64,000 bases of DNA from Geomonas azotofigens (GTDB lineage: Bacteria; Desulfobacterota; Desulfuromonadia; Geobacterales; Geobacteraceae). The stretch is taken from the NCBI RefSeq assembly GCF_018919395.1, contig NZ_JAHLME010000001.1, positions 496,001 to 560,000 on the forward strand. The letters run 5' to 3'. Below are positions 1-64,000 of the stretch, in pieces. The notes below the pieces were generated by a model. The model saw only the letters and a program-made list of their open reading frames with translations. It was not told the origin of the DNA and searched no databases. A program made the position numbers and the translations under genes. Each line of letters starts with the position of its first letter. Position 1 is the stretch's first letter.

Positions 1-154
1 CGAGCAGCGTGCCCAGCAGGGCGAGCACCATCCCCAGGAGGACGGTCGCGGCCGCGACAATGTTGAGCGGCGAGCGCAGACGGTGCGCGGCGGGGAGTCC
101 CCACGCGATCAGACCGACCCCGCAAAGGGCCAGCACCAGGTAAACCATGACCAT
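1..154 (-). CDS. small membrane protein, 3' part outside window
   Basis: The ATG at 154 opens a frame that runs leftwards off the window edge. The 51 visible residues start MVMVYLVLALCGVGLIAW and hold two hydrophobic segments (about residues 3-18 and 32-51) separated by a short basic turn (AAHRLRS), so this is an integral membrane protein. The start lies one base after the plsC stop codon, and a GGAGG about 11 bases upstream, inside the plsC 3' end, can serve as its ribosome binding site. It is therefore very likely co-transcribed with plsC. I do not recognise the family from this fragment. A second in-frame ATG lies two codons downstream (148) and could be the true start. Confidence 0.6.
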   Translation of the reverse strand, partial: MVMVYLVLALCGVGLIAWGLPAAHRLRSPLNIVAAATVLLGMVLALLGTLL

Positions 155-155
155 C

Positions 156-851
156 TTATTCAACCTCCAGCTTTGCTGCGATAGCCGACCGTACCCGCTC
201 CAGGAGTTCCGCTTCCGGGACGCCCGCGACCTCTATGGGCGCGGCGAAGCTGATCCTGATGGTTCCGGGCCTCAACTCGATGCGGTTGCGCGGGTTGATC
301 GCCCGGCTGCCGTTGATGGTGAAGGGGACGATGGGGACGCCGGCCTTGACCGCCAGCAGGAAGGCGCCGCGCTTGAAGGGGAGCAGGGCACCGTCCTTGG
401 TGCGGGTCCCCTCGGGGAAGATGACCACACTCGCCCCTGCGGCGATCCGCTGCGCCGCCTGGTTCATGCTCTTCAGGGCTTTCCTGCCGTCGCTTCTGTC
501 CAGCGGGATGTAGCCCGCGCGACGCATGGCCGCGCCGAAGACCGGCACCCTGAAAAGCTCCTCCTTGGCGACCCAGGAGAACAGGCGCGGGATGGCGCGG
601 GTCAGGGCCAGGATGTCGAAGTTACCCTGGTGGTTCCCCATGTAGATCACCGGCCCCTCGGTCGGGACCAGTTCCAGCCCCTCCACCTCGACCTTGATCC
701 GGGCCGCCCAGAGGGAGCCGAGGCTCCAGACCCTGGCGCAGGCATGTCCCGCCCGGCCGGAGGCGTCGAAAAGTCCGCCAATGACGGCGGCGAGGCTGCA
801 TAACAAGGTGTACGGAACGAAGAAAAGAAGGTAGATACGAGCTCTCAGCAT
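156..851 (-). CDS. plsC: 1-acyl-sn-glycerol-3-phosphate acyltransferase
   Basis: This 231-residue protein belongs to the PlsC/LPLAT family, which transfers an acyl chain to lysophosphatidic acid to make phosphatidic acid at the inner membrane. The acceptor-site motif NHQGNFD (the NHx4D type) lies at about residues 73-79 and the FPEGTRT motif at about 145-151. A hydrophobic N-terminus (IYLLFFVPYTLLCSLAAVIGG) anchors it. Length is normal for bacterial PlsC. The ATG at 851 has no strong Shine-Dalgarno sequence, so the start is somewhat uncertain. It reads divergently from ssb, sharing a short intergenic region, and is followed one base later by a small membrane protein gene. Confidence 0.88.
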   Translation of the reverse strand: MLRARIYLLFFVPYTLLCSLAAVIGGLFDASGRAGHACARVWSLGSLWAARIKVEVEGLELVPTEGPVIYMGNHQGNFDILALTRAIPRLFSWVAKEELFRVPVFGAAMRRAGYIPLDRSDGRKALKSMNQAAQRIAAGASVVIFPEGTRTKDGALLPFKRGAFLLAVKAGVPIVPFTINGSRAINPRNRIELRPGTIRISFAAPIEVAGVPEAELLERVRSAIAAKLEVE

Positions 852-898
852 GACCGGTTACGTTACTTTTTTTTCCGATGAGAGTCAAACAATATCGC

Positions 899-927
899 TT
901 GCCATGAGACCCCGATTTCTATACACT
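899..927 (+). promoter_or_regulatory. candidate sigma-70 promoter of ssb
   Basis: A TTGCCA hexamer (899-904) is followed after 17 bases by TACACT (922-927), about 40 bases before the ssb start codon. Spacing is ideal and the match to consensus moderate. It is placed by eye only. Confidence 0.4.
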
Positions 928-968
928 TCCCGGAATTCAAAACGTGACACGAACAAAGGAGAATCCCC

Positions 969-1409
969 ATGGCAAGTCTCAACAAGGTGATGCTCATAGG
1001 CAACCTGGGCAAAGACCCCGAGGTGCGCTACACCGCCGGCGGCACCGCCGTAGCTTCCTTCTCCCTGGCCACCACCGACCGCATCAAGGGGAAGGACGGC
1101 AACTGGGAAGACAAGACCGAATGGCACAACATCACCCTCTGGGCGCGTCTTGCCGAGATCGCCGGCGAGTACCTCTCCAAGGGGAAGACCGTATATATCG
1201 AAGGACGTTTGCAGACCCGCAAGTGGACCGACAAGGACGGCAAGGACCGCTACACCACCGAGATCGTCGGCGAGAAGATGCAGATGCTCTCCGCCAAGGG
1301 GGAAGGCGGCGGCCAGCGCCAGGGCGGCGGCAGGCCCCAGCAGGACTACAACCAGGGCGGCGGGTACGAGGAGCCGACCTTCAACCCGGACGACGAGATC
1401 CCGTTCTAA
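969..1409 (+). CDS. ssb: single-stranded DNA-binding protein
   Basis: This 146-residue SSB binds ssDNA as a tetramer during replication, recombination and repair. The N-terminal OB fold covers about residues 3-106, starting with the typical [18 protein letters not shown] and including W-rich strands ([12 protein letters not shown]). A glycine/glutamine-rich linker follows, and the chain ends in the acidic tail DDEIPF, which recruits partner proteins. The ATG at 969 is preceded by AAGGAG at 8 bases. The gene is monocistronic: a strong terminator follows at 1434-1470. Nothing is unusual about it. Confidence 0.97.
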
Positions 1410-1433
1410 CCGCTACCTTTTAATTAATGTAAA

Positions 1434-1472
1434 AAAGAGGCGCAAACCATCAGGTGTTGCGCCTCTTTTTTT
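1434..1472 (+). terminator. rho-independent terminator after ssb
   Basis: A perfect 12-bp stem (AAAGAGGCGCAA, 1434-1445, with TTGCGCCTCTTT, 1457-1468) closes an 11-base loop and runs into a T tract. It lies 24 bases after the ssb stop. The A tract on the 5' side could also let it act in the other direction, on the minus-strand gene that ends at 1561. Confidence 0.9.
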
Positions 1473-1560
1473 GCGAATTTTCCAATTCCCGGTTTTTCCG
1501 TGTAGCAGTCGCGGCGCGCTCGGAGAACAAAACCTGCACAAAGGTCGGCCGCGGCGCTTT

Positions 1561-3987
1561 TCAGCAAAACACCTGCGGCGGGGAATCTACGCTGACAACG
1601 AAGTCATTGCCTTCGTAATGGCCTGGGTCCGGCCAATAAATGGTGAATTTGATCTCCTTTCCTGCCGAGAGCAATTCCGTTGCCAGATCTGCGCTATGGA
1701 TCGAAAGCCCGGTATCGCGCGTTTTGTCGTCATGGACCGTGTGCCATTCATCATCGCTCCAGTGAATGACCGCCGGGGCCAGTGTCTCGATGCGCAGTAT
1801 CTTGCCGGCTGGCAGGGAGCGGATCTTGTGGTTGAAACGCCACACCATGAACGGCGATTCTGTTTTCTCCACCAGGTAGCGCTGCACGGTTTGCGGCGGC
1901 ATGTCGAAGACCCGTCCATCGTGCAGAGAACGCAGCAGCTTCAGATACTCGGCGTGTGCCCATGCAAGCGGCATGGCGGAACCGGACGGCCGGCCGAAAA
2001 AAAGCTCACGCTCCGGCAGGTCCGCCCCGTCCCAGATCTGCTCGGGAAACAATCCTTCCGCGCCGGCAAAGGTTTCCATAGCCGCCTGAAGTTGCCGTGC
2101 GTCTCCCTCTCGGCCGGCCGCCAGTTCATAATGGGCTCGCTCCCCGGTCAGCAGAGGCCAGCACCGGCCGATCCCGGTACCGTCAAACGGTTCGCCATCC
2201 CCATGTTCACCGTAGCCGTCGCCGTTGTAGCGACGCCAGACAGAGCCCTGTTGCGTCTCCACCCTGAGCAGAGCATCAACGAGTTTGACCGTATCGAGGA
2301 TGCGCGGGTCGTCGGCGCTGCGCAGGCCAAAACGAACAAGGGCCAGCGCGTCTGGGCTGACCAGATGGTAGGCAGGACTTTCGGCTTGGCCGGGAGCGAC
2401 GTTTTTTATCGGAACACTCTTTTGAAAGCGAGACACACCGCCTCCCGTCTCAACCGGTGCGATCCGGACGTAATACCCCGCGACCTCGAACTCACGACAC
2501 CAATCGGTACCTTTCACGTAGATCCAGCGGTCGATGGACGCGTTCCACACATCTGCAGTCTCGCGCAGATACGTTGCGATTGACTGCTCCTGCTGCATCT
2601 CGGCCAGATCCGCCGCCGCCAGGAGAGCGGCGATTTCGGCGGCGACCGTGAATGGCGAATATCCGGGATCTTCCTCCCAGCGGTCCTGCGGGCTCACCGG
2701 CCCGTTGCGGACCAGATATGCCACGGCTTGTCGAACCATAGGCCAGAACCGGGCCATATCGTCCGCGGCCAGTGCCTTTTCACGCCGGCTCAGGTCAACG
2801 AGCAGGACCGGCAGGGCTGTTTCGTCCATCTGGATGCCGTTCCAGTAGGGGGAGCCGTCCAACCACATGTTCTGTGCCCAGTGCCCGTCAGCTTCCTGGG
2901 TTGCCTGCAAATAGCAGAGTGCGCGACGAACCTCCTCGTGCCCCCCGGCAGCCAGAAGCCCCCCCGCCGACCCCACCAGGTCGCGCGGCCAGGCGAGGTG
3001 ATAACCGCCGAGATCGTTGTCCCCCTTGCTGAATCCCCACGGGATCGATAGGCTGGCGATAATTCCCCCCGGGAAATTGAAGGCCTCGTGGACACGCAAG
3101 ACGGTCGTACTCACCCGGTAAAAGTTTGGCCGGCCCAATCCCCGGTCTGTATCGAGTGGCAGCAACAGCCCCTGCCATCTGTTCCACCCTTCAACGTACT
3201 CCGATTGCGCAGCGTCAAAGCCGTCCTGAAGTGCCGCACGCGCACGGTTCCCCGCTTCGGCGGCGTTGCGTCCAAACCCCAAGGCTAACAGAAATCCCCC
3301 GTTACCCGATTCAAGGTCAACCTCTGCCGTCAGGGCGATGTTCCCGTTCTCGGCCCGCGTATAGTCCCATGTCATCTTTTTGTGGGACACCAGATCTTGC
3401 CACCCATCCGAGAACCCGACGAATCCGACGGAACGATTGCGCCAGGGAACGGAGCAGGCCAAAGCCAGGGCGCTCCCGTCCCTTTCCGCGAACAGCATGG
3501 GAATGCCTTTGTATTCGTCAACCCAGGCTGTATTGCCGGCTCCATGATTGCCCAGGTGCGGAGCGAGCAATACGTATAGGCGATAACTTGAGATCTCCCC
3601 TTCTTGGGCGAAAAATCGGGTTTGCTGCAACACCGTGTCCCGCTTGGAGTCGGTCAGAATCGTCTTTTCGATACGGTAGCGCCCCTTACGGCATCTGCTG
3701 ACTACACGAAAGGCCGGCACGCCGTCGGCCAACCACTGGACCTCGCTGACTGCGTCACGCTTTTCCTCCGAGAAGAAATCTGCTCCGTCGGTGACGATCA
3801 ACCCCATGTCGCGCACGCAGGCCTGGTCTATCCGTGGATAATAGATCTCGTTGAAAATTCCGTGGCTCAGAGTGAACCAAACATGGCTCATGTTGCTCAG
3901 GGACACACCTACGCCGGATTTGGCGCTGGAGGTCCAGCGCGCCGGGATGCCGGGCCATCCCGGCGCGAAACGATCCGAGGGACTCAT
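1561..3987 (-). CDS. GH15 glucoamylase/glucodextranase-like glucosidase
   Basis: This 808-residue protein resembles glycoside hydrolase family 15 enzymes of the glucodextranase/glucoamylase type, which release glucose from the non-reducing end of alpha-glucans. An N-terminal beta-sandwich (about residues 20-280) starts with the typical SNMSHVWFTLSHGIFNEIYY. The alpha/alpha barrel follows, with WPRDLVG (about 335) and WEEDPGYSPFT, whose glutamate is the likely acid. EQIWD (about 650) carries the likely base and is followed by GSAMPLAWAHAEYLKLL. No signal peptide is visible, so it is probably cytoplasmic and may act on stored glycogen. The ATG at 3987 has AAAGGAGA 5-6 bases upstream. The SDR dehydrogenase gene lies upstream on the same strand, 65 bases away. 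Substrate specificity cannot be told from sequence. Confidence 0.85.
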   Translation of the reverse strand: MSPSDRFAPGWPGIPARWTSSAKSGVGVSLSNMSHVWFTLSHGIFNEIYYPRIDQACVRDMGLIVTDGADFFSEEKRDAVSEVQWLADGVPAFRVVSRCRKGRYRIEKTILTDSKRDTVLQQTRFFAQEGEISSYRLYVLLAPHLGNHGAGNTAWVDEYKGIPMLFAERDGSALALACSVPWRNRSVGFVGFSDGWQDLVSHKKMTWDYTRAENGNIALTAEVDLESGNGGFLLALGFGRNAAEAGNRARAALQDGFDAAQSEYVEGWNRWQGLLLPLDTDRGLGRPNFYRVSTTVLRVHEAFNFPGGIIASLSIPWGFSKGDNDLGGYHLAWPRDLVGSAGGLLAAGGHEEVRRALCYLQATQEADGHWAQNMWLDGSPYWNGIQMDETALPVLLVDLSRREKALAADDMARFWPMVRQAVAYLVRNGPVSPQDRWEEDPGYSPFTVAAEIAALLAAADLAEMQQEQSIATYLRETADVWNASIDRWIYVKGTDWCREFEVAGYYVRIAPVETGGGVSRFQKSVPIKNVAPGQAESPAYHLVSPDALALVRFGLRSADDPRILDTVKLVDALLRVETQQGSVWRRYNGDGYGEHGDGEPFDGTGIGRCWPLLTGERAHYELAAGREGDARQLQAAMETFAGAEGLFPEQIWDGADLPERELFFGRPSGSAMPLAWAHAEYLKLLRSLHDGRVFDMPPQTVQRYLVEKTESPFMVWRFNHKIRSLPAGKILRIETLAPAVIHWSDDEWHTVHDDKTRDTGLSIHSADLATELLSAGKEIKFTIYWPDPGHYEGNDFVVSVDSPPQVFC

Positions 3988-4052
3988 GATGTCTCCTTTG
4001 GTTTCGGAACGCGGTCATTTCAGCCGGTCAATGGCCAGGCCGCTTACCGCGA

Positions 4053-4835
4053 CTAACCGCCATGTGCGAAGTCGGGATAGTCGGTCATGCCCCCGTCCAC
4101 GAAGATGGTGCGACCGGTCACATATGAGGCGATGTCCGAGGCCAGTACTACCACCATGCGGGCGACTTCTTCGGGCGCTCCGATTCGTTTCAGCGGGATC
4201 TTCTCGAGCAAGTCCTGCAAGCTCCCGGCATCACTCCATACGGCGCGGTTGATCGGCGTCTTGATCGCTCCGGGCGCAACAGCGAGCACGCGCACCCCGT
4301 GTGGCGCAGCTTCCTGGGCCAGGGTCTTGGTCAGCATGGATACGGCAGCCTTGCTGGCCGTGTAGGCGCTGTAACCCGACCAGGCAATTTCTTCATGCAC
4401 CGAGCTGATGGTGAGAATGACGCCGCTGTTCTGCGGCACCATCCGCCGCAAGGCTTCTCGGGCGCAACAGAAGGCTCCTGTCAGGTTCACCTCGATCACT
4501 TTTCGCCAGGCGGCGATATCTGCCTCCCAGGCCAAGGCACGACCACCATCAATGCCCGCATTGTTGACCAGGATATCAACCCCACCCCAGGCAGCCTGAA
4601 TGCTTTCGAACATTTTCGCGATAGCCTCGGGATCGGATACGTCGGCTTGGATTGCCATGGCAATGCCGCCTTGCTCCTGAATCCGCTGCACGAGCGCATG
4701 CGCGGCCTCAGGATGGTCGACATAGTTGATGGCCACTAGAGCGCCCGCTTCGGCGAGGCATAGTGAAATCGCCTCACCGATGCCGGAATTGCCGCCGGTG
4801 ACGACGGCCCTTTTGCCGTCAAGCCGCACGTTCAT
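4053..4835 (-). CDS. SDR family oxidoreductase (glucose 1-dehydrogenase-like)
   Basis: This classical short-chain dehydrogenase/reductase has 260 residues from the ATG at 4835. The nucleotide-binding motif TGGNSGIG is near residue 12, NNAGI near 90, and the catalytic Ser plus YTASK (Tyr-x3-Lys) near 145-165. Families this close to glucose 1-dehydrogenases oxidise sugars or small alcohols with NAD(P)+. An upstream frame extension to 4874 exists, but the ATG at 4835 has AAGGAGG seven bases before it and begins the fold directly, so I use it. It sits upstream of the GH15 gene on the same strand; a shared role in releasing and oxidising glucose is plausible but not shown. Confidence 0.85.
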   Translation of the reverse strand: MNVRLDGKRAVVTGGNSGIGEAISLCLAEAGALVAINYVDHPEAAHALVQRIQEQGGIAMAIQADVSDPEAIAKMFESIQAAWGGVDILVNNAGIDGGRALAWEADIAAWRKVIEVNLTGAFCCAREALRRMVPQNSGVILTISSVHEEIAWSGYSAYTASKAAVSMLTKTLAQEAAPHGVRVLAVAPGAIKTPINRAVWSDAGSLQDLLEKIPLKRIGAPEEVARMVVVLASDIASYVTGRTIFVDGGMTDYPDFAHGG

Positions 4836-4870
4836 GCTCGTCCTCCTTGCGGTTGCGGTTGGGCCACGAC

Positions 4871-5164
4871 TCAACGCTTCCCGCGAAATACGCCGTAGCG
4901 GTCATGGCCGAAGTGATGGAGCTTGGCAACTTCAATAGTCAACCAACGCGGCCCCATACACCGGTACATAGCCACACCGAGAAAAGTGCCCAGCAACGGG
5001 CCTATCCAGTAAATCCACCACCCCTGCCAGGCCCCGGAGATCACTGCCGGTCCAAGGCTGCGGGCCGGATTGGTGCTGGTCCCCGAGATTGGCCCTTCCG
5101 CGAAAACCATGACGGCATACAGGACGGGAAACAGAGAAGGTGTGAAAGACCTTAGCCGTCGCAT
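4871..5164 (-). pseudogene. aquaporin/MIP family remnant (C-terminal part)
   Basis: The frame encodes about 97 residues that match only the C-terminal third of a MIP channel. It has the second Asn-Pro-Ala box with its usual surroundings (GTSTNPARSLGPAVI, about residues 28-42), followed by the last transmembrane helix (WWIYWIGPLLGTFLGVAMYR). The N-terminal half with the first NPA box and four helices is absent. The sequence upstream to 5465 shows no recognisable MIP coding in any frame. A complete aquaporin has about 230 residues. I call this a decayed fragment left by a deletion. Confidence 0.75.
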
Positions 5165-5465
5165 CCCGGACAGGCAGCCAAGCTGATGCAGAAAATGACA
5201 TTGCCAACATTCGGGAACTGTCTGACAGGGGGGATTTCTGGAACAGGCATAGGGGAAAGGTTAACACAATGCCTGGAATTGTCTTATCAAGAGCCTCTGA
5301 ATCAGTGTGTAGATCGTTGGCAATCTACTTGGGTGGAGGGGAGAGGGTGTCGTTCTGGAAATAATCGATGCCGGGAGCGCGCCGCAGGTTAAGGTTTCCA
5401 GAGGCGTGCGTTTGTGCTAGTTATGTAGACGCTCGTCAGACAGCTCCCCTGCAAGGAGGTGGACC
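5165..5465. other. 301-base stretch without recognisable gene
   Basis: Between the aquaporin remnant and the AhpD-like gene I see no convincing coding frame, tRNA or terminator. The right end must carry the promoter of the small selenoprotein gene, and CAAGGAGG just before 5466 is its ribosome binding site. The rest is probably debris from the deletion that truncated the aquaporin gene. Confidence 0.5.
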
Positions 5466-5720
5466 ATGAAAATCCGTAAGAAGATCCTGGATTTCGAGTA
5501 TGAGGAAGTTCTCGAGGTCAAGTACCGGGAACTGATCCGTGTCGCCTGCGCCGTGGCCGTCGGTTGCCCCGACTGACTCAAGAAGCACTTCGCGGTCGCG
5601 AAGGAAGCAGGCGCCACCGAAGCAGAACTGAACGAGGCCCTGGCCTACGGCATCATCGCGCCGTCGGGACGGGCCAAGAACTTCGTGCGCAGCCAGGAAG
5701 AGATTTTAAAGGATCTGTAG
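5466..5720 (+). CDS. AhpD-like selenoprotein (CxxU), read through TGA at 5574
   Basis: ATG at 5466, with AAGGAGG seven bases upstream, opens a frame that meets TGA at codon 37 (5574-5576) and continues in the same frame to TAG at 5718, giving 84 residues. The codon falls exactly in the redox motif: C34-P-D-[TGA]-L-K-K-H41, matching the AhpD/carboxymuconolactone-decarboxylase core CxxCxxxH with the second Cys replaced. The rest also fits AhpD (AKEAGATEAELNEALAYG). A hairpin with a GGTC loop begins 12 bases after the TGA. AhpD-like CxxU proteins are a known selenoprotein family in this group of bacteria. The likely role is a thiol/selenol peroxidase or disulfide reductase in the cytoplasm; the partner is unknown. 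Automatic callers would break or miss this gene. Confidence 0.88.
5588..5603 (+). promoter_or_regulatory. candidate bacterial SECIS hairpin (AhpD-like gene)
   Basis: A perfect 6-bp stem CTTCGC/GCGAAG closes the tetraloop GGTC. The stem starts 11 bases after the TGA, and the loop GGT is at +18 to +20. This resembles the E. coli fdhF element recognised by SelB, which as I recall also has an 11-base spacer and a GGUC loop. The bulged U of fdhF is not evident here. Confidence 0.75.
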
Positions 5721-5724
5721 GACT

Positions 5725-5790
5725 AACAGGGATAAATGGGATGCAGGGTATAAGGCGGGGGTAGCCCCCCTGCCCCCCTTCATCCCTGTT
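5725..5790. repeat. intergenic inverted-repeat element
   Basis: AACAGGGAT (5725-5733) pairs with ATCCCTGTT (5782-5790), and a second hairpin inside is built from GGGGG (5757-5761) and CCCCC (5765-5769). The purine-rich left half (ggGATGCAGGG type) resembles short dispersed repeats I associate with Geobacter intergenic regions. It may also weaken transcription from the selenoprotein gene into the MATE gene. Confidence 0.5.
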
Positions 5791-5810
5791 TATTTTAGGT
5801 TTTCGACATC

Positions 5811-7154
5811 TTGAAACGTCTCTCCCCCAATAAAACCACCAAGCGGGTCTCGATCCGTCGCAACGTCGCGGCACTGTCGATGCCGGTGCTCCTTTCCTCG
5901 CTGTTCCAGCGTCTGGTCTCCATCGTGGACATTTTCATGGTGGGCGGCCTCGGGGCCGCGGCCATCGCCGCCACCGGCCTCGGGCAACTCCTCATCTTCG
6001 TCACCATGACGGTCTTCTGGGGCTTCTCCACCGGCGCCAACGTGGTCATCGCCCATCTCTGGGGCGCGGGACGGCGCCCGGAAGCCCGCAGGACCGCCTT
6101 CGCCTCGGTGCTTTTCTGCGGCCTCCTCGCCGTCGCGGCCACCCTGCTCGGCATCGGCTTCGGGAGGGATATCGCGGTCTTTCTGGGGGCGAGCCCGGAC
6201 GTGCTCGCCTACGCCTCGGACTACATCCGCCTGGTCTTCCTCTATTTCGGCTTCACCGCCGGTCTGAACATCCTGTCCGCCATCATGCAGGGAACCGGCA
6301 ACACCCGCACCCCGATGGAAGGGATCCTGCTGGTGAACATCCTGCACGTCGCCATTGCCTATCCCCTCATCTACGGCTACTTGGGCTTCCCACGCTACGG
6401 CGTTCTCGGAGCAGCCTACGCCATTAACCTCTCCGAGGCCGCCGGTTTCAGCTACCTGTTGATCCAGGCGCTCCGCAAGGGATACCTGAAGATCGGACGT
6501 CCCGACCTGGCCCTGTTGAAGAAGGTGATCGGCATCGGATACCCGGTGGCGCTGGAGCGGGTGGCCCAGCAGTCGGGACAGCTCTTCTACTCCAAGTTCA
6601 TCATCGGTTTCGGCACCGCCGCCTACGCAGCTCACCAGATCGGCCTCTCCATCGAATCCCTCTCCTTCATGCCGGGCGCGGGGATGGGGATCGCCGCGGC
6701 GACGCTGATGGGGCAGTCCATCGGTGCCCGGAAGCTCAGGCGCGCCCACATGAGCCACACGGAGGCGCTTCGGCTGGCCGTGCTGGTCATGGGCTGCATG
6801 GCCCTGCTCTTCTTCTTCCTGCCGCACCAACTGATCGCCCTGTTCACCCACGACCCGCAGGTGATCGAGAAAGGAAGCGTCTTTTTGCGCCTGGTCGCCT
6901 TCGCCCAGGTGCCGCTCGCCATCTCCTTCGTCTACGCCGGCAGCCTGCGCGGCACCGGCGACACACATTACGTCTTCCTGGTCACCCTGGTGTCCATGTG
7001 GGGCATCCGGGTGCTCCTCTCCTACATCGCCGCGGTCCCGCTGCAGCTTTCCCTTTACGCCGTCTGGAGCGTCTTCCTGATCGACTGGTTCTTCCGGGCC
7101 GGCGCGTTCTGGTGGCGTTACCAGCGTCGCGACCTGCACCAGGTCATCATCTGA
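5811..7154 (+). CDS. MATE family efflux transporter
   Basis: This 447-residue protein has twelve predicted transmembrane helices in two homologous halves. It starts RRNVAALSMPVLLSSLFQRL and contains the typical VDIFMVGGLGAAAIAATGLG; the second half contains YAAHQIGLSIESLSFMPG. MATE proteins export cationic drugs or metabolites using H+ or Na+ gradients. The frame opens with TTG at 5811 and has no strong ribosome binding site. The first ATG (5880) would cut into helix 1, so TTG or another weak start is more likely. The next gene starts one base after its stop, suggesting co-transcription. The substrate is unknown. Confidence 0.88.
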   Translation: MKRLSPNKTTKRVSIRRNVAALSMPVLLSSLFQRLVSIVDIFMVGGLGAAAIAATGLGQLLIFVTMTVFWGFSTGANVVIAHLWGAGRRPEARRTAFASVLFCGLLAVAATLLGIGFGRDIAVFLGASPDVLAYASDYIRLVFLYFGFTAGLNILSAIMQGTGNTRTPMEGILLVNILHVAIAYPLIYGYLGFPRYGVLGAAYAINLSEAAGFSYLLIQALRKGYLKIGRPDLALLKKVIGIGYPVALERVAQQSGQLFYSKFIIGFGTAAYAAHQIGLSIESLSFMPGAGMGIAAATLMGQSIGARKLRRAHMSHTEALRLAVLVMGCMALLFFFLPHQLIALFTHDPQVIEKGSVFLRLVAFAQVPLAISFVYAGSLRGTGDTHYVFLVTLVSMWGIRVLLSYIAAVPLQLSLYAVWSVFLIDWFFRAGAFWWRYQRRDLHQVII

Positions 7155-7155
7155 C

Positions 7156-8199
7156 ATGCAGCTTTCCTTCGTCCCAACCACCGATCAAGGTGAGATCCGG
7201 CTGCGGCTGGAACGGCTCCTGGTCCCCGGCTCCCTGCTCGACGCAGCGCTGGAGCGGCGCATCCGGCGGCTCTCCTCCGACTTCGCAAGCTACGCCGCCA
7301 GCTATCCCCTCCCGCTTTGGGCTCCCGGCCTCGTGATCAGCAATGAAATGCGCGGGCTGACCGAGGCCCTCTTCCCCCTGGCCCGCCCCCGCGCCTTGTT
7401 CGAGTTGATCCTGCGCCGCGGCTGCCGCTTCGACCCACTTCTCTCCGGAAGCTACCTGCACAGCTGCGCCAGTTGGCTCGACCTGCTCCAGAAGCTCTCG
7501 CCGCGACTGAACAGCGCAGATCCGGGCCCGGTGCTGCGCCTGATCGCCGCAGACGGCGACACCCGCGCGGCATTTCTGTTCGCCCTGATGCTGCCGCGGC
7601 ACTTCGGCGGCGGCTTCGACCGCTACCCCGAGCAGTACCGGTGGCTGGCCCAGTGGCTTCGCGGGCAGGCGGGACGATACCCAACCGGGATCCGGGTTCT
7701 CGACGCCGCCTGCGGCAGCGGCGAAGGGACCTATCAGGCCGCGCTACTTGTTGCGGAGACAAGACATGGCAACAAAAGCGCGGTGCACGGCTCGACCCTG
7801 GAGCCGATCGAACTGTTCGCCGCCGCGCACCTTCATTTCCCGCACGATGCCGAGCGGGAGCGCGAGTACCGGGCCCGGGTCCAGGCGCTCGAGGACGCGC
7901 CTGCCATGGAGTTTTACCTGGACCGGGTCGACACCGCGCCGCAGCGCGAACCTTATCACCTGGTGCTCTGCAACGGGCTCCTTGGCGGGCCGATGCTGCA
8001 CGAGCCGGCACCGTTAACGGCCGCCTTTGCCGGGCTTGCCGCCCGCCTCGCCCCCGGCGGCCTGTTCCTTGCCGCGGACCGTTTCCACGCCGGGTGGCGG
8101 CTGCGCGTCCCGCGGGAGGCGCTCATCGCCCAGATGCGGGCCAACAGCCTCACCCCGGTGGATATCCCGGAAGGGATCGCGGGGATAAAGGCGGGCTGA
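7156..8199 (+). CDS. SAM-dependent methyltransferase, CheR-like
   Basis: This 347-residue protein has a class I methyltransferase core in its C-terminal two thirds. Motif I is VLDAACGSGEGTY (about residues 178-190). A later strand reads HLVLCNGLLGG where CheR-type enzymes have the catalytic-loop segment, and the APGGLFLAADRF strand is typical. Spacing between these resembles CheR chemotaxis methyltransferases. The N-terminal 150 residues are helical and not recognised. No receptor or chemotaxis gene adjoins it. The substrate is unknown. It begins one base after the MATE stop and ends before a bidirectional terminator. Confidence 0.7.
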   Translation: MQLSFVPTTDQGEIRLRLERLLVPGSLLDAALERRIRRLSSDFASYAASYPLPLWAPGLVISNEMRGLTEALFPLARPRALFELILRRGCRFDPLLSGSYLHSCASWLDLLQKLSPRLNSADPGPVLRLIAADGDTRAAFLFALMLPRHFGGGFDRYPEQYRWLAQWLRGQAGRYPTGIRVLDAACGSGEGTYQAALLVAETRHGNKSAVHGSTLEPIELFAAAHLHFPHDAEREREYRARVQALEDAPAMEFYLDRVDTAPQREPYHLVLCNGLLGGPMLHEPAPLTAAFAGLAARLAPGGLFLAADRFHAGWRLRVPREALIAQMRANSLTPVDIPEGIAGIKAG

Positions 8200-8226
8200 C
8201 GGAGGCGGACGGCACGCGAGCAAAAT

Positions 8227-8261
8227 AAAAGGGGACGGCACCCACCGGTGCGTCCCCTTTT
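8227..8261. terminator. bidirectional terminator between convergent genes
   Basis: AAAAGGGGACG (8227-8237) pairs with CGTCCCCTTTT (8251-8261), so both strands end in a T run. It separates the plus-strand methyltransferase gene from the minus-strand fabH and can serve both. Its GGGGACGGCACC core resembles the repeats at 22082 and 48447. Confidence 0.85.
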
Positions 8262-8302
8262 GCAATCCATCGTCTCACGCAATCTCATTCTTGGTCGTTG
8301 CC

Positions 8303-9283
8303 TTACGCCCTAAAGAGCACCCCTCCCCAGGAAAGCCCGCCGCCGAACCCCATCATCAGCACCAGCTCCCCGGGCTTGATCACGCCGTTTCTCCGGTTCT
8401 CGTCCAGGGCGAGGCCCACCGAGCCGGCGGCGGTGTTGCCGTAACGGTCCAGGTTGAGCAGGAACTTCTCCTTGGGGATCCCGGTCTTCTTGGAGATGAA
8501 GTCGATGATGCGCACGTTGGCCTGGTGCGGGATGATGTGGTCGATCTCTTCCGGCTTCACCCCGCCGCGCTCGGCGAGGTCGGTGATAATGCGCGGAATG
8601 ACGTCGGTGGCGAAGCTGAACACGCTTTTGCCCGCCATCTTGAAGGTGTTCTCCTTGGCCGCGATGCTCTCGGCGCTGACCGGCTTCCTCGATCCGGAGG
8701 AGGGCACCTGGATCAACTCCCAGCCGTTGCCGTCGCTTTGCATAACGGAGTGCTGAATCCCCTTCCCTGACAGTCCCGCCCCCAGGATCACCGCCCCGGC
8801 GCCATCGCCGAAGAGCGGCGCAGTGGTCCTGTCATCCATATCGAGGATCTTGGAATAGGTGTCCGCGCCGATCAGGAGCACCTTGCGGTACTTCCCCGAG
8901 CGGATCAGGTTGTCCGCGAGTTCGACGCCGTAGATGAAGCTGCTGCAGACCGCGTTCATGTCGAAGGCGAACGCCTTGGCGGCGCCGATGTTCTTCTGCA
9001 CCATGCAGGCGGTGGCGGGAAGGATCATGTCGGGGGTGGAGGTGGCGACGATGATGCAGTCGAGTTCGAGGGGGTCGACATCGGCGTTTTCGAGGGCGAG
9101 GAGGGCGGCGTTGGTGGCGAGATCCGAGGTCGCCTCCTCCGCTGCCGCGAAGCGTCTTTCACGGATGCCGGTCCGGGAGTGGATCCACTGGTCCGCGTCA
9201 TCCACCAGGTAGTCGAAGTGAGCATTGGGGACGACCCGCGCCGGAACGTAGCCGCCGGTCCCCAGAATTTCCGCACGTATCAT
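8303..9283 (-). CDS. fabH: beta-ketoacyl-ACP synthase III
   Basis: This 326-residue KAS III starts fatty-acid synthesis by condensing an acyl-CoA with malonyl-ACP. The catalytic triad is visible: Cys113 in AVCSSFIYG, His in HIIPHQANVRI (about residue 243), and Asn in RYGNTAAGSVGLAL (about 273). Length and the GFGGGLSWG C-terminus are typical. The usual context of fabH in an acpP/fabD/fabG cluster is absent here; it stands alone before a terminator, so it may be a second FabH copy or a paralogue with different acyl preference. The ATG at 9283 follows AGGGAGGCG. Confidence 0.9.
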   Translation of the reverse strand: MIRAEILGTGGYVPARVVPNAHFDYLVDDADQWIHSRTGIRERRFAAAEEATSDLATNAALLALENADVDPLELDCIIVATSTPDMILPATACMVQKNIGAAKAFAFDMNAVCSSFIYGVELADNLIRSGKYRKVLLIGADTYSKILDMDDRTTAPLFGDGAGAVILGAGLSGKGIQHSVMQSDGNGWELIQVPSSGSRKPVSAESIAAKENTFKMAGKSVFSFATDVIPRIITDLAERGGVKPEEIDHIIPHQANVRIIDFISKKTGIPKEKFLLNLDRYGNTAAGSVGLALDENRRNGVIKPGELVLMMGFGGGLSWGGVLFRA

Positions 9284-9359
9284 GTAGAGAGCGCCTCCCT
9301 TGCTTCCCGCTTGGACCGCCGGGAAACGCTACCCTTATCTCACAATAAAATAACGTTTG

Positions 9360-9671
9360 TCAATTGTCTCCTTTGAAAAAAGCGGCATCCACCACTCCGT
9401 AGGCCCACAGGATCATGAATGCGCCCAAAAGCCATTTTACGTAAGGGGCATCCGCCTGGATCGCGGTCAACACCTGCTCCGGGGTGAGTCCCTGTTTGCC
9501 GGCGACCATCAGCTTCCCCGCGCTTCTGAGGCCGATGAACAGTCCCCCGAGCAGGAAGATGTTGTCCAGCAGGAGCATCACCCCTCCCTTGACGCGGCTG
9601 CCCCGGTACAACTGTCCCAGTCCGGGGAGCACCAGGGCGGAAAGTGCTACGCATTTGATCCTGTTTGCCAT
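9360..9671 (-). CDS. small membrane protein, TM2-like
   Basis: This 103-residue protein has an N-terminal hydrophobic segment with LSALVLPGLGQLYRG, the Pro-Gly-x-Gly-Q-x-Y-x-G signature of TM2-type domains, then a second helix (LLLDNIFLLGGLFIGL) and a third near the C-terminus (WLLGAFMILWAYGVV). AAGGAGATAT lies before the ATG at 9671. It is a probable inner membrane protein of unknown function. It shares the strand with fabH but lies 76 bases upstream of it, so it may have its own promoter. Confidence 0.75.
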   Translation of the reverse strand: MANRIKCVALSALVLPGLGQLYRGSRVKGGVMLLLDNIFLLGGLFIGLRSAGKLMVAGKQGLTPEQVLTAIQADAPYVKWLLGAFMILWAYGVVDAAFFKGDN

Positions 9672-9758
9672 CCATATCTCCTTGTCTGCCCGCCACCCGG
9701 CGGGTTGTTGATTAAATTGTGTTGTGCCACGGGCCGAATTTTGCTAGTTATCATCGCT

Positions 9759-10343
9759 ATGGACCATGCCGAACGCATCAAAAGGCGCGACGCCATCATC
9801 CCGCTTTTAAAGGACCCGGACCCGGAGGTGCGCCTGTCCGCCTCGACGGCGCTGGAGGCCCTGGAGGCGGCGGAGAGCCTCGAGGAGGTCTTCGATCGCC
9901 TCAAACGCGGCGACCGCGCCACCAAGGTGGCCGCCATCTACGCCCTGGGGCGGATCGGCGACGAGAGGGTGCTGCCGATCCTCTACTACTGCGCGGGGAG
10001 GCCCGAAGAGGACATCCGGTGCGCGGCGGTCAAGGTCCTGGGAGAACTGGCCCGCCCCGATGCGCTTGCCACCCTGCTGGAGAAGCTGCAGGACCCCGCG
10101 GTCACCGTGCGGGCCCTGGCCATCGAGGCGCTGTCGCGCTACCGCAACCCCTCCCTGGCAGCCAAGCTCGTCCCGTTCCTGGAGGCCAACGACGGCATCC
10201 TCGACGCCGAGGCGGCCCTCGCCCTGGGGCGCATCGGAGGGGCCGCAGGGGCCACGCTTTCCGACGCCGTCATCAAGCTGCTTTCCTCCCCCTTCGACAA
10301 GACCCGCGCCGCCGCCGCCACGGCCCTGGCGCAGCTTCCCTGA
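9759..10343 (+). CDS. HEAT-repeat protein
   Basis: From ATG 9759 the frame encodes 194 residues made of about five alpha-helical HEAT/PBS-lyase-like repeats. Repeating units read like DPDPEVRLSASTALEAL, TKVAAIYALGRIGDERVLP, EDIRCAAVKVLGELARPDA and PAVTVRALAIEALSRY. Such proteins are scaffolds for protein interaction, and no enzyme motif is seen. The frame is open far upstream (to 9357), but that part is antisense to the neighbouring membrane-protein gene, so I start at the ATG despite a weak ribosome binding site. It converges on the HD-domain gene with only six bases between. Confidence 0.75.
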   Translation: MDHAERIKRRDAIIPLLKDPDPEVRLSASTALEALEAAESLEEVFDRLKRGDRATKVAAIYALGRIGDERVLPILYYCAGRPEEDIRCAAVKVLGELARPDALATLLEKLQDPAVTVRALAIEALSRYRNPSLAAKLVPFLEANDGILDAEAALALGRIGGAAGATLSDAVIKLLSSPFDKTRAAAATALAQLP

Positions 10344-10349
10344 TCCGGT

Positions 10350-11090
10350 TCAACCTCCCCCGTCCGTCAGTTCCAGAAACCCTTCCACGATGGTCCCGTC
10401 CAGCACGGTGCCGCGCGCCCTTCTGAGCGCCTCGACCGCCTCGTCCCGCAGCATCGGGCGCTGGTAGGCCCTGAGCGTCGTGGTCGCATCGTAAAAATCC
10501 GCCACCGCGACGACCGCGCACGGCAGCCCGAGGCAAAGGGAGCGCGCCGACTCGGGGTAGCCGGTCCGGTCGAAACGGACATGGTGCGCGAGCACCGCCT
10601 CGACCACGCTCGCCGGCACCCCGGCCATGCCGCGCACGATCTCGGCACCGTACTCCGGGTGCTTCCGCATCTCCAGGACCTCGTCCCCGGATAGTTTCCC
10701 CGGCTTGTCCAGGATGCACAGATCGACCCGGGTCTTGCCGATGTCATGGAGAAACCCCGCCAGCCCGCACTGCGCCACCGGTTCGGCGTCATGCCCAAGC
10801 GACGCCGCCAGGGCCAGGGCCAGCAACCCGACGCTCACGCTGTGCCGGAAGGTGTAGCCGTCATCCTCCCGCGTCGGATCCAACTGCAGCAGGGACGCCG
10901 GATCCTTTAGGGCGCCCAGGGCCAGGGCGCGCACCCGGTCCATGAGAGGCTCGGCTGGCGGGATCATCCCGTTGCCGATCTCCTGGAAAACCTCCCTCAG
11001 CGCGTCGACTGCGTCGCGGCAAAGCGCGGACAACCGGTCCATCTCGCTGGGCGGGAGTGATTTTGCTCTTTTCTTGTCGGCAGTCGCCAC
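10350..11090 (-). CDS. HD-GYP-like domain phosphohydrolase
   Basis: From the GTG at 11090 (AGGAGG four bases upstream) the protein has 246 residues. The metal site motif FLHDIGKTR is near residue 117, followed by HHVRFDRTGYP near 175, the variant of the HHExxDGxGYP loop of HD-GYP domains, and VAVADFYDATTT near 200. HD-GYP domains hydrolyse cyclic di-GMP. The domain is trimmed, with no receiver or sensor attached, and the loop deviates (VRFDRTGYP), so activity is uncertain. An upstream GTG at 11204 would add 38 poorly structured residues. Confidence 0.72.
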   Translation of the reverse strand: MATADKKRAKSLPPSEMDRLSALCRDAVDALREVFQEIGNGMIPPAEPLMDRVRALALGALKDPASLLQLDPTREDDGYTFRHSVSVGLLALALAASLGHDAEPVAQCGLAGFLHDIGKTRVDLCILDKPGKLSGDEVLEMRKHPEYGAEIVRGMAGVPASVVEAVLAHHVRFDRTGYPESARSLCLGLPCAVVAVADFYDATTTLRAYQRPMLRDEAVEALRRARGTVLDGTIVEGFLELTDGGG

Positions 11091-11268
11091 CGGGCCTCCT
11101 GGGTAGGGCAAACCATTAAAGGAAAGAGCTGATTTTATCTTAGCCGGGGAAACCTTGTCAAACTGAATGGCAGGTGGAGCCCGCGAGCGCGCCAGAGTTG
11201 ACACTGTTGAGCAAAAAGCTTAGCATTACGTAGTTTTTCACTCGCCATCGGCGAGGCTTTGGGGGGGT

Positions 11269-12630
11269 ATGGCAAAGGTAAAGGTGAAGACCGGGTACGT
11301 CTGCTCCGACTGTGGCGCGACCTATCCGAAATGGCAGGGACACTGCGGCGCCTGCGACGCCTGGAGCACCATAAAGGAGGTGCGCCTGGGTGCGGAGCCC
11401 CGTGCCGGACGGCGCGACGGCTTCGCCGGCGCCGTCTCCGCGGTCACCCTGCTCGGTGACGTGAAGTGCACCGAGGAGGCCCGCTTCTCCAGCGGCAGCG
11501 AGGAGTTCGACCGGGTGCTCGGGGGGGGCTTCGTCCCCGGCTCGGTGATCCTGATCGGCGGCGACCCCGGCGCGGGGAAGAGCACCATCCTGCTGCAGAC
11601 CATGTGTCATGCCGCGGCCAGCAAGGAGGTGCTCTACGTTTCCGGGGAGGAATCCCTGCAGCAGATCGCCGGGCGGGCCCGCAGGCTGCAGCTGCCGCTG
11701 GACCGGGTCAAGATGCTGGCCGAGAGCTCGGTGGAGCGGGTCCTGGAGGCGGCCGAGAGCGAGCGCCCCGAGGTGGTCGTGATCGACTCGATCCAGGTGA
11801 TGCAATCCGCCGGTATCGACGCCGCGCCGGGCGGGGTATCCCAGGTTCGTGAATCAGCCGCCGCCTTCACCTGCTTCGCCAAGACTTCCGGCGTCGTGCT
11901 GATCATGGTCGGGCACGTCACCAAGGACCAGTCGCTGGCGGGGCCCATGACGCTGTCCCACATGGTCGACACCCAGGTGATGCTCTCCTCCACCGAGGAC
12001 GCCCGCTACCGGCTCATGCGCACCACCAAGAACCGCTTCGGACCGGTGAACGAGCTCGGCGTCTTCGCCATGACCGAGCGGGGGCTGCGCGAGGTGAAGA
12101 ACCCAAGCGCCATCTTCCTCTCACGCACCGAGAACGCGGCGCCGGGGAGCCTGATCAGCGTGCTCTGGGAAGGGACCAGACCGCTGCTGGTGGAGATCCA
12201 GTCGCTGGTGGTATCGGCCCAGTACGGTTCGCCGCGCCGGCTCGGCATCGGGCTGGACCAGAACCGCATCGCCATGATCCTCGCCGTGATCACCAAGCAC
12301 GGCGGCCTGGTCCTCTCCGACCAGGACGTCTTCGTCAACGTGGTGGGCGGGATCCGGGTGCTGGAAACGAGCGCCGACCTCGCCGTGGCCCTCGCCATCG
12401 TCTCCAGCTTCAGGAACTCGCTGCTGCCGCAGGACCTGCTGGTATTCGGGGAGGTGGGGCTGTCGGGGGAAATCCGGCCGGTCTCCAACGGGGAGTCGAG
12501 ACTCAAGGAAGGGGTGAAGCACGGGTTCACCAGGGCCATCGTCCCCAAGGGGAACGCGCCCAAGAAAGATATCGCCGGGATGAAGGTGGTCGGGGTGACC
12601 TCTCTCGCCGAAGCCCTCGACGCCATCTAG
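11269..12630 (+). CDS. radA: DNA repair protein RadA
   Basis: This 453-residue RadA/Sms is a hexameric branch-migration helicase in recombination repair. The N-terminal zinc finger has CSDCGATYPKWQGHCGACDAW-type cysteines (about residues 12-30). Walker A is GGDPGAGKST (about 97-106), and the RadA-specific KNRFG lies near residue 250. A Lon-protease-like C-terminal domain ends the chain. The ATG at 11269 follows a G-rich ribosome binding site. The gene is read divergently from the HD-domain gene. Confidence 0.96.
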   Translation: MAKVKVKTGYVCSDCGATYPKWQGHCGACDAWSTIKEVRLGAEPRAGRRDGFAGAVSAVTLLGDVKCTEEARFSSGSEEFDRVLGGGFVPGSVILIGGDPGAGKSTILLQTMCHAAASKEVLYVSGEESLQQIAGRARRLQLPLDRVKMLAESSVERVLEAAESERPEVVVIDSIQVMQSAGIDAAPGGVSQVRESAAAFTCFAKTSGVVLIMVGHVTKDQSLAGPMTLSHMVDTQVMLSSTEDARYRLMRTTKNRFGPVNELGVFAMTERGLREVKNPSAIFLSRTENAAPGSLISVLWEGTRPLLVEIQSLVVSAQYGSPRRLGIGLDQNRIAMILAVITKHGGLVLSDQDVFVNVVGGIRVLETSADLAVALAIVSSFRNSLLPQDLLVFGEVGLSGEIRPVSNGESRLKEGVKHGFTRAIVPKGNAPKKDIAGMKVVGVTSLAEALDAI

Positions 12631-12756
12631 CACCACTTTGGGAGCCTTGGCGGCGTACATTGCGTTTTCGGCATCTTTTCGTTAAGAGGAAAATTTCACT
12701 TTACTAATTTACAAAAATCCTCTTTAATGTCGTATTGATTAGAAAGGGCAGGTGTC

Positions 12757-13113
12757 ATGAATTCGGAAAAGCTCGAGTATTTCAGAGGTATCCTTCAGGA
12801 AGAGAAACGATCGCTCCTGGAAGAGGCAGGCCGGACCGTCATGGAGATGAACTCCGACACGACCAACTTCCCGGACCCGACCGACCGTGCCACCCAGGAA
12901 TCCGACCGCACCTTCGAACTGCGCATCCGGGACCGCGAGCGTAAGCTGATCGTCAAGATCCAGGAAGCGCTGAACCGCATCGACCAGGGCACCTTCGGCA
13001 TCTGCGAGGTGTGCGAAGAGGACATCAGCGAAGCGCGCCTGAAGGCCCGTCCGGTGACCACCCTCTGCATCGACTGCAAGATGGAACAGGAAAAGAAGGA
13101 AAGGTTCCGCTAG
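12757..13113 (+). CDS. dksA: DksA/TraR family zinc-finger transcription factor
   Basis: This 118-residue protein has a helical coiled coil (about residues 3-80) followed by a C4 zinc finger, CEVCEEDISEAR plus CIDCK, and ends in a basic tail. DksA proteins enter the RNA polymerase secondary channel and work with ppGpp. The acidic coiled-coil tip is present as DPTDRATQESDRT rather than the DxxDxA of E. coli DksA, and the protein is shorter than the 151 residues of E. coli DksA, as is common in Geobacter. AAGGGCAGG precedes the ATG. It stands between radA and the kinase gene on the same strand. Confidence 0.88.
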   Translation: MNSEKLEYFRGILQEEKRSLLEEAGRTVMEMNSDTTNFPDPTDRATQESDRTFELRIRDRERKLIVKIQEALNRIDQGTFGICEVCEEDISEARLKARPVTTLCIDCKMEQEKKERFR

Positions 13114-13153
13114 TTTCCCCCATCCCACGTGTTGTTCGTCCTTCGGAGTGCGC

Positions 13154-15457
13154 ATGGCTGCCCGGAAGGGAAATAACCTCCTGGAGCAAGCGTTACGTGT
13201 TGCCCAGTCTTCCGGCCGCTCGCACCAGGGCCGGCTCCGCAGCCTGCTCCGCCTGGCTGCCCGTACCCCCGGCATTGCCTCGGCCTCCCTCTATCTTCCC
13301 GATTCGACAGAACCAGTTCTCAGCGAATGTTTCAGCTCGCTGCTCTCCGGCGCCAGCCGCGGCTGCCTGATCCCGTACGGGCAGGGTTGCGCCGGCCGCG
13401 CCGCAGCCGAGCTGCGCGACATTTACGGGACGTCCGTCGACCTGCACCCCGAGGAGCGCGGCAGCGACGAGGCGGGGCAGTTCGCCGCCATTCCCATCCT
13501 GGACGGCACCGGGCTGACCGCAGTCCTGACCCTCGCCTGTCCCGACCCCGAACTCCCCACGGAAAGCCTCGCCCTTTGCCGGCAGTTGGTCCCCGTCTTC
13601 TCGCTCACCCTGTCCGGGTTGGCGGCCGAGCAGCAGGCCCACAAGGCCCGCCGCGACCTGGCACTTATCTCCTCGCTGGGCCGGCTCATCGAGGCGCCCG
13701 TCCCGGCGGCTACGCTGCTGCCGCAGGTGGTCAAGCTCTGCACCGGCTCAGGAGTCGCCGGCTGCGCCGTGATCCGGCTCACCCCCAAGGGGCGCAACCG
13801 GGGCAGGGTGTACAAGGGGTGCCACAGTAGCGTGCGGAGGGAGTTGACGGCGCTGCTCGAATTCGAACAGAGGTTCTCCGCCCGCACCCTGGCCGCCGGC
13901 ACCTCCCGGACCGACAAGCTCCCCCTGCCGGGGTCATGCCGCTACGCCCTTTGCACCCCGCTCAGCTGCAACGGCCAGGTCCTCGGCGCGCTCTCCCTGT
14001 TCGGGGGAGCCGACCTCGTCGCCGCCGGGCAGGCGGAATTGGCCGAGACCGTCGCGCGTCTGGTCGCCGGTGCGCTCACCGAGGCGATCTGCGAGGAGCG
14101 GGTCGCCAGCTTCGACACGGAGAACGAGAAGAAGCTGAAGGAACTCTCCCTGCTCTACCGGCTGAGCAACACCATGCTCTCCACCATCAAGCTGAACAAG
14201 CTGATCCACCTGACCCTGACCGCCCTCACCTCCGGCCCCACCCCTTTCTTCGATCGCGCCATGCTCTTTCTGGCCAACGAGCGCTCCGGGTCGCTGGTAG
14301 GGATGCTTGGGGTCACCTCGGAGAACGCCCCTCCCCTCTCCATGCCGCCGGGCGGGGGTGACGACCTCCTCTCCAGCCGCTGGGACATCACCGAGGACGA
14401 GATGGCGGCCCAGCGGGAGTCGGAGTTCTCCCGGCAGGTGCAGGGCAAGAGGCTCGAGCTGGACCCGACCCTGAACATCGCCTCGCAGGCCGTGCTCGAG
14501 AGGCGGCTCATCTACATTCCCGAGGAGACCGGCATCGGTTCCGACGCGTCCGCGGTCTCGCGCACCGCGCTGGCCGCCTCGCCGCTCGTCGCCCACGGCC
14601 AGACGGTCGGGGTGGTGCTGGTGGACAACGCGCTCACCCTCTCCCCGATCACCCAGGAGCACCTGCGCTTTTTGCAGCTTTTCACCAACCAGGCCGGCAT
14701 GGCGATCGAAAACTCGATACTCTACAACAGGATCGAGGATGCCCACCGGCAGTTGAGCGAGGCCCAGGAGAGCCTGCTCCAGAAGGAGCGCCTGGCCGCC
14801 ATAGGAGAGATGGCCGCCGGCATCGCGCACGAGTTGAAGGGGCCACTGGTTTCTATCGGCGGATTCGCCGGTCGCCTGGCGCGCAAGCTCCCCGCCGAGA
14901 GCAACGAGTGGGCCAGCGCCGACCTGATCGTGCGCGAAGTGGTGCGCCTGGAGGGTATCCTCTCCGAGATCCTGCTCTTCTCCAAGAAGACCACCATCTG
15001 CTACACCCGCTGCAACATCGTGGACATCGTCAACGAGACCCTCGCCATGACCGCACCCACCGCCGAGGAGAAGCAGATCAGCATCAGCACCAAGTTCCCC
15101 CGTCAGCGCCAGCTCCTCCTCGGGGACTGCCAGCAGTTGAAGCAGGTGTTCATCAACATCATCCAGAATTCGCTGGAGGCCATGGCGCCGGGCGGGCAGC
15201 TGTCGATCCAGGTGCACCCGGGCGAGCTGGACGGTAAGGATGCCATCTCGGTGAAGATCGCCGACACCGGCGGCGGCATCCCGCTCGAGCAGTTGAACAA
15301 CATCTTCACCCCCTTTTTCACCACCAAGGAGAGCGGCACCGGCCTCGGGTTACCCATCGCCAACCGCATCATCACCAACCACGGCGGCAAGATCCACGTC
15401 ACCAACCACCCCGGCGTCGGCGCCGAGTTCCGCATCGTCCTCCCCAAGCACTGGTAG
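13154..15457 (+). CDS. GAF-domain sensor histidine kinase
   Basis: This soluble kinase has 767 residues from the ATG at 13154. Three GAF-like regions are visible (about residues 15-160, 175-310 and 335-525; the third has LSLLYRLSNTMLSTIKLNKLIHLT). A short coiled coil (AQESLLQKERLAAIGEMAAG) leads into HisKA with the phospho-acceptor His in AGIAHELKGPL (about residue 559). The ATPase domain carries the N box (NIIQNSLEAM), DTGGGIP, and TTKESGTGLGLPI. There is no transmembrane helix, so it senses a cytoplasmic ligand. No response regulator gene adjoins it, so its partner is elsewhere. Confidence 0.9.
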   Translation: MAARKGNNLLEQALRVAQSSGRSHQGRLRSLLRLAARTPGIASASLYLPDSTEPVLSECFSSLLSGASRGCLIPYGQGCAGRAAAELRDIYGTSVDLHPEERGSDEAGQFAAIPILDGTGLTAVLTLACPDPELPTESLALCRQLVPVFSLTLSGLAAEQQAHKARRDLALISSLGRLIEAPVPAATLLPQVVKLCTGSGVAGCAVIRLTPKGRNRGRVYKGCHSSVRRELTALLEFEQRFSARTLAAGTSRTDKLPLPGSCRYALCTPLSCNGQVLGALSLFGGADLVAAGQAELAETVARLVAGALTEAICEERVASFDTENEKKLKELSLLYRLSNTMLSTIKLNKLIHLTLTALTSGPTPFFDRAMLFLANERSGSLVGMLGVTSENAPPLSMPPGGGDDLLSSRWDITEDEMAAQRESEFSRQVQGKRLELDPTLNIASQAVLERRLIYIPEETGIGSDASAVSRTALAASPLVAHGQTVGVVLVDNALTLSPITQEHLRFLQLFTNQAGMAIENSILYNRIEDAHRQLSEAQESLLQKERLAAIGEMAAGIAHELKGPLVSIGGFAGRLARKLPAESNEWASADLIVREVVRLEGILSEILLFSKKTTICYTRCNIVDIVNETLAMTAPTAEEKQISISTKFPRQRQLLLGDCQQLKQVFINIIQNSLEAMAPGGQLSIQVHPGELDGKDAISVKIADTGGGIPLEQLNNIFTPFFTTKESGTGLGLPIANRIITNHGGKIHVTNHPGVGAEFRIVLPKHW

Positions 15458-15604
15458 CACCGCCCCGGTATCCTCCCGGGTACTATGGCACCAAAAAGAT
15501 CGTACTTGTCAGAACGCCCCCTCAAGCTCTATCCTCCCTCAAACCCAGTGCCGCCACCGCGGCAACGGCGATTCATATAATCAATTCTGGTACAGGAGGC
15601 GTAC

Positions 15605-16249
15605 GTGAAAGTCATCGGAATCAACGGCAGCCCCAGGAAGAAGTGGAACACGGCGCAGGTGCTGCAGAAGGCGTTGGCCGGGGCGGCGTCCCAGGGGGCG
15701 GAGACGGAACTGATTCATCTCTACGACATCGACTTCAAGGGATGCACGAGCTGCTTCGCCTGCAAGCTGAAGGGGGGCAAGAGCTACGGCAAATGCGCCA
15801 TGCGGGACGGGCTGACCCCGGTCCTCGAGAAGATCGCCCAGGCCGACGGGCTGGTGCTCGGGTCGCCGGTCTATTTCGGCAGGGCGACCGGGGAGATCTG
15901 CTCCTTCCTGGAAAGGCTCCTCTTCCAGTACTTCGTCTACTCGCAGCCGCCGGCTTCGTTGTTCGAGAGAACGATCCGGACCGCGTTCATCTACACCATG
16001 AACGTGCCGGAAACCCTGATGCAGGAGGCCAACTACGCCGTCCACATGGGGGGCAACGAGAACTACCTGCGCCGGATCTTCGGCGACTGCGAAACGCTCT
16101 GCTGCAACGAGACCGTCCAGTTCGACGACTACGACAAGTACGTCTTCAACTACTTCGATCCGCAGCAGAGGCGGGAAAGACACAGCGTGCTCTTCCCGGA
16201 AAACTGTCAAAAGGCCTTCGAACTCGGCAGGAGGCTCGTCCCGGCTTAG
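15605..16249 (+). CDS. flavodoxin-fold NAD(P)H-dependent oxidoreductase, iron-sulfur flavoprotein-like
   Basis: This 214-residue FMN-binding protein begins MKVIGINGSPRKKWNTAQVL, the phosphate-binding loop of the flavodoxin-like NADPH:FMN reductase family. A cysteine cluster follows at about residues 48-65 (CTSCFACKLKGGKSYGKC), like the compact cluster of iron-sulfur flavoproteins. A second FMN loop is GSPVYFGRATGE (about 88-99). The GTG at 15605 has AGGAGG six bases upstream. It may act as a redox shuttle or quinone/metal reductase; the substrate is not known. It ends before a good terminator. Confidence 0.82.
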   Translation: MKVIGINGSPRKKWNTAQVLQKALAGAASQGAETELIHLYDIDFKGCTSCFACKLKGGKSYGKCAMRDGLTPVLEKIAQADGLVLGSPVYFGRATGEICSFLERLLFQYFVYSQPPASLFERTIRTAFIYTMNVPETLMQEANYAVHMGGNENYLRRIFGDCETLCCNETVQFDDYDKYVFNYFDPQQRRERHSVLFPENCQKAFELGRRLVPA

Positions 16250-16267
16250 CCCGTGATCGGAAGTCCC

Positions 16268-16301
16268 GGCACCTGCATCCCTCACGCAGGTGCCTTTTCA
16301 T
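16268..16301 (+). terminator. terminator after flavoprotein gene
   Basis: GGCACCTGC (16268-16276) and GCAGGTGCC (16286-16294) form a 9-bp stem with a 9-base loop, followed by TTTTCATTT. It lies 18 bases after the stop codon. Confidence 0.85.
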
Positions 16302-16407
16302 TTGCCGCTAACTCATAGGGTTTTTAGCAGACCGTACTTCTTCAAGTTCCGGCTTCTCCTTCCGATATTAAGGGCATGACCATGAATCTGCGTGAGGAGG
16401 GAGAAGT

Positions 16408-16836
16408 ATGCCTATCGTGACTTGGGATGGAAGTCTGGCGGTTGGACACGAGATGATCGACCAGCATCATGAACATCTGGTGGAACTGCTCAACAGGACC
16501 TACGACGAGTTCTGCGACAGGAAATCCAGGCAGAGCCTGGAAGCTGTGCTGGACGAGCTGATCGATTACGCCACGTACCACTTCGCACAGGAAGAAGTGC
16601 TGATGGCCCAGGTCGAGTTTCCCGCCACAGAAGAACACGTGGGGGAACACGCCTTCTTCATCAGAAGAATCGGCGAGATCCAGAAGGAGTTTCTTTCCGG
16701 CACCGGGGCCATCTCCCTGGAAATCATCACCTTCCTGAAGGACTGGCTGGTGAACCACATCTCTCAGAAGGACACCCAGCTCGGTGACTATGCCAATGCC
16801 CGTCAGGGGAAACCCGTGATCATCGACCTCGACTGA
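16408..16836 (+). CDS. bacteriohemerythrin
   Basis: This 142-residue single-domain hemerythrin binds O2 at a di-iron site. The expected ligands are present: His in IDQHHEHL (about 20-21), His58 and Glu62 in YHFAQEE, His77 and His81 in HVGEH, and His117 plus Asp122 in NHISQKD. The start ITWDGSL-type motif ([12 protein letters not shown]) is canonical. GAGGAGGGAG precedes the ATG. In microaerobic and anaerobic metal reducers these proteins scavenge or sense oxygen. It is monocistronic, followed by an inverted repeat. Confidence 0.94.
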
Positions 16837-16878
16837 CCGACGCAGGTCCCGCCTCTTCTCTCGTTACCCCCCCGTCAA

Positions 16879-16905
16879 GCCGCCCCTGGTCGATCCAGGG
16901 GCGGC
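16879..16905. terminator. strong stem-loop after bacteriohemerythrin gene
   Basis: GCCGCCCCTGG (16879-16889) and CCAGGGGCGGC (16895-16905) form a perfect 11-bp stem with a 5-base loop. There is no T run, so it may act as a weak terminator or an mRNA 3' stabiliser. Confidence 0.55.
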
Positions 16906-17011
16906 AGCGCAAATTGCTTCAAGTTTCCCATGGTGTTTCCGATACGCTGTGACTAGCGGCGCGTATGAAAGTTCATCGCACCAGGAATTTATCGCGGCAA
17001 GGGTGGCCAGA

Positions 17012-19840
<2,829 letters not shown>

Positions 19841-19907
19841 AAGGGAAGAGACGGCGCCCGCCCCGCGGGCGCTGGTGGGATACCACGTGGAGGAGATGAA
19901 GGTCGAA

Positions 19908-22055
19908 ATGGAACCATACCTGGACGACGAGAGCGAACTGCGCCCCGAGCTGGTGCTGGTCGTCGACGACGACGAGATGATGCGGGACCTGGCCGTGGCG
20001 GCCCTGGAGCAGGCGGGATTCTTCGTGGCCGAGGCCGAGAACGGGGTGGTGGCCCTGGAGCAGTTCCGGCAGTTGCAGCCCGACATCGTCCTGCTCGACG
20101 TGATGATGCCGGAGCTGGACGGCTTCTCCACCTGCCGCGCCCTGCGCGCCCTCCCCGCCGGGGGCGACGTCCCGATCCTCATGATGACCGGCCTCGACGA
20201 CACCCGCGCCATCGAGCAGGCCTATCACGCCGGGGCCACCGACTTCGTCACCAAGCCGATCCACTGGGCCATCCTGCGGCACCGGGTCCGCTACATGCTC
20301 CGTTCCTCCAAGGCGATGCGCGACCTCAGGGTGAGCGAGGCGCGCCTGAGCAACGCCCACCGCATCGCCCACATGGGGAGCTGGGAGTGGGACATCCTCA
20401 ACGACCAGTTCTACTGGTCCCAGGAGATCTCCAACATCTTCGCCGTCGATCCCGGTGGCTTCGACTCCTCCTACGCGGCCTTCCTCAACACCATCCACCC
20501 GCTCGACAAGGAGCTCTTCAACAAGGCCTTCGAGGACGCCTGCGCCTACCAGCGGCCGATCAGCCTGGATCACCAGATCGTGCTCCCCCGGGGCGACGAG
20601 CGCTACTGCCACACCGAGGGGGAGGTCTGCACGGACGAGACGGGGCGGGTGGTGCGCATCTCCGGGACCATCCAGGACATCACCGAACGGAAGCGGATCG
20701 AGGACCAGGTCCGCTCCCTGGCCTACTACGACAGCATCACCGGGCTCCCCAACCGGGTCCTCTTCGGGGAGCTCTTGGACCGCGCCCTCACCTTCGCGCG
20801 CCGCTACCGCAAGAAGGTCGCCGTCCTCTTCCTGGACCTGGACCGTTTCAAGGAGATCAACGACACCCTGGGGCACGCCGTGGGGGACGACCTGCTCAGG
20901 GAGGTCTCCGAGCGCCTCAAGCGCTGCATCCGCGGCTACGACTCCGTGTGGCAGGGGATAGGGACGCCGGAGGGGAACCCGGTGGCCCGGCTGGGGGGGG
21001 ACGAGTTCACCGTGATCATGGAGGACATCCAGGACAGCAACGGGGTGATCGCCGCCTCGCAGCGAATCCTGCAGCAGCTCTCCGACCCGTTCCTGCTGGA
21101 CGAGGTGGAGATCTGCGTCACGGCCAGCATCGGCATCAGCATCTATCCCGATGACGGCGAGGACGCCATGACCCTGGTGCGCAACGCCGACACCGCCATG
21201 TACCACGCCAAGCGGGAGGGGCGTAACAACGCCCAGTTCTTCATGCAGGCCCTGAACGACGCCGCCTGCGAGCGGCTGCTCCTCGAGCGGCAGATCAGGA
21301 AGGCGCTCGCCAACGAGGAGTTCGTGCTCCACTACCAGCCGCAGGTCGACGCCGGCAGCGGCAGGATCGTGGGACTGGAGGCGCTGATCCGCTGGCAGAG
21401 CCCGGAACTCGGCTTCATGTCTCCGGCAAGCTTCATCCCCTTCGCCGAGGAGAGCGGGCAGATCATGCTGATCGACGAATGGGTGGTGCACGCGGTCTGC
21501 CGCCAGGTCGCCGCCTGGCGCTCAGAGGGGATCGCCCCCCCGAGGGTCGCGGTCAACCTCTCCGGCTGCCATTTCCTCAAGAAGAGCCTGATCGAGATGG
21601 TGGCGGAATGCCTGCAGAATTTCGCGCTGGAAGGGCATCACCTCGAGGTGGAGCTCACCGAGGGGGTGATCATGCGCGACGTGGAGCAGGCCACCGCCAC
21701 CCTCGCCGACCTCAAGCGCATGGGGGTCACCGTCTCCATCGACGACTTCGGCACCGGCTACTCTTCCCTGAGCTACCTCAGGCGCTTCCCGATCGACACC
21801 CTGAAGATCGACCGCTCCTTCATAACCGGCGTCACCAGGGATCCCGACGGCGCCGCCATCACCACCGCCATCATCTCCATGGCCACCAGCATGAGGCTGG
21901 AGATCGTCGCCGAGGGGGTGGAGACCGCGGAGCAGATGGCGTTTCTCCTGGAGCACGGCTGCTCCGTCATGCAGGGGTACCTCTTCTGCCGCCCGGTCCC
22001 GCCGGAAGAGGTGGCCCGCTTCCTGCGCGAGGGGCTCCCCATGCCGACAAAGTGA
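19908..22055 (+). CDS. response regulator with PAS, GGDEF and EAL domains
   Basis: This cyclic di-GMP turnover protein has about 715 residues. A receiver domain (VLVVDDDEMMRDL; phospho-acceptor Asp near residue 64 in LLDVMMPELDG; FVTKPI) is followed by a PAS domain (AHMGSWEWD), a GGDEF domain with intact GGDEF (about 363), and an EAL domain with GLEALIRW and DDFGTGYSSL intact. Both synthase and phosphodiesterase activity are possible. An insertion in the GGDEF domain (WQGIGTPEGNPVA) lies just before the signature. ATG 19908 has GAAGG five bases upstream; ATG 19896 is an alternative. It lies just after the hybrid kinase gene, and phosphotransfer from that HPT domain is a fair inference. Confidence 0.9.
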   Translation: MEPYLDDESELRPELVLVVDDDEMMRDLAVAALEQAGFFVAEAENGVVALEQFRQLQPDIVLLDVMMPELDGFSTCRALRALPAGGDVPILMMTGLDDTRAIEQAYHAGATDFVTKPIHWAILRHRVRYMLRSSKAMRDLRVSEARLSNAHRIAHMGSWEWDILNDQFYWSQEISNIFAVDPGGFDSSYAAFLNTIHPLDKELFNKAFEDACAYQRPISLDHQIVLPRGDERYCHTEGEVCTDETGRVVRISGTIQDITERKRIEDQVRSLAYYDSITGLPNRVLFGELLDRALTFARRYRKKVAVLFLDLDRFKEINDTLGHAVGDDLLREVSERLKRCIRGYDSVWQGIGTPEGNPVARLGGDEFTVIMEDIQDSNGVIAASQRILQQLSDPFLLDEVEICVTASIGISIYPDDGEDAMTLVRNADTAMYHAKREGRNNAQFFMQALNDAACERLLLERQIRKALANEEFVLHYQPQVDAGSGRIVGLEALIRWQSPELGFMSPASFIPFAEESGQIMLIDEWVVHAVCRQVAAWRSEGIAPPRVAVNLSGCHFLKKSLIEMVAECLQNFALEGHHLEVELTEGVIMRDVEQATATLADLKRMGVTVSIDDFGTGYSSLSYLRRFPIDTLKIDRSFITGVTRDPDGAAITTAIISMATSMRLEIVAEGVETAEQMAFLLEHGCSVMQGYLFCRPVPPEEVARFLREGLPMPTK

Positions 22056-22081
22056 CTGGAGCCGCAGGTTGCCGTGGCGCA

Positions 22082-22113
22082 GGGGACTGGCACCTGCGGA
22101 GCCAGTCCCCTTT
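22082..22113. repeat. GGGGACTGGC hairpin repeat, also terminator-like
   Basis: GGGGACTGGC (22082-22091) and GCCAGTCCCC (22101-22110) form a 10-bp stem followed by TTT. An almost identical element is at 48447-48476 and a related one at 8231-8257, so this is a dispersed repeat in this genome. Here it can end transcription of the GGDEF/EAL gene. The rest of the 22056-22311 interval shows no gene. Confidence 0.7.
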
Positions 22114-22311
22114 CCCCTTGCGGGAGGGGGAGCCACCAATGCCCCTTTTTTCCCACACGTCACGACAGAACCTTCCGCAGGCGGAGGCGGCCCGGGCGCG
22201 CAGCGAGGTGGCCAAAAATGGTCGGGCACGACGCCCTGTACCGGGCGACGGTTGCAATCCGCCGAAAATGTCTTACCCTTTCCCGAGAATTCAACCTGAG
22301 CAGGAGGAACT

Positions 22312-22815
22312 ATGCCTAAAGTTACTTTCAAGGGAAACCCGGTGACACTGGTGGGGCCGGAACTGAAGGTGGGAGACGCCGCTCCCAATTTCGCCGTGGT
22401 GGATAACTCTCTCAACCAGGTGACCCTGACGACCTATGAGGGAAAGGTCAAGATAATCAGCGCCGTTCCTTCACTGGACACTCCCGTCTGTGACACGGAA
22501 ACCAGACGTTTCAACCAGGAGGCCGCCGCGCTCCCCGGCAACGTCGTCGTCCTGACCATCAGCGCCGACCTTCCCTTCGCCCAGAAGAGGTGGTGCGGGG
22601 CCGCCGGGATCGACAAGGTGGTCACCCTCTCCGACTACCGCGACCGCTCCTTCGCCCTGGCCTACGGCGTGCTGATCGAGGAGCTCAAACTGCTGGCGCG
22701 CGCCATCTTCGTCATCGACCAGAAGAACGTGATCCGCCACATCCACTTCGTCCCCGAGGTGACCCAGGAGCCGGACTACGCCGCGGTGCTCGCCGCGGCC
22801 AAGGAACTTTGCTAG
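22312..22815 (+). CDS. tpx: thiol peroxidase
   Basis: This 167-residue atypical 2-Cys peroxiredoxin detoxifies H2O2 and organic peroxides with thioredoxin. The peroxidatic Cys60 is in VPSLDTPVCDTETRRF and the resolving Cys95 in FAQKRWCGAAG, the same spacing as E. coli Tpx. Length is standard. AGGAGG lies four bases before the ATG. The gene is monocistronic with a strong terminator. It is one of several peroxide-defence genes in the window, with the AhpD-like selenoprotein. Confidence 0.95.
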   Translation: MPKVTFKGNPVTLVGPELKVGDAAPNFAVVDNSLNQVTLTTYEGKVKIISAVPSLDTPVCDTETRRFNQEAAALPGNVVVLTISADLPFAQKRWCGAAGIDKVVTLSDYRDRSFALAYGVLIEELKLLARAIFVIDQKNVIRHIHFVPEVTQEPDYAAVLAAAKELC

Positions 22816-22840
22816 TCCCGACAGCGGCATAAACGCCGAA

Positions 22841-22875
22841 GGCGCCCGCGGCTGAAGCCGCGGGCGCCTTTTTTT
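22841..22875 (+). terminator. rho-independent terminator after tpx
   Basis: GGCGCCCGCGGC (22841-22852) and GCCGCGGGCGCC (22857-22868) form a perfect 12-bp stem with a TGAA loop, followed by seven T. Confidence 0.95.
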
Positions 22876-22947
22876 GCTGTCGCGCGCGCCGGGTATCGTC
22901 CTGATTTTACTGGACGCGGCGCACGGGTTGATAGTAAAAGGGTGGTC

Positions 22948-23952
22948 ATGGAAACCAGATCGATCCCCATCACGCTGCAGATCAGCTACGCCCTGGCGGC
23001 GCTCGCCGTCTTCACGGTGCTGCACTTCCACCTGCTGCCTGCGGTTTTCGCCGGGCTCGCGGTGTACGCGCTCACCGCGAAGCTGGCGCTCAAGCTCCCG
23101 GTACGCTGGGGAACGCTGACCCAGAAGGTGGCGCTGGCGGGGATCATCCTGTTCGTGATCGGACTGGTATCGGGGATCTGCCTGGGGCTTTGGTCGTTTC
23201 TGCGCGGCCACCACGGCATGTCCAACCTGCTCGGCACCGCCGCCGAAACGCTCGACAACCTGAAGCGCAACCTGCCGGAGGACCTGACCGCGCTGCTGCC
23301 GGATACGGTGGACGAGCTGCGCGAGCAGATCGTCACCATGCTGCGCGAGCACGGCAAGAACATCTCCTCGGTGGGGATATCGGGGGTGAAGACCTTCGCG
23401 CACCTGGTCCTGGGGATGGTGGTGGGAAGCCTCGCGGTCCTGCACCGCTTCAACCGGGAGGAGGGGTTCCCGCCGCTGGCCGGCCACCTGCACGACCGGC
23501 TCCTGAACCTCGCGAGCGCCTTCGACAAGGTGGTGTTCGCCCAGGTGAAGATCTCGCTTCTGAACACCGCCCTGACCGCCCTGTACCTCGCGGTGGTCCT
23601 CCCCATGTGCGGCATCTACCTCCCCATGGTGACGCTTTTGATCCTGCTGACCTTCATCGCCGGACTCCTGCCGGTCGTGGGAAACCTGATCTCCAACTTC
23701 ACCATCGTGCTGATCAGCCTCGGCGTCTCCCCCATGGTCGGTCTCGCCTCCCTGGCCTTCCTGGTGCTGATCCACAAGCTGGAGTACTTCACCAACGCCC
23801 GCATCGTCGGGACCGAGGTAAAGGCGAGCGTCTGGGAGCTCTTGACCGCGATGCTGGTCATGGAGGCCATCTTTGGCGTGGCCGGCCTGGTCGCCGCCCC
23901 CGTGGTCTACGCCTGGCTCAAGGCCGAGCTGAAGGCGTACCGGCTGGTGTGA
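22948..23952 (+). CDS. AI-2E family (UPF0118/PerM) transporter
   Basis: This 334-residue integral membrane protein has about seven to eight helices and the family's soluble insert between helices 3 and 4 (about residues 85-145). It ends with the typical VAAPVVYAWLKAELKAYR tail. FIAGLLPVVGNLISN matches the conserved block of the AI-2E permease family, whose members export small molecules or ions; no substrate can be assigned. ATG 22948 follows GGGTGG; GTG 22942 is possible. It lies between the tpx terminator and the thioredoxin/CcdA fusion. Confidence 0.8.
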   Translation: METRSIPITLQISYALAALAVFTVLHFHLLPAVFAGLAVYALTAKLALKLPVRWGTLTQKVALAGIILFVIGLVSGICLGLWSFLRGHHGMSNLLGTAAETLDNLKRNLPEDLTALLPDTVDELREQIVTMLREHGKNISSVGISGVKTFAHLVLGMVVGSLAVLHRFNREEGFPPLAGHLHDRLLNLASAFDKVVFAQVKISLLNTALTALYLAVVLPMCGIYLPMVTLLILLTFIAGLLPVVGNLISNFTIVLISLGVSPMVGLASLAFLVLIHKLEYFTNARIVGTEVKASVWELLTAMLVMEAIFGVAGLVAAPVVYAWLKAELKAYRLV

Positions 23953-23997
23953 GCCGCGCCCCTGGCCAAAGGCACCACCCGTAGTATCATTTGCGGC

Positions 23998-25359
23998 ATG
24001 GCCACAACGCTCCCCACAAAACACCTTCACGCTCCACGCTCCGCCCCCCGAACCGGCGCGCCACGTCGCCGCACCCTCCCCGGCAGTTCATCCCGGCACC
24101 GTTTGCAGCTCCTCCCATCGCGCCTGGCCTGCGCCCTGCTCCTGATCGCGCTCTGCGTTGCCGGCGTGTGTCCCCCAGCCGGTGCCGCCCCGACGGCCAC
24201 CCTGTACTTCTTCTGGGGCGAGGGGTGCCCGCACTGCGCCGAGGCGAAGCCCTTCCTTGAGCAGCTGCGCCGCAGCTACCCCGGCCTCAGGGTGGAGGCG
24301 ACGGAGGTGCTTACGCACCGCGAGAACATCCCCCTTCTCATGCGCATGGCGAAGGAGAGGGGGCGGGAGGCGACCGGGGTGCCGGTCTTCATCATCGGGC
24401 CGCACTACTTCAGCGGATTCTCGGAGGGGACTCCGGCACAGCTGGAAGAGGCGGTCAAGGAGGCGTTGCAGCACCCGGCACGGCCAGCCCCCAAGCCCCG
24501 GGTCACCGACCGCGTCACCGTCCCGCTGCTCGGAGAGCTCGACCCGCGGCAATCACTTCCCCTCTTCACCGTCGTGATCGCCGCGCTGGACAGCTTCAAT
24601 CCGTGCGCCTTCTTCGTGCTCTTCTTCCTTTTGAGCCTCCTGATCCACGCCCGGTCGCGGCGCCGCATGCTCCTCATCGGAGGCGTCTTCGTCTTCGTCT
24701 CGGGGCTTTTGTACTTCCTGTTCCTGGCGGCGTGGCTGAACCTGTTCCTGGTGGCCGGGACACTCCCCGCCGTCACCACTGCCGCGGGTATCCTGGCGCT
24801 CCTCATCGGCCTCGTCAACGTGAAGGACTTCTTCCTGTTCCGGCAGGGGGTGACGCTCGGTATTCCGGAGGGGAAAAAGCCCAGGCTCTTCGCCCGGATG
24901 AGGCTTCTTCTGAAGGCGGAGTCGCTCCCGTCCCTTCTGGCGGGAACCGGCGTCCTCGCCGTCGCCGCCAACAGCTACGAACTTTTGTGCACCGCCGGCT
25001 TCCCCATGGTCTTCACCCGCGCGCTCACGCTGCACCGGCTCACGGCACCTGGCTATTATTCATACCTTGCCCTCTACTGCCTGGTATATGCGGTGCCGCT
25101 GGCGGCGATCGTGGTGATCTTCACGGTTACGCTGGGTGGGAAGAAACTGAGCGAATGGCAGGGGCGGGTGCTGAAGCTGGTATCGGGGCTGATGATGCTG
25201 GGGCTCGGAGGGGTGCTGCTGGCAAGGCCGGCCCTCTTGACCGACCCGGTGGTCTCCGCTTTGCTCATGGCGGCGACCCTGGCGCTGGCGGGAGTGCTCG
25301 CCCTCTGCTTCCGGCGGGCGTACACCGGCGGGGGACAAGACGGGGGGACTACCCGATAG
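23998..25359 (+). CDS. thioredoxin-like domain fused to CcdA/DsbD-type membrane protein
   Basis: This 453-residue protein has a hydrophobic export segment (about residues 43-62), a periplasmic thioredoxin-like domain with WGEGCPHCAEA (Cys 77 and 80 region), and a six-helix CcdA/DsbD-like domain. The paired membrane cysteines are DSFNPCAFF and ELLCTAGFP. The layout suggests electrons pass from cytoplasmic thioredoxin through the membrane cysteines to the fused periplasmic CxxC, for example for cytochrome c maturation or disulfide reduction, which fits a cytochrome-rich organism. The N-terminus before the hydrophobic segment is long and Arg/Pro rich; a TTG at 24103 would give a normal signal peptide. 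It overlaps the convergent kinase gene by 11 bases. Confidence 0.78.
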   Translation: MATTLPTKHLHAPRSAPRTGAPRRRTLPGSSSRHRLQLLPSRLACALLLIALCVAGVCPPAGAAPTATLYFFWGEGCPHCAEAKPFLEQLRRSYPGLRVEATEVLTHRENIPLLMRMAKERGREATGVPVFIIGPHYFSGFSEGTPAQLEEAVKEALQHPARPAPKPRVTDRVTVPLLGELDPRQSLPLFTVVIAALDSFNPCAFFVLFFLLSLLIHARSRRRMLLIGGVFVFVSGLLYFLFLAAWLNLFLVAGTLPAVTTAAGILALLIGLVNVKDFFLFRQGVTLGIPEGKKPRLFARMRLLLKAESLPSLLAGTGVLAVAANSYELLCTAGFPMVFTRALTLHRLTAPGYYSYLALYCLVYAVPLAAIVVIFTVTLGGKKLSEWQGRVLKLVSGLMMLGLGGVLLARPALLTDPVVSALLMAATLALAGVLALCFRRAYTGGGQDGGTTR

Positions 25360-27862
25360 CGAAGTTGCCGGCAAGGGCGGACTTGATCTTCTCCCCAAGG
25401 CTCGCCATGTCGAAGGGCTTCTGGATGAAGTTGACCCGGCTGCGGTCCACGCCCTTGTCCAGCAGGGTCTCGGGAGCGTAGCCCGACATGTAGATGACCT
25501 TCAGATCCGGCCTCAGGGCGAGGATCGTTTCCACCGCATCCTTCCCGCTCGCACCCGGCAGCATCACGTCCGACAGCACCACGTCGATGCCGTGTTCCGC
25601 CCGGCACAACTCCAGCGCCTGGACCGAATTCTCCGCCAAGAGCACGCGGTACCCCATGTGCTCCAGCATCTTCAAGGTCATCCTCCCCACGATCTCGTCG
25701 TCCTCGACCACCAGCACGGTACCGGTCGCCTGCCCCGCCGGAACCGCCTTCAGCTCCTGGACCCGTTCCCGATAGCGCGGCAGGCAGACCTTGAAGGTCG
25801 TCCCCACCCCCCGTTCGCTCTCCACGGTCACGAAGCCGCCGTTCTGGGTGACCATGCCGTACACGCTGGCAAGCCCCAGGCCGCTCCCCTGCCCCACCTC
25901 CCGGGTGGTGAAGAAGGGCTCGAAGACGCGGCGGCAGGTCTCGCGGTCCATGCCGTGCCCGGAATCCGAGATGGCGATCTCCAGGTACTCCCCCGGCACG
26001 GCGTCGATGTTGGCGCTGCAGATATCATCCCCGACCGTGACGTTCTCGGTGGCGATGACGAGGTCCCCGCCGTTGGGCATGGCGGCGCCGGCGTTGCTGA
26101 CCATGTTGGTGACCATCTCTTCCAGCTGGGCCGGGTCTATCCGCACCGGCCACGGCTCCCGGCAAAGCTTGAGGGAGAGCCGCGTCCCCCGTCCGGCCAG
26201 GAGGGCGACCTTGCGCGCGAGCTCCCCCAGGGCCTCGTTGATGTCCAGGGTTCTCGGTGCGATGAGCTGCTGGCGCGAGAAGGAGAGCAGCTGCGCGGTC
26301 AGGTCGCGGGAGCGCTGCGCCGCCTTGCAGATCTCGTGCAGGCTGTCGGAGATGCGCGGGTGGCCGTGGTACTCCATCCCGAGCATTTCCGCGTAGCCGA
26401 TGATGACCGACAGCATGTTGTTGAACTCGTGCGCCACCCCCCCCGCCAGACGCCCCACCGATTCCATCTTGATCGCCTGCCTGAGTTTGTCCTCCAGGAG
26501 CTTCTGCTTGGTGATGTCGTTGATGATCATGCCGCAGTACCCAGGCCTGGGGCGGAAGAGCCAGACCTGGCAGCACTTGCCGTTGAAGAAGTAGCGCTCC
26601 AGCGCCAGCGGCGTCCCCTCGCGGGCCAGCTGCCCCAGGCTCTCGAGCTGGGTCGCGTCGAAATCGGGAAGCAGCTCCAGCATGGTGCGCCCCACCAGGT
26701 CCTCCTCGCTCCTGCCGGTGAAGGCCTCGAAGGCTGGGTTCACCTCGACGAAACTGAAGTCGGCGGGGGTTCCCATCGGCCCCAGCAGCATCTTCAAGAG
26801 GGCGAAACCGTTGCCCATGTTCTCGAACAGCAGCCGGTACCTGTCCTCGCTTTCCTTGAGGTTGCGGTAGACGGTGCGCGCCGAAACGATGGCCATGGCG
26901 CAGACGTTGGCGGCACTGACGGCGAGGTTCAGGTACCTCTGCAGGTGCTGGGGCAGGGCGAAGTGGCCCGCCCAGATCCACCCCACCAGGCCGTTGTGAT
27001 TCAGGCGCACCAGGAACCCCGAGGCCTGCTCCGTCACCTCGAAGCCCCCCCGCACCTCGCCGGTGAGTTGGCGCAGGATCACGTCTTGGGTAACCGCCTC
27101 GCCATGACGGTAGAGCGGCCCGCCGCTGCCCGGGATGAAGGCGACCTCCTTGGCCCCGAAGAGCATGGCGAAGACGGAAAGAAGCTCCTCCACCACCCGT
27201 TGTTCTCCGCTGCTGCTGGAGAGCCTGGAAAGCAGGTCGAGCAACAGCGCGTAATCGGAGGCCGGCGCGACCGCGCCGTCCCCTTCCCACGTCTCCTGCC
27301 GCTCCAGTTCGCCGTGTGCCCGTTGTAACTGCAGGGCGAGGAGCTCCAGGCCGACCGGAACCGACTCGACCGGCCGCTGCACGAAGGCGCCGAACTCCTC
27401 CAGCCAGCGAAGGCTCTCCGGCGAGCTCCCGGTGTCGACCAGGGTGATCCCGGCGCAGCTCTCCGCGAAGAAATCGGCCCCGGTACTCCGGTCGAAGCCC
27501 CACCCCTCGACGAAGGAGCGCCAACGGGCGAGCCACCCCGGGGTGACCAGGTAGGCGCCCGCGGCGGTGAGGCGGTCGAAGGCGTAATCGCCGCAGACGA
27601 GGGCGGCGCAGTGACGCTTCCTGAGCAGTTGCACCCGGCGCAGGTCATCGGGGGGGGCGCCCAGGTGCGCCAGGCACTCGCCCCCCACGACGATGGCGGG
27701 TGAGCCTCCGCACAGGCGCCGCAGGTCGTCCCAGGAAACGGGCGGTCGTCCGCAGCACCCGGTGAAGGTGGTGCACTCTGCCCCGCCCAGACATCCCCCG
27801 GCCAGTGCGCTGGTGACGTCCCCCCCGAGGGCCTCGCAACAGTAGATGCGCGGGGTCGTCAT
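25349..27862 (-). CDS. hybrid histidine kinase with DUF1638-like N-terminal domain
   Basis: From ATG 27862 (GGGAGGG upstream) the protein has 837 residues. The first 200 are cysteine-rich (CCEALGG, CTTFTGCCGRPP, VGGECLAHLG, ALVCGDYAF) and contain AYLVTPGWLARW, which resembles DUF1638, a domain found beside corrinoid methyltransferase genes in methanogens. A GAF-like region (about 230-360) and a PAS domain (about 370-455) follow. HisKA has GGVAHEFNNMLS (His about 475), then an ATPase domain (FFTTREVGQGSGLGLAS) and a C-terminal receiver (Asp about 762 in LSDVMLPGASG). There is no transmembrane helix. The ATG overlaps the methyltransferase stop as ATGA. I infer that it reads out the state of the upstream corrinoid/methyltransferase pair. 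Its response regulator partner is not adjacent. Confidence 0.82.
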   Translation of the reverse strand: MTTPRIYCCEALGGDVTSALAGGCLGGAECTTFTGCCGRPPVSWDDLRRLCGGSPAIVVGGECLAHLGAPPDDLRRVQLLRKRHCAALVCGDYAFDRLTAAGAYLVTPGWLARWRSFVEGWGFDRSTGADFFAESCAGITLVDTGSSPESLRWLEEFGAFVQRPVESVPVGLELLALQLQRAHGELERQETWEGDGAVAPASDYALLLDLLSRLSSSSGEQRVVEELLSVFAMLFGAKEVAFIPGSGGPLYRHGEAVTQDVILRQLTGEVRGGFEVTEQASGFLVRLNHNGLVGWIWAGHFALPQHLQRYLNLAVSAANVCAMAIVSARTVYRNLKESEDRYRLLFENMGNGFALLKMLLGPMGTPADFSFVEVNPAFEAFTGRSEEDLVGRTMLELLPDFDATQLESLGQLAREGTPLALERYFFNGKCCQVWLFRPRPGYCGMIINDITKQKLLEDKLRQAIKMESVGRLAGGVAHEFNNMLSVIIGYAEMLGMEYHGHPRISDSLHEICKAAQRSRDLTAQLLSFSRQQLIAPRTLDINEALGELARKVALLAGRGTRLSLKLCREPWPVRIDPAQLEEMVTNMVSNAGAAMPNGGDLVIATENVTVGDDICSANIDAVPGEYLEIAISDSGHGMDRETCRRVFEPFFTTREVGQGSGLGLASVYGMVTQNGGFVTVESERGVGTTFKVCLPRYRERVQELKAVPAGQATGTVLVVEDDEIVGRMTLKMLEHMGYRVLLAENSVQALELCRAEHGIDVVLSDVMLPGASGKDAVETILALRPDLKVIYMSGYAPETLLDKGVDRSRVNFIQKPFDMASLGEKIKSALAGNFAIG

Positions 27863-28899
27863 GGTCCCCCCCTCCCGCCGGCGAGCGGGTAGCGGCCGTA
27901 TTCCCGCGCCGCCTGCGCGATCAGGTCCAGGGTCGCTTCGGGCACCTGCCACGGGATCTCGCCATGCTGGTCCGAGAGGATGAAGCCGCCACCGGCGGCC
28001 GCGGCGTCGATCGCCCCCCGCACCGCCGCGACGGTCGCGGCCTCGTCCCAGCACCGCATCTGGATGCCGTTGAGGTTGCCCAGCACCGCAAGGCGCCCGC
28101 GGCAGGCCGCCTTCACCGCGGCGAGGTCCTCTTCCCCTCCCACGCCGACCATCATGGTGCCCGTGTCGACCAGGTCGTCGACGACCTGCAGGCAGGGCCC
28201 CGAGGCGAGGTGGGTGGCGGTCGGACCCGCTATGGCGGCTATGGTCTTTTGGGCCGCGGGACGGCCGAAGCGGCGGTACAGGGCGGGGTCGATCATCTTC
28301 TGGGAGGCGAGCGGGTCGAAGTAGCAGATGGCGTGGGCCCCGGCGGCGAGCTGGGCGTTGGCCCACTCGGCGCAGAAGGCGCCGTTTATCTCCATGAGCC
28401 GGTGGGTGAGGTCCGGGCGGTCGAAGATGAGGTCGAGGTAGTGGTCGAAGCCGAGCTGCATCACCGGCAGCGAGAAGGGGGACATGACCACCCCCACGAT
28501 GGGGACGCTGTCGCCGACCGCCCGCCTCAGGGCGCGCTGCGCTTCCAGCACCCTGGTGAGCCCCGGTACCTCGGCTATCCGCGGCGGGGCGAGCGAGGCG
28601 ATCATGTCGGCTTTGAGCGGAGGAGGACCCGCGTTGGGAGGGCCGTCCTCCGTGAAGATGGTGCTTCCCCCCCATGCCTCCGCTTCCAGCGAGGCGTGGA
28701 AGAAACCGTAGATGCAGTCGTGCCCGTAGCGCTCGAGCATGCGCAACTGCCCCTGCACTACGTGTTCGGTCTTGGCAAAATACTCCTCGATGGTGAGCCC
28801 GAGCTCGCGGGCGCCGTGCAGGGACAGGAGCAGGAACAGGGGCACCCGGTCCGGCTCCCGGTGTGACAAGGTGGCAAGGACGCGCTCCATGCTGGTCAT
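27859..28899 (-). CDS. uroporphyrinogen decarboxylase-fold corrinoid methyltransferase (MtaA/CmuA-like)
   Basis: This 346-residue TIM-barrel protein starts MTSMERVLATLSHREPDRVP, the usual opening of the UroD/MtaA superfamily. Barrel motifs include VVMSPFSLPVMQLGF, AHAICYFDPLASQKM, THLASGPCLQVVDDL (the region of the MtaA zinc ligands) and LAVLGNLNGIQM. True UroD context (heme genes) is missing, and a corrinoid protein lies directly upstream, so I favour a methyltransferase acting on the corrinoid rather than a heme enzyme. The ATG at 28899 overlaps the corrinoid gene stop as ATGA, and its own stop overlaps the kinase ATG the same way. The methyl acceptor is unknown. Confidence 0.82.
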   Translation of the reverse strand: MTSMERVLATLSHREPDRVPLFLLLSLHGARELGLTIEEYFAKTEHVVQGQLRMLERYGHDCIYGFFHASLEAEAWGGSTIFTEDGPPNAGPPPLKADMIASLAPPRIAEVPGLTRVLEAQRALRRAVGDSVPIVGVVMSPFSLPVMQLGFDHYLDLIFDRPDLTHRLMEINGAFCAEWANAQLAAGAHAICYFDPLASQKMIDPALYRRFGRPAAQKTIAAIAGPTATHLASGPCLQVVDDLVDTGTMMVGVGGEEDLAAVKAACRGRLAVLGNLNGIQMRCWDEAATVAAVRGAIDAAAAGGGFILSDQHGEIPWQVPEATLDLIAQAAREYGRYPLAGGRGGP

Positions 28900-29564
28900 G
28901 ACTCCCCCTCCCTGAGCCGCGCCAGTGCGGGGAGCACCTGTGACGCCGTGTCGCAGCTCAGGTCCGCCCCCACCTCGTGGTGCAGCGCCGGGTCGAGGCG
29001 GAAGGGGGCGCCTCCCACCACGATGCGGCACGTTATCCCGAGCCGGTCCAGGGCGTCGCGCACCTCGCGCACCTTCAGTGCGGAGGGGAGCATCAGCGCG
29101 GAAATCAGGAGCACCCGCACCCCGTCCCGCTGGACCCGCCGGACCAACTCCTGCACGCCCACCGTGCCGTAATCGAGGTAGCTGATCCCCGCACCCTTGA
29201 GCACGAACCCTACCAGGCGCTTGCCCAGCAGGTGGTAGTCCTCAAGCACCGCCAGCGCCACGCACCTGCGTTCCGGCACCGACGCGGAGCGTCCCCCGAG
29301 CACCTGTTCCATGAATTCCTCGCACTGGCGCCCGCTCATGTAGACATGGGAGAGGGAAAGCTCGCCCCGGTCCCACTTCTCGCCGATAACGGCCAGCGCC
29401 GGTGCGACAACCTGTTCGCAGAAACTCAAGGGGGAGAGGCCGGAATCGGCGTAGACGCGCTGTATCGCCAGCCGGTCCATGCTGACCAGGGCGGCTTCCA
29501 GCAGCAAAACGGGTGAACCGTGGGGGTAGTCGACGGCGGTACCGGAGCAGCAGGAGCTGATCAT
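28896..29564 (-). CDS. corrinoid (cobalamin)-binding protein
   Basis: This 222-residue protein combines the helical cap (about residues 20-90) and the B12-binding Rossmann domain (about 100-215) of corrinoid shuttle proteins. The base-off/His-on motif DxHxxG is present as DYHLLGK, with His111 the likely cobalt ligand. Later parts (VLLISALMLPS, RIVVGGAPF) match the family. TGGAG lies seven bases before the ATG at 29564. It is first in a three-gene unit with the methyltransferase and the DUF1638-like kinase; both junctions are ATGA overlaps, which suggests fixed stoichiometry. It is shorter at the N-terminus than some shuttle proteins. Confidence 0.88.
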   Translation of the reverse strand: MISSCCSGTAVDYPHGSPVLLLEAALVSMDRLAIQRVYADSGLSPLSFCEQVVAPALAVIGEKWDRGELSLSHVYMSGRQCEEFMEQVLGGRSASVPERRCVALAVLEDYHLLGKRLVGFVLKGAGISYLDYGTVGVQELVRRVQRDGVRVLLISALMLPSALKVREVRDALDRLGITCRIVVGGAPFRLDPALHHEVGADLSCDTASQVLPALARLREGES

Positions 29565-29872
29565 GTATTTCTCCAGATAGCAACTTGTTGTAGGTGAAAC
29601 GACAAGCAGATCCAGTCAATACAGCGTGAGCATCGGGAAAACAGAGAAGTTTTTTCGATTAGGCGTAAAACTTACACCTCCTTCAGATATTAGTCCACTA
29701 CAATGTCCTTGTTTATGACAGCCCCTTCTCTGTTTCTTGAGTCTTTGTGACTGTACTCACAATTACTGTGACAGTGTACTCCGGGGGCCTCCCGCCAGCA
29801 GCAGCCCGCCGTTGACTACCCCGCCCAACACATTATCATTTGCTAATATTTTTCACGGCTGAGAGGTGATCC
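29565..29872. promoter_or_regulatory. divergent intergenic region, corrinoid unit / glf
   Basis: No gene is seen in these 308 bases. Two imperfect direct repeats, GTGACTGTACTC (29747-29758) and GTGACAGTGTACTC (29768-29781), start 21 bases apart, two helical turns, which suits a regulator binding the same face of the DNA upstream of glf. Nearer the corrinoid gene is the palindrome GTAA-AAC-TTAC (29665-29675). I cannot place promoters here with confidence. Confidence 0.45.
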
Positions 29873-31009
29873 ATGGGCGCATTTGACATCGCCGTCGTGG
29901 GAGCGGGCATTTCGGGGTCGACACTGGCGGAGCGCTACGCCTCGCGGGGGGCGCGGGTGCTGGTGCTGGAGAAACGCCACCATATCGGCGGCAACTGCTA
30001 CGACAGTTTCGACCGACACGGCATCCTGGTCTCCAACTACGGCGCGCACCTCTTCCATACCGAGTACGACGACGTCTGGCGCTACGTGAACCGCTTCTCG
30101 ACCTGGTACCCCTACGAGCACCGCGTGCTGGCCCGGGTGGACGGCAAGCTGGTGCCGATTCCGGTCAACATCACCACGGTCAACTCGGTATTCGGCCTGG
30201 CGCTGCGCAGCGAAACGGAGATGCAGCGCTTCCTGGACCGGGTCCAGGTGAAGCACCCCGCCCCCAGAAACGGCGAGGAGGCGGCGCTGGCGCGGGTGGG
30301 ACACGTGCTCTACGAGAAGATGTTCAAGCACTACACCAAGAAACAGTGGGACAAGTACCCCCACGAGCTGGACGCCTCGGTGTTGCAGAGAATTCCCATC
30401 CGCACCAACTTCGATGACCGCTACTTCAGCGACCGCTACCAGGCGCTCCCGCTCGAGGGCTACACCAAGCTCTTCGAGAAGATGCTCGAGCACCCCAACA
30501 TCGCGGTGCGCCTGAACACGGACTACTTCGACGTGAGAGAGACGGCCGAGGTGCGCGGCTGCCGCAAGCTCTTCTATGCCGGCCCCATCGACCGCTTCTT
30601 CGACTACCGGCACTCCCGCCACAGGAGGCTGCAGTGGCGCTCCATCCGCTTCGAGTGGATCACGCTGGACCGCGAATACTTCCAGGAAAATTCCGTGATC
30701 AACTACCCCGACCCCGCCGACGGCGCGTTCACCCGCATCGTCGAGTACAAGCACTTCTCCCGCCAAAAGCACGACAAGACCACCATCTCCCGCGAATACA
30801 CCACCGACGATGGAGACCCCTACTACCCGGTTCCCAACCCCGACAACGATGCGATCTACCGGCGCTACCAGGAGGAGGCGGACCGGCTCCCCGACGTGCA
30901 CTTCGTCGGGCGCCTGGCCAACTACAAGTACTTCAACATGGACCAGGCCTTCAAGAACGCCCTCGACCTCTTCCACCGCCTGGAGGGGGACGACGCGGAG
31001 CTGTTGTAA
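29873..31009 (+). CDS. glf: UDP-galactopyranose mutase
   Basis: This 378-residue flavoenzyme interconverts UDP-galactopyranose and UDP-galactofuranose for surface glycans. The FAD dinucleotide fold starts DIAVVGAGISGSTLAERYA and is followed by EKRHHIGGNCYD. Family blocks YGAHLFHTEYDDVWRYVNRF, YTKKQWDKYP and the C-terminal VHFVGRLANYKYFNMDQAF are all present, and the length is normal. GAGAGGTG precedes the ATG. It opens a galactose-related series: GH2, galT, an M24-like gene, galK and the GH1-RmlD fusion. Confidence 0.95.
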   Translation: MGAFDIAVVGAGISGSTLAERYASRGARVLVLEKRHHIGGNCYDSFDRHGILVSNYGAHLFHTEYDDVWRYVNRFSTWYPYEHRVLARVDGKLVPIPVNITTVNSVFGLALRSETEMQRFLDRVQVKHPAPRNGEEAALARVGHVLYEKMFKHYTKKQWDKYPHELDASVLQRIPIRTNFDDRYFSDRYQALPLEGYTKLFEKMLEHPNIAVRLNTDYFDVRETAEVRGCRKLFYAGPIDRFFDYRHSRHRRLQWRSIRFEWITLDREYFQENSVINYPDPADGAFTRIVEYKHFSRQKHDKTTISREYTTDDGDPYYPVPNPDNDAIYRRYQEEADRLPDVHFVGRLANYKYFNMDQAFKNALDLFHRLEGDDAELL

Positions 31010-31073
31010 ATCGCCGTCGCCCTGCTAGTCTTTGCGGGTGAATTTTTTTTAATCCTTAAGCGAGGCATGGCGC

Positions 31074-32861
31074 ATGGAATACCCCCGCCCGCAACTGCGG
31101 CGCCCCGAATGGCTCTCCCTGAACGGCCCTTGGCGCTTCACCTTCGACAACGACGGCCGCTACGGCGTCCCGTCCGACATCGAGACCTGGCCCCTCACCA
31201 TCGAGGTCCCCTTCGCCCCGGAGGCGACCGCTTCCGGCGTCGGGGACACCGGCTTCCACAAGGTCTGCTGGTACCAGCGCGATTTCGAGTCCCGTCCCGG
31301 GCCGGGAAAAAAGGTGCTGCTGCACTTCGGCGCCGTCGATTACCTGGCCCACGTCTGGGTCAACGACATGCTGGTGGCGCGGCACCGCGGCGGTTTCACC
31401 CCCTTCAGCGCCGACATCGGCCACCTGCTCTCACCGGACGGGAACCAGCGGGTCACGGTCCGGGTCGAGGACGACCCGGAGGACCTGGAGAAGCCGCGCG
31501 GCAAACAGGACTGGCGCCTGGAGCCGCACGCGATCTGGTACTACCGCACCACCGGCATCTGGCAGACGGTCTGGCTGGAGCAGGTGCCGCAGACCTACGT
31601 GCGGAGGATCCGCTGGTCGCCCCACCTGGAGCGCTGGGAAATCGGCTTCGAGGCCTTCATCCTGGGACCGATCGCGGACGAGCTCGAGGTGCAGGTGCGC
31701 CTTTCCAGCGACGGCGACCTCCTGGTCGAGGACCGCTACCGGGTGATCCGGGGGGAGGTGCACCGAAGGATCGCCCTCTCCGACCCCGGCATCGACGACT
31801 TCAGAAACGACCTGCTCTGGTCCCCCGAGCACCCGCACCTGATCGACGCCGAGGTGACGCTCCTGAAGGGGGGGGAGGTGATCGACAGCATCACCTCCTA
31901 CACGGCGCTCCGCTCCGCCAAGGTGCACCGGGACCGGTTCCTTTTGAACGGCCGGCTCTACCCCCTGAAGCTGGTGCTGGACCAGGGGTACTGGCCCGAC
32001 ACCCTGATGACGCCCCCCTCCTCCGAGGCGGCCCGCCGCGACGTGGAACTCGCCAAGGCGATGGGGTTCAACGGGGTCAGAAAGCATCAAAAGCTCGAGG
32101 ACCCGCGCTACCTCTACTGGGCGGACCGGCTCGGCCTCGTGGTCTGGGCCGAGATGCCGTCGGCCTTCCGCTTCACCACCCGCGCCGTCAAGCGCCTGAT
32201 GCGGGAGTGGACCGAGGCGATCGAGCGCGACTACAGCCACCCCTGCGTCATCGTCTGGGTCCCCTTCAACGAATCGTGGGGGGTCCCCGACCTCACCGCC
32301 ACCCAGGCCCACCGCGACGCGGTGCACGCCTTCTACCACCTCACCAAGACGCTCGACCCGGAGCGCCCGGTGATCGGCAACGACGGCTGGGAAAGCTCCG
32401 CCACCGACATCATCGGCATCCACGACTACGACAACAACCCGCACACGCTCAGGGAGCGCTACGGCCCGCAGGTGAAGCCCGACGAGCTCTTCGACCGGCG
32501 CCGTCCCGGCGGGCGTATCCTCACCCTGGACGGCTACCCGCACCGGGGCCAGCCCATCATCCTCACCGAGTTCGGCGGCGTCGCCTACGTGAACCCGCAG
32601 GACGAGTCGCACCGGGGGACCTGGGGCTACTTCAGCCACGCCACCCTGGAGGAGTTCGAAAAGCTGGTGCTCGCCCTGATCGACGTCGCCCGGGGCACCG
32701 CCATGTTCAGCGGCTTTTGCTACACCCAGTTCGCCGACACCTTCCAGGAAGCCAACGGCCTCCTCTACCCCGACCGGACCCCCAAGATCCCGCTGGAGAA
32801 GATCGCCGAGACGGTGCGCGGACAGGTCGAGGAGGGGGCGCTGCACTGGGAAAGCACCTAA
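31074..32861 (+). CDS. glycoside hydrolase family 2 protein
   Basis: This 595-residue enzyme belongs to the beta-galactosidase/glucuronidase/mannosidase family. An N-terminal jelly roll (about 1-170, with FHKVCWYQRDF and AHVWVNDMLVARHRGGFTPF) is followed by an immunoglobulin-like domain and a TIM barrel. The acid/base Glu is in WVPFNESWG (about residue 400) and the nucleophile Glu in ILTEFGGVAY (about 500). There is no signal peptide, so it acts in the cytoplasm on imported or endogenous oligosaccharides. Next to galT and galK, a beta-galactosidase role is the obvious guess, but family 2 covers several sugars. The start at 31074 has a weak ribosome binding site. Confidence 0.85.
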   Translation: MEYPRPQLRRPEWLSLNGPWRFTFDNDGRYGVPSDIETWPLTIEVPFAPEATASGVGDTGFHKVCWYQRDFESRPGPGKKVLLHFGAVDYLAHVWVNDMLVARHRGGFTPFSADIGHLLSPDGNQRVTVRVEDDPEDLEKPRGKQDWRLEPHAIWYYRTTGIWQTVWLEQVPQTYVRRIRWSPHLERWEIGFEAFILGPIADELEVQVRLSSDGDLLVEDRYRVIRGEVHRRIALSDPGIDDFRNDLLWSPEHPHLIDAEVTLLKGGEVIDSITSYTALRSAKVHRDRFLLNGRLYPLKLVLDQGYWPDTLMTPPSSEAARRDVELAKAMGFNGVRKHQKLEDPRYLYWADRLGLVVWAEMPSAFRFTTRAVKRLMREWTEAIERDYSHPCVIVWVPFNESWGVPDLTATQAHRDAVHAFYHLTKTLDPERPVIGNDGWESSATDIIGIHDYDNNPHTLRERYGPQVKPDELFDRRRPGGRILTLDGYPHRGQPIILTEFGGVAYVNPQDESHRGTWGYFSHATLEEFEKLVLALIDVARGTAMFSGFCYTQFADTFQEANGLLYPDRTPKIPLEKIAETVRGQVEEGALHWEST

Positions 32862-32921
32862 CCACCATCGCGAGCGCTTGACCCCCTTGCGCCCCGGCGC
32901 CGAGGGAAAGGACCGGACGCC

Positions 32922-34007
32922 ATGCTCTACAGGGAAGAGATGAAGAAGCCGGACGGACGAAGCCTCACCCTCTACGGTCACACCCCGATCCGGGTCGAAG
33001 GCCCCGCCCCGAGCCCGAACCGCGAGCCGTTGCAGGCGAACCCGCACCTGCGCTGGCACCCCCTGCGGGGGGAATGGGTCGCCTACGCAAGCTACCGGCA
33101 GGGGCGCACCTTCATGCCCCCGCCGGAGTACAACCCGCTCGCCCCCACCCGCGACCCGGAAAACCCGACCGAGCTCCCCCAGGGGGAGTACCAGGTGGCG
33201 GTGTTCGACAACCGCTTCCCCTCGCTGGCCCAGGCGGCGCACGACCCGCCCCGGGACGGGGTGAAGACGGCGCCGGCCAGGGGCAAGTGCGAGGTGGTGG
33301 TCTTCACCAAGGACCCGTCGGCCTCGCTCGCCGCGCTCCCCCTGGAGCACATCGAACTCCTCATGGAGGTCTGGGGGGACCGCACGGCGCTCCTCGGGAG
33401 CGACCGCTGCATCAAGTACGTGCTTCCCTTCGAGAACAAGGGGGTCGAGGTCGGCGTCACCCTGCACCACCCGCACGGGCAGATCTACGCCTATCCCATC
33501 GTCCCGCCGGTCCCCGCGCGCATGCAGGCCGAGGAGCTGATCCACTACCGCGACAAGGGGCGCCCCCTGCTCGAGGAGCTGATCGAGGGGGAGCTGCTCT
33601 CCGGCGAACGCGTCCTCTACGCCGGCGAGCACGCCGTCTCCTTCGTCCCCCCCTGCGCCCGCTACCCCTACGAGGTGTGGGTGGCGCCGCGCCGGGCGGT
33701 CCCGGGCTTCGATCACCTGGACCCTGCTGTGCGCGCCGACCTGGCCCGGGCGCTGAAGACCACGCTCCTCAAGTACGACGGCCTCTGGCAGCGCCCCTTC
33801 CCCTACCTGATGGCGTGGTACGGCGCCCCCACCGACGGCAGGCACCACCCGGAGAGCCATCTGCACGCCGAGTTCTATCCCCCCTACCGCTCCAGCGACC
33901 GGCTCAAGTACCTTGCCGGGACCGAACTCGCCGCGGGCATGTTCGCCAACGACGCCCTCCCCGAGGATAAGGCGCGGGAACTGAAGGACGTGGAGGTGGC
34001 ACTATGA
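32922..34007 (+). CDS. galT: galactose-1-phosphate uridylyltransferase
   Basis: This 361-residue GalT transfers UMP from UDP-glucose to galactose-1-phosphate in the Leloir pathway. The active-site HPHGQ lies in LHHPHGQIYAYP (about residue 183), with the HIT-like second half containing ESHLHAEFYPPYRSSDRLKYLAG. RWHPLRGEWVAY and VFDNRFPSLA are typical N-terminal blocks. Its stop overlaps the next start codon as ATGA (34004-34007), so it is translationally coupled to the M24-like gene. No galE is present in the window. Confidence 0.93.
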   Translation: MLYREEMKKPDGRSLTLYGHTPIRVEGPAPSPNREPLQANPHLRWHPLRGEWVAYASYRQGRTFMPPPEYNPLAPTRDPENPTELPQGEYQVAVFDNRFPSLAQAAHDPPRDGVKTAPARGKCEVVVFTKDPSASLAALPLEHIELLMEVWGDRTALLGSDRCIKYVLPFENKGVEVGVTLHHPHGQIYAYPIVPPVPARMQAEELIHYRDKGRPLLEELIEGELLSGERVLYAGEHAVSFVPPCARYPYEVWVAPRRAVPGFDHLDPAVRADLARALKTTLLKYDGLWQRPFPYLMAWYGAPTDGRHHPESHLHAEFYPPYRSSDRLKYLAGTELAAGMFANDALPEDKARELKDVEVAL

Positions 34008-35095
34008 ACGACGCCATCCGCGCGGCCGAGGCGGCCGAGAAGGTGCGGCGGGTCCAGGAGAGCCTCTGTCCGGACATGGTGGTGCGCCTGAAGGGCATCG
34101 ACTGGTTCGCCTGGATCACGGCGGGAGGCTCCAACGAGGTGCTGCTCGCCGCCGAAACCGGGGTGGCCGAGGTGGTGATCACCCCGGAGGGGGCCTTCGT
34201 GGTCACCAACGAGATCGAGGCCCGGCGCCTGGCGGAAGAACAACTCCCTGAGGGGTTCGAGCTCCGGGTGCTCCCTTGGGCCTACCCCTCGCAGATCGAC
34301 GTGCTTTTGCGCGAGCTGGCGCACGGACTGCCGGTCTGCTCCGACCGTCCCGACGATGGGGAGCACGAGCTCCCCGTCCCCCTGCTGTCCGCGAAGCTGG
34401 TACTCGCCCCGGCGGAGGTGCAGCGCTACCGTTCGGTGGGGCTGCTTGCGGCGCAGGCCATGACCGAGGTGCTCACCCACGCCCAGCCCGAGTGGAGCGA
34501 ACGGCAACTGGCCGGGGCGGGGGCGAGGGCCCTGTTGTCGCGCGGGCTCGCACCGGCCCTGATCCTCGCGGCGGGGGAGCGGCGCGGCACGCTGTACCGC
34601 CACCCCCTTCCCACCGACGAGCCCCTCGGGCGCCACGCCATGCTGGTCTTCTGCGCCCGGGGCTTCGGTCTCTACGCCAACCTGACCCGCTTCGTCGCCT
34701 TCGGCCCTTTGACCGACGAGGAGAAGGAGCGGCACCGGCTGGTGCGCGAGATCGAGGCGCGGGCGCTGACCCTGTCCCGCCCCAACGAGCAGTTGAACGA
34801 GATCTACCGCGAACTGAGCTACGCCTACGCCGGCTTCGGCTTCGGTGAGGCGATCCACGAACACCACCAGGGGGGAACCACGGGGTACCTGTCCCGCGAG
34901 GCGATCGCGGGGCCGGAGAGCCGGGAGGTGCTGCAGGCGGGGATGGCGGTGGCCTGGAACCCGAGCCTCCCCGGAGCCAAGATCGAGGACACCTTCCTCA
35001 TCACCAAGACCGGCCTTTTGAACCTCACCCTCGACCCGGTCTGGCCCAGCGCGCCGGTGGCCGGCATCGAGCGTCCGCTCGTCTGGCAGGGGTAG
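34004..35095 (+). CDS. M24/creatinase-fold protein with degenerate metal site
   Basis: This 363-residue protein has the two-domain layout of Xaa-Pro aminopeptidase-like M24 proteins: an N-terminal creatinase-like domain (about 1-135) and a pita-bread domain (about 140-350). The metal ligands are mostly lost. The usual Asp pair region reads MLVFCARGFGLYANLTRFVAFG, with no Asp at the first site and Asn at the second. The His site survives (HEHHQGGTTGY), the first Glu is Asn (AWNPSLPG), and the last Glu remains (KIEDTF). It is therefore probably not a peptidase. Its place between galT and galK, coupled to galT by ATGA, implies a role tied to galactose metabolism. The function is unknown. Confidence 0.75.
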   Translation: MNDAIRAAEAAEKVRRVQESLCPDMVVRLKGIDWFAWITAGGSNEVLLAAETGVAEVVITPEGAFVVTNEIEARRLAEEQLPEGFELRVLPWAYPSQIDVLLRELAHGLPVCSDRPDDGEHELPVPLLSAKLVLAPAEVQRYRSVGLLAAQAMTEVLTHAQPEWSERQLAGAGARALLSRGLAPALILAAGERRGTLYRHPLPTDEPLGRHAMLVFCARGFGLYANLTRFVAFGPLTDEEKERHRLVREIEARALTLSRPNEQLNEIYRELSYAYAGFGFGEAIHEHHQGGTTGYLSREAIAGPESREVLQAGMAVAWNPSLPGAKIEDTFLITKTGLLNLTLDPVWPSAPVAGIERPLVWQG

Positions 35096-35109
35096 AGAAG
35101 GAGGACGCC

Positions 35110-36180
35110 ATGGAAGAGAGCAGCTTCGAGAACACCTTCGGCTTTCCGGCGCAGGCCGCGGCGAGCGCGCCCGGTCGGGTGAACCTTTTGGGCGAGCATA
35201 CCGACTACAACGACGGCTTCGTCCTCCCCATCGCCATTCCCCTGGAGACCCGGGTGGAGCTGGCCAGAAGCCGCGACGGCCTAAACCACTACTACGCCAG
35301 CGAGCTGAAGGAGCGCGCCTGGTCCGAGGCTGGGGGCGCCGTCCCCAGCGGCTTCGCCGCCTACCTGCACGGCTGCCTGGCCCTGCTGCGCGTCTCCGGC
35401 TACCACTGCGACCCGGTCTGCGCGCGGGTCACCTCGCGGGTCCCCATGGGGAGCGGCCTCTCCAGTTCCGCGGCACTCGAGGTGGCCTTCCTGCGCGCCA
35501 TGCGCGAGCTGTTCGCCCTCGACCTGGACAACCTCGCCCTGGCCCTGATGGCGCAACAGGCCGAGGTGCGCTACGCCGGGGTGAACTGCGGCATCATGGA
35601 CCAGATGGCGTCGAGCCTCGCCGACACCACCCACATGCTCTTTCTGGACACCCGCTCCCTGGAACGCAAGCTGGTCCCGCTGCCGCGCAACTCCGAGCTC
35701 CTGGTGCTCGACTCCGGCGTGCCGCGCCGGCTGGGGGAGAGCCGCTACAATCTGCGCCGGCAGGAGTGCGAGGAGGCGGCGCGGCTTTTAGGCCTCGCCT
35801 CGCTCCGCGACCTGGACGACCCCACCGAGCTGGGCCGCCTGCCCCGGGACCTGGCGCGCCGGGCCCGGCACGTGCTCACGGAGAACGAGCGGGTGCTCCA
35901 GGGGTTGGTGGCGCCCCACGCCTGCCAGTTCGGCGAGCTCATGAACGAGTCGCACAAAAGCCTCAAGGAGGACTTCGACGTCTCCACGCCCGAGCTCGAC
36001 CTCCTGGTCTCCCTGCTGCAGCGGCAGGTGGAGGTGTTCGGCGCGCGCCTCACCGGCGCAGGGTTCGGCGGCGCCTGCGTGGCGCTGGTCCGGACGGGAA
36101 CGGCCCGCGCGGTGGGCGAGCGGGTGCTCGCCCTTTACCAGGAACAGGGCCAGCAGGGTGCCCTGCTGGTCCCGCGGTAG
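35110..36180 (+). CDS. galK: galactokinase
   Basis: This 356-residue GHMP kinase phosphorylates galactose at C1. The signature GRVNLLGEHTDYNDGFVLP (about residues 22-40) defines galactokinases. The ATP loop is PMGSGLSSSAALEVA (about 113-127), and the C-terminal motif is GAGFGGACVALV. GVNCGIMDQMASSL, with the catalytic Asp region, is also present. AAGGAGG lies six bases before the ATG, and the gene follows the M24-like gene by 14 bases. With galT it supplies the first two Leloir steps. Confidence 0.95.
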   Translation: MEESSFENTFGFPAQAAASAPGRVNLLGEHTDYNDGFVLPIAIPLETRVELARSRDGLNHYYASELKERAWSEAGGAVPSGFAAYLHGCLALLRVSGYHCDPVCARVTSRVPMGSGLSSSAALEVAFLRAMRELFALDLDNLALALMAQQAEVRYAGVNCGIMDQMASSLADTTHMLFLDTRSLERKLVPLPRNSELLVLDSGVPRRLGESRYNLRRQECEEAARLLGLASLRDLDDPTELGRLPRDLARRARHVLTENERVLQGLVAPHACQFGELMNESHKSLKEDFDVSTPELDLLVSLLQRQVEVFGARLTGAGFGGACVALVRTGTARAVGERVLALYQEQGQQGALLVPR

Positions 36181-36192
36181 GGAGGGGCGGAC

Positions 36193-38416
<2,224 letters not shown>

Positions 38417-38427
<11 letters not shown>

Positions 38428-38441
38428 ACGGGGCCTTCTTC
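38417..38441 (+). terminator. terminator overlapping the fusion-gene stop
   Basis: AAGGCCCC (38417-38424) and GGGGCCTT (38430-38437) form an 8-bp stem followed by CTTCTTT. The loop TGAAC contains the stop codon of the preceding gene. An A6 run precedes the stem, so it may also stop the convergent glycosyltransferase gene. Confidence 0.8.
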
Positions 38442-38465
38442 TTTGCTCCTGCCTGGTTGGGTCCG

Positions 38466-39581
38466 CTACCGGTTCGGCGTCCGCGTAGCCGCCAGCAGCT
38501 CCTCCATGGCCCGGACCGTGGCATCCCACGAGGTGCCGGCCACCACCTCCCGCATCGCCCGCACCATGTCCCGCTGCTTCGCCCCGGACAGCGCCAGGGC
38601 CCCTTCGCACCCGGCGATGAAACTGTCGATGCCGTCGCCGATGAAGACCATGTCGCCGTACGGCTCGGCCACGTCGGTGATGGGCGTGCTCACTACCGGC
38701 TTTTCCGCGGCCATGTACTCCAATATCTTGGTGGGGCTGATGAAGCGGGTCGCCTCGTTCAAGGCGAAGGGGATCAGGCAGACGTCCCATCCCGCCAGGA
38801 AGCGGGGGAGCTGGGCATACTCCTGCTGGCCGTAGTAGCGGATGTTTTCGTGCTTGGGCAGGGTCTCCGGGGCAATCTTCAGCACCGGCCCGACCATGAC
38901 GATCTGCCATTCCGGATGGGCGCAGGCCAGGGCGTCCAGCAGGGGGAGGTTGAGCCGCTCGTCCAGGACCCCGAAGTAGCCCAGGCGGGGGCGCGGCAGG
39001 GGGCGCTGGCTTTCATGCTCGATGCCGGGATCGCAGGCGAGACCGAAGTGGGCGGCGTCGACGCTGCTCGGGAAACAGTAGACCCGCGCATGGTGGCGCT
39101 GCTTGGCCCGGTACAGGCTTGGGCCGCCGGTGAAGACCAGGTCCGCCCGCTCCAGCAGGGCGCGCTCCCGCTCCGCCAACTCCTTGGGGGCATCCAGGAA
39201 CCCGGAAAGCTCGTCCATGCAGTCGTAGACCACCAGGCGGGGCTCGAGGGTGGCCGCAAGCGGCAGCGCCATCGGGGTGTAAAACCAGGCCAGGTAGCGC
39301 TCCAGCCCTTCCGCGCGCAGGAGTTCGTCCAGGAGCGGGACCAGGCAGGAAAACTGTTCGTCGTGGTATCCCGGCCGCTGCACCGGGGTGTGCGGACGGC
39401 ACACCAGCACCCCCGGGGCGGGGGTCGAGCGCTCCAGAAACGGCGCGGCCTCCCGGTCCAGCACCGGTTCCTCGAAAAAGACGACGCGGCGTCGTTCCGC
39501 CATGCGCGCCAGCAGCTGCTGCGGACGCTGGTAGACGAAGCTCCAGCGCAGGTGGGAAAAAACGACGATTGCTTCGTGCAT
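38466..39581 (-). CDS. family 4-like glycosyltransferase
   Basis: From ATG 39581 (AGGAGG five bases upstream) the protein has 371 residues in a GT-B fold. The N-terminus reads HEAIVVFSHLRWSFVYQRPQ. The donor-binding half has RLGYFGVLDERLNLPLL, NIRYYGQQEYAQLPRFLAGWDVCLIPF and ISPTKILEYMAAEKPVVSTP, the last with the conserved Glu of GT4/GT1 enzymes. It transfers a sugar to an unknown acceptor, perhaps for cell-surface glycans, which would match glf nearby. It converges on the fusion gene. Confidence 0.86.
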   Translation of the reverse strand: MHEAIVVFSHLRWSFVYQRPQQLLARMAERRRVVFFEEPVLDREAAPFLERSTPAPGVLVCRPHTPVQRPGYHDEQFSCLVPLLDELLRAEGLERYLAWFYTPMALPLAATLEPRLVVYDCMDELSGFLDAPKELAERERALLERADLVFTGGPSLYRAKQRHHARVYCFPSSVDAAHFGLACDPGIEHESQRPLPRPRLGYFGVLDERLNLPLLDALACAHPEWQIVMVGPVLKIAPETLPKHENIRYYGQQEYAQLPRFLAGWDVCLIPFALNEATRFISPTKILEYMAAEKPVVSTPITDVAEPYGDMVFIGDGIDSFIAGCEGALALSGAKQRDMVRAMREVVAGTSWDATVRAMEELLAATRTPNR

Positions 39582-39879
39582 CCCCGCCTCCTGTCGACGG
39601 CCGCCGCGTGGCTGCCGTGCGCCATGATATCGCTCCCGGGCATCTTCCCGGCTCAAAAACAACAGTAGAGGATTTTAACATGAGCTACGGTGAAGGGAAG
39701 TCGCGCAACGCCGGCGGCGCAAAGTCCCACGGCAAACGAGGTGATTCTCACGGTCTCACATTAAAGCTTTAGCCCGTACTGCCGATGAAGATACCTGACC
39801 TGTGCATCTCCCCGCGCATCGCCGCGCCGGGGCGAGCACCAACGAAGCGGCGCCCCGGCAGGCGCGAAGGGAGAACCTC
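39582..39879 (+). other. 298-base intergenic region with possible leader peptide or structured RNA
   Basis: Before the MCP gene, an ATG at 39680 opens a 30-codon frame ending with TAG at 39770, translating to a Gly/Lys/Ser/His-rich peptide (MSYGEGKSRNAGGAKSHGKR start). AGAGG lies seven bases before it. The same bases have strong secondary-structure potential (GGGA...TCCC around GCGC...GCGC, 39694-39727), and the words GCGCAAAG and TGCCGATGAAG recall parts of GEMM-type riboswitches. I cannot fit the full GEMM fold. It could be a leader peptide, an RNA regulator of the MCP gene, or neither. Confidence 0.3.
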
Positions 39880-40998
39880 ATGAAACTTTTCGGCAACTCC
39901 TGCCAATCCAAGGTGGACGATCAGGCCGTGGAAATCGCGAAGATGGCCCAGATGCTCGACAACGTCGACAACATCGTCATGCTCTGCGATACCAGCCATG
40001 ACAACAAGATCATCTACATGAACAAGCAGGCCCGTGCCCTGATGCAGCAGTTCCGCAGCCAGTTGAACGCGGGGCTGCGCGGCGCCGACGTCGCCAACGC
40101 CGAGGGGAACAGCATCCACCAGTTTCACAAGGACCCGGCCCGCATCCGGGGCATCTTCGGCGAACCGCGCGGCAGGATGCCGCACACCGCGGAGATCCCC
40201 ATCGGCGAGGTCACCCTGCGCACCTCCACCTACCCCATCTGGGACAGCCGCGACCCCTCCAAGGTGCTCTGCTACATGGCCTGCTGGAACGACATCACCG
40301 CCGAGAAGGCGGTCGCGCAACACCAGCGCGACGCCATCGAGCGCAAGGAATACCTGGAGACGCGGGTGACCCAGATCGCCACCGCCATGGAGGAGATGAG
40401 CATGACGGTAAACGAGGTGGCGCGCAACACCGTCAACGCCGCCGACTCCGCCGCCGAGGTGGCCGGCAACGCCCGCGAGGGGCAGAGCGTGGTGAGCCAG
40501 GCCGTGAGCGAGATGCGCAAGGTAGCGGAGATCGTCAGGGATTCGGCGGGGATCGTGGGCAACCTGGGGGAAAAATCATCGAAAATCGGCGAGTTCGTGG
40601 CGGTGATCAACGACATCGCCGACCAGACCAACCTGCTGGCGCTGAACGCTGCCATCGAGGCCGCCCGCGCCGGCGAGCAGGGGCGCGGCTTCGCCGTGGT
40701 GGCCGACGAGGTGCGCCGGCTGGCGGACCGGACCGTCGCCTCCACCAAGGAGATCCGGCTCATGGTCGAGGAGATCCAGAAGGAAACCGTCCTGGCGGTG
40801 GAATCGATCGAGCGCGGCAAGAGCGAGGCCGAGGTGAGCGAGGCGCTCTCGCACCAGGTCGACAGCTCGCTCGCCAACATCGTCAACTCGATAGAGCAGA
40901 TCGAACACGTCATCGCCCAGATCGCCACCGCGTCCGAGGAGCAGGCCGCGACCTCGACCACCATAGCCAGCAACCTCGAGGAGATCGTGCGCGGTTAA
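39880..40998 (+). CDS. soluble methyl-accepting chemotaxis-type protein with PAS domain
   Basis: From ATG 39880 (GAAGGGAG upstream) the protein has 372 residues. An N-terminal PAS-like domain (about 15-130, with [13 protein letters not shown] and YPIWDSRD) precedes an MCP signalling domain. The hairpin tip that contacts CheA/CheW reads [20 protein letters not shown], followed by [18 protein letters not shown]. There is no transmembrane helix, so it senses an internal signal. The coiled coil is short, so it belongs to a reduced-length class. The terminal residues do not show a CheR-binding pentapeptide. A strong terminator follows. Confidence 0.88.
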
Positions 40999-41041
40999 CG
41001 AGTCCACCCCCGCCTCTCACCTCCTTGAGACGGGGGGGGAA

Positions 41042-41081
41042 AGCCCCGCCGGGCCCGGTACCCGGCGGGGCTGCTTTTTTT
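41042..41081 (+). terminator. terminator after MCP gene
   Basis: AGCCCCGCCGGG (41042-41053) and CCCGGCGGGGCT (41061-41072) form a perfect 12-bp stem, followed by GC and seven T. It separates the MCP gene from the convergent cytochrome gene. Confidence 0.93.
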
Positions 41082-41892
41082 ACAGCCCCTGGCGGCCCGC
41101 CAGAATGTTCACCAGTTTTGTCAGCTCTCCTTCCGGCAGGCGTATCGGTCGCATCTGGGTCCGTTCACGACTTTGCCTCGGGTTTTCCAGCCATTTTTTC
41201 AGTGCCCCTTCGCTCCAGCGCGTGCGCCCTGCGGCGGTCTTGGGGTAGAACTCCGACAGAAGGCCCGACAGGTTCGGGCCGATGGCACCGCGCCCCACCC
41301 CCCCCACGGCGCGGGTCAACGCTCGGTGGCAGTCGCCGCAGCGTTTCTCGAAGACGTTGTCCCGCTCGGATTTCCCATCCTGAAAATGCACCACCTGGGG
41401 CGACTCGTCCTTGCCTCGTCTCCTCTTGGCCTCGGCCTCCCGCACCCCCGCCAGCACCGCATTCACCAGGTCCGTTTTCTGCCGCTCGTCGAAGTGAAAC
41501 TGGGGCATCAACAGCGCCGGGTTGCCGATCGCCTCAAAGATCCGCTGCGCGGTGGTCCCCGCCGGGAGCCGGTCCAGGTCCGCGGCGAGCCGGTTCCCCT
41601 TTCCCCCCACGATGTGGCAGCGCCGGCAGGCGAACTGCTCCACGAGGTCGCGCCCGCGCCGCGTGGGAGCTGAGCCGGGCACGGCGAACCAGGCGAAGCG
41701 TCCCGGCACCAGGTCGTGGTGGGCGATGCGCGGCCGGTCCGAGCGAGGGTCCCCGCCGTGGCAGGTGACGCAGCTTCCCACAGAGCGATAGTGCGCGGGG
41801 TGGCACTCGAGGCAGGACGGTGTCACCCCGTGGGCGGCCACCGGGGCCACCAGGAGCGCCAGGGCGATCAGAAGTGGGGTACGAACTGCCAA
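41080..41892 (-). CDS. tetraheme c-type cytochrome of the ext cluster
   Basis: About 270 residues, exported, with four CxxCH motifs: CLECH and CVTCH near the N-terminus, then CRRCH and CGDCH. The last two parts resemble monoheme cytochrome c domains with distal Met (LMPQFHF; RTQMRPIRLPEGE). No ATG or GTG fits the signal peptide; a TTG at 41892 with AGAGG six bases upstream gives MAVRTPLLIALALLVAPVAAHG, so I use it. It overlaps the cytochrome b gene end by 25 bases. Last in the unit, it is the likely electron acceptor of the Rieske/cytochrome b pair. It may be the protein named ExtS in Geobacter, but I am not sure. Confidence 0.8.
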   Translation of the reverse strand: MAVRTPLLIALALLVAPVAAHGVTPSCLECHPAHYRSVGSCVTCHGGDPRSDRPRIAHHDLVPGRFAWFAVPGSAPTRRGRDLVEQFACRRCHIVGGKGNRLAADLDRLPAGTTAQRIFEAIGNPALLMPQFHFDERQKTDLVNAVLAGVREAEAKRRRGKDESPQVVHFQDGKSERDNVFEKRCGDCHRALTRAVGGVGRGAIGPNLSGLLSEFYPKTAAGRTRWSEGALKKWLENPRQSRERTQMRPIRLPEGELTKLVNILAGRQGL

Positions 41893-42284
41893 TTGGCACC
41901 TCTGCAGAACAGGGCAACGAGGGTCAGCGCGAGCACCAAAACGGAAGCGGCGAGCGCCGCGCCGTTGACGGCCCGGCACTCGCGGGGGAGCCAGCGGGCG
42001 GAGTCCGGGGGCGTGGTGCGGGAAAGCCAGGGAAGGGCAAGGAAACAGGCCGCCAGCGCCAGCACCAGGTAGATGAGGTACTTCGAGTAGCTGACCAGCT
42101 CCTGGATCCAGAGCAGGAACCAGGCGGACTTGACCGGGTTGGGGACGCGGGCGAGATTCGCCTGTTCCTGCAGCGGGGCCGGGACCAGCGCGGCAAGGGC
42201 CATGAGGGCCAGCACCGTGAGGGCCAGCGCGGCCTTGATGAGCCGGAAGAAGTGCGGCGAACTCTTTACGTAGCCTCGTTTCAT
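41868..42284 (-). CDS. extQ: cytochrome b C-terminal half (subunit IV-like)
   Basis: This 138-residue membrane protein has three hydrophobic helices. It corresponds to the C-terminal part of a cytochrome bc1/b6f cytochrome b, as in subunit IV. The quinol-site region reads VPAPLQEQANLARVPNPVKSAW, close to the usual pattern before helix F, then WFLLWIQELVSY. The ATG at 42284 overlaps the stop of the N-terminal half as ATGA, so both halves are made together. The name ExtQ follows my memory of the Geobacter selenite/tellurite operon nomenclature. Confidence 0.75.
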   Translation of the reverse strand: MKRGYVKSSPHFFRLIKAALALTVLALMALAALVPAPLQEQANLARVPNPVKSAWFLLWIQELVSYSKYLIYLVLALAACFLALPWLSRTTPPDSARWLPRECRAVNGAALAASVLVLALTLVALFCRGANWQFVPHF

Positions 42285-42916
42285 AGGTAGGGGAGCACCC
42301 CCTTGTTCTTCCTGATCCGGTAAAAGTGGAGCCCGCTCAGAAAGAGGAGCGCTCCCGGGATCATCAGGATGTGCAGCACGTAGAAGCGCAGCAGGCAGGC
42401 GGGCTCGCCCACCCCGTCCGGCACCAGTGCGGCGCGCAGCGCCCCGCCCAGCGGCATGATGTGCAGCAGCTCCATGCCGGTCTGGGTGGCCCAGAGGGCG
42501 AGCTGGTCCATGGGGAGGAGATAGCCGGTGTACCCCTCGAAAACCGCCAGGAAGAAGAGGGCGCAACCGACCAGCCAATTCAGCTGCCGGGGCTTTTGGT
42601 AGGCGCCGGTCAGGATGACGCGCAGGGTGTGCAGGACGATCAGCACCAGCAAGAAGTGGCTCGCGAGCCGGTGCAGGCTTCTCAGGTAGCGCCCTCCCCA
42701 GACCGAGGACTCCAGGAGGAGGATCGACGGGTAGGCCGCGGCCGGGCTCGGTTGGTAGTAGAAAAGGAGCAGCAGCCCCGAGGCGGCCAAAAGGAGCAGG
42801 CAGGTGAAGGCCAGCCCTCCCAGACAGAGGGTGTAGGAGAGGGTGAGGTTTTTTTGCAGCACCGCCCTCGGAAAGAGATGTTTGAGGAATTCCTCGATCA
42901 AATCAGTTGCTCCCAC
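42281..42916 (-). CDS. extP: cytochrome b N-terminal half (b6-like)
   Basis: This 211-residue membrane protein has four to five helices and carries the two b hemes. The paired histidines are visible: RSLHRLASHFLLVLIVLHTLR for helix B, and FYVLHILMIP plus LSGLHFYR for helix D. GYTGYLLPMDQLALWATQ matches the Qo-side block. With the Rieske protein and subunit IV-like gene it should form a quinol-oxidising core, passing electrons to the adjoining c-type cytochromes. The start is GTG at 42916. The symbol is from memory of the ext nomenclature. Confidence 0.82.
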   Translation of the reverse strand: MGATDLIEEFLKHLFPRAVLQKNLTLSYTLCLGGLAFTCLLLLAASGLLLLFYYQPSPAAAYPSILLLESSVWGGRYLRSLHRLASHFLLVLIVLHTLRVILTGAYQKPRQLNWLVGCALFFLAVFEGYTGYLLPMDQLALWATQTGMELLHIMPLGGALRAALVPDGVGEPACLLRFYVLHILMIPGALLFLSGLHFYRIRKNKGVLPYL

Positions 42917-42945
42917 CGTTTCACCTGCAACACCAGCTTTGCCCG

Positions 42946-43010
42946 CTCCCGATTGATTCCCCCTCCCTTCGCTGGGGGGACCACGGGCGCATGATTATTC
43001 GCCCCTACAG
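42946..43010. repeat. short repeat-like insert between Rieske and cytochrome b genes
   Basis: On the minus strand the sequence reads TAGGGGCGAATAATCATGCG followed by a C/G-rich part ending GGGAGGGGGAATCAATCG. It has inverted GGGCG/CGCCC arms. TAGGGGCGAATAATnATnCG is a motif I have seen as a dispersed intergenic element. Here its first three bases are the stop codon of the Rieske gene. Confidence 0.45.
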
Positions 43011-43397
43011 TTGGACGTGATAGTTCTCTCCCACCAGCTGCACTTCGTACCGCGCCAGCGCCCGGTCGGCGGGCCCCTTCAGCACCTTTCCCTCGCGGTC
43101 GAACTCGGAGCCGTGGCAGGGACAGACCAGCCCGGAGGGGGTGACGTTGACCGTGCAGCCGAGATGCGTGCAGACGAGATCCAGGGCATAGACCCGCCCG
43201 CCCCGATCCAGGAGCGCGATGCGCGCCTCGCCGTAGACCAGGGCACCGTCGCGCGGGAGATCCCCCTTGGCCACGGTGAGTAGCGTCTTCCTACGCTTCC
43301 CCCTCGGGGTCAGGAACTTCCCCAGGAACCATCCTCCCGCCGCTAGCGCGATCAGCGAGCCGAGGAAGGTTCGACGTGATTGACCAAGCTCTGCCAT
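43005..43397 (-). CDS. extO: Rieske [2Fe-2S] protein
   Basis: This 130-residue protein starts with a twin-arginine signal anchor (SRRTFLGSLIALAAGGWF). The Rieske cluster ligands follow as CTHLGC (about residues 81-86) and CPCHGSEFD (about 97-105), with the usual GP loop (KGPADRAL). It takes the first electron from quinol and passes it to cytochrome c. The gene overlaps the upstream decaheme cytochrome gene by 46 bases and is followed by the split cytochrome b. The symbol is from memory of the ext nomenclature. Confidence 0.88.
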   Translation of the reverse strand: MAELGQSRRTFLGSLIALAAGGWFLGKFLTPRGKRRKTLLTVAKGDLPRDGALVYGEARIALLDRGGRVYALDLVCTHLGCTVNVTPSGLVCPCHGSEFDREGKVLKGPADRALARYEVQLVGENYHVQL

Positions 43398-44599
43398 TTT
43401 TCCAGGTACGCCCTCCGATAGGCCGTGCTTTTTCGATTGAGTTCCAGGTAGCGTCGCTCCGGGTAGAAGGTGCCGTTACTGACCTGCTGGCCGGTCGCGT
43501 CCCAGAACGAGGAAAGCGTCATCCCCTCGGCCTGCAGCTGGTAGATGCGCTCCTCCTTGGGCTCCCTCAGGAAACGGCGCGGGTTGTCGTGGCACCCCTC
43601 GCACATCACCGTGCCCCGGCGCACCGTGTGGGGGAAGAACGCCTTCCAGCGCGCCGCCAGGAGTAGGTTTTCGTCCCAGACCGCCCGGTCGTTCCTGACG
43701 TCGGTGAAGTAGGCGATGAACTCCGGTCTGATCGGGCTCACCTTGCCCCGCCCGTTCAACCCCAGCGGCGGCGCGTCCTGGCGCCGCAGGTAGGCGCTTT
43801 TTAGGTACTCCTCCGAGCCCTGGTCCCGCCGCAACCCGTAAAGCTCCTGCGAGGGGCTGTTGCTGAAGCGCAGGAAAAAGGTGCCGTACTCCTGGGCGGC
43901 CCAGGCGGAGTGGCAGGCCCAGCATTCCATCTTCTCCAGGTGCGCCGCGATGCGGTGCTCCGGCACGCTTTGCTTGGGCTCATGGCAGTCCCGGCACCCC
44001 TTGGCCGCCTTGCGCCCTGCGGCGAGGCTCGCCATGGAGTGGCAATCGCCGCAGGTAAGGCCCGCCTCCGCGTGCAGGTCCGGGGTCATCTTCAGGTACG
44101 CCTCGCCGTAGGCCACCTCGCCGCGCTGGTAGCGCATGCTGTCCTCGCGCGGCGCCATGCCGTAGTAGTCGGTGCCGACGAAATACCCTTTATGGCAGGC
44201 GAAGCAGTCGCGATCACGGGGCTTGCCGATGTCGTGCCCCTTGGCGGCATGACAGTCGGTGCACCCCTTCAAGTGGCACGCGCCGCAGTTCTTGGCGAAA
44301 AAGCCCCGGTCCGCCCGGCCGTAACTTGCCGCGACAAAGTCGAGCTCGCCCCGCCGGCTCCCCATGGCCTGGGCGAAGAGTGCCGCGTACCCCTTGTGGC
44401 AGCCGACACAGCCGGCGGCGCCGCTCTCCCGGGAGGCGGGGTTGGCCAGGGTCCTGGTCTCGTCCAGGTGACAGGAGAGGCAAGGGATCCCCCGGTGCAC
44501 CCCCTTGACCACCTTCTTGTGGCAGACGGTGCAGTTCTCCCCGGCCAGCGCGAGCGCCGCGCTAAGGAGCAGGAATAAGGCGACGATGCAGCGCATCAT
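43352..44599 (-). CDS. decaheme c-type cytochrome
   Basis: About 415 residues, with a signal peptide (MMRCIVALFLLLSAALALA) and ten CxxCH motifs: CTVCH, CLSCH, CVGCH, CGACH, CTDCH, CFACH, CGDCH, CRDCH, CWACH and CEGCH. Nine lie in the first 250 residues, and the tenth follows a 100-residue heme-free stretch. It is periplasmic. Starts at 44599, 44596 or GTG 44608 are possible; all overlap the upstream gene by about 35-47 bases, suggesting coupling. It likely carries electrons between the Rieske/b complex and the outer-membrane conduit. It may be one of ExtM/ExtN; I do not assign which. Confidence 0.86.
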   Translation of the reverse strand: MMRCIVALFLLLSAALALAGENCTVCHKKVVKGVHRGIPCLSCHLDETRTLANPASRESGAAGCVGCHKGYAALFAQAMGSRRGELDFVAASYGRADRGFFAKNCGACHLKGCTDCHAAKGHDIGKPRDRDCFACHKGYFVGTDYYGMAPREDSMRYQRGEVAYGEAYLKMTPDLHAEAGLTCGDCHSMASLAAGRKAAKGCRDCHEPKQSVPEHRIAAHLEKMECWACHSAWAAQEYGTFFLRFSNSPSQELYGLRRDQGSEEYLKSAYLRRQDAPPLGLNGRGKVSPIRPEFIAYFTDVRNDRAVWDENLLLAARWKAFFPHTVRRGTVMCEGCHDNPRRFLREPKEERIYQLQAEGMTLSSFWDATGQQVSNGTFYPERRYLELNRKSTAYRRAYLEKWQSLVNHVEPSSAR

Positions 44600-46412
44600 T
44601 GAGCGCACGATGGTCCAGCTCCTTTCGATAAATGGGGTCGGCCGCCTTGTCGTGGCAGACCAGGCAGAGGTTCACGGCCAGGGCGCGCCGCACCTCAGCG
44701 GCGTCGAGGGGACGGGAATGCTCCCGGGTGATGGCCGAGTACGCCCGCACCTTCCCCTCCTGCAGGGTCAGGAAGCCGTCCAGCGGCTTGTCCGCCGACT
44801 GCTCGCAGATCATGGTCCCCTCGATGTTCCTGCCCGAGACCACGTGCTGCCCGAAACCGAGGAAGGCGGGGTTGCCGTGGCACTCGCCGCAGCCGATCGC
44901 CTTTTTGCCGGTGTTGTGTGAATAAAAGGGGGCGAAGCGGAGTTGCTGTTTCCCCCTGAAGCGCGCCACGTACTCGTTTTTGGAGAGGCTCCCGTCCGGC
45001 TCCACCACGCTCACGAAGGTCTGGCACCCGGGCGTGACCGTGGAGATCCTGCCGCGCTGGTTCAGGGCCAGCGGGAAGGGGTAGAGCATGCGGTAATCCT
45101 CCTTCTCGCTGAAGCGCCCCGGCGTCGGCACCCCCTTCACGTAGTCCATGGCGGACCGGGTCTTGTCGTAGCTCGTGTGACAGCCGTAGCACTGGACCAC
45201 GGTGCGGCTGTGGCAGGAGTAGCATTCCATCCGGCCGTGGCCGACCACGGTGTGCTCAGCCGTGCCGGTGATGACCCGGCTCTTGAAGAGCCTGCCGCTG
45301 CGCTTTCCCAAGACCCAGACCGCGCCGTCCTTGTAGAAGACGTTGGAGTAGGCGCGCCCCTTGGCGGTCAGGATCATCTTCATCCCCTGCCGCATCTGCA
45401 TCCGGTACCCCTGGGACTCCCGGAGTGCCTCGTCGCTTTCACTGGCGATCTCACGGTAGCGCGGCGGCTTGGCGCCGCCGTGGCAGTCCTCGCAGGCGAT
45501 CTCGGTCTGCAGGTACATGTTGCGATAGGAGTAACCGTCCCCCATCAGGTCGCGGGAGGTGTGGCAGTCGATGCAATCCATTCCGGCCGCGAAGTGCACG
45601 TCCGGCGCGATGCGGGTCAGGTTCCTGTTGCCGCTGGCAAGCTGCCGTCCCGGAAGCCCGAAGCGGGTCGGCACCAGCGAGTTGTTGCCGTCGTTAAGTC
45701 CCTGGTAGGAATAGGCGATGCGCCCGCTTCTGTTGTGGCAACGGGCGCAGACCTCGTTGCCGGGAAGCCGCTCCATGGCGTGGCTCGCCGCGTAAGGGCC
45801 CCGCCCCCGCACGGTGGCGTCCCCCCCCCGGTAGGTGGCGCGTTCGTCGTAGGGGAAATGGCAGGCGGCGCACCCCGAGGCGTGGCTCGCCCCGTAGACC
45901 TCACCGCTCTCCCGGGCCACGTGGCACTGGGAGCAGAACTTACGGTACAGCTCCCCGGAAACGTGGTCGAGTTCCTCCACCGGCTTGAGCCGCAGCGGCT
46001 TGCCGGCGGGATCGTAGACCTCCCCGGCGCGGCTGGCGTACTCCCCCTCTTCCGGGCCTTCCCAGGTGAGCCGGATGTTGCGGATCATCCCGGCCGTCGT
46101 GTACATCAGGTTCGACTTGACCCGGTCCAGCTGGTATTGGTGACAGGAGCCGCAGCTCTTGTCCCAGTGCTCCGGCGCGGAGGGATTGCCGCGCCCCAGC
46201 ATGCCGCGGTGGGCAATTTCCTTCCCGGTAGCCCTGGCATCACCGCCGTGGCAGGCGACGCAGTCGCGGTGCGTCGCCGAGGCGTGCTCGATGCCGGCGT
46301 GGCAGGTGAGGCAGTTGTTGGCCGGTGCCCCCTTGGCAATGCACCCGGCAGCGAAAAGGGCAGCCAGCAGAGCGGCTTTGCGGGTAACACGGGACCAGCC
46401 TGATGGCGCCAC
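44562..46412 (-). CDS. dodecaheme c-type cytochrome lipoprotein
   Basis: Twelve CxxCH motifs are visible: CLTCH, CVACH, CGSCH, CSQCH, CAACH, CARCH, CIDCH, CEDCH, CYSCH, CYGCH, CGECH and CLVCH. From GTG 46412 the protein has about 616 residues. Its start WSRVTRKAALLAALFAAGC is a lipoprotein signal with lipobox AAGC, so the mature protein should be lipid-anchored in the periplasm or outer membrane. An upstream frame to 46568 exists, but it is read from a GC-rich repeat and would bury the signal, and the promoter at 46575-46603 would start RNA at about 46568. It is first in the second ext unit. It may be ExtM or ExtS; naming is uncertain. Confidence 0.82.
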   Translation of the reverse strand: MAPSGWSRVTRKAALLAALFAAGCIAKGAPANNCLTCHAGIEHASATHRDCVACHGGDARATGKEIAHRGMLGRGNPSAPEHWDKSCGSCHQYQLDRVKSNLMYTTAGMIRNIRLTWEGPEEGEYASRAGEVYDPAGKPLRLKPVEELDHVSGELYRKFCSQCHVARESGEVYGASHASGCAACHFPYDERATYRGGDATVRGRGPYAASHAMERLPGNEVCARCHNRSGRIAYSYQGLNDGNNSLVPTRFGLPGRQLASGNRNLTRIAPDVHFAAGMDCIDCHTSRDLMGDGYSYRNMYLQTEIACEDCHGGAKPPRYREIASESDEALRESQGYRMQMRQGMKMILTAKGRAYSNVFYKDGAVWVLGKRSGRLFKSRVITGTAEHTVVGHGRMECYSCHSRTVVQCYGCHTSYDKTRSAMDYVKGVPTPGRFSEKEDYRMLYPFPLALNQRGRISTVTPGCQTFVSVVEPDGSLSKNEYVARFRGKQQLRFAPFYSHNTGKKAIGCGECHGNPAFLGFGQHVVSGRNIEGTMICEQSADKPLDGFLTLQEGKVRAYSAITREHSRPLDAAEVRRALAVNLCLVCHDKAADPIYRKELDHRALNDALHRRLIPAP

Positions 46413-46424
46413 GCTCCCCGCCCC

Positions 46425-46512
46425 CGGAGGGGGAGGGCCAGGGAGGGGGAAATCCATCTTGCCCGCATCCTGCGTCCCCCCTCCCGACCTCCCCCCTCCG
46501 AGGGGAGGAACT
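46425..46512. repeat. GC-rich hairpin repeat in 5' leader
   Basis: Two G/C-run hairpins (CCCCCGGAGGGGG at 46422-46434 and CCCCCTCCGAGGGG at 46491-46504) lie between the promoter and the likely start of the 12-heme gene. Similar elements are typical of Geobacter intergenic DNA. When translated they give Pro/Gly-rich nonsense, which argues against an upstream start codon. Confidence 0.5.
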
Positions 46513-46574
46513 GGGTATGTTTCTCGGTCTGTAACCTTCATATCGCCCGCTAACTTTGCACTGAACACCCGCGC

Positions 46575-46603
46575 ATTATAGTCAAATTACAACCATTCTC
46601 CAA
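46575..46603 (-). promoter_or_regulatory. sigma-70-type promoter of second ext unit
   Basis: Read on the minus strand, TTGGAG (46603-46598) is followed after exactly 17 bases by TATAAT (46580-46575). Transcription would start near 46568. It lies just after the extKL terminator, so the cytochrome/Rieske/b genes can be expressed apart from extHIJKL. Confidence 0.7.
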
Positions 46604-46624
46604 AACCTTTCATGAGCAATGGAC

Positions 46625-46655
46625 AAAAAAAGCCGGCATCACGTTGGATGCCGGC
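46625..46655 (-). terminator. rho-independent terminator after extKL
   Basis: On the minus strand GCCGGCATC (46655-46647) pairs with GATGCCGGC (46640-46632) around a 6-base loop and is followed by seven T (46631-46625). It lies about 30 bases after the extKL stop. Confidence 0.93.
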
Positions 46656-46684
46656 CATTGCAAAACCAGGAACCTTCTCTGTGC

Positions 46685-48037
46685 CTACTTACCGCTCTGA
46701 CTGATGCTCACCCTCTTGGTGAACTCCTTCCAGACGAAAGGATCGCTGTTGGGGGTGCCGAAGGGGAGATAGGTCAGCTTCACTTCCACGTCGAGGTCGT
46801 ACGCTGCGGGCTTCTCGACGGTCTTGCCGTTCACTTCCACCTCTTCGAGGGGATAGAAGATTTCGAAGCGCTCCTTCACCAGCTTGCCCGGGGGAAGCCC
46901 GGTGTCCTCGATCAGGCCGCTCTTCTCGTAGGGGCCGCGCCCCATCCGGTCGCCCCTGGCCAGCTGTTGCGGGACCGGCATGTAGATCTTCTCCTGGTTG
47001 AACACTTCCTTGCCGTCTTTGGTCTTACCGATTACCGACAGAACCAGTCGGTTAGGGGTCGGTCAGCCGTCGGGGATGGAATGCCCCGCCTTGTTCAGCA
47101 TCTCGACCTTGACCACGGCCCGGGGCCTGATCTTGGCGCCGTCGCGCCAGTAGTACCCGAACGCTTCGGCCTTGAACTCGACCGCCTTGTCGCTCATGGC
47201 CGCATCACGGTACGACTGGATGTTGTGGCCAAGCTTGGAGTTTTTCATGTGGCAGTCCTGGCAGTTCTCCTGCCCCACCTCCGCCTTGTAGGTCCAGAGG
47301 TAGCTGCCGTACGAGGTGCAGCACTGGGTCGGCTCGTCGAGCTCCAGGTTCGGCCCCAATCCGTGGCACTGGCCGCACTGGATGGCCTGGTCCATGATCG
47401 GGCTCTTGGCCATCTTGGGGAACTTGTCCGAGGGATGGTCGCCGTCCTTGGAACCGTATACCACCCCCGCCTTGGGATAGCCGTCCTGCCACTTGTGGGT
47501 GATCGCGTTCCGGTTATGACAGACCAGGCAGTTGATGGAGACGCTTTTCAGCTTCTCCTCGAGCTTTTTGGCCCCCTCCTTGTCCTTCTTGGCCCGGGCC
47601 TCCTTCCACCCGTAGAGGGTGCTGACCAGCTCCTGGGCCACCGAGTCCTCGGCGTCGGCCAACTGCGGCAGGTGGCACTTCGCGCACCCCATCAGGTGCT
47701 CGACCTTGACGTCCTTGGGGCTTTTCACCCCCGAATAGGGCTCCTCCATCAGGCCGTTCTCGATGGTGGTCATGATGGTCATCGCCGTGCGCGCCGTCCC
47801 GAAGAGGGAGCGCGAGTGGATCGATTTGGAGGCCTGGTCATGCTGCTCCTGGTGGCATTCCACGCAGGAGCTCGAGTCGTACATCTTGGCCAGTTCGGCG
47901 AGCGTCTTTGCCTTTCCCGACTTGGCCGCGATGGTCTCCTGCCAGCCGATACCGGCCTTTCCCGCGAAAGAGGGTGCCGTCAGCACCCCCAAAACAAGGG
48001 CGGCGGCAAGGCCACCCCGCAGAATCATTGTGTTCAT
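46685..48037 (-). CDS. extKL: pentaheme c-type selenocytochrome ExtKL, read through TGA at 47065
   Basis: ATG 48037 starts a signal peptide (LRGGLAAALVLGVLTAPSFA) and a protein with five hemes: CVECH, CAKCH, CLVCH, CGQCH and CQDCH. At codon 325 the frame meets TGA (47065-47063) and continues unbroken to TAG at 46685, for 450 residues in total. The TGA lies in a conserved-looking block, KAGHSIPDG-[TGA]-PTPNRLVLSV, and the downstream part lacks its own ribosome binding site. A hairpin with a GGTT loop starts 11-12 bases after the TGA. I therefore read it as selenocysteine. As I recall, the Geobacter genes once called extK and extL are this same split reading. It is periplasmic or secreted, last before the internal terminator. 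The role is electron transfer to extracellular or selenium/tellurium acceptors. Confidence 0.88.
47034..47052 (-). promoter_or_regulatory. candidate bacterial SECIS hairpin (extKL)
   Basis: On the minus strand ACCGAC and GTCGGT form a 6-bp stem around TGGTTCT. Counting from the base after TGA, the CCGAC stem starts at +12 and GGT is at +18 to +20, the same positions as in the AhpD-like gene at 5588-5603. Confidence 0.75.
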
Positions 48038-48102
48038 GGGTACTCCCGTTCAGCCGATGATTTGCGACTGCGGGCGCCCGGCCACGCGGGGCGCCCTTTA
48101 CC

Positions 48103-48423
48103 TTAGCAACCCTGCAGTTCGTCCCCTTCGCACTCCGTGATCGACACCGGGGCGTCCACTTTCATCTTCTCCGCCTTGGCCTTGCCGAACTTCAGGGTCA
48201 CCTCGTTCCCCTGCACGGCGAGCACCTTGGGTGAGCCGCCGGCGGCCGAGACCATGGCGCCTTTTTTCACGAACGCCGGGGGAGCCCCTTCCAGGGTCAC
48301 CGTGACCTGCTCGCCATCCACCTTGGTTACCTTTCCCTTGGCCGGTCCAGCCGCGAAGGCAATCGCCGCCAGGCTCATTATCGCCAGGGTCGTCGCCGCT
48401 ATCCGTATCGCTTTAGCTAACAT
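48103..48423 (-). CDS. extJ: small periplasmic protein ExtJ
   Basis: This 106-residue protein has a clear signal peptide (IRIAATTLAIMSLAAIAFAA) and a mature part of about 80 residues that looks like a small beta-barrel (KVTKVDGEQVTVTLEG, VLAVQGNEVTLKFG). Two cysteines lie at the very C-terminus (ITECEGDELQGC). It lies between extI and extKL, the position of extJ in Geobacter. The function is unknown; the C-terminal Cys pair might bind metal or a thiol partner. AGGAGG lies six bases before the ATG. Confidence 0.75.
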   Translation of the reverse strand: MLAKAIRIAATTLAIMSLAAIAFAAGPAKGKVTKVDGEQVTVTLEGAPPAFVKKGAMVSAAGGSPKVLAVQGNEVTLKFGKAKAEKMKVDAPVSITECEGDELQGC

Positions 48424-48446
48424 CGCTTTTCCTCCTGTAACCCGAG

Positions 48447-48476
48447 GGGGACTGGCACCTGGCGGAGCCAGTCCCC
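48447..48476. repeat. GGGGACTGGC hairpin repeat between extI and extJ
   Basis: GGGGACTGGC (48447-48456) and GCCAGTCCCC (48467-48476) form a 10-bp stem. It differs from the 22082 element only in the loop. Its position inside the operon could attenuate transcription or protect mRNA ends, setting the ratio of ExtI to ExtJ/ExtKL. Confidence 0.65.
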
Positions 48477-48490
48477 TTGGTTGTCTGTGG

Positions 48491-49696
48491 TTAGAAGATT
48501 ACCTGGAGCTGCGTCACGTAGGTCATGAAGTCCTCGGTCCCGTCGGCCGTGGTGCCGCTGCCGTTACGGAAGCCGGTGGAATTGGCCTCGAAGGTGAGCT
48601 TCAGGTTCTGGTCACGCAGGTAGTAGTTCATGCCGCCGCCGGTCCAGAATATGCGCTGGTTGTAGATGCCGTTCAGGTTGGCGAACTTCCAGTTCTCATG
48701 GCGCACGAAAAGCTGCAGCGGGATGTTGGGGAGCATGTAGCCGGCCTTGACGTAGTAGCCGTTCTTCTCCCCGTTAATGCCGACCACGTTAAGGTCGGGA
48801 TTGTCACCCAGGTAGGCGTGGTCGAGGTCGATCTTCTCGTAGGCGCCGGAAGCGGTGAAGGTCCCCAGCCCGTCAACCGGGTACTCAACGAAGCCGTCGA
48901 AGGTCCACGCCTTGTAGTCCTTCTTGTCGGTCTTCAAGACGGTGTTGCCGTAGGCGACGTCCGGCTCGAACTGGTACGCGGCCCCGAAGGTAGCGACCTT
49001 CTTCTTGCCGAGGTAGGTACCCTTGTAGCCGTAGTCGTTTTCGGGGTCGAGCAGGGTCACGTGGGCGCGCGCCGAGTAGCGGAAATTCGAGGCCGGTGCG
49101 GTTTCGCCGGAGACCGCCTTGCGTCCTTCCATGGCGTCCAGCCGGTACTGGAACATGTCGTTGAAGAGGTTACCCCATACCGCGACGCCGGTGTCGCGCG
49201 TGGTCACGTAGGGGGCGCGGATGAAGAGCGAGCGGTCCAGGGTGAGGGGAGCCTCGCAGGCTTCCAGGTTCTCGCGGGAGAGGTTGTACTTGAACTTGCC
49301 CACGTTCACCCGGAAGGCGTTGTCGATCTTGAAGCGGACCACCGCGTCCAGGAGCTGGAAGTTGGACCCCTGGTTCTCTCTGGCCACGTCAAGCGGGGTC
49401 AGGTTGGGGTCATCGGTGTACTCGGTCTGCACGTAGATCGACATCATGTCGCCGTACTTGCCCATGAGGGCCAGGCGGTTACGGCGGAAGTTGAAGTTCA
49501 TCGTGGTGTCTTCGTTGTTGTCTCCGGAGCCGATGTCCCTAAAGGTCATCTGGAACTGCCCCTTGTAGTCCAGTTGCAGCGCCCCCTCGTCGTTGGGGCC
49601 GAAGGTCATCCTGGGACCGGCAAAGGCGGTGCCGGCCATAAGCACAATTCCCAGCGTCATCCCGGCGACCGTCGATATCTTAGGCATTTTCAGCAT
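48491..49696 (-). CDS. extI: outer membrane porin ExtI
   Basis: This 401-residue protein has a signal peptide (GMTLGIVLMAGTAFA) and alternating amphipathic beta strands throughout (LQLDYKGQFQMTFRDIG, FRRNRLALMGKYGDMMSIYVQ, FRVNVGKFKYNLSREN). It ends with an aromatic residue (LQVIF) as required for barrel insertion. It matches the porin of the selenite/tellurite reduction operon. In Geobacter, ExtI has been linked to selenite uptake and acts with ExtH. AGGAG precedes the ATG at 49696. It forms the barrel part of the conduit with the ExtKL cytochrome. Confidence 0.85.
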   Translation of the reverse strand: MLKMPKISTVAGMTLGIVLMAGTAFAGPRMTFGPNDEGALQLDYKGQFQMTFRDIGSGDNNEDTTMNFNFRRNRLALMGKYGDMMSIYVQTEYTDDPNLTPLDVARENQGSNFQLLDAVVRFKIDNAFRVNVGKFKYNLSRENLEACEAPLTLDRSLFIRAPYVTTRDTGVAVWGNLFNDMFQYRLDAMEGRKAVSGETAPASNFRYSARAHVTLLDPENDYGYKGTYLGKKKVATFGAAYQFEPDVAYGNTVLKTDKKDYKAWTFDGFVEYPVDGLGTFTASGAYEKIDLDHAYLGDNPDLNVVGINGEKNGYYVKAGYMLPNIPLQLFVRHENWKFANLNGIYNQRIFWTGGGMNYYLRDQNLKLTFEANSTGFRNGSGTTADGTEDFMTYVTQLQVIF

Positions 49697-49754
49697 AGAT
49701 CACTCCTTTTCGTTGTAAGTCAGCCCCCGCAGGAGCTCAGAAGCCCCATAACCG

Positions 49755-51173
49755 CTAGCAGCCGCCACCGCCGCTGCCGGAACCGCCCGAAGACGGGGCG
49801 CTCACGGTGCTGCGATAGGCCCGGTCCGCGGTCTCGATCTGGTTTCCTTCCGCGAAGCTCGGCTCGACCGTGTACACCCGTGCGCCGTAGTCTACGATGA
49901 TGCGCTGGGTCGTTCCAGTGTGGAAACGGCTCACGTTCCAGGTCAGGTTGTCCATCAACGCGGTGGTGTCCCAGATCGAGCCAACCGCCAGCTTGCCGCC
50001 CGCCGGAACGGTGGCGCCTGCGGTATTGACCGCGGTGTGATCCGAAGAGGCGAGGAGGTTCCATTGGCCGTAGGAGCCGTCATACCACTTCACTTCCACG
50101 TTCGGGTCGTTGTAGTAGGCGATGCCGTCAAGGGCGAAGAAGCCTACCGATGCATAGTTGCCGGCCCGGCAGAAGGAGATGAAGGTCCTGGTTGCGTCGC
50201 GGCCTGCCGCGCCAAGGGTGGCCACGCCGTCGGTACCCAATGCCGCTGCGAGATCCGCTTTTATGGTGGCGGCATCCTTGAAATTCAGCGTCCCCGCCGG
50301 TGAGACCATCGCCGGAGCGCCATAGGAATATGATCCCTTGATGGCGCCGTCAAACGGTGTGTAGGCGTTGCCGCTCACAAGGAGGTCGGTGGTTGACGAG
50401 ACGGTGGCCAGCGGGTTGGTGGCGCCGCGCACGGTGTCGACCAGGGTGACCTTGCCGGCATTGCCCGCGACGATGCCCTGGACATAGGCGATCATTTCCG
50501 GGAGGGAAACGCGCATGTCCGTGTTGACCCTGGTGGTGCCGTTCTGAGCCACGCCGAAGCTCGATCTGGCGACGGTGGGAACAACCTTGGTCAGCGGGTA
50601 ACCAGCAGCGACCCATCCCGCGTTACCCCCCTGCAGAACCTTGAGCCGGTTCTTGGGGAACCCCCAGTAGCGGAACGTCGTGTAGGCGCGGGCCACGTTG
50701 ACCGTGTTGGTTGCGTTGTTGGTGAAGACGACGGTGGTGTTGCCATCGATGCCGGCAGTCTGGATCAGGGTGTCCATCGCGGCCCCGGTCAAGACCATGC
50801 TGCCGGTGACGTTGAAGGGTCCCTCGGCACGGGTATTGTCCATGAAGGCCGCGGATCCCGCTGAAAGGAGTTGGGCTCCTGGGATGTGCCCAACGGTGTT
50901 GTATTTATTGGATGTGTCAGAGTCGTTGTTGGAGACATCGAGAATTACAACCCGGTCATATCCCCCCTGCTTGTTCACCAGGCCGGCATCGACCCACCCC
51001 TTCAAGTCGGCCGCGGTGATCAGCGCGGTAGCGGTCTTGGTCGTAACTGCCTTCTCTGCGGGAGTGTCATAACTGGTGCCCCCGCACCCCCAGATGCTGA
51101 GCGCCGCGACGGCCATCAGACCGAGCAGCGAGAACAGCAATACCCTGCTCTTTTGCATCATCTTTTCCGACAT
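49755..51173 (-). CDS. extH: rhodanese-like lipoprotein ExtH
   Basis: This 472-residue protein has a lipoprotein signal ending LSIWGC (Cys about residue 30). It contains two rhodanese domains, about 50-200 (VILDVSNNDSDT, GHIPGAQLLSAG) and 220-400 (TLVDTVRGATNP). The active-loop Cys is missing from the first (VVFTNNATNT) but present in the second as FISFCRAGNYASVGF. The C-terminus is a Gly/Ser-rich tail ending in Cys (SGSGGGGC). AGGAGG lies five bases before the ATG. Rhodaneses carry sulfane sulfur or selenium on the Cys, which suits a selenite operon. It is first in the unit, divergent from the LysR gene. Confidence 0.86.
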   Translation of the reverse strand: MSEKMMQKSRVLLFSLLGLMAVAALSIWGCGGTSYDTPAEKAVTTKTATALITAADLKGWVDAGLVNKQGGYDRVVILDVSNNDSDTSNKYNTVGHIPGAQLLSAGSAAFMDNTRAEGPFNVTGSMVLTGAAMDTLIQTAGIDGNTTVVFTNNATNTVNVARAYTTFRYWGFPKNRLKVLQGGNAGWVAAGYPLTKVVPTVARSSFGVAQNGTTRVNTDMRVSLPEMIAYVQGIVAGNAGKVTLVDTVRGATNPLATVSSTTDLLVSGNAYTPFDGAIKGSYSYGAPAMVSPAGTLNFKDAATIKADLAAALGTDGVATLGAAGRDATRTFISFCRAGNYASVGFFALDGIAYYNDPNVEVKWYDGSYGQWNLLASSDHTAVNTAGATVPAGGKLAVGSIWDTTALMDNLTWNVSRFHTGTTQRIIVDYGARVYTVEPSFAEGNQIETADRAYRSTVSAPSSGGSGSGGGGC

Positions 51174-51513
51174 ACAACCTCCTTTGGATTGGGTAAATTG
51201 TGGCGTTCAACAGGGCTTAAACTTTCACTCCTCCTTTCCACTCAATTAGCACTGTCAAAGAAACCCGCCAAGAACGTTAAAATATTTTCGTTTTGTGTCA
51301 AGAATGTTGCTTTGATGACTAAAGGAGCATGGAGATAAACTAAAGGGAACTGAAACACTGGCAGGCGCAGCATCCGCCATGGCACACGCTGCCATAACAA
51401 CCCATTCTTTCGTCTTTTTATGTCAGACCAAGGTTAGCGATATCGTTTGCAACTGCGCCTTTGCTTCTTCGCAGTATGGGGTAAACTACTCAAGTGAAAG
51501 TTTTTCATAGGAT

Positions 51514-51530
51514 CATGCGCAATACGCATG
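51514..51530. promoter_or_regulatory. LysR-type operator, box 1
   Basis: CATGCG-CAATA-CGCATG is a perfect inverted repeat with a 5-base spacer and contains T-N11-A, the LysR-box pattern. It shares the ATGCG/CGCAT arms with box 2. It lies about 340 bases from the extH start and 158 from the LysR gene start. Confidence 0.75.
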
Positions 51531-51645
51531 GTAATTAATTGAATTTAAGCCTTGGTTCTGACTGTGGAGAGGTATTCCTAAATTTCGCTGTTGCAATCTA
51601 TATAAGTTTTTTGCAATATGCACAAACGACATATTCTCACACGGT

Positions 51646-51664
51646 CTATGCGTCTTTCGCATAG
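51646..51664. promoter_or_regulatory. LysR-type operator, box 2
   Basis: CTATGCG-TCTTT-CGCATAG is a perfect inverted repeat with 7-base arms and a T-N11-A core. It ends 24 bases before the LysR start codon, a position suited to autorepression. Confidence 0.78.
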
Positions 51665-51687
51665 CCAGCGCCGCCGGGTGACCTCAC

Positions 51688-52611
51688 ATGGATTTCACCA
51701 ATCTGAAAACCCTTGTAGTCTCGGTTGAATGCGGCAGCTTTTCCAAGGCTGCGGAGATCCTCTGCGTCACCCAGTCCGCCGTCTCCCGCAGGATCAAGCT
51801 CCTGGAGGACCACTACGGCCAGCTCCTTTTGGACCGTTCCGGGCTCGCGCTGAAGCCCACCGCCGCGGGGCATCTGCTCGTCGCGAAGGCGCGACAGGTG
51901 CTGAAGGTGGAACAGGAATTCCTCAACGACCTGCAGGCACTGGCGCGCAAACGGAAGATTTCCTTCTGTTGCACCGCCCCTTTCGGCATCTCCTATCTCC
52001 CCGACATCTTCACGCGCTTCATGTCCCGCAACTCCGAAAGCAGCGAACTGAGCTTCGTTTTCGACATGCCCGAAGGGGCGCTCAAGGGGCTGAAGGAAAA
52101 GCTGTACGACCTGATTCTCATCGAATTCTGCGAGGACCTGAACCTTGACGAATTCGCCGTCTACCCGCTGCCGGACGACGAGATGGTCTTCGTGAGCGGG
52201 CCCGGCTTCGGTATCGATGCCAAGGTGGTAGATGTTGAGACCATGCTTGGGCAACGCCTGTACTGCAAGAAATCTGGCTGCTGCGCCCGTCGCTTCCTGG
52301 AAAAGAGCATGCACGGCATCGGCCGGGACGCGGCGGAGTTCCGCAACACCGTCTTCTTCGACGACATACCCTTCATCATCAAGGCGGTCCAGGCGGGAGA
52401 AGGGGTCACCTTCATCTCCCGCAGCCTGGTGGCAGCGCACCTGGCCGACGGTGCGCTGCTCAGCCACCACGTCGAGGGGTTCGCACCGGCCAGGCCGCGG
52501 CGGCTGGTCCTGGAGAAGAACCGGAGCCTCGATCCGACCCTGTTCGACCTGATCGAGGGAATCTTCCAGAGGTTCTCGCTCACCCCGCCCCCTGAGTTGG
52601 CACCACGCTGA
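51688..52611 (+). CDS. LysR family transcriptional regulator of the ext cluster
   Basis: This 307-residue protein has the LysR N-terminal winged helix-turn-helix (NLKTLVVSVECGSFSKAA, TQSAVSRRIKLLEDHYG, about residues 4-45) and a periplasmic-binding-protein-like effector domain (about 90-295). It is divergent from extH, with two matching palindromes between them, so it probably controls itself and the ext genes. The effector domain is unusually rich in cysteine: Cys94-Cys95, Cys148, Cys193, and Cys198-Cys199 in LYCKKSGCCARRFL. OxyR, a LysR protein, senses peroxide through cysteines in this region; sensing selenium, tellurium or redox state here is inference. Confidence 0.88.
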   Translation: MDFTNLKTLVVSVECGSFSKAAEILCVTQSAVSRRIKLLEDHYGQLLLDRSGLALKPTAAGHLLVAKARQVLKVEQEFLNDLQALARKRKISFCCTAPFGISYLPDIFTRFMSRNSESSELSFVFDMPEGALKGLKEKLYDLILIEFCEDLNLDEFAVYPLPDDEMVFVSGPGFGIDAKVVDVETMLGQRLYCKKSGCCARRFLEKSMHGIGRDAAEFRNTVFFDDIPFIIKAVQAGEGVTFISRSLVAAHLADGALLSHHVEGFAPARPRRLVLEKNRSLDPTLFDLIEGIFQRFSLTPPPELAPR

Positions 52612-52688
52612 ATTCTCGCTCCAGATTGCATCTTCCCCCACCCCCCATCCACCCCGCTTGGCCCCGCTCCGCTCTTCCCATCCAATAA

Positions 52689-56516
<3,828 letters not shown>

Positions 56517-56572
56517 CGCATAGGTAGGAAAATGTGGGGCGGTGCGAGGTGGCAGTGGCTGGTTCTGGCACC

Positions 56573-57787
56573 TCAAGCCGCCCCTGCAGTGCTGGCGGCC
56601 GCCCCCTCGCCGCGGCGCATCTTTTCTCTGGCGCTCCCGGCGGCAAAGAGCAGTGCCGCCGCCAGGCCGATCCACCCCGCGCCCTGGAAGACGGCGGCAA
56701 GCCCGAAGCGGCTTTGCAGCCACCCGCCAAAGAGAGGCCCCACCACGAACCCCAGGTTCAACGACGTGTTGAAGATGCCCACCGCGACTCCCGTTCCGTG
56801 ACGCTCCCCCTGCTCCAGCAAAAGCGCCGTGCTGGCAGGCTGGGACAGTACGCTGCACAGTCCGATCCCTCCCCCCAGCATGAGCACCTGGTGGAATCCC
56901 TGGGCCACCGGAACCAGGAAGTAGAGCAGCGACACCGAAACCCCGCCCAGCAGCACCAGGGGCTTGCGCGGCAGCCGGTCGGAAAGCCACCCTGCCGGTC
57001 GCAGCAGCGAGGTGATCACGAGGGTGCTTGAAGCAAGCACCATCCCGGTCTGGGTGCCGCTAAGCCCCAGCCGCGCGTCGAGGAGAATGGGGAGAAAACC
57101 CGCCAAGAGCGAGATCCCGCAGCCCCTGCCGAAGATGAACGCCAAGAGCCCCCCCATGGTGCCGTGGCGCGCCGCCTCCAGTGCGGCAGGCAGGGCCGGA
57201 TGGGCCGCCACCCGGCCCGTAGCGATAGCGGACTGGGCCTGCGCCGGTATCTGGCGCATGGCGAGCGTCAGCGCGAAAAGGCACAACAGGGCAAGGCAGG
57301 AGAAGATGCCATAAAAGCCCCACAGATCGTGCAGCACCCCACCCAGCAGCGGCCCGACCCCGACGGCGAGGTAGAAGGATATGTCGAAGGTCCCCGCCGC
57401 GCGCCCCTCACCTTTGCGGCCGCCCACAACCGCGACGAGGGAGAGCATGACGGGCCTGAACATGGCGCACGCAGCGCCCTGGAGCAGGCGCAACAACGCG
57501 ATGAGCGCGAGCTTGGAACAAAAGAGATAGCCAAGGGAGACGAGAAGGTAAAGCGTGAGGCTGAGCGTGGCGGCACGGCGGGCACCGATGCGATCGACGC
57601 ATGCCCCCATGACCGGGCTGAAAACGATCTTTGAAAGGGAGAACAGCAGCAGTGGCAGCCCCAGCAGAAGACCGCGCCCCCCGATGGAGAAAAGGTAGGT
57701 GGAGAAGAAGGCATCCGCTATGCCGAACCCGAGACTGGTTGCGAAGTTGATCAGAAACAGCGACTTGAACAGCTTTCCGTTTTTCAT
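56573..57787 (-). CDS. MFS transporter
   Basis: This 404-residue protein has twelve predicted helices and major-facilitator motifs: GACVDRIGARRA between helices 2 and 3 (the GxxxDRxGxRR motif), and GWLSDRLPRKP in the second half. The central loop is short and basic. The sequence is most like drug- or metabolite-exporting MFS proteins with no specific signature. It converges with the PFOR gene (56 bases between). The substrate is unknown. On the minus strand it lies downstream of the flavocytochrome gene, with a terminator between, so it is an independent unit. Confidence 0.85.
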   Translation of the reverse strand: MKNGKLFKSLFLINFATSLGFGIADAFFSTYLFSIGGRGLLLGLPLLLFSLSKIVFSPVMGACVDRIGARRAATLSLTLYLLVSLGYLFCSKLALIALLRLLQGAACAMFRPVMLSLVAVVGGRKGEGRAAGTFDISFYLAVGVGPLLGGVLHDLWGFYGIFSCLALLCLFALTLAMRQIPAQAQSAIATGRVAAHPALPAALEAARHGTMGGLLAFIFGRGCGISLLAGFLPILLDARLGLSGTQTGMVLASSTLVITSLLRPAGWLSDRLPRKPLVLLGGVSVSLLYFLVPVAQGFHQVLMLGGGIGLCSVLSQPASTALLLEQGERHGTGVAVGIFNTSLNLGFVVGPLFGGWLQSRFGLAAVFQGAGWIGLAAALLFAAGSAREKMRRGEGAAASTAGAA

Positions 57788-57834
57788 GTCGGTTCCCTGC
57801 TTCCGGTCACGCTCCGCCCCGGCTGGCGCTTCGA

Positions 57835-57877
57835 AAAGCGCCCTGCGTACCAGTGACGCAGGGCGCTTTCGTTTTTT
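57835..57877. terminator. terminator after flavocytochrome c gene
   Basis: AAAGCGCCCTGCGT (57835-57848) and ACGCAGGGCGCTTT (57856-57869) form a perfect 14-bp stem with a 7-base loop. On the minus strand it is followed by TTCG, on the plus strand by CGTTTTTT. It ends the flavocytochrome mRNA 20 bases after the stop. Confidence 0.88.
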
Positions 57878-57888
57878 GAGCGAAGTGG

Positions 57889-59685
57889 TTACTTCTCGTT
57901 CTTGATGAAGCTTGCCGCGTTGCTGCCGGCGATCCTGCCGAAGACCACGGTATCGGTAATGGCGTTGCCGCCCAGGCGGTTCCAGCCGTGCACGCCGCCG
58001 GTCACCTCGCCCGCCGCGTAGAAGCCGGTGATCGGCTTGCCGTCCTTGGCTATCACCTGCGCCTCGGTGTTGATCTTCACGCCGCCCATGGTGTGGTGGC
58101 GCCCCGGCTTGACCCAGATCGAGTAGTACTTCGGACCGTCGACGGGACGCGGGATGTCCTGACGCTGGAATTCGGGATCCTTTTTCGCCTCGAAGGCCTT
58201 GTTGTAGGCGGTTACCGTGGCGGTAAGCGCATCGGCCGGCACACCCATCTTGGCCGCGAGGCCGGCGATGCTGTCGGACTCCTGCACCAGCCCGAGGGCG
58301 ATATAGCCGTCGATCTGGACGTTGCTCTTGCGGGTGCTCTCGCCCAAGACCAGGAAGGCCGACTTCTCGGGTTGCGCCAGGATGGCGGCGGAGGCCTTGT
58401 CGCGGGTGGTGAGCTCGTTGACGAAGCGCTTGCCGGCGTGGTTCACCAGGATGGCGCCGCTGCCGCGCACCGTTTCGGAGATCAGCACCTTGGTGTCGCC
58501 CCCCATGGTCGGGTGAATCTGGATCTGTTCCATGTCGATGAGCTTCGCGCCCACTTTTTCGGCGAGGAACATCCCCTCGCCCGTTGCCCCCGGCTGGTTG
58601 GAAGAGGCGGTTTCCTTGAACTGGGGCTTGTAGAAGCCCACCAGCTCGTTGTTGGCGGCGAAGCCGCCCGCGGTGTCGATGACCGCTTTGGCGTTGATGG
58701 TGTACACGCCGCTATGCTTCCCCTTCACCTGCACGCCGGTGACGCGCCCCTTGCCGTCGGAGAGGATCTGCACCACCTCGGAGTTCACCCTGACGTCGAT
58801 GTTGCGCTTGGCCGCGTTGTCACGGTAGACCTTGATCAGGTGCGGTCCTACCGCGGCGCCGCCCACGGGACGGTGGGTGCGGTCCACCGCGACCCCGCCC
58901 GAGCGCACCAGGTCGGTCATGTCGGCCCCGAGCGACACCAGGAAGTCGACCGCATCGGCGGACTTGTAGGCGAGGATCTTGACCAGTTCGGGGTCGTTCT
59001 TGTCACGCCCCCCCTTCATGGTTTCCTTCACCATCTCGGCCGGGTCGTCGTGCATCCCGAGCCGCTCCTGGTAGCGGGTCCTGGCGGCGTTGATGCCGCC
59101 GGCCGCCAGCATGCTGTTGCCGCCGGTTATGGGCATCTTCTCCAGCAGAATCACCTTGGCGCCCGCGTCGTGGGCGGTGATCGAGGCCACGTACCCGGAG
59201 CCGCCGGCACCGATCACGACCACGTCGGTGGACTCGACCCGGTTCGATTTCAGCTCCTTCTTGCCGGGGGCCGATTCCTGCACCCATTTCTTGTCGGTCG
59301 ATTCCTTCTCGGTCCCCATGGCGGGGATCTTCATGGCGAAGCTGTGGCAGTAGTTGCAGTACGCCTTCGAGGCGGCATGCCCCTTGTGGCAGGCGGTACA
59401 GTTGGTCTCGCCGAGATGTGACTTGTGCGGGTTGATGTGCTCCTTGGTCTTCGCAGCCAGCTCTGCGAAGCCGCCATGGCACCCCTTGCAGTTCTTGTTG
59501 AGCGCCGTCTCGCTGTCGTCCACGACAAGCGATTTGCCGTGGCAGTCGGCGCAGGTTACCTGGTTTTTCTTGTGCACCCCGGAGAGGAAGGAGCTCTTGT
59601 TTGAGTCCTCCGCCCAGGCCGCGGATGCCGCGATGAACAGGGCCGCTGAGAGCAGCAGTGCCGGTACGATAGTTTTCCGTTTCAT
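57889..59685 (-). CDS. flavocytochrome c fumarate reductase
   Basis: This 598-residue periplasmic enzyme resembles the Shewanella FccA/IfcA type. A signal peptide (IVPALLLSAALFIAASAAWA) precedes a tetraheme domain with CADCH, CKGCH, CTACH and CNYCH (about residues 35-120). The flavoprotein follows: FAD fold VVVIGAGGSGYVASITAHDAG, EKMPITGGNSMLAAGG, and the substrate-site blocks GRHHTMGGVKI and GEVTGGVHGWNRLGGNAITD. It would reduce fumarate, or a related acid such as methacrylate or urocanate, with electrons from the membrane pool. It is downstream of a porin gene under a sigma-54 promoter. The exact substrate cannot be decided from sequence. Confidence 0.9.
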   Translation of the reverse strand: MKRKTIVPALLLSAALFIAASAAWAEDSNKSSFLSGVHKKNQVTCADCHGKSLVVDDSETALNKNCKGCHGGFAELAAKTKEHINPHKSHLGETNCTACHKGHAASKAYCNYCHSFAMKIPAMGTEKESTDKKWVQESAPGKKELKSNRVESTDVVVIGAGGSGYVASITAHDAGAKVILLEKMPITGGNSMLAAGGINAARTRYQERLGMHDDPAEMVKETMKGGRDKNDPELVKILAYKSADAVDFLVSLGADMTDLVRSGGVAVDRTHRPVGGAAVGPHLIKVYRDNAAKRNIDVRVNSEVVQILSDGKGRVTGVQVKGKHSGVYTINAKAVIDTAGGFAANNELVGFYKPQFKETASSNQPGATGEGMFLAEKVGAKLIDMEQIQIHPTMGGDTKVLISETVRGSGAILVNHAGKRFVNELTTRDKASAAILAQPEKSAFLVLGESTRKSNVQIDGYIALGLVQESDSIAGLAAKMGVPADALTATVTAYNKAFEAKKDPEFQRQDIPRPVDGPKYYSIWVKPGRHHTMGGVKINTEAQVIAKDGKPITGFYAAGEVTGGVHGWNRLGGNAITDTVVFGRIAGSNAASFIKNEK

Positions 59686-59729
59686 TTTTATCTCCTGTTG
59701 ATTACGTCGTCGTTGTCCTGGCCGAGCCC

Positions 59730-61010
59730 TTAGAAGAGCAGCTGCACCTGGGCGCGCGCCACGAGGTCGTCAACCTGGCCCTTGTAGGTGTGGCGGTTGC
59801 CGACGTCACCTTGGATCTTCAGGTTGTTGCCGTAGAGGAAGTAGTTGACCGCACCCTGGATTTCGGAAATGGAGTCGTTGGATACCTGGCGGTTGGGATC
59901 CATCCAGGCGTAGCGGAGGGCAAGCTCCAGGCGCTGCGGGATGACGAAGTAGCCGGCCTGGACATAACCGCCCTTGGCGATCAGCTCCTTGCCGGAAGTT
60001 TCACCCACGGCTTTCCCCCAGAAGTATTCGCCCTGCATCGACGCGCCCAGCCACTTGCAGGCGAAGTCCGCTTCCCAGGAGTCGACGCTGATATCCTCGG
60101 CAGCCTTGGTGCCGAAGTATTTCGCCTTTACCGCGGTACCGAGCCAGCCGTTGGCGTCGGTCACGAAATTGGAGTTGTTGTTGTCGATGGCGGAAGTCGC
60201 CGCGGCCCCGGTTCCGGATACCGTCTTTTTCACGGTATTGAGGTAGTAGCTGCTTCCCAGCGAGACCAGCGGCTTCTTGGAATACTCGAGGTCTCCCTCA
60301 CCGTACTTCATGTCGCCCAGAGGGTTGAAAGCCAGCCTGAAGGCGTACGCGTTGTCGCCGGTTTTGTTCTTGGTATTCTGGCCGGCGCCTCCGAAGACCC
60401 CCGCGTCGTACTTCACGACGCCGGTCCAGAGATCGCCATGCAGGTTGATACCCGTATCGTACCCCTGCATGAAGGCATTCCTCACGAAGGAGCCGTCCAC
60501 GAACTGCTGAGCGGTGTTGGAGGTGATCCACTGCCGGGAGTACTGGATCTTCTCCTGTCCGAACATCACCTGCAGTTCGTCGGCGACGCGGTACTTCATG
60601 TTCACCTCTTCCATCGCCTTGGAGTTCTCCTTCACCACGTTGGCCCAGTTGTAGGTGGCCTTGTAGGTGAGGTCCTTGGTGAAGGCGTAGCCGCTCAGGA
60701 GGGTCTTGACGCGCCGCAGGTTGAACTGGCTCACGTCCTGCTTGTTAGGCACCTCGTAGTTATCCAACTCGTACTGCGCCTGTATCTGGCCGCCCAACTG
60801 CAACTGGAACTTCTGGTCCGGGGAGGTGAACACGAACCCCTTGCCCAGCTTGTAATCCAGGGGCTGTGCCTTTGACGCTTCCTTGTACTCAGCCTCCGTG
60901 ATGACACCTTTCTCCTTCAGGATATCCTCCAGGCTTTTAGCCTGGGCATCATTGCCCGCCGCCAGTACCGCCAGAACACCTGCCATCGCCAACGTCGCCT
61001 GTTTTTTCAT
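59730..61010 (-). CDS. outer membrane porin, OprO/OprP-like
   Basis: From ATG 61010 (AAGGAGAGG before it) the protein has 426 residues with signal MKKQATLAMAGVLAVLAAGNDAQA. A short coiled-coil segment (LEDILKEKGVITEAEYKEA) precedes the barrel, as in phosphate-selective porin O/P relatives. Barrel strands include FQLQLGGQIQAQYELDNYE and FNLRRVKTLLSGYAFTKDL, and the chain ends in LLF. It is first in a two-gene unit with the flavocytochrome (44 bases between), so it may bring fumarate or another acceptor into the periplasm. Confidence 0.87.
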   Translation of the reverse strand: MKKQATLAMAGVLAVLAAGNDAQAKSLEDILKEKGVITEAEYKEASKAQPLDYKLGKGFVFTSPDQKFQLQLGGQIQAQYELDNYEVPNKQDVSQFNLRRVKTLLSGYAFTKDLTYKATYNWANVVKENSKAMEEVNMKYRVADELQVMFGQEKIQYSRQWITSNTAQQFVDGSFVRNAFMQGYDTGINLHGDLWTGVVKYDAGVFGGAGQNTKNKTGDNAYAFRLAFNPLGDMKYGEGDLEYSKKPLVSLGSSYYLNTVKKTVSGTGAAATSAIDNNNSNFVTDANGWLGTAVKAKYFGTKAAEDISVDSWEADFACKWLGASMQGEYFWGKAVGETSGKELIAKGGYVQAGYFVIPQRLELALRYAWMDPNRQVSNDSISEIQGAVNYFLYGNNLKIQGDVGNRHTYKGQVDDLVARAQVQLLF

Positions 61011-61067
61011 GATCCTCTCCTTCTCAGTGTGAGGGCGTTCGCCCCGTAACAGCCTTTGACTCATTAG

Positions 61068-61084
61068 AGCAGGATCGGTACCAA
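61068..61084 (-). promoter_or_regulatory. sigma-54 promoter of porin/flavocytochrome unit
   Basis: On the minus strand TTGGTACCGATCCTGCT matches the -24/-12 consensus TGGCACGNNNNTTGCW with GG and GC at the exact spacing. Transcription would begin near 61057, leaving a leader of about 47 bases. The NtrC-type gene immediately upstream (61275-62681) encodes a suitable activator. Confidence 0.78.
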
Positions 61085-61162
61085 GAACAGCCAACAGACG
61101 TAAGTCTTCGTTATCGTTGATCAAAACTGGGCATCGAGGGTGGGTCGGGACGGCAAACCGCT

Positions 61163-61177
61163 ATAGCCGCGGGCTAT
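61163..61177. promoter_or_regulatory. candidate upstream activator site
   Basis: ATAGCC-GCG-GGCTAT is a perfect inverted repeat about 110 bases upstream of the predicted sigma-54 start. The word GGCTATAG recurs in the 61235-61270 stem-loop. The distance fits an enhancer bound by the NtrC-type regulator. Confidence 0.55.
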
Positions 61178-61234
61178 CGGTGTTGTCATGAGGTAGGTGA
61201 AAAAGAGTAGGAATTACGGCGGGTTACAACTGTT

Positions 61235-61270
61235 ATTGCCGGAGTCTATGGCTATAGACTCCGGCAATAG
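61235..61270. terminator. 16-bp perfect stem-loop after ntrC-type gene
   Basis: TATTGCCGGAGTCTAT (61235-61250) and ATAGACTCCGGCAATA (61255-61270) pair perfectly around GGCT, five bases past the regulator's stop codon. There is no T run on the minus strand. It could stop transcription, or its GGCTATAG centre could be a second activator site. Confidence 0.6.
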
Positions 61271-61274
61271 GGGT

Positions 61275-62681
61275 TCAGCGGCGGGAGAGCTTGAGGCGTT
61301 TCCAGAGGGAAGGCTGTGAGATGCCGAGGAGCCGTGCGGCGAGGGTCTGGTTGCCGCCGGCACGTTTCATCGCTTCTTCAAGCAGGTATCCGGCCGCGTT
61401 GGCAAAGGTCGGCAGGGGCTCGAACGAGGCAAACGGATTCTGGTCCGGGAGGCGCTCCGCCACCGCCCCGCCGGAGGCGCTGATCGATTTCACGAAGCTC
61501 TCCATGGAAAGCATGCGCTCCTTGTGCGTGCTCACCGCGTCGAAGACCATCGCCTTGAACTCGCGGACGTTTCCCGGAAAGCCATAGGTCGACAGCAGCT
61601 GCACGAGCCCCGGCGGAGGAGTCGGCTTCTTCTTCCCCAGCGTCCCGGCCGCCTCCTCCAGGAACAGGTCCAGGAGGTAGGGGATGTCCCCCTTGCGCTC
61701 GCGCAGCGGCGGGACTTCGACGTGGTGAGCGCGCAGCCGGTAAAACAGGTCGCGCCGGAAGGTCCCTTCGGCCACTTTCGCCTCCAGGTTCTGGTGGGTC
61801 GCCACCACGACGCGCGCCTTCAGCCGTTTGGGTTGGTCGCTCCCCAGCGGAAAATATTCACCCTCCTGGAGCAGCCGCAAAAGTTTGACCTGGGACGGTA
61901 TGCTCAGGTCCCCGATCTCGTCCAGGAAGAGGGTGCCGTTGGCAGCCGCCTCGATCATGCCGCGGCGCACCCCTTCGGCACCGGTGAAGGCGCCGCGCAG
62001 ATGCCCGAACAGGGTGTCGGCGAAAACGGTGTCGTCGAGTCCGGCCACGTTGACCGCGACCATCTCCCCTTTGCAGCCGCTGAGCCGGTGCGTGGCCTGC
62101 GCCAGCAGTTCCTTGCCGGATCCGCTCTCGCCGGTGATCAGCAAGGGGAGCGGGCTCTTCGCCACCGCCTCGATGTAGGCGAACATGGCCTGCATGGCGC
62201 GATCGGCGGTGCAGATGGCGGAGAAGGCCTCCGGGTGCTTGAGCTCGCACGAGACGAAGCGCTGCGTCATCTCCTTGTTTTCCCGCTGCAACTCGAGATG
62301 CTTGATGGCCCGCACCACGCCGCAGACGATGCGCTCCTCGTCGTCGGTCTTCACGTAGTAGTCGTGGGCGCCGAGCCTCATGCAGGTCACCACCTTCCCC
62401 ACCTGGTTCAGGCCGCTGACGACTATCACGGCCACCCCGGGATAACGCTCCCCGATCTGGGTCAGCAGCTCTTCCCCGGAAACGTGCGGCATGGTGAGGT
62501 CGAGCAAGACCAGGCCGAAGTCCCGCTGCGCCATCAGCTCAAGGACCTGGCGGCTGTCGCTGCACGTTTCCACGTTGGTGATCCCCGCGCTACTTTCCAG
62601 CGCCAGCGAGAGCGAACGCAGCCAGGCCGGCTCGTCATCCACCAGCAACACCCGGAAGGACGGGTAGAGCTCACTTTCCAT
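61275..62681 (-). CDS. sigma-54-dependent response regulator (NtrC/DctD family)
   Basis: This 468-residue protein has a receiver domain (VLLVDDEPAW; phospho-acceptor Asp61 in LLDLTMPHVSG), an AAA+ domain with Walker A GESGSGKE, the sigma-54 contact loop RGAFTGAEG, GTLFLDEIGDL and FRRDLFYRLRAHHVEVPPLRER, and a Fis-type helix-turn-helix (GNQTLAARLLGISQPSLWKRL). All parts needed for open-complex formation are intact. Its start overlaps the end of the kinase gene by 11 bases. The adjacent sigma-54 promoter and palindromes make the porin/flavocytochrome unit the obvious target. Confidence 0.94.
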   Translation of the reverse strand: MESELYPSFRVLLVDDEPAWLRSLSLALESSAGITNVETCSDSRQVLELMAQRDFGLVLLDLTMPHVSGEELLTQIGERYPGVAVIVVSGLNQVGKVVTCMRLGAHDYYVKTDDEERIVCGVVRAIKHLELQRENKEMTQRFVSCELKHPEAFSAICTADRAMQAMFAYIEAVAKSPLPLLITGESGSGKELLAQATHRLSGCKGEMVAVNVAGLDDTVFADTLFGHLRGAFTGAEGVRRGMIEAAANGTLFLDEIGDLSIPSQVKLLRLLQEGEYFPLGSDQPKRLKARVVVATHQNLEAKVAEGTFRRDLFYRLRAHHVEVPPLRERKGDIPYLLDLFLEEAAGTLGKKKPTPPPGLVQLLSTYGFPGNVREFKAMVFDAVSTHKERMLSMESFVKSISASGGAVAERLPDQNPFASFEPLPTFANAAGYLLEEAMKRAGGNQTLAARLLGISQPSLWKRLKLSRR

Positions 62682-64000
62682 TTTTACTCCCTGCCACGGC
62701 AGCCGGTAGAGAAAGGGTGACCGTGGTCCCCTCGCCGGGGCTCGACTCGAAACCGAGGTCGCCGCCGTGGTCCTTGATGATGTTCGCCGAAATGGAGAGA
62801 CCGAGGCCGGTTCCTCCGCTCTCGCGCTTGGTGGTGAAGAATGGGTCGGTCAGGTGCTGCAGGTGCTCGGGAGCGATGCCGCTTCCCTGGTCCCGCACCT
62901 TCAGCACCACCTTCCCCGCCGCCGCGTCATAGCTCGTGGCGACCTCGATGGCGCGGCTCGGGTCCGGCAGCGCCTGGCCGGCGTTCATGATGAGGTTCAC
63001 CACCACCTGCTCCAATCGTTGCACGTTGCCATAGACCGGCGGGAGGCCGTTGCCGTAACTCGCGCTGAAATTACTGGTGAATTTCCGGGTAGCCACATCC
63101 ACCAGGCGCACCGCCGTCTGCACCACGTCGTTGAAGTCCAGCGGTTCCTTGCGCGCCTCATCGTCCTTCCTGGCAAAGTTCTTCAGGTCGTCCACGGTCT
63201 TCTTGATGCGGTGCGCGCCGTCCTGTATCTCGTCCAGGATGAGCGGCACCTCCTGCCGAACCCGCTGGTACCTGATCCCTCCCAGGGAGAAGTCCCCCTC
63301 TTGCTCCTGGTAGCGGTCCAGGATCCGCTCCGCATCCCGAAAAATTTTCTTCAAGGTCGGCATGTTCATCAGGATGATGCCCGTGGGATTGTTGATCTCG
63401 TGGGCGACCCCGGATACCAGTATCCCGAGCGCCGCCATCTTGTCCGCCTGCACCAGTTGCTGCTGGTTTCTCTGCAACTCGGCCAGGGCATTCGAGAGCG
63501 ACTCCGTGCGCTGCGCCACCTGCCGGCGCAGGGAGTACGACCAAAGCACCGTCGCCGCCAGGATCAGGGAGAGGGGTATCACCACCAGCGCCGCGTACTT
63601 GGCGATTACGAGCCAGGAGGTCTTCTGCGGTTCCAATACACCGATCCACTTGTTGTAGATCTCGTCGAACTGGCCGGTCTTCTTCAGGATGCTGAGCCCT
63701 TCGTTGAACTGGGCCAGCAGTTCCGCGTTTCCCTTTTTCACCGCGTAGCAGTAGTACCGCTGGGGCGCCACATTGCTCGCCATCGGCACGATGTTCTCCA
63801 GCTTCTCCTCGCGGATGATGTGCATGCCGGGCAGCAGTGCGAGCACCGCGTAGTCGCAATCCCCCCGGGCGAGTTGCTCAAGGGTCTCGCGCGGGCTGTC
63901 GGTGAGCACCAGGTCGCGCTCCCACCCCTTCTCCCTCAGGTAGTTGTGCATCCCTCCGCCGCGGTGCACCAGCACCTTTTTTCCCTTCAGCTCGTCCAGG
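62671..64000 (-). CDS. sensor histidine kinase with substrate-binding-protein domain, 5' part outside window
   Basis: About 443 residues are visible; the coding frame is open to the window edge (LDELKGKKVLVHRGGGMHNYL). The N-terminal visible part is a type-3 periplasmic solute-binding fold (SPRETLEQLARGDCDYAVL, YYCYAVKKGNAELLAQFNEG, DEIYNKWIG). Then come a transmembrane helix (YAALVVIPLSLILAATVLW), a coiled coil, HisKA with GVAHEINNPTGIIL, and an ATPase domain (NLIMNAGQALP, DQGSGIAPEH, GGTGLGLSISANII). It probably binds a small acid or amino acid directly in the periplasm and phosphorylates the NtrC-type protein with which its gene overlaps. Confidence 0.9.
   Translation of the reverse strand, partial: LDELKGKKVLVHRGGGMHNYLREKGWERDLVLTDSPRETLEQLARGDCDYAVLALLPGMHIIREEKLENIVPMASNVAPQRYYCYAVKKGNAELLAQFNEGLSILKKTGQFDEIYNKWIGVLEPQKTSWLVIAKYAALVVIPLSLILAATVLWSYSLRRQVAQRTESLSNALAELQRNQQQLVQADKMAALGILVSGVAHEINNPTGIILMNMPTLKKIFRDAERILDRYQEQEGDFSLGGIRYQRVRQEVPLILDEIQDGAHRIKKTVDDLKNFARKDDEARKEPLDFNDVVQTAVRLVDVATRKFTSNFSASYGNGLPPVYGNVQRLEQVVVNLIMNAGQALPDPSRAIEVATSYDAAAGKVVLKVRDQGSGIAPEHLQHLTDPFFTTKRESGGTGLGLSISANIIKDHGGDLGFESSPGEGTTVTLSLPAAVAGSKNGK

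Follow-up and report, generated by a model that had tools for sequence, protein, structure and literature searches.

The closest described relative of the gene studied here is ExtKL of G. sulfurreducens (GSU2937-2936), a five-heme protein and putative selenoprotein which, according to the cited passages of a 2018 paper (PMC5877670, repeated in PMC6148476), was found in silico by earlier work. It belongs to a cluster with the order H-I-J-KL-M-N-O-P, in which cells lacking extI are impaired in reducing selenite and tellurite; the same authors put ExtKL forward as a candidate for reducing selenite (PMC5877670). Deletion of extHIJKL was reported to bring Fe(III) citrate reduction down to 66%, and a strain with extHIJKL as its sole cluster of this kind still partly reduced Fe(III) and Mn(IV) oxides, so that PMC6148476, in the passages cited, points to metals as well as chalcogens for the ext cluster. 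A homologue is also reported to be strongly expressed in sulfate reducers growing in syntrophy (PMC10553843). A general redox role for ExtKL is supported by the PMC5877670 passages and by the placing of related pentaheme cytochromes among potentially catalytic ones (PMC11976967). ExtKL is also listed with its NCBIfam accession in a 2026 review (PMC13188914).

Structures have been deposited too. PDB entries 9wt8, 9wt9, 9wta, 9wtb, and 9wtc, named "Multiheme cytochrome c selenoprotein (MccSep)", carry a non-standard residue at position 325, and a U325A mutant is among them; no paper on these structures was found among the listings of the open-access literature. An earlier note on this DNA had held the chemistry of the selenocysteine to be undescribed, which is not entirely so, given the deposited MccSep and U325A structures. 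Its statement that extK and extL had been merged into ExtKL was right, as the passages of PMC5877670 and PMC6148476 indicate.

The ext operon of Geomonas azotofigens

The window, i.e., the whole stretch of 64,000 nt that was analysed, contains the neighbours known from the extHIJKLMNOPQS cluster of G. sulfurreducens (PMC5877670, PMC6148476), in the same order from H to P:

51688..52611, plus strand: LysR-family regulator, divergent, upstream of the ext operon (Pfam LysR_substrate, HTH_1)
49755..51173, minus strand: extH, rhodanese-like protein (Pfam Rhodanese, 8.8e-7)
48491..49696, minus strand: extI, outer-membrane porin (Pfam Porin_O_P, 1.9e-10)
48103..48423, minus strand: extJ, small protein (position and size as in G. 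sulfurreducens, PMC5877670)
46685..48037, minus strand: extKL, pentaheme c-type cytochrome with predicted selenocysteine, 450 aa, read through TGA
44562..46568, minus strand: extM, multiheme cytochrome (Pfam Cytochrom_c3_2, 1.6e-10)
43352..44608, minus strand: extN, multiheme cytochrome (Pfam Cytochrom_c3_2, 4.3e-11)
43005..43397, minus strand: extO, Rieske Fe-S protein (Pfam Rieske, 4.6e-13)
42281..42916, minus strand: extP, cytochrome b (Pfam Cytochrom_B_N_2, 5e-34)
41080..41979, minus strand: extS-like c-type cytochrome (Pfam Cytochrome_CBB3, 2.5e-12)

The context of an ext operon was found in full, with rhodanese, porin, cytochromes, Rieske protein, and cytochrome b, while the small protein was recognised by position alone, extJ having no Pfam match. 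The true start of extM probably lies further in than that of the longest listed open reading frame (44562..46568). A divergent LysR regulator has been described for most extHIJKL clusters (PMC6148476).

The NCBIfam model NF040886.1, "multiheme c-type cytochrome (seleno)protein ExtKL", matched the whole of extKL with an E-value of 1.3e-175 (584.1 bits, profile positions 13-422 of 423), which passes the curated cut-off of 250 bits, and it also matched the two halves separately (3.2e-128 upstream of the TGA and 6.9e-36 downstream). Residues 11-450 were matched by PDB 9wt9 and 9wt8 (E 2.8e-233 and 4.9e-233), whose chain, which we infer to come from G. sulfurreducens, is equally long (450) and has its non-standard residue exactly where the selenocysteine is predicted here, at 325. 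Among named proteins, its nearest relatives come from Geomonas species, with 97-98% identity over the best segment. Judged by these profile matches and by its neighbours, this is the extKL gene, whose product is an ortholog of the known selenoprotein ExtKL of G. sulfurreducens, from a family that has already been named.

The TGA codon in extKL and its relatives

The minus strand from 48037 to 46685 forms a single frame of 450 codons followed by a TAG stop, which has a TGA at 47065-47063 (residue 325) as its sole interruption. The sites discussed below are the following:

47852..47866, minus strand: heme I, C58VECH62 (sequence, conserved columns)
47672..47686, minus strand: heme II, C118AKCH122 (sequence, conserved columns)
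47516..47530, minus strand: heme III, C170LVCH174 (sequence, conserved columns)
47363..47377, minus strand: heme IV, C221GQCH225 (sequence, conserved columns)
47321..47323, minus strand: Cys239, proposed partner of Sec325 (Cys in 110/110 family rows)
47249..47263, minus strand: heme V, C259QDCH263 (sequence, conserved columns)
47081..47083, minus strand: His319 of GHSIPDG-U, candidate distal heme ligand (His in 110/110 rows)
47063..47065, minus strand: TGA codon, predicted selenocysteine 325 (TGA in 107/114 relatives)

The start of the protein resembles a signal peptide, as judged by eye. All five CXXCH heme sites precede the TGA, and the 125 residues 3' of it contain neither His nor Cys. GHSIPDG closes the upstream part and PTPNRLVL opens the downstream part, with the TGA between them, and third-position GC is 0.90 ahead of the TGA versus 0.84 after it. 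The single frame broken by this TGA alone, the like codon composition on its two sides, and the motif-like block around it, all claimed in the earlier note, are borne out. Between homologues, the differences by codon position are alike on both sides of the TGA, and the divergence after it is no greater than before it.

After the removal of duplicates from 137 fetched relatives, 114 distinct ones reach the site, with TGA in 107, Cys in four, and Ile, Val, and Glu in one each, the Glu-bearing one being a distant paralogue; this count is blind to TAA and TAG at the site, because frames were split at those codons. Rows over the family cut-off were counted by hand in two surveys. Among 277 genomes of the class, 68 of 70 rows had one TGA and the two without it end before the site; one row (G048) has a TAG 39 codons past the site in addition to its TGA. 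A draw of 395 genomes from the larger group, i.e., the phylum, gave 50 rows (one joined fragment excluded, and at most four candidates scored per genome, so that forms may be missed), of which 43 have the TGA, six are stop-free, including one that ends before the site, and one has a TAA 229 codons before the site. No over-cut-off row of either set thus carries an ordinary TAA or TAG stop at the site itself. A pseudogene or a sequencing error was ruled out because the TGA is conserved across the class and the phylum.

The exchange of selenocysteine for Cys was followed on a tree of 110 of the 114 relatives (those of 330 aa or more that score at least 100), which was built by a quick method and has L153 and L154b as long branches. 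The Cys label requires three changes on this tree, and well-supported branches force three. With the root drawn at the midpoint, the direction of exchange is likely from Sec to Cys. All four genomes with Cys copies also have TGA copies. We also fetched 20 distant paralogues without TGA, a sample chosen among the higher-ranking rows below the cut-off in the class survey (one, L123, is cut by a contig end and shows two hemes), in which the residue after GH[SKH][IVM]P[TS][GD] is Thr, Ser, Val, or Glu, never Cys.

Several relatives are of note in their own right. L154 (G302:C12:96118-98740) is a tandem ExtKL-like pair, in which one member has Ile for Sec (GHSLPDSISSNHR) and the other has Cys (GHPIPDGCPTTTR), and the same genome additionally has a Sec copy, L134; a relative, L155 in genome G472, has Val at the site. 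A second ExtKL copy in genome G178 (L032 / L100, G178:C19:5346-6490) is split over two frames, apparently by a frameshift, and the genome has an intact copy on a different contig. Six genomes (G027, G034, G035, G036, G186, and G261) possess two full-length TGA-containing extKL genes apiece.

SECIS hairpins and selenocysteine machinery

A hairpin with a GGU loop at SECIS distance had been proposed in the earlier note, and it was found with the loop UGGUUCU, which begins 16 nt past the TGA:

47052-47034, minus strand: predicted SECIS hairpin ACCGAC-[UGGUUCU]-GUCGGU (6 bp, 7-nt loop, spacing 16 nt, -8.1 kcal/mol)

According to the bacterial SECIS model given in PMC13188914, the loop has 3-9 nt, the stem 4-16 bp, and the spacing 16-37 nt, with a G within the first two loop positions and an energy of at most -7.5; the hairpin here, referred to as type A, agrees with the model on each of these points, its loop starting with UG. 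The folding energy of the 57-nt stretch is ordinary (z -1.30), with 21 of 200 shuffles folding equally well, and a demonstration of the hairpin by energy alone was therefore dropped. Rfam gave no match at the gathering threshold over the 64,000-nt window, and at a relaxed threshold over 301 bases only two sub-gathering matches, on the opposite strand.

Codon conservation does exceed chance. In all 60 distinct homologues of the core set, residues 330-334 (Arg330-Leu-Val-Leu-Ser334) are encoded as CGA CTG GTT CTG TCG, with zero synonymous entropy. In the rest of the gene, 61 conserved columns that are at least fourfold degenerate have a median synonymous entropy of 1.56 bits, the lowest value being 0.53, and the eight columns of this kind at residues 326-334 fall below them (Mann-Whitney p 6e-6). 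The type-A hairpin is formed by these frozen codons; both of its stem strands are identical in 62/62 homologues, and for this reason it gives no covariation.

In 44 other genes a second hairpin, type B, was identified (GGUGGUCC-[UGGAN]-G-(U)-GACCGCC), with the loop starting 22 nt past the TGA instead of 16. Among its 40 distinct sequences, both sides vary in five of the eight pairs, and the covariation score was reached by none of 500 shuffles (the number of cells with a both-side change by one of 500), a test that leans in the hairpin's favour because the structure was taken from single-sequence folds of the same sequences before being counted. The outermost pair is unpaired in 17/40, and RNAalifold returned no structure for the 44 type-B rows. 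At least seven of the eight pairs form in 38 of the 44 type-B rows, versus 8/880 other codons sampled in the same genes; they also form in 11/62 type-A rows, so the types are not wholly exclusive. Type A belongs to the main clade of the class of Geomonas azotofigens and type B to the other genes, while the loop starts with UGG in 62/62 type-A and 37/44 type-B rows. Within this one family, the SECIS hairpin thus seems to have shifted by two codons with its loop start kept.

Members of the type-B group include a divergent clade inside the class (L094, L095, and L096), in which GHRxPDG-U-LWS replaces the PTPNR form, and L171 (G310:C287), a very distant relative (126 bits) that retains the TGA in HRVPDS-U-PW.

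No TGA-free member of the family (six, of which four have Cys, one Ile, and one Val) forms all six type-A pairs or seven of eight type-B pairs, the Val copy being nearest with five of six type-A pairs. Hairpin typing and the trial of the SECIS rule were run on 106 of the 107 TGA rows. Taken by itself, the rule is permissive: ungapped hairpins with any negative energy were found at 45% of other codons sampled in these genes versus 74% of the 106 TGA sites, and one of -8 or better at 3.7% of the other sampled codons versus 59% of the TGA sites. With bulges disallowed, 28/106 TGA sites have no ungapped hairpin.

The genome possesses the machinery for selenocysteine, including tRNA-Sec (selC; 74.9 bits, cut-off 47), selA (606.7 bits), selB (393.6 bits), and selD (358.2 bits), all above their cut-offs. 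The selD gene for selenophosphate synthetase (L014, C18:49370-50287 of the same genome) itself has one in-frame TGA, and for that reason its product is probably a selenoprotein as well.

With TGA in 107 and Cys in four of 114 relatives, a predicted SECIS hairpin, the selenocysteine machinery, and both halves in one equivalog family, the central claim of the earlier note, one selenocytochrome, holds up well. The TGA at 47065-47063 is almost certainly a selenocysteine codon, and we consider it highly probable that this extKL ortholog is read through at residue 325 via SECIS to give one exported 450-residue protein, with a five-heme domain and a C-terminal beta domain.

Possible chemistry of Sec325 and comparison with known systems

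The predicted Sec325 would be located in the loop GHSIPDG-U-PTPNR. The family has eleven conserved cysteines, ten of heme sites plus Cys239, which lies between hemes IV and V and is the only conserved non-heme cysteine; none of the 20 fetched paralogues has a non-heme Cys in the segment joining the last two hemes ahead of the motif. His319, six residues ahead of Sec325, is retained in the GHxxP[TS][GD] motif of the 20 paralogues and is a possible distal heme ligand. An AlphaFold model (48 rows) had a pLDDT of 70.9, with residues 216-254 and 324-327 mostly below 50, and a Foldseek search of the PDB returned no cytochrome among the 50 matches listed.

We propose that Sec325 may act as a redox-active selenol that lies against the heme domain, in the vicinity of His319, and that it would pair with the invariant Cys239 as a Se-S bond close to a heme. 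Electrons from the ExtP/ExtO pair (cytochrome b and Rieske protein) and from the ExtM and ExtN cytochromes would pass the hemes and open this bond, and the freed selenolate could then reduce a putative periplasmic substrate, an oxyanion or sulfur species, which the ExtI porin would admit or the ExtH rhodanese would act on. In its favour stand the contrast in Cys239 (110/110 family rows versus 0/20 paralogues), the model-based placing of related pentaheme cytochromes among potentially catalytic ones (PMC11976967), and the findings on extI given above. This heme-fed Se-S chemistry is offered tentatively as a whole. The same holds for its more specific form, a Se-S switch between the beta domain and heme IV/V whose selenol reduces extracytoplasmic chalcogen oxyanions, with the SECIS shifted by two codons, which we regard as conceivable but short of probable. 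The Sec325-Cys239 pair is weakened by the Ile and Val copies, which have neither Sec nor Cys and retain Cys239, so that Cys239 failed as a covarying partner inside the family, by the contrast with the paralogues, which counts for roughly a single evolutionary split, and by the AlphaFold model, which is poor in the loops of both residues.

Alternatively, Sec325 might serve as a heme axial ligand or as a catalytic selenolate over an open heme, with no bond to Cys239. Cys, which is a known heme ligand, occupies the site in four of 114 relatives, and Sec lies just six residues past the invariant His319. Related pentaheme cytochromes have moreover been described, from models, as a potentially catalytic class with at least one pentacoordinate heme (PMC11976967). 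However, such a role would leave Cys239 an unexplained invariant cysteine, and the 20 paralogues keep the His motif and then have Thr, Ser, Val, or Glu, so that the fold needs no ligand there. We consider this role for Sec325 conceivable but, again, short of probable.

It is far less probable that the selenocysteine serves as a selenium sensor, such that low selenium would cause a stop at 325 and yield a truncated five-heme ExtK with altered operon function, the chemistry of the residue being secondary. As all five heme sites are upstream of the TGA, a truncated ExtK could still carry electrons, but a sensor would not need the Cys that replaces Sec in four relatives by three changes on the tree, and the part after the TGA is no more divergent between homologues than the part before it.

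That the TGA is an ordinary stop, with ExtK ending there and ExtL translated as a separate gene from the in-frame GTG at 47005 or the in-frame ATG 28 codons past the TGA, is almost certainly wrong, for although that ATG has AGGAG 9 nt before it and the G. sulfurreducens gene has two locus numbers (PMC5877670, PMC6148476), Cys occurs at the site, TAA and TAG do not among the over-cut-off rows, one family model matches both halves, a Shine-Dalgarno-like motif precedes an internal start in only 22/107 TGA homologues, the synonymous sites right after the TGA are frozen, and codon-position differences are alike on its two sides. The remark in the earlier note that the downstream half has no start of its own was inexact, but the internal starts are mostly not conserved in the homologues compared, and either would delete at least one strand of the C-terminal domain as modelled, so the one-gene conclusion stands.

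Gene callers that treat TGA as a stop split ExtKL, and consequently the C-terminal domain and the predicted active residue can drop from annotations. If the Sec325-Cys239 pair is true, then in the periplasm of metal-reducing bacteria a heme chain would be coupled directly to the chemistry of a selenol; the MccSep structures already deposited make the pair immediately testable.

Among more distant systems, pentaheme cytochrome c552 of Thermochromatium tepidum (PDB 5ze8) distantly matches the ExtKL family profile with an E-value of 4e-7, over a best stretch of only 37 residues, and is not known to contain selenocysteine. Like ExtKL, the small pentaheme cytochromes (sPHC) of cable bacteria and lPHC of the Gsu2801 type combine a pentaheme domain with a C-terminal immunoglobulin-like domain, and a two-gene structure has been reported for one sPHC (PMC11976967, 2025). 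That structure probably reflects the same TGA as in extKL, while the main text of PMC11976967 has no word starting with "seleno". The GSU2204-type CXXCH beta-barrel, UshA-like, and octaheme tetrathionate reductase selenoproteins are predicted selenocysteine proteins tabulated beside ExtKL (PMC13188914), but their family models differ from that of ExtKL. From ExtKL of G. sulfurreducens, the present protein differs by sequence divergence only, and to what the cited passages say of that protein our analysis adds the exchange of Sec and Cys, the two SECIS positions, and the proposal for Cys239.
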